From a virus: a DNA stretch of 26,784 bases. This document shows, one piece after another, positions 1-26,784 of the stretch (positions within the stretch are counted from its first letter, which is position 1; each line of letters starts with the position of its first letter). The stretch spans positions 1-26,784 of the IMG/VR virus record IMGVR_UViG_3300008050_000256. One strand, written 5' to 3'. The notes beneath the pieces were generated by a model. That model saw nothing but the letters and a program-made list of their open reading frames with translations. It was not told where the DNA came from and searched no databases. A program made the position numbers and the translations under genes.

Positions 1-1
1 C

Positions 2-61
2 AAGATATTCACAAACGAAGAAGTGAAAGCATATATCAGCGAGAATTGGGATGAAGAATAG
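2..61 (+). CDS. 3' end of an unidentified CDS (partial)
   Basis: An open frame enters from the left edge and ends at TAG (59-61). The visible 19 residues are acidic (KIFTNEEVKAYISENWDEE). The next gene starts inside its last codons, as is usual in this tightly packed cluster. Too short to identify. Confidence 0.45.
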   Translation, partial: KIFTNEEVKAYISENWDEE

Positions 62-188
62 AACATATTCTTTAAAAAGGACATTGGGAAACGCAACTAC
101 GAGTTACGATTTACCATTTGCATATGTTTCTCCTGAAAAGATAGAAGCAGAGATTTTTAAAAAGACCTACGAGCTTTTAAGTGAATGA
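51..188 (+). CDS. small hypothetical protein, 45 aa
   Basis: ATG at 51 overlaps the end of the preceding frame, and TGA at 186-188 overlaps the GTG start of the next gene by 8 bases. The product begins MKNRTYSLKRTLGN and is mixed charged, with no membrane segment, cysteine motif or recognised domain. No good Shine-Dalgarno is visible, so translation may be coupled to the upstream gene. I do not recognise the family. The overlaps on both sides favour a real gene. Confidence 0.5.
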   Translation: MKNRTYSLKRTLGNATTSYDLPFAYVSPEKIEAEIFKKTYELLSE

Positions 189-519
189 AGAAATCGCAAA
201 AACGTATATTGGAGAATACGGTTGGTTATTGGTGGTGGGATTCTTCGCCGTCTTATTCAAAGATGTTATCCATAACGCCGTCGAAGCGTTCTTGGTGTTT
301 GTTGGAAACGACTACAACTCCGACGACGTTGTTTATGTCGGTACAGGAGAAAAACCCGCAAGAATCGTCAGAGTAGGGGTATGGAAAACTACGTTCTATA
401 TGAAATCAGATGGAGACTGGAATGTTAAGATGGTAGTACCTAACGAAAGATTAAAAGAATTGGTTATTAAAATGAAATTGCCCGTTAATGGAGATAAAGG
501 TTTGAAAACAGATGAATGA
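181..519 (+). CDS. MscS-like mini membrane protein
   Basis: 112 aa, GTG start; a stop codon lies immediately upstream in frame, so this is the first possible start. Residues about 13-42 form one hydrophobic segment (YGWLLVVGFFAVLF, then NAVEAFLVFVG). The following part, DDVVYVG...ARIVRVGVWKTTFYM...VKMVVPNERLKE, matches the pattern of the MscS mechanosensitive channel pore helix and beta domain (GD.V.V, G.V..I...T, and a V.PN motif). Family knowledge: MscS proteins form homoheptameric membrane channels, and the beta domain lines the cytosolic side of the pore. This protein is far shorter than MscS and lacks TM1-TM2 and the C-terminal cage. It lies just upstream of the lysis genes, so a role in membrane permeability is possible. 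That role is inference. Confidence 0.6.
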   Translation: MNEEIAKTYIGEYGWLLVVGFFAVLFKDVIHNAVEAFLVFVGNDYNSDDVVYVGTGEKPARIVRVGVWKTTFYMKSDGDWNVKMVVPNERLKELVIKMKLPVNGDKGLKTDE

Positions 520-604
520 CTTTGAAGTATTGATTAAAGTTATGGTAGTGATGGTAGTACCACTATTGATTGGTGTGTTAATCACAAGGAATGATAATGA
601 ATAA
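512..604 (+). CDS. small single-pass membrane protein, 30 aa
   Basis: ATG at 512 overlaps the end of the MscS-like gene; TAA at 602-604. A short N-terminal stretch (MNDFEVLIK) is followed by a hydrophobic helix (VMVVMVVPLLIGVLI) and a polar tail (TRNDNE). The topology resembles phage pinholins or Rz-type accessory peptides, but no family is recognisable. It sits between a membrane-channel-like gene and the lysis cassette, which is consistent with a lysis-related role (inference). Confidence 0.5.
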   Translation: MNDFEVLIKVMVVMVVPLLIGVLITRNDNE

Positions 605-761
605 TTTAGCCACAGGTAGAAAATGTAAAGTATGTGGCGAACATCAGCCATTTGGTTCAGATGGTTGGAGAGCAGTTAAGGCTATTGGTAAGTGAATGAG
701 ATGCTACCATAAAACACAAAAAGAATTAAAAAAACGGAAAAACGATGCCAAAAACGAGTAA
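597..761 (+). pseudogene. small zinc-finger-like protein with in-frame TGA
   Basis: ATG at 597 overlaps the previous stop. The first part (597-695, 32 aa) holds CKVCGEHQPFG, one half of a zinc knuckle, then stops at TGA (693-695). The next codon is ATG, and the same frame continues (696-761, 21 aa: MRCYHKTQKELKKRKNDAKNE), giving the second half with Cys and His. Small phage zinc proteins of the type CxxCG...C.. followed by a basic tail normally have both halves in one chain. The TGA therefore looks like a nonsense mutation, a readthrough site, or a split into two coupled peptides. TGA ends several other genes here, so it is not generally recoded. Confidence 0.45.
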
Positions 762-969
762 CCACGCCCAAATAATGACAGCTATTGCAAGATTTGAAGA
801 ACGGCAAATAACAATTTTCAAGCGTATTGATAAAATTGAAAGTCATCTTGCGAAAATCAACGGAAAGGTGCAAGACCAAGAAGTTAAGGTGGCTGAAATA
901 CGCACCTATGGGACAATGGCAGTTTTAATTATGCCGATTATTATTAACGCAGTAATGGGATTATTTTAA
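745..969 (+). CDS. coiled-coil membrane protein (XhlA-like lysis accessory)
   Basis: 74 aa. The frame overlaps the preceding small gene. Residues about 10-50 form an amphipathic heptad-like helix (ARFEERQITIFKRIDKIESH and onward to KVQDQEVKV). Residues about 55-74 are a hydrophobic C-terminal anchor (GTMAVLIMPIIINAVMGLF). This coiled coil plus tail anchor, and its place directly before a holin-like gene and an endolysin, match XhlA/haemolysin-type phage lysis accessory proteins. No catalytic residues are expected. The assignment rests on architecture and context. Confidence 0.55.
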   Translation: MPKTSNHAQIMTAIARFEERQITIFKRIDKIESHLAKINGKVQDQEVKVAEIRTYGTMAVLIMPIIINAVMGLF

Positions 970-1026
970 TGCGACCTGCTTCTTACTTCTCCTCCTTTAA
1001 CTGGGTTACCTCGGTTGTGGGTCGCA
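969..1026 (+). promoter_or_regulatory. nested RNA hairpin between lysis genes
   Basis: ATGCGACC (969-976) pairs perfectly with GGTCGCAT (1019-1026). Inside the loop, 999-1016 can form a second hairpin of 7 pairs with a TTAC loop (two G-U pairs). It begins at the stop codon of the XhlA-like gene and ends 27 bases before the holin-like start. There is no U-tract, so a plain intrinsic terminator is unlikely. A role in holin expression or timing is inference. Confidence 0.4.
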
Positions 1027-1053
1027 TTCTCCCCTAAAAAAAAAGGATATATT

Positions 1054-1284
1054 ATGAATTGGATATTAGAACATTGGCAGTCTATCATAGGCACAGTTGT
1101 TACATTAGCTGGACTTGGGTGGATTCCATTTACAAGGGCTTTATTGCTCAAGGGTATCAGGGTTGCTATGTCAGAAGCATTCTTAAAAGCATTGTTTTTT
1201 GACTTAGCTGGAAAATACGTTGCTTCGACAGATACAAAGCTGGATGATAAGTTTTTAGCACAGCTTGAAAAGTCGTTTGAGTAA
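1054..1284 (+). CDS. holin-like membrane protein
   Basis: 76 aa. ATG at 1054 is chosen because it follows AAAAGGATA; the longer frame from 1015 runs through the hairpin. Residues about 8-30 (HWQSIIGTVVTLAGLGWIPF) are one transmembrane segment. A second, weaker hydrophobic amphipathic helix follows (EAFLKALFFDLAG), then a charged C-terminus. The endolysin gene starts two bases after its stop. Small size, membrane segment and position immediately before an endolysin support a holin or pinholin that would permeabilise the inner membrane. No specific holin family is recognised. Confidence 0.55.
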   Translation: MNWILEHWQSIIGTVVTLAGLGWIPFTRALLLKGIRVAMSEAFLKALFFDLAGKYVASTDTKLDDKFLAQLEKSFE

Positions 1285-1285
1285 A

Positions 1286-1666
1286 ATGCCTAAATTTGGT
1301 AAAAAAAGTAGAGATAGGCTCTTAGGAGTAAAGCCAGAGTTAATTAATGTTCTTAATGAGCTTGTTAAGATTATGGATGTTACGATAATTGAAGGTTTAA
1401 GAACTGAAGCTCGTCAAAATGAGTTAGTAGCTCAAGGGAAATCTAAAACTAAATATTCAAAACATTTACGAGGTATGGCTGTAGATTTAGCTCCTTACCC
1501 TATTGATTGGGATGACAGAGAAAGATTTCACTATATGGGTGGAATGTTTCGAGGTATTTGTCAACAAATGGGCGTAAAAGGTCGCTGGGGGGGAGACTGG
1601 GACAGCGATGGGGATGTAAAAGACAATAGCTTCGACGATTTAGTCCATGTGGAGTTAATGGATTAA
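1286..1666 (+). CDS. endolysin, M15 family peptidase
   Basis: 126 aa from ATG 1286; an in-frame TTG at 1265 would lie inside the holin-like gene. Peptidase M15 zinc residues are visible: SKHLRGMAVDLA (residues 58-69) supplies the SxHxxGxAxD motif with His60 and Asp67, and DDLVHVEL (117-124) supplies the C-terminal HxE with His121. Family knowledge: these enzymes (such as the T5 endolysin and VanY-like D,D/L,D-peptidases) cut peptide cross-links of peptidoglycan. There is no signal peptide, so release would need the holin. Length is normal for single-domain M15 endolysins. Confidence 0.9.
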   Translation: MPKFGKKSRDRLLGVKPELINVLNELVKIMDVTIIEGLRTEARQNELVAQGKSKTKYSKHLRGMAVDLAPYPIDWDDRERFHYMGGMFRGICQQMGVKGRWGGDWDSDGDVKDNSFDDLVHVELMD

Positions 1667-1685
1667 TATATACTAATATAAATAC

Positions 1686-1714
1686 TTGCATAGTGCCCTA
1701 AATGGCTGTATACT
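1686..1714 (+). promoter_or_regulatory. candidate sigma70-type promoter for the early rightward operon
   Basis: TTGCAT (1686-1691), a 17-base spacer, then TATACT (1709-1714). The -10 matches the consensus at five of six positions, the -35 at three. It lies in the gap after the endolysin and 26 bases before the HTH gene, a natural place to start the early operon. Confidence 0.5.
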
Positions 1715-1739
1715 TACCTATAACAATACAAGGATATAT

Positions 1740-1925
1740 ATGCAAGAACTACTCACCGTCACCGAAGTAGCAGATGTGCTTAAAGTGACAAAATACACAA
1801 TTAGGGAATACATAAAGGCTGGGAAGATAAAAGCGTCTAAGATTGGCGGAAAAGAATACAGAATCGCTAAGGGCGACCTAGAGAAATTTATTTCTGACTT
1901 GGAATATACACCCCATATTAATTAA
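1740..1925 (+). CDS. excisionase/MerR-type HTH DNA-binding protein (HTH_17)
   Basis: 61 aa. ATG at 1740 follows AAGGATA and is preferred over an in-frame start at 1686 that overlaps the promoter. The sequence LLTVTEVADVLKVTKYTIREYIKAGKIKASKIGGKEYRI matches the HTH_17 excisionase family winged helix (helix-turn-helix about residues 6-26, wing KIGGKEYRI), followed by a short helix (DLEKFISDL). Such proteins bind DNA as excisionases or small regulators. With no integrase in view, a transcriptional regulator of the early operon, where it is the first gene, is the safer reading. Its stop codon lies inside the following hairpin. Confidence 0.8.
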   Translation: MQELLTVTEVADVLKVTKYTIREYIKAGKIKASKIGGKEYRIAKGDLEKFISDLEYTPHIN

Positions 1926-1961
1926 TTATTCTGAACGTTAAGTGAAGAATAATTAATTAAT
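1917..1961 (+). promoter_or_regulatory. intercistronic hairpin H1 (GA/GA-loop family)
   Basis: ATTAATTAATTATTCT (1917-1932) pairs perfectly over 16 bases with AGAATAATTAATTAAT (1946-1961). The 13-nt loop GAACGTTAAGTGA can fold as GA / AC / GTTAA / GT / GA: a tandem G-A internal loop, two pairs and a small loop. The stop codon of the HTH gene (1923-1925) lies in the left arm. The next gene's ribosome site (AAAGGG) begins just after the right arm. The same plan recurs in the leftward operon at 8172, 8664 and 11337. Confidence 0.7.
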
Positions 1962-1974
1962 AAAAGGGTTTATA

Positions 1975-2187
1975 ATGGAAAAAGAGACATCAACGGCTCG
2001 GCAGTTCTGCGCTAACTATGTTTGCGGTAAGTGTACGGGTGTTATGATGGTTAAAGAAAGCGCTACTTTGCGACTTTGGGTGGATTCAAATTATGCTGGC
2101 AAGGATTGTAAGCCGTTGGATTGTACTTATTTTAATAATATTGTAATCCCGGGAACGCCGAAGGAGGCATCATGGACGAGAAGATAA
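1975..2187 (+). CDS. small cysteine-rich protein, possible zinc binder
   Basis: 70 aa; ATG after AAAAGGG. Cysteines at 12, 17, 20, 45 and 50 (FCANYVCGKC ... CKPLDC) suggest a metal site formed by CxxxxCxxC and CxxxxC. It ends in a basic tail and overlaps the next gene by 16 bases, so the two are probably translated together. It is the first gene after hairpin H1. I do not recognise the family; a DNA-metabolism or host-takeover accessory is possible from context only. Confidence 0.65.
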   Translation: MEKETSTARQFCANYVCGKCTGVMMVKESATLRLWVDSNYAGKDCKPLDCTYFNNIVIPGTPKEASWTRR

Positions 2188-2645
2188 TATTTGATGAGTT
2201 AAACGGAGAAGAACCCAATAATCAAGTACATATTGATAGGATGTTGTATAAAGTGGGCAAATTGGAGCGAGAAATCGAAAAGATTGAAGATTCGATAATA
2301 GAGTCCAAAGAGTTTTATGAGCGCCGTATAGACGCAATTAAGAAGCAAATACATGCTAGGGAGTTAATGATGGAGTCCTATGCAATGTCTCAGCTAGAAA
2401 ACGGCATCAAAACAACAAAATTACCTAACGGGACTTTAAGGATTGTTAATCGAGTTAAAAAAACTCTTCCCGACGACGATATACTGCTAAAGTATAGCTA
2501 CGCAAACAGCATAGCGACAAAGGTTGTTAAAAAGCCCGATAAGAAAAGCATCTTTGAGTACATAAAAGAAACGGGGGATGTGCCCGATGGTTACGACGAG
2601 ACTGACGTTGTAAGTTTTTCATTCAAAACAAACAAAACTAACTAA
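2172..2645 (+). CDS. Gp157/Gam-like protein
   Basis: 157 aa; a strong AAGGAGG precedes ATG 2172. Residues about 20-75 are a long charged coiled coil (KLEREIEKIEDSIIESKEFY and onward). Then comes the pattern KTTKLPNGTLRIVNRVKK (about 92-109), followed by PDKKSIFEYIKETGDVPDG near the C-terminus. This order (coiled coil, K(T)xxGTxxxR, then PDKKxIxExxKxGxxVPG) is that of siphovirus Gp157 proteins and of the related Mu Gam host-nuclease inhibitors. Gam-type proteins bind DNA ends and protect them from exonucleases; Gp157 members often sit beside ERF or other recombinases, as here. The exact biochemical role is not proven. Confidence 0.75.
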   Translation: MDEKIIFDELNGEEPNNQVHIDRMLYKVGKLEREIEKIEDSIIESKEFYERRIDAIKKQIHARELMMESYAMSQLENGIKTTKLPNGTLRIVNRVKKTLPDDDILLKYSYANSIATKVVKKPDKKSIFEYIKETGDVPDGYDETDVVSFSFKTNKTN

Positions 2646-2661
2646 CAAAAAAGGAACACCG

Positions 2662-2883
2662 ATGATAAAATACCACTTAGACAAGACATTGCTCCGTACA
2701 AATACTGTTGGCATAATAGTAAACGTGCTAGAGAAGTGCTTAGAGTCTCACATTAAGGGAGGCGTGAGAGAAGAAATAGACTATATTTTAGAACAAAGAC
2801 AAATATCTATGGACACCACAAAACACATGAGAGCGTCGATTGTTGGGAGACCTAACTTATTTGGTAAGGGAGGCAAAAAATGA
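2662..2883 (+). CDS. hypothetical protein, 73 aa
   Basis: ATG follows AAAAGGAACACCG. The product is mostly helical in appearance (VGIIVNVLEKCLESHIKGGV, EEIDYILEQRQISMD) with a basic, glycine-rich C-terminus (NLFGKGGKK). Its stop overlaps the ATG of the ERF gene (ATGA), and the ERF ribosome site GGGAGG lies in its last codons, so the two are translationally linked. No family recognised; its place between Gp157-like and ERF suggests a recombination accessory. Confidence 0.6.
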   Translation: MIKYHLDKTLLRTNTVGIIVNVLEKCLESHIKGGVREEIDYILEQRQISMDTTKHMRASIVGRPNLFGKGGKK

Positions 2884-3740
2884 AGGAATTAATAAGCATT
2901 CAAGCAGAATTAAGTGTACCTAAGAATCAGCGTAATAACTTTGGTAATTATAATTATAGGAGTTGCGAAGATATATTGGAAGCCGTTAAGCCGTTGTTGA
3001 AAAAGAATAATTGTGTGCTAACATTATCAGATGAAGTTAAAATAGTTGGCGAAATTATTTATGTCGAAGCTACGGCGACTATTAAGGCGAAAGAAAACGA
3101 ATTATCTGTTACCGCGCAGGCTGGGATAGACCCAAACAGGAAGGGGATGGATGTGGCTCAAAGTTTCGGTTCAAGTTCAAGCTATGCTCGTAAATATGCG
3201 CTTAACGGACTCTTCTCGATTGACGATACTGCGGATTCTGATGCTACTAATGAGCATAACACAAAGGAAAAAGCGCCTAAGTCAGACGAACCTTTAAAGT
3301 GGGATAATTCAGTGCGTACTCGCAAGCTAGGTTTCGGTAAGCATAAAGACCTTACATGGGAAAAAGCCCCAAGCGATTATTTGGAATGGGTGATGAATCA
3401 AGACGGAAAATATAGTGAGTTAGCACGTAAGGAATTAACGCTTAGAGTTGAAAAGAGAGACGAACAGGATGATAAGGACGCTCAAAGGATTAATACAATT
3501 ACTATTACGATGAAATCCCTTATGGGGAGAGTTGGGACAACGAAAGGGCTTGCGTGGATTAACGAAAGGATTGGTAAGCGTAAGGTCGCTGAGTTAGAAG
3601 TTGAACAGCGCGAGAAATTGTTTACGGAATTTTCTGATTGGGTCGAAGCAGAAACATCTAATAAAGCAGAAACATCTAATAAAGCAGAGACATCTAATAA
3701 AGCAGAGACATCTAATAAAACAGATAAGTTGCCGTTCTGA
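2880..3740 (+). CDS. erf: ERF-family single-strand annealing protein with DUF3820-like domain
   Basis: 286 aa. Residues 1-120 match ERF recombinases: LISIQAEL...NNFGNYNYRSCEDILEAVKPLL, later AQSFGSSSSYARKYALNGLF (about 93-112), the conserved S-Y-A-R-K-Y-A-L segment. ERF proteins anneal complementary single strands during phage recombination and genome circularisation. Residues about 148-172 (LGFGKHKDLTWEKAPSDYLE) match the DUF3820-type FGKHKG...W..P..YL motif seen in exonucleases. The C-terminus has four AETSNK repeats (257-280) and ends KTDKLPF, like the acidic-hydrophobic tail (D-x-I/L-P-F) by which SSB proteins recruit partners. ERF assignment is secure; the tail function is inference. Confidence 0.88.
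   Translation: MKELISIQAELSVPKNQRNNFGNYNYRSCEDILEAVKPLLKKNNCVLTLSDEVKIVGEIIYVEATATIKAKENELSVTAQAGIDPNRKGMDVAQSFGSSSSYARKYALNGLFSIDDTADSDATNEHNTKEKAPKSDEPLKWDNSVRTRKLGFGKHKDLTWEKAPSDYLEWVMNQDGKYSELARKELTLRVEKRDEQDDKDAQRINTITITMKSLMGRVGTTKGLAWINERIGKRKVAELEVEQREKLFTEFSDWVEAETSNKAETSNKAETSNKAETSNKTDKLPF
3648..3719 (+). repeat. four 18-bp in-frame tandem repeats
   Basis: Units 3648-3665, 3666-3683, 3684-3701 and 3702-3719 encode AETSNK four times at the end of the ERF protein. Units 1-2 and 3-4 differ by one silent base (GAAACA versus GAGACA). A unit of six codons can expand or contract without a frameshift. Confidence 0.95.
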
Positions 3741-3988
3741 TGCAAGATACACAGAAATCGCGCATATTAAGGCACTTGCAAGATTGTGGCTCAATAACAC
3801 CGTTAGATGCGTTGCGTGAATATGGTGTTTATAGGCTGTCAGCCATAATACATACACTGCGAAACGAAGGTAATAACATAGGTACGGAAATGGTAAAGTT
3901 CACAAACAGATACGGGAAACCAAATAACTATGCTAAGTACACTTATTCGGTGGCTGAAGTTGGCGAAACCATTGAGTTGGGATTATGA
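3740..3988 (+). CDS. HTH_39-type winged-helix protein
   Basis: 82 aa; the ATG shares one base with the ERF stop. The pattern QKSRILRHLQDCGSITPLDA, then LREYGVYRLSAIIHTLRNEG and GTEMVKFTNRYGKPNNYAKY, is that of the small phage HTH_39 family: an N-terminal helix-turn-helix with 'SITPLDA.R.YG..RLSA.I..LR..G', then a beta wing with 'T.MV...NRYG...YA.Y'. Such proteins are common beside phage recombination genes and are thought to bind DNA; their targets are mostly unknown. The next gene overlaps its stop by four bases (ATGA). Confidence 0.75.
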   Translation: MQDTQKSRILRHLQDCGSITPLDALREYGVYRLSAIIHTLRNEGNNIGTEMVKFTNRYGKPNNYAKYTYSVAEVGETIELGL

Positions 3989-4296
3989 CGCATCCATCGA
4001 AAGTTAAAGGGAATAAGTTTGAGCGTGAAATAGTCCGCACCATTAAAGATGCTGGTTTTGACGGAGAAAGGGCTTATGCGTCTGATGGTCGCTCGTTAGG
4101 AGAAAACGAGAAGGTGGATGTTCGTGCTACAATAAAAGGCAAAAAATATCTCATACAGGCTAAAATACGCAAGCAAATAGCTAAGTGGATAATTCCCGAC
4201 ACAGATTCCGTAGATATACAAATAATAAGACAGGATAGGGGCGAGCCACTTGTGGTACAGCCCTTATCTGCATGGTTGGAGGACAAATGCTCTTAG
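3985..4296 (+). CDS. Hjc-like PD-(D/E)XK nuclease, putative Holliday junction resolvase
   Basis: 103 aa. KGNKFEREIVRTIKDAGFDG (residues 8-27) resembles the first helix of Hjc-type resolvases with its conserved Glu. EKVDVRATIKGKKYLIQAKIRKQ (about 42-64) supplies the Asp and a core strand ending Q-A-K in place of the usual E-x-K. A serine/glycine-containing loop lies between (ASDGRSLGEN). Family knowledge: these enzymes cut four-way junctions to resolve recombination and replication intermediates before packaging. Gln for Glu in the motif is seen in some PD-(D/E)XK families. The exact substrate is inferred. Confidence 0.65.
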   Translation: MTHPSKVKGNKFEREIVRTIKDAGFDGERAYASDGRSLGENEKVDVRATIKGKKYLIQAKIRKQIAKWIIPDTDSVDIQIIRQDRGEPLVVQPLSAWLEDKCS

Positions 4297-4412
4297 ATTG
4301 GATTTACAACCTATTCGTGTTCTCAATTAGCATGCTTATCATGTCTATGAGCGCTTTCTGTATTTTGTTTGTGGTGATGTTTATTAAAGATGTTCATAGG
4401 AGCAATAAATGA
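4287..4412 (+). CDS. small membrane protein, 41 aa
   Basis: ATG 4287 follows GGAGGACAA, a strong ribosome site inside the end of the resolvase gene. The product is one long hydrophobic segment (LFVFSISMLIMSMSAFCILF, then VVMFI) with a charged tail (KDVHRSNK). The stop TGA overlaps the next ATG (ATGA). It probably spans the inner membrane once. No family recognised. Confidence 0.6.
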   Translation: MLLDWIYNLFVFSISMLIMSMSAFCILFVVMFIKDVHRSNK

Positions 4413-4597
4413 AAATAGGACAAACAGTAACCGCAAAGCAAACTGATAGTGATGGGGAAATAAAATACATCACAGGAAAGGTGGTGATAATTACAGAAAA
4501 CGACTTAGTATATATGGAGAAGAAATGGCCTCGGCGTGAGCAATACTGCGTAAAGGCGAGTGATATAATAATTAAAGGAGAAGATAATGAGTGGTAG
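4409..4597 (+). CDS. hypothetical protein, 62 aa
   Basis: ATG after AGGAGCAATAA. Alternating polar and hydrophobic residues (GQTVTAKQTDSDGEIKYITG, KVVIITENDLVYME, EQYCVKASDIII) suggest a small beta barrel, possibly SH3-like. It overlaps the DUF1376 gene by 11 bases, so expression of the two is likely linked. Function unknown. Confidence 0.6.
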   Translation: MKIGQTVTAKQTDSDGEIKYITGKVVIITENDLVYMEKKWPRREQYCVKASDIIIKGEDNEW

Positions 4598-5495
4598 CGG
4601 TAAAAATAAAAGACCAGCATTCCAATTTTATGCTGGAGATTTTTTATCTGATTATAATGTAGTATGTATGAATATGGCGCAAAGGGGCATATATATAACA
4701 TTATTAGCCCATGCGTGGCTCGAAGGTGGAATCCCCGATAATACGGACAAAATAAAGCGATTATGCGGAAATCCAATAGAGTGGGACGATGATTGGAATG
4801 TAGTTAGAGATTGCTTTGAGTTAGTTGATGGAGATTTGGTTAATCCAAGAATGGAAAGAGAGCGACTAAAACAAATTGAGCGTTCAGAAAAAGCTAGGAT
4901 TAATGGTGCTTTGGGTGGAAAAGCTAAGCAAACGCTTAGCAAACGCTTACCGAAAGCTAAGCAAACGCTTAGCTCTTCTAAGAAGAAGAAGAATGAAGAT
5001 GAATTTGAAGAGTTTTGGAAATTATGGAGTACAACAAACAGAAAAGCAGACAAGAAGCGCGCGAAAGACTCATACATAAAAGCATTAAAGAGCGAAAAGC
5101 ATGATGTAATAATGAAAGGATTGGCAAGCACTATTGAACACTGGGCTAAGACAGGTAAAGAAACTAAATATATACCGCATGCTAGTACATGGCTTAATGG
5201 GGAGAGATGGAATGACGACATTCCTAAATCGAATGCCATTAGCAACGTTGTGACAAAAACACATACCTATACCTACACTTGCGACAAATGTAAATCACAA
5301 GTAATTGTGAATGACAAGCTCAAATCCGATGAAGTGTTTTGCGATTGTGGTGGCGAGTTGTTAAGTAAGTATGAATACCAGCAAATGATGGCTAAAAAGC
5401 AGGAGAATAGTAATGCGCCAAGTAAGGCAAGAGCGAAGGAAGAAGAAGATTTTATGCAAGCGTTCGGAGGCATGGTTGAGAATATTAGCGCTTAA
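4587..5495 (+). CDS. DUF1376-domain replication protein (putative initiator/replisome organiser)
   Basis: 302 aa; ATG after AAAGGAGAAGATA. Residues 9-95 are a DUF1376 domain (PAFQFYAGDFLSD...MAQRGIYITLLAHAWLEGGIPD...GDLVNPRM). A basic linker (112-135) follows, then FWKLWS...KKRAKDSYIKALK and YIPHASTWLNGERWND (about 143-210), the usual C-terminal partner region. The protein ends with a zinc ribbon (Cys232, Cys235, Cys252, Cys254) and an acidic tail. DUF1376 proteins are common where phage replication initiators lie. The linker is encoded by iterons also present at 13.3-13.5 kb, which supports an initiator role in the way lambda O carries ori inside its gene. Initiator activity is inference. 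Confidence 0.75.
   Translation: MSGSGKNKRPAFQFYAGDFLSDYNVVCMNMAQRGIYITLLAHAWLEGGIPDNTDKIKRLCGNPIEWDDDWNVVRDCFELVDGDLVNPRMERERLKQIERSEKARINGALGGKAKQTLSKRLPKAKQTLSSSKKKKNEDEFEEFWKLWSTTNRKADKKRAKDSYIKALKSEKHDVIMKGLASTIEHWAKTGKETKYIPHASTWLNGERWNDDIPKSNAISNVVTKTHTYTYTCDKCKSQVIVNDKLKSDEVFCDCGGELLSKYEYQQMMAKKQENSNAPSKARAKEEEDFMQAFGGMVENISA
4923..4985 (+). repeat. iterons inside the DUF1376 gene (candidate origin, copy 1)
   Basis: Two copies of GCTAAGCAAACGCTTAGC (4923-4940 and 4956-4973), each an inverted repeat of 7-bp arms around AAAC, flank a partial copy (GCAAACGCTTACC, 4939-4951). A purine-rich AAG run follows. The segment 4967-4985 matches 13443-13461 at 17 of 19 bases. The repeats share a core with the iterons at 13278-13449. 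Confidence 0.75.
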
Positions 5496-5535
5496 ATCGT
5501 CGGTTGGCAGATTGACGACAAATAAAAGAAGCGCA

Positions 5536-5576
5536 CATAGGGGGTTAATTATTGCTACCCACAATAGCCCCCTATG
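5536..5576 (+). promoter_or_regulatory. hairpin that buries the start codon of the HNH gene
   Basis: CATAGGGGG (5536-5544) pairs with CCCCCTATG (5568-5576), 9 bp. An inner stem TATTG/CAATA holds the 7-nt loop CTACCCA. The ATG of the next gene (5574-5576) lies completely within the outer stem, and there is no clear Shine-Dalgarno. An in-frame TAG at 5565 rules out an earlier start. It may instead end transcription of the preceding gene, but it has no U-tract. Confidence 0.6.
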
Positions 5577-5849
5577 AATAATTTAGAACATTTAGATAAA
5601 GTGCGAGAGTTGTCGTGCTGTCTTTGTGGGGATGATAATTCGTCGCCACATCACATGAAAGCAATAGGCATGGGACGAAACAGGAAAAGAAACTTAAAAG
5701 AACATCTTTTGACCGTTCCACTTTGTATGAAGCATCATAACGAGTGGCATGCTATGGGGAATAGGGCATTTAACGTGAAATACCAAGTAGATATGTGGAT
5801 GATAACCGCGATGATAATGGCAGACATAATACATGATAATCAATCTTAA
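5574..5849 (+). CDS. HNH/Ref-like nuclease
   Basis: 91 aa. Cys15/Cys18 (CCLCG) with His26-His27 (SPHHMKAIGMG), then TVPLCMKHHNEWHAMG with Cys51, His54, His55 and His59, fit the treble-clef HNH fold of phage recombination nucleases such as the RecA-dependent P1 Ref family and lambda-type 'Nin' HNH proteins. Zinc would be held by the cysteines and the histidines would form the active site. It sits between the DUF1376 and DUF1367 genes, a common order in phage replication and recombination regions. The start is fixed by an upstream in-frame stop and lies in a hairpin. Confidence 0.7.
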   Translation: MNNLEHLDKVRELSCCLCGDDNSSPHHMKAIGMGRNRKRNLKEHLLTVPLCMKHHNEWHAMGNRAFNVKYQVDMWMITAMIMADIIHDNQS

Positions 5850-6255
5850 AAAATCTCAGGGTGTGCTAGTTCCATCCCTTCCCGTCGATGAAGAAAAGCT
5901 CAGCAGGTGGAAGTTTGGCGACATCTTAGCATGCGAAGTCAGGAAGCCTAGGAATGCTAAATTCCATAGAAAATTTTACGCACTGATGAACGTGGTGTTT
6001 GACAATCAAGACAAGTACGACAAATTTAAAGATTTTATTCGTGAAATTAAGCTAAAAACAGGAGTGTATGACGAGCATATAACGACTAAGGGAGAAATTG
6101 TTTATATCCCAGGAAGTATAGCATTTCACAATATGGACGATATGGAATTTGAGAAATTCTATTCAGACGCAATAGACGTAGTTTTAAAACATTTTATCCC
6201 CACGACGCGGGAAGATACAGACAAAATGGTACAGGAGGTGCTAAGTTACGCATGA
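5833..6255 (+). CDS. DUF1367-family protein
   Basis: 140 aa, overlapping the HNH gene by 17 bases. The motif FGDILACEVRKPRNAKFHRKFYALMNVVFD (about residues 28-57) is the signature of DUF1367 phage proteins, which occur next to Nin-region nucleases and replication genes. The second half (EIVYIPGSIAFHNMDDMEFE ... FYSDAIDVVLKHFIP) also fits. The biochemical function is not established; a role in recombination or nuclease function is assumed from neighbours. No clear ribosome site is visible, so coupling to the HNH gene is likely. Confidence 0.75.
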   Translation: MIINLKKSQGVLVPSLPVDEEKLSRWKFGDILACEVRKPRNAKFHRKFYALMNVVFDNQDKYDKFKDFIREIKLKTGVYDEHITTKGEIVYIPGSIAFHNMDDMEFEKFYSDAIDVVLKHFIPTTREDTDKMVQEVLSYA

Positions 6256-6596
6256 TTAAAGAACAGCGAGACCATTTAGGGGCTCATTTAAAAAATACGG
6301 TTAGCAAAATATACCAAATAACAGACGGCATTTTAACCTTAACGAAGTTAGCACAAGCTAAGAAGATTGGTAAAGGGACGGCGTTCAAGCAGATAGCGAA
6401 GCTTACTAATGAGCTTAAGTATTTTACTGATGTCCCAGCTAGTATATCATATCAATTTTCGCCTTTTGACGTTATGGATGATGCGGAAAAATGGGAAAAA
6501 GAGAAGGCTAAGAGCAAGTTTATATTGACAAAAGAGAACGCGGACAAAGAAATATATCCAACTATTGACGATATTAAGGATATAGGGTTAAATTAA
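6252..6596 (+). CDS. hypothetical protein, 114 aa
   Basis: ATG overlaps the DUF1367 stop (ATGA); AGGAGG lies 13-14 bases upstream. The N-terminal half looks helical (YQITDGILTLTKLAQAKKIG, KGTAFKQIAKLTNELKYF), possibly DNA-binding by its lysines. The C-terminal half is charged. Its stop codon lies inside a 35-bp tandem duplication that copies the last residues and the stop. It is the last gene of the early operon. No family recognised. Confidence 0.6.
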   Translation: MIKEQRDHLGAHLKNTVSKIYQITDGILTLTKLAQAKKIGKGTAFKQIAKLTNELKYFTDVPASISYQFSPFDVMDDAEKWEKEKAKSKFILTKENADKEIYPTIDDIKDIGLN

Positions 6597-6632
6597 TTAT
6601 TGACGATATTAAGGATATAGGGTTAAATTAAT
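6563..6632 (+). repeat. 35-bp perfect tandem duplication over a stop codon
   Basis: Copies 6563-6597 and 6598-6632 are identical and both contain the last codons and TAA of the 114-aa gene. The unit is not a multiple of three. The second copy lies after the stop and ahead of the terminator. Confidence 0.95.
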
Positions 6633-6679
6633 GTACCTTGTATATCTTATATGGTGTTTGCTCGCAAGTTAGTTAGGGG

Positions 6680-6705
6680 AAAAGGCGCTTATTTTAGCGC
6701 CTTTT
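6680..6705. terminator. bidirectional intrinsic terminator
   Basis: AAAAGGCGCT (6680-6689), loop TATTTT, AGCGCCTTTT (6696-6705), followed by CTTGTTCTTT. It is GC-rich at the core with T-runs on both strands, between the rightward early operon and the leftward operon. It would end transcription from both sides. The stop codon of the last leftward gene lies in it. Confidence 0.9.
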
Positions 6706-6865
6706 CTTGTTCTTTAATAACGTGCTTAAGTAATTTTACCGAAAACCTTAAATCATCAATATTATCACATGCTTTAATTAGGTCTTTCTTAATTGCGTCT
6801 ATTTCCGCTCTAATATCGCTTATTTTATTTTTAGCGTCTGTTTCTGTTATGTTTGTAAATTTCAC
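6689..6865 (-). CDS. small coiled-coil protein, 58 aa
   Basis: GTG start at 6865 after AAAAGGAGATTAAAA on the minus strand. The product (VKFTNITETDAKNKISDIRA ... KDLIKACDNIDDLRFSVKLL) is almost entirely helical with regular hydrophobic spacing, suggesting a coiled coil. TAA at 6689-6691 lies in the terminator hairpin, so this is the last gene of the leftward operon. No family recognised. Confidence 0.6.
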   Translation of the reverse strand: MKFTNITETDAKNKISDIRAEIDAIKKDLIKACDNIDDLRFSVKLLKHVIKEQEKALK

Positions 6866-6867
6866 TT

Positions 6868-7053
6868 TTAATCTCCTTTTATTAGCATTGTAATTAGTTC
6901 ATCCACCTTCGCCGTAATAGATTTCACTCTTTTTCGGTGTTTGTCGTCGTGTTTATTAGGCTTGTGGTCGGCACAATGTGGGCATGGTGTTAAATATGAT
7001 GGACTCATTATGTCGGCATCGTATTTATAGTCGCCACAATATAGGCATTTCAT
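6868..7053 (-). CDS. small zinc-ribbon protein, 61 aa
   Basis: MKCLYCGDYK (Cys3, Cys6) and TPCPHCADH (Cys24, Cys27) form two CxxC knuckles of a zinc ribbon. A basic helix follows (KHRKRVKSITAKVDELITML). The start overlaps the stop of the upstream 108-aa gene, with GGAG just before it. Such phage zinc ribbons may bind nucleic acid or host polymerase; no specific role can be claimed. Confidence 0.65.
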   Translation of the reverse strand: MKCLYCGDYKYDADIMSPSYLTPCPHCADHKPNKHDDKHRKRVKSITAKVDELITMLIKGD

Positions 7054-7376
7054 TTTTTTCTCCTTTTTTCTGCTAAAATCTCTTCTAATTTATCAGTAGC
7101 TTCTTCTTCTAGCACGTTTCTAATGTTAATATTGATTAAATCAATAGCATTCGGATTCTCGCCGAATACATCAGAAGGGATATTAGTAGCTAAGCTTAAA
7201 TCGGAATTAGCGTATTGAAGTGTGTCCCAAAAGTATATAGGTATATTCATATCAATTATTTCATAAATTAACCCGTAAGGGTCTCCGCTCTCAAGCAGTT
7301 CTTCGCGTAATTCTGCGATTTCTTCGAGCACATCTGTCTTAAGACTTTCAATATCACACTTATTTATTTCGCTCAT
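7050..7376 (-). CDS. acidic hypothetical protein, 108 aa
   Basis: ATG 7376 after CAGGAGAAGAAA. Strongly acidic, mostly helical at the ends (SLKTDVLEEIAELREELLES; NVLEEEATDKLEEILAEKRR) with a hydrophobic middle (YGLIYEIIDMNIPIYFWDTL). The acidic character resembles DNA-mimic or host-inhibitor proteins encoded in phage early regions, but no family is recognised. It overlaps the zinc-ribbon gene by four bases. Confidence 0.65.
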   Translation of the reverse strand: MSEINKCDIESLKTDVLEEIAELREELLESGDPYGLIYEIIDMNIPIYFWDTLQYANSDLSLATNIPSDVFGENPNAIDLININIRNVLEEEATDKLEEILAEKRRKK

Positions 7377-7429
7377 TTTCTTCTCCTGTTAATTTACGTT
7401 GGTTTGTGTTAATATGCAACATATAATAT

Positions 7430-7454
7430 GGGGGCAGACGCTCCGCCCACCCCC
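7430..7454 (-). terminator. GC-rich hairpin after the PC4-like gene
   Basis: On the minus strand GGGGG (7454-7450) can pair with CCCCC (7434-7430), with extra GGGC/GCCC pairing as an alternative. It lies 14 bases after the PC4-like stop, in a 91-base gap before the next gene. The following bases are AT-rich (ATATTATATG) but not a U-tract, so it may be an attenuator or 3'-end protecting hairpin rather than a full terminator. Confidence 0.4.
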
Positions 7455-7467
7455 AGCACACCATGAT

Positions 7468-7683
7468 TTAAGCTTCCGCTTGACCTTCTAATTCGAGAAT
7501 CGCTCTTGCAATCGTTCCAGCTAATGCTAGGTCGAATGCTACACCTTTTTTAGTAGGGACGAAGTCATCGTTGTTCTTGGTTTTAATCCAAATGCGCACT
7601 TGTCCGAATGTTCGCTCATTTACGGTGTCTTTTGTAACGAGAATTTTGCTAGATTCGGTTAGTTTGATTTCTTTGATTGTCAT
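7468..7683 (-). CDS. PC4-like single-stranded DNA-binding protein
   Basis: 71 aa; AAAAGGAAATACAC precedes the ATG. The sequence KEIKLTESSKILVTKDTVNE, RTFGQVRIWIKTKNND and DFVPTKKGVAFDLALAGTIA matches the PC4/p15 fold: beta strands with an R-x-W strand, the PTKKG turn, then a C-terminal dimer helix (ALAGTIARAILELE). Family knowledge: PC4 proteins, including bacterial and phage ones, bind single-stranded DNA as dimers and assist transcription or replication. A phage role in replication or host transcription is inferred. Confidence 0.7.
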   Translation of the reverse strand: MTIKEIKLTESSKILVTKDTVNERTFGQVRIWIKTKNNDDFVPTKKGVAFDLALAGTIARAILELEGQAEA

Positions 7684-7709
7684 GTGTATTTCCTTTTTTT
7701 TGTTGTGTG

Positions 7710-8153
7710 TTATGCCTTAGCAGGCGGTTGTGTCATCATTGTCTCGAATAACTCTTTTAGTTCGTCGGGAACGGCATTGTCAGATTTACCTATCGACACG
7801 CTAAGTCTTACTCCTTCGGCGCGCTCTTCTCCGTCGATAATAATTTCATCGTCCATATTAATTGCGCCACATCCCCTAGCAAAGCTACTGCCGTTAAATT
7901 GCGCTCCGACAAAAGCATCATCAAGTAATTCAAGTAACGGATATATGTCTTTATTAATCCTGTCAATTATTACCGAGACTAGCAACACTTTATCTTTTTT
8001 GCTCATATCAGAGTTTATGCAAGCACTTTCTACTGCGCTTAATATAATCGAGTTTGAGTACACTAATACTCGTTCTACTAGCGCTTTCGACTCTGCGTTT
8101 TCTCCGAGCAATTCATCTTTTATGTTGGCTAATTCAATTCGTTTGTCAGTCAT
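7710..8153 (-). CDS. hypothetical protein, 147 aa
   Basis: ATG 8153 after AAAGGAGTCCGCC; first gene after hairpin H2. The N-terminal 80 residues are helical (ELANIKDELLGENAESKALV, VLLVSVIIDRINKDIYPLLE). The second half is acidic with possible strands (DDEIIIDGEERAEGVRLSVS), ending in a proline-rich tail. It stands 26 bases before the PC4-like gene, so the two are probably co-expressed. No family recognised. Confidence 0.65.
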   Translation of the reverse strand: MTDKRIELANIKDELLGENAESKALVERVLVYSNSIILSAVESACINSDMSKKDKVLLVSVIIDRINKDIYPLLELLDDAFVGAQFNGSSFARGCGAINMDDEIIIDGEERAEGVRLSVSIGKSDNAVPDELKELFETMMTQPPAKA

Positions 8154-8171
8154 GGCGGACTCCTTTATTTA

Positions 8172-8216
8172 TTAATATATTATTACTTTCACTATGTTTC
8201 AGTAATAATATATTAA
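8172..8216 (-). promoter_or_regulatory. intercistronic hairpin H2 (GA/GA-loop family)
   Basis: A 16-bp perfect stem (TTAATATATTATTACT, 8172-8187, with its complement at 8201-8216) closes a 13-nt loop. On the minus strand the loop reads GAA / AC / ATA / GT / GAA: a GAA/GAA internal loop, two pairs and a triloop. The stop codon of the upstream gene (8213-8215) lies in the stem, and the downstream AAAGGAG follows closely. Stem sequence differs from H1, H3 and H4 while the apical plan is kept. Confidence 0.7.
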
Positions 8217-8473
8217 AAGAGTTCCCCAACAAGCGATTTAAGTTCTAATTGTTTGTCTGTATGTTCTACTTCAACCCAACCATCCTTAGTTTCGACCGCT
8301 ACTATATCATGGGCATAGATAGAGCCTGTTTCGTCGAATAAGCCCACTTCAGACCCTTTTGTGAATATCATGCGGGTATTTCCTCGCATGTTATCCATCA
8401 TAATACCTGTTACGGGCGCTCCTAATTGTACGCTTTTAATTCGCATACCTTTTTTTATGTCGTTTGTTTTCAT
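8213..8473 (-). CDS. small beta-rich hypothetical protein, 86 aa
   Basis: ATG 8473; the ribosome site GAAAGGGAAATAACC overlaps the end of the 55-aa gene. The pattern KGMRIKSVQLGAPVTGIMMD, TRMIFTKGSEVGLFDETG and VAVETKDGWVEVEH suggests a small beta barrel (SH3- or KOW-like), followed by a helical tail (DKQLELKSLVGELF). Its TAA lies in hairpin H2. No family recognised. Confidence 0.65.
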   Translation of the reverse strand: MKTNDIKKGMRIKSVQLGAPVTGIMMDNMRGNTRMIFTKGSEVGLFDETGSIYAHDIVAVETKDGWVEVEHTDKQLELKSLVGELF

Positions 8474-8475
8474 GG

Positions 8476-8643
8476 TTATTTCCCTTTCAGTTTTAGCTCT
8501 ACGTGTATGACCTTTCCTTCAATCTTAACACCGAAGGTGTTAGCATGCTCTCTAATCTCTTGGTCTGTTAAGCTAGACGCGTAATTCAAGTTATCCGAGT
8601 ATACTAACTCACGAAGTTCTTTGTCGCTCATCCGCTTGGTCAT
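8476..8643 (-). CDS. hypothetical protein, 55 aa
   Basis: Minus-strand ATG at 8643 follows AAAGGAGTCGGCA directly downstream of hairpin H3. The product is MTKRMSDKELRELVYSDNLN, then SLTDQEIREHANTFGVKIEG and KVIHVELKLKGK: two short helices followed by two strands. TAA at 8476-8478 lies two bases before the next ATG. The leader GGAGTC(G/C)G(C) is the same as before the 147-aa gene, where H2 stands at the same place. Confidence 0.65.
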   Translation of the reverse strand: MTKRMSDKELRELVYSDNLNYASSLTDQEIREHANTFGVKIEGKVIHVELKLKGK

Positions 8644-8663
8644 TGCCGACTCCTTTGTTTTAT

Positions 8664-8707
8664 TTAATTATTTATTCTTTCACTAACGTTTCAGAATAAA
8701 TAATTAA
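8664..8707 (-). promoter_or_regulatory. intercistronic hairpin H3 (GA/GA-loop family)
   Basis: A 15-bp perfect stem (TTAATTATTTATTCT, 8664-8678, with its complement at 8693-8707) closes a 14-nt loop. On the minus strand the loop reads GAA / AC / GTTA / GT / GAA. The stop codon of the upstream 80-aa gene (8704-8706) lies in the stem, and AAAGGAGTC follows the other arm. Confidence 0.7.
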
Positions 8708-8946
8708 TGTCCGTGATTAAATCCGTAATAATATTCCTTGCCGTCACTAAGGAATGGTACAAGTATGTAGTCCACAAAACCGCAACAACCCTGTTCTTTG
8801 CTTACTTCGTATGCTTGTTCGCTCTCGCGATTTCCTTTTTCGGCTATACGAATATTATCCACACAATCATAGTAGTCGCCACCATGAGCTACCCCTAGCA
8901 CATAATCTTTAATATCCGAAGGGATATTAGTATGCTGTTTTTTCAT
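8704..8946 (-). CDS. hypothetical protein, 80 aa
   Basis: ATG 8946 after ATAAGGAGATAAA. The N-terminal part (SDIKDYVLGVAHGGDYYDCV) is helical. The centre has a Cys pair (EQGCCGFVDYI), and the C-terminus is aromatic (GKEYYYGFNHGH). No known motif. It directly follows the frameshifted DUF3846-like gene and ends in hairpin H3. Confidence 0.6.
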   Translation of the reverse strand: MKKQHTNIPSDIKDYVLGVAHGGDYYDCVDNIRIAEKGNRESEQAYEVSKEQGCCGFVDYILVPFLSDGKEYYYGFNHGH

Positions 8947-8947
8947 T

Positions 8948-9213
8948 TTATCTCCTTATCATTCTAGCACCATCTTTTAAGATGATGACGTTACCCACAA
9001 TTTTTCTCGCATGTTCGCCAAAGTTAGCGCGCCATATTTCAGACGCGCTTTTATTTATAGGCAAACCTTTAAGGCGACCATCTTCATCCATTACCATATT
9101 TGTTTTATCTTTTTATCTTTTAGTAAAAAGATAACTTCTAGATACCCACCTATATATTCGCGCATTTGCTCGAAAGTCATTTCGTTGTTGGTTAATGTTA
9201 TTATCTCATCCAT
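8948..9213 (-). pseudogene. DUF3846-like gene, frameshifted by an 8-bp tandem duplication
   Basis: Two frames on the minus strand. 9213-9091 encodes 40 aa ending MREYIGGYLEVIFLLKDKK, then IKQIW. 9097-8948 encodes 49 aa (MVMDEDGRLKGLPINKSASE, then IWRANFG, IVGNVIILKDGARM). Joined, they resemble DUF3846 proteins: 'YVGGYIEV...NEDGKL.GLP.N..A......IVG.VVI'. The break lies at TATCTTTT repeated twice (9106-9121, plus strand). Removing one copy restores one frame reading FLLKDKTNMVMDEDGRLKGL. It is therefore a disrupted gene, a phase-variable gene or a programmed frameshift. DUF3846 function is unknown; members are common in phage early regions. Confidence 0.7.
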
Positions 9214-10085
9214 ATTGGTTTCTCCGCTAAATCTTGCATCATTTGTGCTAGTCCATCGACCGCCTGTTTGTCATCTTTGACAAATTTCTGTTCGACCACA
9301 TGAAGCAGGTTAAGTTCTTTTTTATACACGTCCGTTACTTGGCGTTGATAACCCAAGCCATCATAAAATCCGTATTTTTTACTCATCAGACCAAAGCATT
9401 TGTCTCTAAAGAGACCTGGGAGTCCCGACGTTAGCATTCTGTGAATATCCAATGGCTCATTAGCCATTTTCATTGGGATGCTCATTCCAAAGTATTTCCA
9501 ATCTTCACTGCCTTTATATTCGACGAAGTTAAATACGATTATTTCGACGGCATAACCAAGTTTATTGATTATGTCTCCCATGAGCGTAATTGTAGCACCT
9601 AAGCGGATAAAATCTCTTTCGGTGTGTCCGTTCGCAACTCCAATATTCATTCCAATTCGGACGTTAGCACGCTGGGATTCTCTATTAGTCGTCGTCCAAT
9701 ATTGGGAGCTTCCACCCATTAGTCTCGACATACTAAGGTCATCTCCGTCATCACGCACCACTCTTTTTCTCTTACATGAGAGTCCGCGACCTAGAAATTT
9801 AGAGATTCCAGCTTTTCGTTCTAACATAGCACGTTGTTTATGGTATTGCTCATAAACTTTTCTCGTTGTTTGCCCCATTTTTAGGGCACGTTCTAAGTTC
9901 TCGCGTCCCACAACTTCCTGTCCATAAGTCCATTTTTCTCGCGATTTATTATCTTCGCCACCTATATCTTCCCAATGATACTCTCCAGCGTCTATGCAGG
10001 AGAGCATTTCATTCATATCGGTAAAATGGATAACGGCAGTATTGTCTTCAATCACCTTCGGTGTTAAGATATTTTCGTGATTCAT
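9201..10085 (-). CDS. VWA-like partner of the MoxR/CobS ATPase
   Basis: 294 aa; ATG 10085 overlaps the ATPase stop (ATGA), with AAAAAGGAG upstream. The core VRIGMNIGVANGHTERDFIR, LGATITLMGDIINKLGYAVE and IIVFNFVEYKG (about residues 142-193) has the alternation of a von Willebrand A-type Rossmann fold, but a full MIDAS DxSxS is not visible. Family knowledge: phages often carry a CobS/MoxR-type AAA+ ATPase next to a CobT/VWA-like protein; despite the cobalamin names, many such pairs are remodelling systems of unknown target. The tight overlap supports a two-part complex. The VWA call is by pattern only. Confidence 0.6.
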   Translation of the reverse strand: MNHENILTPKVIEDNTAVIHFTDMNEMLSCIDAGEYHWEDIGGEDNKSREKWTYGQEVVGRENLERALKMGQTTRKVYEQYHKQRAMLERKAGISKFLGRGLSCKRKRVVRDDGDDLSMSRLMGGSSQYWTTTNRESQRANVRIGMNIGVANGHTERDFIRLGATITLMGDIINKLGYAVEIIVFNFVEYKGSEDWKYFGMSIPMKMANEPLDIHRMLTSGLPGLFRDKCFGLMSKKYGFYDGLGYQRQVTDVYKKELNLLHVVEQKFVKDDKQAVDGLAQMMQDLAEKPIWMR

Positions 10086-11302
10086 TTGTAACTCCTTTTT
10101 AGTTCATCGACGGCAACTTTATCCTTTTCCATGTCCGTCCAATTAAGTGTTATCATGTCAAGTAACCAATCATTACTTTTTCCGACTTTACGCCATCTTT
10201 GTCCGTCGAGAAAGAGTCTAGTGCTGATGGTTCGTTTAACTGCGTTAGCATTCGTTCTACTGCGTAAGTCCCATAGCATATTCGCGGTTTCTATAAAATC
10301 GCCGACCAAAGCACGTTCTATGTTTTTATCATAGTCGATATAAACTTTCACGGCTTGCAGTCTGTCTAGCGTAGCTAGGTCAAGCTGACCACGACCAGCA
10401 TAGTCGAAGTCGTTTCCGTCTCCCCATGTGTTCGTAGCTACGGCTACATTAAAACCGTCGTCTTTTAGCACCATAGGGTTGTTTTTGTCATTCGGTGTCG
10501 ATAAAATGCCCTGCCCATCAAACACGCTATTGAATACAAGACCACAATTCGCGTCGAAACCGTCAAATTCGTCCAAAAACAGGAAGTTTCCTTCGCGAAA
10601 AGGCTTGGACACCAATCCGTCAATAAAAGTGCCGTCAAACGTCATTCTCCCTGTTAAATGGGCTTCCGTCACTCCAGCAGAACCTTTAACGTAATGGTAA
10701 GTACCGTCAGTCTTATCAAATCCTAGCGCTTTTGCTGATTGCTCTACTAGGTGCGATTTTCCTGTGCCACTTGGGCCACATAACCACACACGACCGAAAT
10801 TTTTTAAGCATTCGACCACGGTGGGGAAAGCTTCGTGAGTCAATCCACCAGTTTCAGACACTTTAACGTCGTTAATGTGTACTTCGATTGGACGTTGTAA
10901 GGATGAAATTTTTACATCGACCTTACGAAGTAAATCGTCCTTAACTTCGGTTATTTCGGAAGTTAGCATGGATTGAGTTTCCGAGACTGCATTACTTATG
11001 GTCTCGTTCACGCTATCACCTATATTACCCATAACGGCGCTAACTAGCATGTCAGTTAGTCCGTCGGATTTTGGTGTAACTTTGATTGTTGGTTTCGGTG
11101 TCTCTTTGATTGTTGGTTTCGGTGTCTCCTTCGGAGTGTTGTCACGCTTAGGGATAATTCCGTCAAGCATGTATTTTATTTTTTCGGATTTGCTAGCAAA
11201 TTGAACCCACGAAGTGAGTTTGCCATTCTGTTTGCATTTTGCTATGCAAAGCTTCCGAAGTTTTTTGGTGTTCATGTTATTCAGTTCGTAATATTCATAC
11301 AT
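10082..11302 (-). CDS. MoxR/CobS-type AAA+ ATPase
   Basis: 406 aa; ATG 11302 after CAGGAGAAAAAACACC. Residues 1-50 form a basic helical N-terminal domain (MNTKKLRKLCIAKCKQNGKL). Residues 51-78 are a linker with two ETPKPTIK repeats, and a helical region follows. The AAA+ core has Walker A CGPSGTGKSH (175-184), Walker B FLFLDEFDGFD (240-250), sensor 1 VAVATNTWG (near 291) and a likely Arg finger in TLDRLQ (314). This is the MoxR/AAA_5 type, which uses ATP to remodel protein partners. The VWA-like gene follows at once. The hairpin H4 leader suggests post-transcriptional control. Confidence 0.85.
   Translation of the reverse strand: MYEYYELNNMNTKKLRKLCIAKCKQNGKLTSWVQFASKSEKIKYMLDGIIPKRDNTPKETPKPTIKETPKPTIKVTPKSDGLTDMLVSAVMGNIGDSVNETISNAVSETQSMLTSEITEVKDDLLRKVDVKISSLQRPIEVHINDVKVSETGGLTHEAFPTVVECLKNFGRVWLCGPSGTGKSHLVEQSAKALGFDKTDGTYHYVKGSAGVTEAHLTGRMTFDGTFIDGLVSKPFREGNFLFLDEFDGFDANCGLVFNSVFDGQGILSTPNDKNNPMVLKDDGFNVAVATNTWGDGNDFDYAGRGQLDLATLDRLQAVKVYIDYDKNIERALVGDFIETANMLWDLRSRTNANAVKRTISTRLFLDGQRWRKVGKSNDWLLDMITLNWTDMEKDKVAVDELKRSYK
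11081..11128 (-). repeat. two 24-bp tandem repeats in the ATPase linker
   Basis: Perfect copies 11081-11104 and 11105-11128 (plus-strand TTTGATTGTTGGTTTCGGTG followed by TCTC). They encode two eight-residue ETPKPTIK-type units in the proline-rich linker between the N-terminal domain and the AAA+ core. The unit keeps the frame. Confidence 0.95.
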
Positions 11303-11336
11303 GGTGTTTTTTCTCCTGCCGATTTCGGCTGTTAGT

Positions 11337-11381
11337 GTTAGTATATAGCACCTTCAGTTCCTTCAGGTGCTATATACTAAC
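11337..11381 (-). promoter_or_regulatory. intercistronic hairpin H4 (GA/GA-loop family)
   Basis: A 17-bp perfect stem (11337-11353 with 11365-11381) closes an 11-nt loop. On the minus strand the loop reads GA / AG / GAA / CT / GA: tandem G-A internal loop, two pairs, GAA triloop. It lies between the 93-aa gene and the AAA+ ATPase. A second small hairpin, GCCG/CGGC, stands directly before the ATPase GGAG. The two pairs here are AG-CU where H1-H3 have AC-GU, so the pairing rather than the sequence is kept. Confidence 0.7.
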
Positions 11382-11394
11382 TATTGGTTTTGTG

Positions 11395-11676
11395 TTAGTT
11401 TATGGTTAATTTCTCGTCGGTAAATGGGATTGTTTCTCCATTATACGTGACAAACCATTCGCCAGCTTTTTGATACACATGGAAACCTAGTCCGAATTGA
11501 TTAGACGCTTGGTTCATGCGCGTTTTAGTGGTATTAGTCCACCAGCCACCTGTTTTAAGGGTTATTTTGCCGTTATTGACGGCAACGACATCAGTATTGT
11601 GGTATTTCACGACAATATTGCCGTCTATTTTGGTTATGCTGGTAAATACTTTACCAACTTTTTGAGTTTGTGCCAT
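11395..11676 (-). CDS. conserved phage hypothetical protein, 93 aa
   Basis: ATG 11676 overlaps by design with the preceding TAA (two bases apart) after ACAGGAGCATAAA. The sequence KYHNTDVVAVNNGKITLKTG, GWWTNTTKTRMNQASNQFGL and QKAGEWFVTYNGETIPF looks like a small all-beta protein that I recognise as recurring in other phages, without a known function. The conserved centre is 'TGGW.TNTTKTRMNQAS'. It belongs to the leftward early operon, ahead of hairpin H4 and the ATPase. Confidence 0.7.
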   Translation of the reverse strand: MAQTQKVGKVFTSITKIDGNIVVKYHNTDVVAVNNGKITLKTGGWWTNTTKTRMNQASNQFGLGFHVYQKAGEWFVTYNGETIPFTDEKLTIN

Positions 11677-11677
11677 T

Positions 11678-11842
11678 TTATGCTCCTGTTTTTATTATGT
11701 AAAAGGGTATTTCGGACGAATTAATCAATTTTCGCTCTATCAGTGGCGGTTTATCGTCAAATAACCACTTGCGTTCTATATATACCTGTCCGCGGTACGC
11801 AGGAAGGCTATAATTGAGTTTCCAAGAGGTTTTAGTCATCAT
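11678..11842 (-). CDS. hypothetical protein, 54 aa
   Basis: Minus-strand ATG at 11842 (or the second ATG at 11839) after AATAGGAGTCA, overlapping the previous TGA. The product is MMTKTSWKLNYSLPAYRGQV, then YIERKWLFDDKPPLIERKLI and NSSEIPFYIIKTGA; basic, with aromatic strands. The stop lies one base before the next gene. No family recognised. Confidence 0.6.
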   Translation of the reverse strand: MMTKTSWKLNYSLPAYRGQVYIERKWLFDDKPPLIERKLINSSEIPFYIIKTGA

Positions 11843-11940
11843 TGACTCCTATTGTTACGAAGGAAAGCGGTTTCCCTTCGGATTTTTGAAAATATGTGAA
11901 ATACTAAGCTAATGCAAAGCATTAAAAAGAGTGTATTCAT
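11839..11940 (-). CDS. small membrane protein, 33 aa
   Basis: Minus-strand ATG at 11940 after AAGGGAGCAAACACC. MNTLFLMLCISLVFHIF is a single hydrophobic segment, followed by a basic tail (SKIRRETAFLRNNRSQ). It overlaps the next gene by four bases. It follows hairpin H5. No family recognised. Confidence 0.5.
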   Translation of the reverse strand: MNTLFLMLCISLVFHIFSKIRRETAFLRNNRSQ

Positions 11941-11962
11941 GGTGTTTGCTCCCTTGTTTTAA

Positions 11963-11997
11963 TTATTAGCACCTTCATTACTTTACGGTGCTAATAA
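11963..11997 (-). promoter_or_regulatory. intercistronic hairpin H5 (divergent relative of H1-H4)
   Basis: An 11-bp perfect stem (TTATTAGCACC, 11963-11973, with GGTGCTAATAA, 11987-11997) closes a 13-nt loop, on the minus strand GTAAAGTAATGAA. The lower stem shares TAGCACC with H4. The loop has the same length as H2 but keeps only part of the GAA/GAA plan. It stands 20-odd bases before the start of the 33-aa gene. Confidence 0.5.
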
Positions 11998-12017
11998 GTT
12001 AAACGGTCTGTCTCATC

Positions 12018-12080
12018 AGTAGCACGGCGACCAACCTGCGCTATACCGACAGCATAGCCATCGGTTTCGACTCTACTACT
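12018..12080 (-). ncRNA. rod-like RNA structure ending in an anticodon-arm-like hairpin (C)
   Basis: On the minus strand the apical 17 nt (12057-12041) fold as CTATG / CTGTCGG / TATAG, with GC closing outside (12058, 12040). Below this AACC/GGTT, CGA/TCG and AGTAG/CTACT can pair with internal loops. The outer arm overlaps the stop codon of the 89-aa gene. The apical loop resembles a tRNA-Asp anticodon loop (U before GUC). Wobble pairs work only on the minus strand, which fixes the sense. Confidence 0.4.
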
Positions 12081-12345
12081 TGGAAACTATCTTTATATCC
12101 ATAGTGGGTTTATCTGAATAAAAGTATGCGTCGACCCATGCGCCTAAAAGATTTTCCTTCGGATGCGCGGTATCATTATCCAAGTCATTAAGTATGTCGG
12201 CTTTACTCTCCAGCCAATTATCCTCATCAAAGAGAAGCCTGTCCACTTCAAATCTATCATTGCATTGCAAATACATCATATCACTTGGGTTATTAAGGGT
12301 TAAATACCCCTTACTATCAAAATATATTACTAGGATGCTATTCAT
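12076..12345 (-). CDS. hypothetical protein, 89 aa
   Basis: ATG 12345 with GGAG 13 bases upstream, amid ATAGCC repeats. The product (NSILVIYFDSKGYLTLNNPS, MYLQCNDRFEVDRLLFDEDN, LLGAWVDAYFYSDKPTMDIK) is acidic with alternating strands and helices. No motif recognised. It is followed by about 135 bases without a gene that hold structure C and hairpin H5. Confidence 0.6.
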   Translation of the reverse strand: MNSILVIYFDSKGYLTLNNPSDMMYLQCNDRFEVDRLLFDEDNWLESKADILNDLDNDTAHPKENLLGAWVDAYFYSDKPTMDIKIVSK

Positions 12346-12427
12346 GGCTATTCACTCCATTAGGCTATTATTGGCTATACTCTCGGTATAGTTGGCTATA
12401 GTGGAGACCTTCCCCAGCTATGGCTAT
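12346..12427 (-). repeat. cluster of five GGCTAT (ATAGCC) repeats in the leader of the 89-aa gene
   Basis: Plus-strand GGCTAT occurs at 12346, 12363, 12373, 12394 and 12422. The first copy touches the start codon of the 89-aa gene. A 17-nt hairpin (12375-12391) lies among them. The spacing is irregular, so they may be binding sites for a regulator on DNA or on the leader RNA. Confidence 0.55.
12375..12391 (-). ncRNA. anticodon-arm-like hairpin (G) in the leader
   Basis: On the minus strand CTATA / CCGAGAG / TATAG, a 5-bp stem with a 7-nt loop; a sixth pair C-G can form. It has the same 17-nt size and CTATA-type stem as the hairpins at 12041, 12549 and 13047, but a different loop centre. Confidence 0.4.
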
Positions 12428-12622
12428 ATTTAGCACGCATTCCAGCCTAGAGAATGCTAGCAAATAGTGTTCAGAACACACGGATTTTCACGCACATCTG
12501 CGAAATTAATCGCGACCACTAGACCACCAGCAGGAGTCGAACCTAGCACTTTACCGACGGTAAAGCATCCGATTGGTGGTGTATTCCCTTCGCGCTAAGA
12601 TTTCACGCCTAGCGCGGAGACT
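12428..12622 (-). other. gene-free, hairpin-rich stretch
   Basis: No gene seen between the 94-aa gene and the 89-aa leader. Besides the tRNA-like element it holds GCATTC/GAATGC (12437-12457, 9-nt loop), GTGTT-CAG-AACAC (12467-12479) and CGCGCTA/TAGCGCG (12591-12616, 12-nt loop), the last just after the stop of the 94-aa gene. None has a U-tract. Confidence 0.5.
12523..12580 (-). ncRNA. 58-nt D-arm-less tRNA-like element
   Basis: Minus strand, 5' to 3': ACCACCA pairs over 7 bp with TGGTGGT. Inside are 8 unpaired bases in place of a D-arm, then an anticodon-like arm CTTTA / CCGTCGG / TAAAG (middle GTC). Next comes a T-arm GC(T)AGG / TTCGACT / CCTGC with the universal TTCRANY loop and one bulged T. 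A normal tRNA has about 75 nt; here the D-arm and variable loop are missing, position 33 is C rather than U, and no CCA is encoded. It could be a decayed tRNA, a tRNA mimic or a processing signal. Confidence 0.5.
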
Positions 12623-12907
12623 TTATGCGAGCGTAGAAGAATCCCAAGAGTCGCCTTGTTCTTCTAGCACGCGTTCTAACCCGTCGATAGCTGAGAGCCA
12701 AGCTTCTTCACGCGCTTTTATTTCGCGTTTATTCATGCGAAAGTCTTCTTCGAAGACTTCCAAAGCTACGGCGCTTTTTGGGTCGCCTTGGACTAAGGCT
12801 TCTAGCTCCTTCGCATGAAATAAATCCATCTGCGCGGTTATATCATGCGCGTCTTCTGTTCCTGCTTGGCTATTGATTTCTTGGATTTCTATTGATTTCG
12901 TTGTCAT
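12623..12907 (-). CDS. acidic hypothetical protein, 94 aa
   Basis: ATG 12907 after GAAGGAGAAACACC; the first gene of the leftward operon. Very acidic and largely helical (HDITAQMDLFHAKELEALVQ, ALEVFEEDFRMNKREIKARE, AWLSAIDGLERVLEEQ). No family recognised. As first gene after the leftward promoter it may act early on the host, but this is only position-based. Confidence 0.6.
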   Translation of the reverse strand: MTTKSIEIQEINSQAGTEDAHDITAQMDLFHAKELEALVQGDPKSAVALEVFEEDFRMNKREIKAREEAWLSAIDGLERVLEEQGDSWDSSTLA

Positions 12908-12941
12908 GGTGTTTCTCCTTCGCAGGGTATTAGACCTGCAT

Positions 12942-12975
12942 GCGCTTTATATAAGCGCGTTAGTTAGTCCGCCAA
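12942..12975 (-). promoter_or_regulatory. candidate leftward promoter with overlapping dyad
   Basis: On the minus strand TTGGCG (12975-12970), an 18-base spacer, then TATAAA (12951-12946). A dyad GCGCTT/AAGCGC (12942-12958, 5-base loop) covers the -10, so it could be an operator or a leader hairpin. It would start RNA about 35 bases before the first leftward gene. Confidence 0.4.
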
Positions 12976-13015
12976 TCGGTGCTGAATTGCCCTGTGACGG
13001 AGACCAAACTTACCA

Positions 13016-13087
13016 CATAACCCAAGCCATTCCTAGCAATTTCCACCTATACCGACGGCATAGAGAAGCTGGAACCGTGGGTTTATG
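13016..13087 (-). ncRNA. rod-like RNA structure ending in an anticodon-arm-like hairpin (B)
   Basis: On the minus strand CATAA(A)CCCA pairs with TGGGTTATG at the base, TTCC(A)GC-type pairing (TTCCAGC with GCTAGGAA, one bulge) lies in the middle, and CTATG / CCGTCGG / TATAG (13063-13047) forms the tip with one G-U pair. It lies upstream of the candidate leftward promoter, so it would need its own transcript. Confidence 0.4.
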
Positions 13088-13277
13088 GGTGTATTGTCGA
13101 CGCTATACCGAAGGACTCACAACGAGAAAAGATAAATGATTGCACGCATGCTAATTTGGGCTTCTACGCGTAGGAACGTGATTTGCGCACTCAACGGGAT
13201 TTGGGAACGCGAAACGCGTGAAGGGTGGGGTATCCCTACGTAAAGTACACCTCATCCATTTTACGGACAATTTTCAA
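13088..13277. other. intergenic stretch with short palindromes
   Basis: No convincing gene on either strand. It holds a perfect 10-bp palindrome CTACGCGTAG (13164-13173), a CGCG-AAA-CGCG dyad near 13213 and a partial copy of the ATACCGAAGG motif near 13112. These may be regulator-binding sites beside the iterons. Confidence 0.4.
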
Positions 13278-13484
13278 GTAAGCAAACGCTAGGCGAGTGC
13301 TTAGGTAGTGCTTAAAGGGAGTAGTTATCAGTGTCAAGTAAACGCTAAGCGTTTGGTAAGCAAACGCTAAGCTAATGCTAGAATGTTTATTGGTTTATAT
13401 TGGTTGATATTAATTATCATAGTAAGCGAATGGTAAGCGAATGCTTAGCACTTCTATGAAGTATGAAGTAGAAGTAAAGAAGTA
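13278..13484. repeat. iteron array, candidate replication origin
   Basis: Related units at 13278-13294 (GTAAGCAAACGCTAGGC), 13338-13351, 13356-13372 (GTAAGCAAACGCTAAGC), 13422-13432 and 13433-13449 (GTAAGCGAATGCTTAGC). An AT-rich tract (13381-13420) lies between them and could be the unwinding element. Four GAAGTA copies follow (13458-13484). Core and flank match 4923-4985 inside the DUF1376 gene. Position between the divergent operons supports an origin, but replication activity is inference. Confidence 0.65.
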
Positions 13485-13524
13485 TAGGTAAACCTAACGC
13501 GCGCGCGTTCAACGAGCTTTTAAG

Positions 13525-13553
13525 TTGTATTAAAGTGTGTTTGTTTTTATATT
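13525..13553 (+). promoter_or_regulatory. candidate promoter for the packaging and head genes
   Basis: TTGTAT (13525-13530), a 17-base spacer, TATATT (13548-13553, five of six consensus positions). It lies 44 bases before the first rightward gene. Confidence 0.45.
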
Positions 13554-13596
13554 ATTGATAGCTGATATTATTTTTTTAATAAAATTTGGAGTTGAG

Positions 13597-13791
13597 ATGC
13601 CTTTTGAGCTTAAGGATGATACGTTTAGTTTATTTTTTAATGAGAAGACCAATGATGCACAGCCTGATATGACTGGGAATGGTAAGATTGGTGGTAAGGA
13701 TGTAAAGTTAGCTTGCTGGAAGAAGGTAGGTAAGAGTGGTAAGGAGTTTTTCAGTTGTAAGGTTGAAGATAAGGATGCTTACAGGGGTTAG
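13597..13791 (+). CDS. DUF736-like small protein
   Basis: 64 aa from ATG 13597 after GGAGTTGAG; an in-frame GTG at 13537 is less likely because it lies in the promoter. FELKDDTFSLFFNEKTNDAQ, PDMTGNGKIGGKDVKLACWK and KVGKSGKEFFSCKV resemble the DUF736-type pattern 'G.L..N..K....P...G...I.GK......W.K..K.G..F.S...', a small beta-barrel family frequent in phages and plasmids. Function is unknown; some relatives are suspected single-strand binders. It is the first gene of the late rightward operon. Confidence 0.55.
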   Translation: MPFELKDDTFSLFFNEKTNDAQPDMTGNGKIGGKDVKLACWKKVGKSGKEFFSCKVEDKDAYRG

Positions 13792-14379
13792 ATGGGTTTA
13801 TTAGACCAAATATTAGCTTTATTTGAAGATGGTAAGTTCTATAGTGAGCAATCTGAAATGAATGATGCTGGAGCTGACTCTTCTATGGCTGATTTTTTAA
13901 ACAATTCTTATGCTAATGATGAGCAGAGGGCTTATTTAATGAAATTGTGGGGTCTCGGGCAGAAGCCTTTTGTTAAGCAGGGTGATATAGGCAGACCTAA
14001 GTATAAGTTCGGCGAAAATCCTTTTAGGGGTAATTCTATAAGGACTCCAGATACGCTTATGATTGATAAAGGTTCTTTGAATGATTATTTGGGGGAGATT
14101 TCACATGCTATTGACGACCACTTAACCACCCCAGCTGGTAAGGGTGCAAAATTTGCTGAATGGCAGGCTGATAGTGCTAAGTATGGAGATATACCGTCTT
14201 ACGGGCACCTGATTGACGGGGAATATTACAGACCTATTGCGGAAGATGAGCCTATGGATGATGCTTATGAGATAGGCGGGAGCCTTTTTGTAAAGGATTC
14301 TGATATTAATAATTTCCCTAATGAGATGCGAGCACATAGGGTTATTCAAGAATTTTTAAGAGATAGCTACCCAGAATGA
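13792..14379 (+). CDS. hypothetical protein, possible zincin-like fold
   Basis: 195 aa; ATG immediately follows the previous stop. N-terminal residues are helical and acidic. The segment DTLMIDKGSLNDYLGEISHA (about 98-117) followed by IDDHL, and later NEMRAHRVIQEFLRD near the C-terminus, resemble phage proteins with an E-x-x-H(A) helix and a later E-x-x-A-H. That pattern can mark a degenerate zinc-peptidase helix, but no HExxH is present. Position just before the terminase genes suggests a virion or packaging accessory. Weak assignment. Confidence 0.55.
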   Translation: MGLLDQILALFEDGKFYSEQSEMNDAGADSSMADFLNNSYANDEQRAYLMKLWGLGQKPFVKQGDIGRPKYKFGENPFRGNSIRTPDTLMIDKGSLNDYLGEISHAIDDHLTTPAGKGAKFAEWQADSAKYGDIPSYGHLIDGEYYRPIAEDEPMDDAYEIGGSLFVKDSDINNFPNEMRAHRVIQEFLRDSYPE

Positions 14380-14546
14380 CGTTTTCTGAAAGATTGGGGC
14401 ATGGTTGCTGGGGGTGTAAATATAGGCAAAAAGGTGGTATGACATTTTTTGGTTTTTGCTTGTATTTCGAGAAGCTTGGGAAAGAAAAGAAAGAGATTAC
14501 AGCGGGCGTTGCGGACAAGGGCTGTAGTTTTAGAGATGAAGGTTAA
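14376..14546 (+). CDS. small cysteine-rich zinc protein, 56 aa
   Basis: ATG at 14376 overlaps the previous TGA. The product (MTFSERLGHGCWGCKYRQKG, then GMTFFGFCLYFEKLGKEKKE and DKGCSFRDEG) has Cys11, Cys14, Cys28 and Cys50, with a layout I recognise from small phage proteins 'CW.CK.R..GG.TFFG.C..F...GK..KEI....DKGC'. A four-cysteine zinc site is likely. It replaces the start of a longer in-frame alternative for the terminase gene, which begins inside its end. Function unknown. Confidence 0.65.
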   Translation: MTFSERLGHGCWGCKYRQKGGMTFFGFCLYFEKLGKEKKEITAGVADKGCSFRDEG

Positions 14547-15315
14547 GTGTCGCGGTAAGGTCTTTGATGTTTACGACGTTAAAGACGCTATTGAAAAAGG
14601 CATAAAGCCTATTGAAAATTGGCGAAAAGCTGTTGCTGGGGACTGGATAAGAACAAACGACGATAAGGTGTTACAAGTCGTAAGTACCAGAAAAGAGAAT
14701 CCAAGCAATGTTAAAAAAGCTTATCTGTTCATAAAGACTGGATACGGAGATTACCCAGCACACAGAACTAAGATTTATTCGGGGAAACAGAGAACTAAAG
14801 AAGACACCAGATACTCAGGAAAGGAGCTAATTAGAGATGTTAGACCAACAACACTACAAAAAGCTTTTGTTGACAACCTATTCTTATCGGGGGATATTAA
14901 CGAACAAGGAATGTGGGGAATCGAAGCCGTTGTATCTGCCTACCAATCGGTATACTCTGACAATAACCCAGAGCAAGCAATTAGACGCGGTATGGCGATA
15001 CTCAGGAAAAAACACATCAAGGAGTATATTAGCATGAATATGAGAGATAAACTTATTGAAGCTGGCTTAGATGATAACTTTATAGCAGAAAAGTACAAAG
15101 GAATGATAGACGGGGACGATGTTCCGCATGCGACCAAATTAAATGCCTTAAATAGAGTTAGCGATATGCTAGGACACATGGCTAAGGAGAAAAAAGAAGA
15201 GAGTATTGAAGGAATATTCGCCTTAACCGATGGAGATATTAAAAAATTAGCATCCGTTAGGCAAAAATACGCAGAGGAGAATTATGTCTTACAAAACGTC
15301 AGAGACGCGAACTAG
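14536..15315 (+). CDS. terS: terminase small subunit (putative)
   Basis: 259 aa. ATG 14536 is preferred: the longer frame from 14449 overlaps the zinc-protein gene. The N-terminal 90 residues are a basic domain of unknown fold (WRKAVAGDWIRTNDDKVLQV). From about residue 95, TTLQKAFVDNLFLSGDINEQ, AVVSAYQSVYSDNNPEQAIR and RGMAILRKKHIKEYI match the helix-turn-helix core of phage small terminases. A coiled region (IEAGLDDNFIAEKYKGMIDG) and a helical tail follow. Small terminase recognises the pac or cos site and loads DNA on the large subunit, which lies two genes on. The N-terminal extension is larger than usual. Confidence 0.75.
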   Translation: MKVKCRGKVFDVYDVKDAIEKGIKPIENWRKAVAGDWIRTNDDKVLQVVSTRKENPSNVKKAYLFIKTGYGDYPAHRTKIYSGKQRTKEDTRYSGKELIRDVRPTTLQKAFVDNLFLSGDINEQGMWGIEAVVSAYQSVYSDNNPEQAIRRGMAILRKKHIKEYISMNMRDKLIEAGLDDNFIAEKYKGMIDGDDVPHATKLNALNRVSDMLGHMAKEKKEESIEGIFALTDGDIKKLASVRQKYAEENYVLQNVRDAN

Positions 15316-15481
15316 CCACATAGAAGTAGATAACGACATAAAATATGGCGTAATAGAGATAAATGGCACTAAAAGACAACTAGATGCCGATGTTACTGAG
15401 TTTATTATTGAGCTTATTGACGAGATTGACCACCTAAAAGAACAACTAGAGTATTTCTACAAAGAATCGGGTAACGCTTGA
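15284..15481 (+). CDS. hypothetical protein between terminase subunits, 65 aa
   Basis: ATG 15284 after GAGGAGAATT inside the end of terS. A beta-hairpin-like first half (DNDIKYGVIEINGTKRQLDA) is followed by an acidic helix (VTEFIIELIDEIDHLKEQLE). Overlaps both neighbours. Possibly a packaging accessory; no family recognised. Confidence 0.65.
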   Translation: MSYKTSETRTSHIEVDNDIKYGVIEINGTKRQLDADVTEFIIELIDEIDHLKEQLEYFYKESGNA

Positions 15482-17112
15482 CTCAAAAAGAAAAAAATCA
15501 AATGATGAGAGCCATGTATTTGGACATCTTCACGTTTGCTGAAGTCTTGTTTGGCGACCCTGATAACTCTATGCACTATCATGTTCGCAATAAATCACCA
15601 GATTTTCATAGAGAAATAGCAAAAACGCTTATTTCCATGAATGCTGGGGAAAAATTGGCGGTTGTAGCACCTAGAGACCACGCTAAATCGACCTTTATTA
15701 ACCTAATTTACCCATTGCATCGCATTTTATTCGGGGAAGAACGCTTTTTATTGCTTATCTCTGAATCTGAAATGCAATCTAAGTACAATTTAGAAGCCAT
15801 TGGGAATGAAATTGAGTATAATCCTAAATTAAAGTATTTTTTTGGGGATAGACGACATACGTCTTGGGGGAAAGAAGAAAAAGAGATTATCGGCAGGTTT
15901 AATCCAGACGGAACACCTGCAGTTGTATGTAAATGCCTTATTCGGGGGACAGGGCAGAAGGTTCGTGGGCTTAAATATGGCGCTTACAGACCAACATTAA
16001 CGATTATCGACGATGGAGAAGGTGAATCTAATAGTGCTACCCCTATGGCAAGAGATAAATTCCGAAGATGGCTTAATGGTGCTGTAATCCCAGGAAGCGG
16101 AGATGCTAAACTGGTCTTTATTGGGACTATTGTAGATAGCGAAGCTTATTTGAATAGAATTGCTGGGCCAATGGCTTATAATAAAAAAGGCGAATACAAG
16201 GTAAAGGGTTGGAAATCTTTATTTTACCAAGCAATACCGCAAAATACACCAAAAGGTAAATTTGTAACAACTGGAGCTGAATATCTAGATAAAGACGGCA
16301 ATATTCAAGTCTTATGGCCAGACAGAAGACCGTATAAATGGCTCACAGATGAGAGAGAACGCCTTAAATCTGAAGGCGATATAGCTTATTTTTACCAAGA
16401 ATACCAAAATATCCCTGTTGATGACTCTTTTAGAGTCTTTAAAGAAAAAGATATGATGTTCTGGGAAGGAAGATTTATGAGAGAAGAAGGTCAATCTTAT
16501 ATTTTAAGAACTACCGACGGGACTAGAGAGAAAATACCAGTAAATACCTTTATTGGGGTTGACCCAGCATCTTCAGAGAACGTAAAAGCAGATTATACCG
16601 TAATTATGGTTGTTGCAGTCGATAAAGAGTTTAATATTTACGTTGTTGACTACTTTAGGGGACAAGTAGCACCAATGGACGGTGCTGACAAGATTTTTGA
16701 GCTAGCAGACCAATATTTCCCTAGAGATATTAAAATTGAAGAAACAGGACATGTCATGCTAGCAGATTATATCCTAAGAACATCAAAAGAGACAGGGCGT
16801 TTTTATAATATTAATACTCGGAAAGCAATTAAAGCTAAATATTACAGAATTAAACAAATGCAACCATACTTTGCGTCTAAATCTATCTTTTTAAAAGAAG
16901 AGCACGACGAACTATTACATGAACTTTTAAACTTTAGAGAACATGGAACATTCAAAAAAGATACTCTGGACGCTCTTAGGTGGGCAATAGACGATGTATG
17001 GAAACCAGATGTAGAGAAAAACGAGAAAGGTCAGTGGTTAGCACCAGAACCAACAGCAATCGTTGACTGGGAAACAGGACAAACATTCAGCGCTAGTGAG
17101 TATTTTGCATAA
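15478..17112 (+). CDS. terL: terminase large subunit
   Basis: 544 aa from TTG 15478, which overlaps the previous TGA; ATG 15502 is an alternative. ATPase: Walker A-like APRDHAKST (about 64-72), Walker B LTIIDDGEG (about 174-182). The C-terminal RNase H-like nuclease begins with TFIGVDPASSENVKADYTVI (about 356-375), with its first catalytic Asp in GVDPA, and continues with IKIEETG and LDALRWAIDDVW. This is the motor that pumps DNA into the prohead through the portal and cuts the concatemer. Full length. Its stop codon is repeated by an 18-bp tandem duplication. Confidence 0.93.
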   Translation: MTQKEKNQMMRAMYLDIFTFAEVLFGDPDNSMHYHVRNKSPDFHREIAKTLISMNAGEKLAVVAPRDHAKSTFINLIYPLHRILFGEERFLLLISESEMQSKYNLEAIGNEIEYNPKLKYFFGDRRHTSWGKEEKEIIGRFNPDGTPAVVCKCLIRGTGQKVRGLKYGAYRPTLTIIDDGEGESNSATPMARDKFRRWLNGAVIPGSGDAKLVFIGTIVDSEAYLNRIAGPMAYNKKGEYKVKGWKSLFYQAIPQNTPKGKFVTTGAEYLDKDGNIQVLWPDRRPYKWLTDERERLKSEGDIAYFYQEYQNIPVDDSFRVFKEKDMMFWEGRFMREEGQSYILRTTDGTREKIPVNTFIGVDPASSENVKADYTVIMVVAVDKEFNIYVVDYFRGQVAPMDGADKIFELADQYFPRDIKIEETGHVMLADYILRTSKETGRFYNINTRKAIKAKYYRIKQMQPYFASKSIFLKEEHDELLHELLNFREHGTFKKDTLDALRWAIDDVWKPDVEKNEKGQWLAPEPTAIVDWETGQTFSASEYFA

Positions 17113-17130
17113 AGTGAGTATTTTGCATAA
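17095..17130 (+). repeat. 18-bp tandem duplication over the terL stop codon
   Basis: AGTGAGTATTTTGCATAA occurs at 17095-17112 and 17113-17130. Each copy encodes SEYFA plus stop in the same frame, so readthrough of the first stop would add one more SEYFA unit before stopping. Confidence 0.95.
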
Positions 17131-17177
17131 AATGACTTTGATTATAAAACATATTAAATTACATTAAGCCCAGTAAA

Positions 17178-19187
17178 ATGATAAACTTAAAAGACCTAAA
17201 CACAAGAGAAATCAGCGCCGAAGATGTTCGGAGTGACTATATGTTGTTTGAAAGTTCGTCTAGTGAGCACAGATACCAAATGGCGGAAGACCATGAGTTT
17301 TATCTCGGTAATCAGCTTACTTTAGGACAAAAAAATTATCTTTTAAGTGTTGGGCAACCTCCAGAATCTAATAACAAAATAAGACCAGCCGTAGAAGCTG
17401 TTTTATCAAATATAGCGTCGTCATCCCCAGAATGGGATGTTCATGCTGTAGGGAAAACAGACAATGATACTGCCTATGTCTTTAACCAATTATTAGATAA
17501 AATATGGTACGAATCAGACGCAGATGTCCACTTTAGGCAGATGTGTAAGGACTATATTATCAAGGGCGTAGCTTACGCCTATATCTACCCAGACTGGAAG
17601 GGTGACGGTGGTCTTGGGACAATGAAAATGAAGAGAATGCCACCTGAGTCTATTTTTGTAGACCCTAATTGTGTTATGCCAGACTTTTCTGACGCAAGTG
17701 CAATCATTTACTCAGATATAGCGACTAAAGAAAGCATGAAAGTGTCTTTTCCTCAGTACACAAACCTTATTGAAGATGCTGAAGAAAATAATCAACTCAA
17801 TGAAAAAACATCTGGGAAATACTCTAGAGATGCTGTGGAAACTCGAGGTCTTTCTGGCTCAGACCATCAAGCGATGGTGAGAAAATACAGTTATTTTACT
17901 AAAGTCAATATTCCGCATGTTATGATTATAGATAACATTACAGGAAAAAATAAATTATACAACAAAGACCAATACAAAGAATTAATACAGGATGATAAGT
18001 ATAATGGGATGCTTGAAGAAGGCGTTATCTCAGAGAATCTTTCTTATCAAACTAGAGTTAGGGAGGTTTTTGTCATTGGGGATAGAATAGCTTATGATGA
18101 AATACTCCCAATAGATGAATACCCTATCGCAGTAGCTTGTAATGAGCATACTGGGAACCCTATGCCTAGCGGAGATGTTAGACACGCCAAAACTCCACAA
18201 AGGATGTTAAATAGGACGGAAGCTTTAATTATATCCCATACTAACGCTACTACTAATTTTAAACTATTACACGAAGATGGAGCGATAGAAGCCTCAGAAA
18301 TAGCTAAGTGGCATGTGCCTAATGCTGTTATACGTGTAAACCCAGGAGCCTTAGCTTCGGGGAAAATAAAAGAATTTGCCCCACCAGCAGTGTCATCTCA
18401 ACTATATACAGAAAAAGCCAGATATGAGATGGACATAGAAACTGTTTTCGGGGCATATAAATTTCAACAAGGAAACCCACAGGGCGCTCCTGGGACTGTC
18501 GGTGAAGCGCAAATTATAGATGAAGCATCTTCTCGAAAGCAGAACTGGAAGATTTTACCAATTTATGACCTACTGACTAGGGTAGCTAAAGTAACTACAC
18601 AATGGATGCCACACGTATATGACCAACAAAGAACTTTAAGAATTGTATCTCCTACTGGAGAAGAAAATGAAATGAAGCTCAATATTCCAGTTATAGACGA
18701 CAAAACTGGAGCTGTTATGAAATTATATGACATGACTAGCGCTAGATTTGATGTTAGAGTCGTTGTTGGTAGTACACGCGCTAAGTCTCCAATGGCAGAA
18801 TTACAAAAAGATTTAACTCTATTAAGCTCTGGAATCTACGATAGAACCCAAGTAATTATGAATATGAAGGGTGACGTAGACAAGGTATCTCTAATGCAGA
18901 GAATGGGCGAAATAGACAGCTTGCGCTCACAATTACAACAGACGCAAGAAGAACTTAAGAGAATGCAAGGCGACTTGCAGACTCGCGAGAGAGAGATATT
19001 CCATGCGAATATGAGGGCAGAAATCAGTGAAGCCACAAAACCTGTTGCACAGGCGGTTGATAAGATTAAGTCCACAGCAAAGCTGGAAGAGTCTCGACAG
19101 AGAGACAAGACCCGAATGGTCGGAGAGGAATTGTCTCTGCTGAAAAATGAAGCGATTAACTCAACACAGGAAGCTTCGCTAAATTAG
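17178..19187 (+). CDS. portal protein (P22-like)
   Basis: 669 aa. The arrangement LNTREISAEDVRSDYMLFES, YLGNQLTLGQKNYLLSVGQP, NKIRPAVEAVLSNIASSSPE, then MKRMPPESIFVDPNCVMPDF and DEYPIAVACNEHTGNPMPSG with MLNRTEALIISHTNATTNFK is typical of large P22-type portals. The C-terminal 110 residues are a coiled coil (QLQQTQEELKRMQGDLQTRE), like the P22 barrel. The portal is a dodecameric ring at one capsid vertex where DNA enters and the tail binds. Position directly after terL and before scaffold agrees. No strong ribosome site is visible before the ATG. Confidence 0.9.
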   Translation: MINLKDLNTREISAEDVRSDYMLFESSSSEHRYQMAEDHEFYLGNQLTLGQKNYLLSVGQPPESNNKIRPAVEAVLSNIASSSPEWDVHAVGKTDNDTAYVFNQLLDKIWYESDADVHFRQMCKDYIIKGVAYAYIYPDWKGDGGLGTMKMKRMPPESIFVDPNCVMPDFSDASAIIYSDIATKESMKVSFPQYTNLIEDAEENNQLNEKTSGKYSRDAVETRGLSGSDHQAMVRKYSYFTKVNIPHVMIIDNITGKNKLYNKDQYKELIQDDKYNGMLEEGVISENLSYQTRVREVFVIGDRIAYDEILPIDEYPIAVACNEHTGNPMPSGDVRHAKTPQRMLNRTEALIISHTNATTNFKLLHEDGAIEASEIAKWHVPNAVIRVNPGALASGKIKEFAPPAVSSQLYTEKARYEMDIETVFGAYKFQQGNPQGAPGTVGEAQIIDEASSRKQNWKILPIYDLLTRVAKVTTQWMPHVYDQQRTLRIVSPTGEENEMKLNIPVIDDKTGAVMKLYDMTSARFDVRVVVGSTRAKSPMAELQKDLTLLSSGIYDRTQVIMNMKGDVDKVSLMQRMGEIDSLRSQLQQTQEELKRMQGDLQTREREIFHANMRAEISEATKPVAQAVDKIKSTAKLEESRQRDKTRMVGEELSLLKNEAINSTQEASLN

Positions 19188-19215
19188 CGGATAACTTCAA
19201 AAAGGAGCATCGAAA

Positions 19216-20055
19216 ATGGAAGACCAAAAGCAACAAGAACAGATGAGTGAAGATAACCTAATGGAAGAATTAGATTCTTTCAATAACGGCTCTTCTCCCG
19301 AAGAACCTCAAGTAGAGGCGGAAGCTCAACCTGAATCTGTTGAAGAAAAGGCTGAAGAAAGCCAAGAAACCGAGATTGAGCAATGGCTCATTGAAAATAA
19401 ATTCAAAAACGATGAAGAAGGAATACAGAAACTTTCAGAAGCGTATAAATCGTTACAATCAAAGTCTGATAAAGACCGTAACGAGTTTGCGAATAAGGAA
19501 GAGAAGTATGAAAAACTTCAGCAGTTGGATAATTTCTTAGCAACTAATCCAGATGTGGCGCAAACAATAGTCGCAGAGGTGCAGTCTAAGAGAGAGAATA
19601 TGAATCGTCCGCCTGTAAAGCCAGACGATTATGATATTTTAGATGAATCCGTTGATAACTCTAGCTCCGCAAAATGGAGAGCAGATTACGACCAATGGCT
19701 TATTGGTCAAGGGTCATCTCAAGCCATTAGTGAGGTGAATAAGCTTAAAGCTGAACTTAGTGAAGCTCAAGCATTTGACGCTGAAACTGCACATTTGCAG
19801 AAAATGGGGTTAAGTGATACAGAGATTGTCGAGTATCGACAGTTTATGACTGACCCGAATAATGTAAGTCAGGAGAACTTGGTTAATATTTGGAGACAAC
19901 TTTCTCAGCAACCAAAGGGTAATCCCGTAAAGCCAAAAAACAAACAAAATAGCCCAGCTTCAGTGACTGGGAATACTCCACCAGCTATTCAGCCAGAGGA
20001 GAAATTTGTTGATGATTTTTGGAGTGGGATTATGGCACATAGTAACAAAACATAA
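19216..20055 (+). CDS. scaffold protein (putative)
   Basis: 279 aa; ATG after AAAAAGGAGCATCGAAA. Very acidic N-terminus (QMSEDNLMEELDSFNNGSSP, EEPQVEAEAQPESVEEKAEE), central coiled coil, and a proline- and lysine-containing C-terminus (GNPVKPKNKQNSPAS). Low-complexity acidic and helical proteins between portal and major capsid genes are scaffolds, which guide prohead assembly and leave before or during packaging. No protease motif is seen. Assigned by composition and position. Confidence 0.8.
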   Translation: MEDQKQQEQMSEDNLMEELDSFNNGSSPEEPQVEAEAQPESVEEKAEESQETEIEQWLIENKFKNDEEGIQKLSEAYKSLQSKSDKDRNEFANKEEKYEKLQQLDNFLATNPDVAQTIVAEVQSKRENMNRPPVKPDDYDILDESVDNSSSAKWRADYDQWLIGQGSSQAISEVNKLKAELSEAQAFDAETAHLQKMGLSDTEIVEYRQFMTDPNNVSQENLVNIWRQLSQQPKGNPVKPKNKQNSPASVTGNTPPAIQPEEKFVDDFWSGIMAHSNKT

Positions 20056-20071
20056 ATAAAGGAGCCTAATT

Positions 20072-21535
20072 ATGGCTACAACATACGGTACTGGTACAGC
20101 CCTACAGTTCTCTGACGGGACACAACGTCAAGTCTTAGAGCTTGGGTCTAAAATCCATTACTACAATCCTAATGTTACTCCTATCTTTTCACTTTTTGGA
20201 ATGAAGTCTTTGGTGACACCAGTTCCTATCTTTGAGTGGATGGAAGACGAGTACATGATTAAAAAGAGCGTTAAGCTCAACATTACATCTTCGGATGTTC
20301 AAGACACTACATTGGCTGGTGTAAATGGTGATAACACGATTGTTACTGTTGCAAAACAAGCTCAAATGGAGATGTTTGAAGTTGGTGGAATCTATAGCGC
20401 AAGTGCATCTGGCGGTTCAGCCGCTCTTGACACTGCTGTGACTCACCTAATCTGTATTGCTGTTGGGAAAGATGTTAATTTAGCATCTCCGACAGACAAA
20501 ATGGTTCAGTTTATCGGTGCTCACGCTCACGCTACTTTAGACGCTTATAACGTCGAAGCTACAGCTAATGGTACTGACTTAATAACCACAGATGCTTCTG
20601 GTGTATTGACGTTAGAATATGTTGCTAATGCTGGTTTATTTTATGACAATGGCTCAGCAACATCTTACTACGGATACCAAACACATAGTGGTACTAATGG
20701 TTTTGGGCAAGCAAGCTTCGCAGATACTGACTACTTTATTCGCGAGAATGGTGTAGCAGGTATCGCTGAAGGTTCAGCCGTTGGTTCAGAAACTCGTAAA
20801 AAAGTTCGTAGGTTGAAAAACTGTACGCAGATTTTCCGCGAATGTTATACGGTTACTGGAACAGCTAAAGCGTCCAAACATTATGGTGGTTCTGAGTTGT
20901 CCCGCTTACAAGCTCGTAAGCTTGCTAAGATTAAAGGTGACATCGAATGGGCAATCTTAACCAATGGTGCTTATTCTCTTGATGATTCAAACGAAAATCC
21001 TAAACGAACCTTCCAAGGTCTCGGCGTAGGCGGTAGTGCTGGTGCTATCTCATCTTTGAATGGATACTCAGATACTAATCTACAATGGGATTATGATTCG
21101 TCTGATGGTGGATTAAATGACCTTGATAATGTTGTCGAGTATATGTTCTCAGACATGGTGTCTGGTTCAATGAAAAAGACAGTGTTTGCTTCTAATAAGT
21201 GGATGGTGCGCTTAGCGCAAGCCACAAGAGCAGATAACACTGGATTCTTCGATACTGGAGAAAAAACAGAGTCTGGCTTACGTGTCCGCACGTATGTAGG
21301 CCCAGTTGGGGAGCTTGAGTTTGTAGCTCATCCTTACCTAAAAGGTGCTTATGAAGACTATGCTGTTGCGATTGACCCAGCGAATTTCTCAATTCGCCCA
21401 TTGGCTGGTCGTGATATGCAACTTCGTCCTGACATCGTTAAAGATGGTCGTGATGGTCAAACTGACGAATGGTTGATGGAAGTCGGCGTTCAAGTTCAGA
21501 ATGAGCAAACTCACGCTATCCTAAAACTGGTTTAA
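20072..21535 (+). CDS. major capsid protein (SU10-like, HK97 fold expected)
   Basis: 487 aa; ATG after AAAGGAGCCTAATT. Features of the SU10-like family: an N-terminal arm (TTYGTGTALQFSDGTQRQVL), NPNVTPIFSLFGMKSLVTPV, then RLQARKLAKIKGDIEWAILT and a C-terminal domain with KTVFASNKWMVRLAQAT, LEFVAHPYLKGAYEDYAVAI and LAGRDMQLRPDIVKDG. Family members form the icosahedral shell with the HK97 fold. It is longer than minimal members; about residues 150-220 (AHAHATLDAYNVEATANGTD onward) look like an added surface insertion. No separate maturation protease is visible nearby. Confidence 0.85.
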   Translation: MATTYGTGTALQFSDGTQRQVLELGSKIHYYNPNVTPIFSLFGMKSLVTPVPIFEWMEDEYMIKKSVKLNITSSDVQDTTLAGVNGDNTIVTVAKQAQMEMFEVGGIYSASASGGSAALDTAVTHLICIAVGKDVNLASPTDKMVQFIGAHAHATLDAYNVEATANGTDLITTDASGVLTLEYVANAGLFYDNGSATSYYGYQTHSGTNGFGQASFADTDYFIRENGVAGIAEGSAVGSETRKKVRRLKNCTQIFRECYTVTGTAKASKHYGGSELSRLQARKLAKIKGDIEWAILTNGAYSLDDSNENPKRTFQGLGVGGSAGAISSLNGYSDTNLQWDYDSSDGGLNDLDNVVEYMFSDMVSGSMKKTVFASNKWMVRLAQATRADNTGFFDTGEKTESGLRVRTYVGPVGELEFVAHPYLKGAYEDYAVAIDPANFSIRPLAGRDMQLRPDIVKDGRDGQTDEWLMEVGVQVQNEQTHAILKLV

Positions 21536-21548
21536 TACCAAATCGCTT

Positions 21549-21570
21549 CGGGGTAGGTTCGCCTGCCCCG
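21549..21570 (+). terminator. strong UUCG hairpin after the major capsid gene
   Basis: CGGGGTAGG (21549-21557), loop TTCG, CCTGCCCCG (21562-21570): 9 pairs including one G-U. It stands 13 bases after the capsid stop. There is no U-tract, so it may be a partial terminator or a 3'-end barrier that raises capsid mRNA relative to downstream genes. Confidence 0.65.
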
Positions 21571-21581
21571 TTGCGCAGATA

Positions 21582-21716
21582 ATGCCTAAAACGACTTATG
21601 GAACGGGAGCTACTGGGTTTTCAGATGGCTCTAGTCGATTAGTTAAAACAATAAAAACATCAAGGATACGCAATAAGCGTAAGAAAAAATGCGATACCAA
21701 GAAGCATACGACCTAA
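21582..21716 (+). CDS. small basic protein with a capsid-like N-terminus, 44 aa
   Basis: ATG 21582, TAA 21714-21716, overlapping the connector gene by 28 bases. The N-terminus MPKTTYGTGATGFSDGSSRL closely parallels that of the major capsid protein (MATTYGTGTALQFSDGTQRQ): shared TTYGTG, FSDG and Arg. The rest is strongly basic (KTIKTSRIRNKRKKKCDTKK). It could bind DNA or capsid interior, act as a decoration or minor head protein, or be a remnant of a capsid gene duplication. No good ribosome site is seen, so expression is uncertain. Confidence 0.5.
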   Translation: MPKTTYGTGATGFSDGSSRLVKTIKTSRIRNKRKKKCDTKKHTT

Positions 21717-22603
21717 TAGATGTAGGGATTACGGAAGCAGAGATTAATTTCCCTGTTTCTCCTGCCATGAAAGAGATATTTTTTGACCAATCCGTTGAAG
21801 AAGTTGGGATGCGTTATGTTCGCAAGAGAGACATGGAGTCTTTTACCACATCTTCTAAAGAATATGTATTTACAAATACCAACATAACAGACCAAATAAT
21901 TAAAGTAGAACTGGATGGGGCTGACGTTCCATTTGTAGATGAATCTACTATAATATCAACATCTTCGGACGATGACGTGTCTAGAATAGGGTTTTATTTA
22001 AAAACAGACGCTTCTAGTGGGAGTATTACAACAGTTTCTTCAGCGTCATCCGCACAAATAACATCAACAGCTCATGGGTTAGATACTGGGGATTATGTAG
22101 TATTTAGCGAAATACAAGGTGTGATTCTAAGTAAGGTTAGCGCATTAAATGATAAAAGACTCGCTATAACAAAAGTAGATGATGATAATTTCACGGTTGC
22201 TGTTGACACCACATCATATTCAGCTCATACAGCAAGCACTGGAGTGTGGAATGAAGACACTAAAAAGATACATTTCACTAAAACGCCAGATTCGGGTGAT
22301 ACGCTTAAGGTTTACTATTATGCTAAGCCACAACCGAAGAATAATATTCGTAGCCGTATAGACCTTCCTAATCAGCTTATTCCAGCAGTTATACACAGGA
22401 CTCTTGCTCACTTTCTCAATATAGGCGGAAAACTACAATTAGGCAGTGGACATAATGGATTAGCAGAAAAATTAGAAGATGAATACGTTAGAGTCTCTCG
22501 GGCTCGCGAAGCTATGCCACATTTAATTCCTAATCCAATGCAAGTATTTACAACCACACGCAGTGGTTCTTTGGGGAGCTTAACTGGAGTAGATAATGGC
22601 TAG
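21689..22603 (+). CDS. head-tail connector/adaptor protein with an inserted FCCH-like domain
   Basis: 304 aa. N-terminal YQEAYDLIDVGITEAEINFP and a helical C-terminus (LIPAVIHRTLAHFLNIGGKL, LAEKLEDEYVRVSRAREAM) fit a phage head-tail adaptor next to the capsid gene. In between, residues about 112-187 (ITTVSSASSAQITSTAHGLD, TGDYVVFSEIQG, LAITKVDDDNFTVAVDT) match the small beta domain 'ITS.AHGL.TGD.V...I.G...LNG....V..VD...F.V' called ubiquitin-activating E1 FCCH-like in phage proteins. Such insertions are usually on the virion surface. Function of the whole protein is inferred from position. Confidence 0.65.
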   Translation: MRYQEAYDLIDVGITEAEINFPVSPAMKEIFFDQSVEEVGMRYVRKRDMESFTTSSKEYVFTNTNITDQIIKVELDGADVPFVDESTIISTSSDDDVSRIGFYLKTDASSGSITTVSSASSAQITSTAHGLDTGDYVVFSEIQGVILSKVSALNDKRLAITKVDDDNFTVAVDTTSYSAHTASTGVWNEDTKKIHFTKTPDSGDTLKVYYYAKPQPKNNIRSRIDLPNQLIPAVIHRTLAHFLNIGGKLQLGSGHNGLAEKLEDEYVRVSRAREAMPHLIPNPMQVFTTTRSGSLGSLTGVDNG

Positions 22604-23261
22604 CTTTCAAGTAAGAATTGAAGATATTATAGGTGATATACCAAATTTAGGTGACGATACTGCTGGGGACACACAGCAAGCTATAACAGATGCTCTTACT
22701 GATGCTACGGCAAACATAATTGACATTGTAACTCCAGAATTGTTATGGATGATGGCAACCGAGTCTACTGGAGTTAGTTCAAACCCATTAGCGACATCAC
22801 CTATCACTACGAGTAAAATAATTAAAGTCGAGAGACAAAACGATGATGCGGTTCATGGAGCTTATGTAGCATGTTCAAGCATGTCTCCGTTTCTACTAAG
22901 CCAAATTCAAGACCCTAGTAGTATACATTATCCGTCAAAGGAGAGTCCAGTGTGGGCTTGGGATAATGAGACTATTTATGTTTACCCAGAACCAGCGTCG
23001 GGAAATTTAGCAAGATATGTTTATATTAGTTATCCGCCAGTAACTTATGATGACACAAGCGTTGATTCCCCATTTCCTAGTGAATTAGACCAAGTAGTTG
23101 TTCTTGGTGCTTGTGTAAAATTAAAACAACGTCAAATAGCCTTTTTTATAGACGACGAAGACCCTGAAAATGTTCAGGCAAATAAAGTACAATTAGATGA
23201 TTTATTAGCACGCTACAAAGATGCGCTAGCACCTTATGTAGCACAGCAACCTGAGGCTTAG
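22596..23261 (+). CDS. head-tail connector or tail completion protein (putative)
   Basis: 221 aa, overlapping the adaptor by eight bases. The pattern FQVRIEDIIGDIPNLGDDTA, DALTDATANIIDIVTPELLW, SKIIKVERQNDDAVHGAYVA, then SPVWAWDNETIYVYPEP and a helical C-terminus (VVVLGACVKLKQRQIAFFID) is that of proteins found between adaptor and tail genes in podovirus-like phages, with a helical frame around a beta core. It probably forms a ring below the portal. No enzyme motif is visible. Confidence 0.6.
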   Translation: MASFQVRIEDIIGDIPNLGDDTAGDTQQAITDALTDATANIIDIVTPELLWMMATESTGVSSNPLATSPITTSKIIKVERQNDDAVHGAYVACSSMSPFLLSQIQDPSSIHYPSKESPVWAWDNETIYVYPEPASGNLARYVYISYPPVTYDDTSVDSPFPSELDQVVVLGACVKLKQRQIAFFIDDEDPENVQANKVQLDDLLARYKDALAPYVAQQPEA

Positions 23262-25070
23262 ATGCCTAAACAAGTCTTAACTATCAATGATTTTTCTGGA
23301 GGATTGAATAATCATTCAGACCCTAGGGATATAGACGACAACCAATTTTCTACTCTAACTGGCGCACAGCTATCTAAAGCTGGTGTTATTAGGTTTGTTG
23401 GTGGCGAGAAGTCATCAGATGCTAAAGCTAGCATAGTTGGCGCAGGAACAATAGCATCTGGAGATATAGGGTCTGGCACTTATGCTTTTAGTACGGACTA
23501 TGACTCTAGTAGTAACCCTAATCCGACGGATTGGCTTGTATACCATTCAAGCTCTGATGGTAAGTTAGAACTATGGGACGGCACTAATGTCATAACTATA
23601 GATATGACTGCAACAGGCGACAATCCATCTTTTTACGACGTAGACGGGATATTGCGCTACTCAGATACTGGGCTTGGGGCAGTAAGTAAACAATACGGTT
23701 TTATAGATGACGATTTATTTTTAAATACATCGGGGACATATCTTTCCCCGCGCTCAGAATGGCTAGAAACGACTCAAGACCTTAATTCTTTTAGCGACCT
23801 TTCTATAACGTTTGCTTTATATGACTCGTCAACATCAAATCCATCATCATCGGAGATTACAGGTTCTTCTAAAATAATACTAGCATACTCAAAATACAGT
23901 CAAAATAGAGGGAAATGGACTGGGGTCTATGAATTTGGTATAGCTCCAGTATATAAAGGTGGGCAAGAAGGCGTTCTTGAAGAAATAGATGGAACAGTTC
24001 AGCTTTATAAACACAAAATGTCGTTTAAGTTGTATATATGCTCAGGGACAGTTACTTCGATAGCAGAAGATGCTGATTCTGTATTGGGTGACGACAGAAT
24101 CGTCGGCGTTAATATTTATTTTAGAAGGCATAGCGAAAAAGATTGGTACTTATTAAAAGAATTTGACCTAATAAAAGGGGAGCCATATAACTGGGATGCT
24201 TATGATTCATCAACAGATACCGCTAAAGGAATATGGGGTGGAAGTTTATCTATAGCTATGAAATCTGGAGCGTCTTTAGACCAGTTCAAAGATTCTACGG
24301 TAAATATTACATACCATCTTACTGGGAGTATGGATAGCACTAGAAGCGGATTTTTAAGGGTGTTTGGATTTTTAGTTAATCCTGTATATCTAGAATTGCC
24401 AGCAGGCACTAGCGCTGGGCAATTTAGTCATACGTCATCCAATATTATAGAAGTGTCAGTCAAGAATCCCGAGATAGGGACTAGAGAAGTGTATTGCCAG
24501 ATTCTAGACGAAGAATTGAACGTAGTAAAAGAATCCACAAAGACAGAAGTCACATTCGTAGAAGGTACTGTTTCTGCCCCATCTACTGAAGGTGGAGCTA
24601 ATAATGCGGAAGAAGACCAAGAGCAAATGCAGTGTTTCTTAGCTAATACTAAGATTCTTATGAGCTCTGGGGAATTAAAAAATATTCAAGACATTAAGGT
24701 TGGTGATATAGTCTCGTCTCACTATAAGGGAGATTATGTTAGTGGAGTTGTTACAGATAGCCTTATTCATCCAGTATACGATGTTGTTGATGTAGCTGTG
24801 GTGAACAATAAGCTGTATTCAACAGCTAATCACCCAGTTATGTTAAACGGAGTATGGAGCGAAATACAATATTCAGGATTGAATATAAACATAAATAAGA
24901 TGTTTGTTGATGTCTTTTACAATCTAGAGATAGACGGAAATAATGTATTTGGTAGTGAGCATAATTTCATAGCAGACGGATATATCGTGTCTGGGCTTGG
25001 CGATAATGATGTTTTGAATAAAGTAATGCCAAGACAGAATATGTTTAAAAAGGAATCCCTAAATGCCTAA
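23262..25070 (+). CDS. tail protein N-terminal half carrying a C-terminal Hint (intein-like) domain
   Basis: 602 aa; ATG directly after the previous stop. LTINDFSGGLNNHSDPRDID at the N-terminus is the start of the large phage tail/stopper protein usually made as one chain. Beta-rich domains follow, including DRIVGVNIYFRRHSEKDWYL. Residues 458-578 are a Hint domain: CFLANTKILMSSGELKNIQD (catalytic Cys458, block A), STANHPVML (block B, His524), and VFYNLEIDGNNVF...HNFIADGYIVSG (block F, His567). The usual His-Asn at the splice end is absent (VSGLGD), so N-terminal cleavage is possible but standard splicing is not. The gene ends 24 residues later and overlaps the gene for the remaining half. Confidence 0.8.
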   Translation: MPKQVLTINDFSGGLNNHSDPRDIDDNQFSTLTGAQLSKAGVIRFVGGEKSSDAKASIVGAGTIASGDIGSGTYAFSTDYDSSSNPNPTDWLVYHSSSDGKLELWDGTNVITIDMTATGDNPSFYDVDGILRYSDTGLGAVSKQYGFIDDDLFLNTSGTYLSPRSEWLETTQDLNSFSDLSITFALYDSSTSNPSSSEITGSSKIILAYSKYSQNRGKWTGVYEFGIAPVYKGGQEGVLEEIDGTVQLYKHKMSFKLYICSGTVTSIAEDADSVLGDDRIVGVNIYFRRHSEKDWYLLKEFDLIKGEPYNWDAYDSSTDTAKGIWGGSLSIAMKSGASLDQFKDSTVNITYHLTGSMDSTRSGFLRVFGFLVNPVYLELPAGTSAGQFSHTSSNIIEVSVKNPEIGTREVYCQILDEELNVVKESTKTEVTFVEGTVSAPSTEGGANNAEEDQEQMQCFLANTKILMSSGELKNIQDIKVGDIVSSHYKGDYVSGVVTDSLIHPVYDVVDVAVVNNKLYSTANHPVMLNGVWSEIQYSGLNININKMFVDVFYNLEIDGNNVFGSEHNFIADGYIVSGLGDNDVLNKVMPRQNMFKKESLNA

Positions 25071-26289
25071 TTACGCCTTTATGAATCCGTCCAAACAACA
25101 TCTTGGATATAGGTTTGATAAGCCTCCTGTATTTCAGCGTAAATACAACAATAACAACAAGCAACTAAAGGGTGTTCGGTGGAAGACTGCAACAGTCGTG
25201 AATCGGCGAGCATATATAGGCAACACACACGCAACCGACTCAGATGGTGCTGTAAAAACATACCCAGATGGCATTTTTAAATCAGACCCTAATAAATTTG
25301 ACTTATTCCGAGAAAAATCAAAAATAGAAGTAAGTATCAATGATGGGGAATCAATTACATGCCTTTCATCGTTCGGAGATAGATTACTTGAGTTTAAAAA
25401 TAATACTTTAAACATTATAAACGTGTCAAATGAACTAGAGTATTTAGAATCGTCTCATAAATTCATGGGGACTCATGCAGAATATTCGGTTATAAAGCTT
25501 GATAATGGAGTTGCATGGATAAGTCAAATCGGAATCCATCTATTTGACGGGAAGCAGATTAGAAATTTAATAGAAAAAGGGGGTAAATTTCGCTTATCTA
25601 GCGATGTATGGGATAATTATAAGTCTAGTACCACTTCTAAGAGTTCGCTTGGTTACGACCCAGAGAATCGCCAATTAATAGTATTCCAAGCAGTAGGATA
25701 CGGGACTAGCGCTAGTAATAATGTTTTAATATACGATTTTAGACAAGATTCTTGGATTAATGGGGATAGCGCACTTCAAACATTAAACAGATTGGCTCCA
25801 GTTACTTACAATAATAAATTATACATAGCATCAGATGTAGCCGTGCAAGGTGTTAGCTTATTTGAATGGGCATCGACAGCATTATCGACGGATAATGCGT
25901 CCAGTTTTGAGCTAGTAACTAAAGATTATGATTTTGGAGCTCCTGGGGTTCGTAAAAGAATACATAAGGTCTATATCACTTACAAAACAGGCTCTATATC
26001 GGGCGATGTGAATATACAAGCTCAATATTACGTAAATGGAGATACAAGCTCTGCGCAAAATTTTGCTGTAGTAAGTAATGCTACATTAGACGGTTCTATA
26101 GCTGAAATAGACCCACCAGATACTGCAAACCAATACTCTGTATGCGTATTAAAGCCTTCTACAAGCTCAATAAAATCAAATATTTATTCAATGATGTTAC
26201 GTTTATTCGTAGACTCTGCACAAACTAAGAGATATGATTTTGAGATTAACGATATAACTATTATTTATAGGTTGAAAAACCCAAAATGA
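25063..26289 (+). CDS. tail protein C-terminal half
   Basis: 408 aa; ATG 25063 overlaps the upstream stop by eight bases, with AAAAAGGAATCC before it. VRWKTATVVNRRAYIGNTHA, DPNKFDLFREKSKIEVSIND, GESITCLSSFGDRLLEFKNN and TLNIINVSNELEYLESSHKF form a propeller-like series that in related phages continues the 'NDFSGGLN' protein in one polypeptide. The C-terminus (RIHKVYITYKTGSISGDVNI) is a beta sandwich. It is therefore most likely the second half of a split tail protein, joined functionally (or non-covalently) to the first. The start is well placed and has a ribosome site, so the split looks established rather than a sequencing error. Confidence 0.7.
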   Translation: MPNYAFMNPSKQHLGYRFDKPPVFQRKYNNNNKQLKGVRWKTATVVNRRAYIGNTHATDSDGAVKTYPDGIFKSDPNKFDLFREKSKIEVSINDGESITCLSSFGDRLLEFKNNTLNIINVSNELEYLESSHKFMGTHAEYSVIKLDNGVAWISQIGIHLFDGKQIRNLIEKGGKFRLSSDVWDNYKSSTTSKSSLGYDPENRQLIVFQAVGYGTSASNNVLIYDFRQDSWINGDSALQTLNRLAPVTYNNKLYIASDVAVQGVSLFEWASTALSTDNASSFELVTKDYDFGAPGVRKRIHKVYITYKTGSISGDVNIQAQYYVNGDTSSAQNFAVVSNATLDGSIAEIDPPDTANQYSVCVLKPSTSSIKSNIYSMMLRLFVDSAQTKRYDFEINDITIIYRLKNPK

Positions 26290-26784
26290 GCGAGATAAAA
26301 AGAGAGATACTTAGGTCTCAGAAAAGTTTATTAGATGGGATACCAGATAATTCAGAAGGACGAGAAGGGGAAAGAACCTACCGTAGGGTAGATGGTTATA
26401 TAAATCAATACATAAAAAGCGAGGGCGAATGGATTTTACTATCAACATCAGCGCCATTACCTAAGCAAGACGTAAAAGGTATAAGAAGGACTATATACAG
26501 TATAATCCAAAGTGATTCGGAATTGACAGTAAATGAGCATCACGATTTAAGTGGCTTAGCTGACGATGACCACTCTCAATACTTGCTAGCAAGCGGGGCT
26601 AGAGCATTAAGCGGTTCTTGGGATATGGGGTCGCAAATTATATCGAATATAAATATAGATAGTGGTGCTATTGATGGTACTACTATTGGTACAAACTCAG
26701 CTGTTACTGACTTGCGTGTTGATAACCTTAAATTAGACAGCAATGCTATTACATCAACAAATACAAATGGGAATTTAGAGCTAA
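26286..26784 (+). CDS. tail fibre or tailspike protein (partial)
   Basis: ATG 26286 overlaps the previous TGA (ATGA); the frame stays open to the right edge (166 residues seen). The N-terminus is charged and helical (SEIKREILRSQKSLLDGIPD, REGERTYRRVDGYINQYIKS), a likely virion-binding part. Then comes the common tail-fibre motif NEHHDLSGLADDDHSQYLLA followed by SGARALSGSWDMGSQIISNI and a repetitive Asn/Asp/Thr/Ser-rich shaft. Such proteins are trimeric and bind the host receptor. The receptor-binding end lies beyond the window. Confidence 0.8.
   Translation, partial: MSEIKREILRSQKSLLDGIPDNSEGREGERTYRRVDGYINQYIKSEGEWILLSTSAPLPKQDVKGIRRTIYSIIQSDSELTVNEHHDLSGLADDDHSQYLLASGARALSGSWDMGSQIISNINIDSGAIDGTTIGTNSAVTDLRVDNLKLDSNAITSTNTNGNLEL

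Follow-up and report, generated by a model that had tools for sequence, protein, structure and literature searches.

Early operons of phages are built from exchangeable gene cassettes, which raises the question of how the expression of a cassette is maintained when its neighbours change. Among named elements the closest analogue of the hairpins described here is ESAS of cluster K mycobacteriophages, imperfect 17-bp inverted repeats with short spacers that lie upstream of non-structural genes, are conserved with the gene family and are of unknown function (PMC3203893). These similar mycobacteriophage repeats have been without explanation since 2011.

We have analysed a family of intercistronic hairpins in the IMG/VR virus record IMGVR_UViG_3300008050_000256, the complete 26,784-base stretch of which is referred to here as the window, and in its relatives. 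Inverted repeats of ~17 bp with a short spacer upstream of non-structural start codons, the arrangement by which ESAS are recognised, are observed here, and the likeness extends to the variability of the spacer, the presence of many copies per genome, the intergenic location and the restriction to non-structural genes. ESAS are, however, imperfect, follow one consensus per genome and occur with a 13-bp SAS at the start codon, whereas the hairpins described here are near-perfect, include the stop codon of the upstream gene, carry a conserved apex and have site-specific stems, those of the junctions termed sites A, B and C differing within one genome so that no single repeat consensus exists. 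SAS is also absent, as GGGATAGGAGCCC matched the window twice at 3 mismatches against 2.63 matches expected by chance, neither match being at a hairpin. The hairpins are thus not ESAS, though they may work alike.

Hairpins that mask a ribosome-binding site (RBS) and thereby couple translation are known from the coat-lysis junction of RNA phages and from f1 VII-IX; a negative correlation has been reported between coupling and structure that immediately follows the stop codon, and structure over the downstream RBS supports coupling via unfolding (PMC12548453). Site A resembles these hairpins in the pairing of the downstream RBS with the final part of the preceding gene and in a structure that includes the stop codon of that gene, and differs from them in that the mask lies under a separate, conserved 17-bp hairpin, which is also found by itself at other junctions.

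In T7 early mRNA, RNase III sites are found between genes of the early operon, several per genome, as irregular stems with internal loops that are not known for a conserved apex. Location between early genes and the number of copies per genome are shared with the hairpins described here, whereas the irregular, internally looped stem is particular to T7 and the conserved apex to our hairpins. The boxB hairpin of lambda consists of a 5-bp stem and a 5-nt loop with boxA adjoining. Similarity to boxB and the nut site resides in a small sense-strand hairpin in early operons, a U-A closing pair and a sheared G-A in the loop, as well as in the position of site A after the first regulatory gene; our hairpins differ in having 17 bp, an apex of 9-14 nt and, on a reading of the sequences by eye, apparently no conserved boxA. 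CUUUAA-like strings beside site A differ between genomes and derive from Leu-stop codons. Rfam 15 returned no matches above the gathering threshold in the whole window, and a permissive Rfam search of 8100-8800 returned one sub-threshold snoRNA match only. The hairpin is of interest as a sequence-defined element that stands exactly at cassette boundaries, with strict covariation and in two forms, the next RBS being either hidden or free, properties that open decoupling, coupling or RNA processing to direct tests with reporters.

Results

Four perfect hairpins are present in the window. H1 (1916-1962, plus strand) has a 17-bp stem and the loop GA-AC-GUUAA-GU-GA, and lies at site A between an HTH gene and a gene encoding a 70-aa protein. 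On the minus strand, H2 (8172-8216; site C) has a 16-bp stem and the loop GAA-AC-AUA-GU-GAA, H3 (8664-8707), a module-boundary hairpin of D-like type, a 15-bp stem and the loop GAA-AC-GUUA-GU-GAA, and H4 (11337-11381; site B), upstream of the CobS-like ATPase gene, a 17-bp stem and the loop GA-AG-GAA-CU-GA. All four stems are 100% complementary, as described in an earlier note made from the sequence alone, with 11-14 nt separating the two arms; perfect stems of at least 15 bp with loops of 3-20 nt were observed four times in the window against a mean of 0.0 in 30 dinucleotide shuffles, none of which contained one. H5 (11956-12004, minus strand), upstream of a small ORF, has an imperfect 18-position stem that is 89% complementary and the loop GUAAAGUAAUGAA. 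When H1-H4 are folded as RNA, energies range from -13.8 to -26 kcal/mol (z-scores -6.5 to -8.9), and two apical pairs, AC-GU or, in H4, AG-CU, are present above a GA/GA (H1, H4) or GAA/GAA (H2, H3) internal loop in the structure of lowest energy. A covariance model constructed from other phages only finds H3 (49.4 bits), H2 (48.7 bits), H5 (11958-12003, 41.9 bits) and H1 (38.6 bits) in the window and misses H4, whose orthologous position is present in relatives. H5, described in the earlier note as a weaker relative, is more than that, with a score of 41.9 bits from a model built outside the window. Intrinsic terminators, raised as an alternative in the same note, are disfavoured, as H1-H5 are absent from the terminator scan and their stems are followed by A-rich leaders with a Shine-Dalgarno (SD) sequence and no U tract.

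The gene upstream of H1 (fam12; 1740-1925, plus strand) encodes a small HTH_17 protein of the excisionase/MerR-like type (PF12728, 2.6e-15), and its stop codon lies inside the 5' arm of the hairpin. Downstream, fam7 (1975-2187, plus strand), defined by gene-family comparison, encodes a Cys-rich protein of 70 aa, ~68 aa across relatives, with no Pfam match. H2 precedes fam4 (7710-8153, minus strand), a conserved ~150-aa gene detected in 24 of the 31 contigs analysed. H4 precedes fam0 (10082-11302, minus strand), the CobS-like AAA ATPase (phrog_249, 2.5e-35), which forms a module with fam1 as its second gene (9201-10085, minus strand; DUF7192, PF23822); in relatives a hairpin, designated site D, comes after fam1. 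An Erf-like annealing protein, large terminase, portal and major head protein are also encoded in the window. Genes were called by a simple procedure, and some of the starts or stops may be misplaced.

Scans with the ATPase, terminase and fam7 proteins recovered relatives, and a hairpin family orthologous to H1-H4 is present in about 30 related IMG/VR phages with a TerL 80-85% identical to that of the window, the terminase identity being 80-85% in the first 14 records checked. A census, consisting of an unbiased search for perfect hairpins in whole records followed by extension of imperfect ones, yields 61 distinct elements at gene ends. All clade genomes checked carry hairpins, contrary to the outcome that the earlier note had said would count against the elements, namely no further instances in related phages. 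Beyond this group, no such hairpins were found in the sister phages G024, G028 and G030 (TerL 61-66%), a single hairpin at the fam12 end was found in G023 (TerL 70%), two Manatee Spring phages have no hairpins with stems of at least 10 bp, and the hairpin is absent from the fam7 genes of more distant phages. The window has no near relative among 50,697 phage records, and isolate phages gave no nucleotide match and only distant protein matches, at most about 28% for TerL and none for fam7, so that no cultured host is available. From IMG sample numbers we read the group, all genomes of which are metagenomic, as mainly marine. A 7.3-kb contig binned as Candidatus Marinimicrobia UBA7303 (L173, DKQR01000160.1) encodes a terminase 65% identical to that of the window and hints weakly at the hosts that the wider group may infect; Marinimicrobia was rejected as a named host, this single contig with 65% TerL identity being too weak for the purpose.

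Gene families constructed by all-against-all comparison place the hairpins at orthologous junctions on the sense strand of non-structural operons: site A between fam12 and fam7 (H1, a junction that is the same in 24 distinct clade sequences), site B before fam0 (H4), site C before fam4 (H2), site D after fam1, with H3 at a D-like boundary, and a small number of additional junctions near fam11, fam85 and other genes. Sites B and C keep the same downstream gene, and the hairpin persists there even as the gene upstream varies from genome to genome; at site D the constant gene is the upstream one. The hairpin is thus shown to remain part of its module where the adjoining gene has been exchanged. 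Cargo genes between sites D and C (fam31, fam37, fam49 and others) have a hairpin on either side, and in G013 and G018, in which cargo is absent, there is one hairpin, a pattern that recombination between direct repeats would be expected to leave when cargo is gained or lost. Near-identical hairpin copies flank the fam1-fam4 cargo in the early leftward operon of G013, G014, G021, G022 and G010.

In 45 of 60 cases the upstream stop codon has its end between -4 and +12, counted from the first position of the 17-bp stem (median +5), and in four it lies 19 nt into the hairpin; annotated stops more than 10 nt upstream of the hairpin occur in about 11 of 60, some of which may reflect missed small genes. 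The next start codon follows the hairpin by 2-80 nt (median 17 nt). No hairpins were found in the head-tail operon, covariance-model matches being confined to early-operon pieces in seven long clade records; the location between early-operon genes proposed for the window alone is thus retained in the relatives. At the site B junction an A/C-rich linker (CAACCAACAA-like; 11303-11336 in the window) extends from the hairpin to the ATPase start in many relatives, and a second small hairpin, GCCGAAAUCGGC, directly before the Shine-Dalgarno is usual there in relatives.

Stems are mostly 17-18 bp across about 60 distinct hairpins (mode 17, total length peaking at 46-47 nt), the perfect helix being only 10-14 bp in some, and stem sequence is conserved per site. 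A gapless alignment of 18 sequences of 46 nt was used to examine covariation. Both sides had changed in 15 of 19 pairs, three pairs were invariant, and no one-sided change to G-U was observed in the 17 stem pairs. Paired cells amounted to 96.5% compared with 71.6% in shuffles, and the covariation score was 0.655, the shuffled value being 0.212 and no slid value exceeding 0.124. Counted over all elements, Watson-Crick pairs make up 994 of 1011 (98%) and G-U pairs 3 of 1011. The hairpins are thus shown to be sense-strand RNA structures maintained by paired changes, which strongly supports the earlier suggestion of functional RNA hairpins with covarying stems.

The apex is conserved to a lesser degree. 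Loops end in GA in 54 of 61 distinct hairpins on the sense strand and in none on the antisense strand, the top stem pair is U-A in 57 of 62, and the 3' UGA is highly conserved. GA/GA is the commonest apex, occurring in 30 of about 80 hairpins with stems of at least 10 bp in non-redundant genomes, with AC-GU, GC-GU, AU-AU and AG-CU as variants of the apical pairs, and identical loops can occur at different sites of one genome (G013, G014). In a sub-lineage loops are U-rich (G001, G018, G015 and G010), GA/GA being lost or only the 3' UGA being left. A GA/GA plan with upper pairs that change together, as noted from the window, is therefore real and recurs in a second lineage (see below); its constancy does not extend to the whole family.

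Site A differs from the other junctions in the structure that surrounds the hairpin. In the window the mask is modest, ACCC at 1910-1913 (plus strand) in the 3' end of the upstream gene forming a basal helix with GGGU at 1966-1969 and partly covering AAGGGU (1964-1969, plus strand), the SD region of the 70-aa gene, for which the probability of being unpaired is 0.50. When orthologous sequences are folded with their flanks, the last codons of fam12 pair with the SD of fam7, often together with the start codon, through pairings such as GCA/UGC, ACU/AGU, GCU/AGC, GCUACC/GGUAGC and GUUAC/GUAAC, G-U pairs being allowed in this flank helix. In a flank-swap test of 24 orthologous site A sequences, in which a constant hairpin took the place of the native one, the mean was -8.3 kcal/mol for own flanks and -5.4 kcal/mol for swapped flanks, with none of 20,000 permutations as good (p = 5e-5); relatedness makes swapped flanks more alike and therefore works against this difference. 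No such effect was observed at the five other site classes (B-F), site C included. These results show that at site A the base of the hairpin extends into a helix joining the end of the HTH gene with the SD and start of the next gene, and that the flanks have coevolved. Pairing of the downstream RBS to the end of the gene before it, maintained by coevolution as in an RBS-masking hairpin, is thus a property of site A and not of B-F. The SD has a mean probability of being unpaired of 0.25 at site A, compared with 0.64 at the remaining hairpin sites and 0.56 for other genes. The single-sequence fold of H2 also masks the next SD, a masking that is not conserved in relatives. Two general roles were considered and rejected: RBS masking, because only site A has flank coevolution, and keeping the SD unpaired at non-A sites, because in silico removal of the hairpin leaves SD accessibility unchanged.

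A search with an exact pattern for the C/D stem identified two further phages of 40 kb, G035 and G036 (43-44% GC), whose resemblance to the window group is limited to a tail-fibre-like domain and a remote match (23%) of the portal. Each contains three hairpins, located before a Shine-Dalgarno and ATG on the sense strand and all with the GA/GA apex, at L297:9231-9261, 10256-10289 and 13201-13235 in G036 and at matching places in G035. One of the three is GTTTATTAACTT-GAATTAATGA, another ATAATTATTACT-GAATGTAATGA, with GAATTAATGA in G035, and the remaining one AGTACCT-GAAGAATGA, which in G035 is AGTACCT-GAGGAACGA, so that the pair above the GA/GA loop is changed from A-U to G-C. GA/GA thus caps 6 of 6 hairpins of that size in the two genomes, which are related to each other and so represent three sites, not six. 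As background for the apex, a 16-base pattern search of viral loci gave, among the matches listed, 80 loci covering 720 kb, in which GA/GA hairpins with stems of at least 9 bp occurred 4 times, ~0.2 per 40 kb, a value taken as the background rate.

Discussion

We tentatively propose, with confidence that falls somewhat below an even chance, that the hairpins are cis-acting mRNA elements which may provide translational punctuation between early-operon modules, a reading derived from comparison of sequences. Stable hairpins located at the stop codon would, at most junctions, block downstream reinitiation by post-termination ribosomes, leaving the next gene to rely on its own free Shine-Dalgarno. 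The hairpin of site A would close the RBS, and translation of the next gene would require that a ribosome finishing the HTH gene first melts the base, a version that would couple fam7 to fam12 by unfolding. Both proposals are in keeping with the published relations between RNA structure and coupling cited above. For the tandem GA apex the preferred reading is a stable cap that folds quickly, possibly in contact with a protein as well. A translation insulator appears to fit the geometry of H2-H5 best, and a translational-coupling version that of H1. As SD accessibility at non-A sites does not change when the hairpin is removed in silico, insulation there must act on ribosomes and not on local folding. 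Further observations count against punctuation: the stop codon is inside the stem, so that part of the hairpin would be opened by the very ribosome that terminates there; it lies as far as 19 nt into the hairpin in four cases, and more than 10 nt upstream in about 11 of 60 as annotated; and the near-absence of G-U pairs is not explained by a simple stability role.

The main rival would account for the strict Watson-Crick stems better than punctuation does. Host RNase III or another double-strand-specific nuclease may cut the stems and generate module mRNAs with hairpin-protected ends, as happens in T7 early RNA, cleavage that at site A would free the RBS as well; near-strict Watson-Crick pairing, the nearly constant stem length (mode 17) and the location between early-operon genes are all consistent with such processing, and 17 bp together with two sheared GA pairs and two apical pairs would amount to about 21 stacked pairs. 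RNase III does not, however, require the conserved sense-strand apex, and the perfect helix of just 10-14 bp in some stems also argues against it; we regard intercistronic processing as possible but on the whole unlikely. Alternatively, a phage or host RNA-binding protein may recognise tandem GA and regulate translation or transcription elongation in the manner of an operator or nut site, as suggested by the prevalence of GA/GA, including 6/6 in G035/G036, the highly conserved 3' UGA and U-A closing pair, and the loops shared between sites of G013 and G014. Several genomes nevertheless keep the stems and lose the apex, a candidate protein was not found and, from our reading of the sequences, the adjoining boxA-like sequence is not conserved; we consider such recognition distinctly less probable.

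An effect on mRNA stability, in which 3' hairpins would shield the upstream cistron from 3'-5' exonucleases after cleavage or downstream Rho termination, agrees with the start of the hairpin at the upstream stop codon, where stabilisers of this kind are usually found. It seems improbable in that at B and C the hairpin follows the downstream gene while the upstream gene changes, and site A specifically engages the downstream RBS. Finally, the RNA hairpin could be a by-product of a DNA-level palindrome, whether the operator of a dimeric protein, a recombination site or a palindromic mobile element, a view that would account for the near-lack of G-U pairs, the per-site conservation of stem sequence and the near-identical direct copies that flank cargo genes. 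We give it very little credence, because the asymmetric loop is strictly sense-oriented in operons of both directions and because the flanks at site A coevolve with the RBS and allow G-U. A broader and rather speculative reading, which we think unlikely, is that the tandem-GA-capped hairpin is a portable mark with one trans-acting reader, such as a host ribonuclease, ribosomal or RNA-binding protein, that would isolate exchangeable cassettes in unrelated marine phages including G035/G036.

Additional features of the window

Several other features were observed in the window. A 71-aa protein encoded at 7468-7683 (minus strand) gives a weak match to PC4 (p15 coactivator, ssDNA-binding), just under the Pfam cutoff, and is conserved beside fam4 in 13 contigs. 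About four tandem 18-base units (AGCAGARACATCTAATAA) are present at 3652-3722 in the C-terminal part of the Erf-like annealing protein. A tandem copy of the last ~20-35 bases of a gene, including the stop codon, follows both a 114-aa gene (6564-6631) and the terminase gene (17097-17130).
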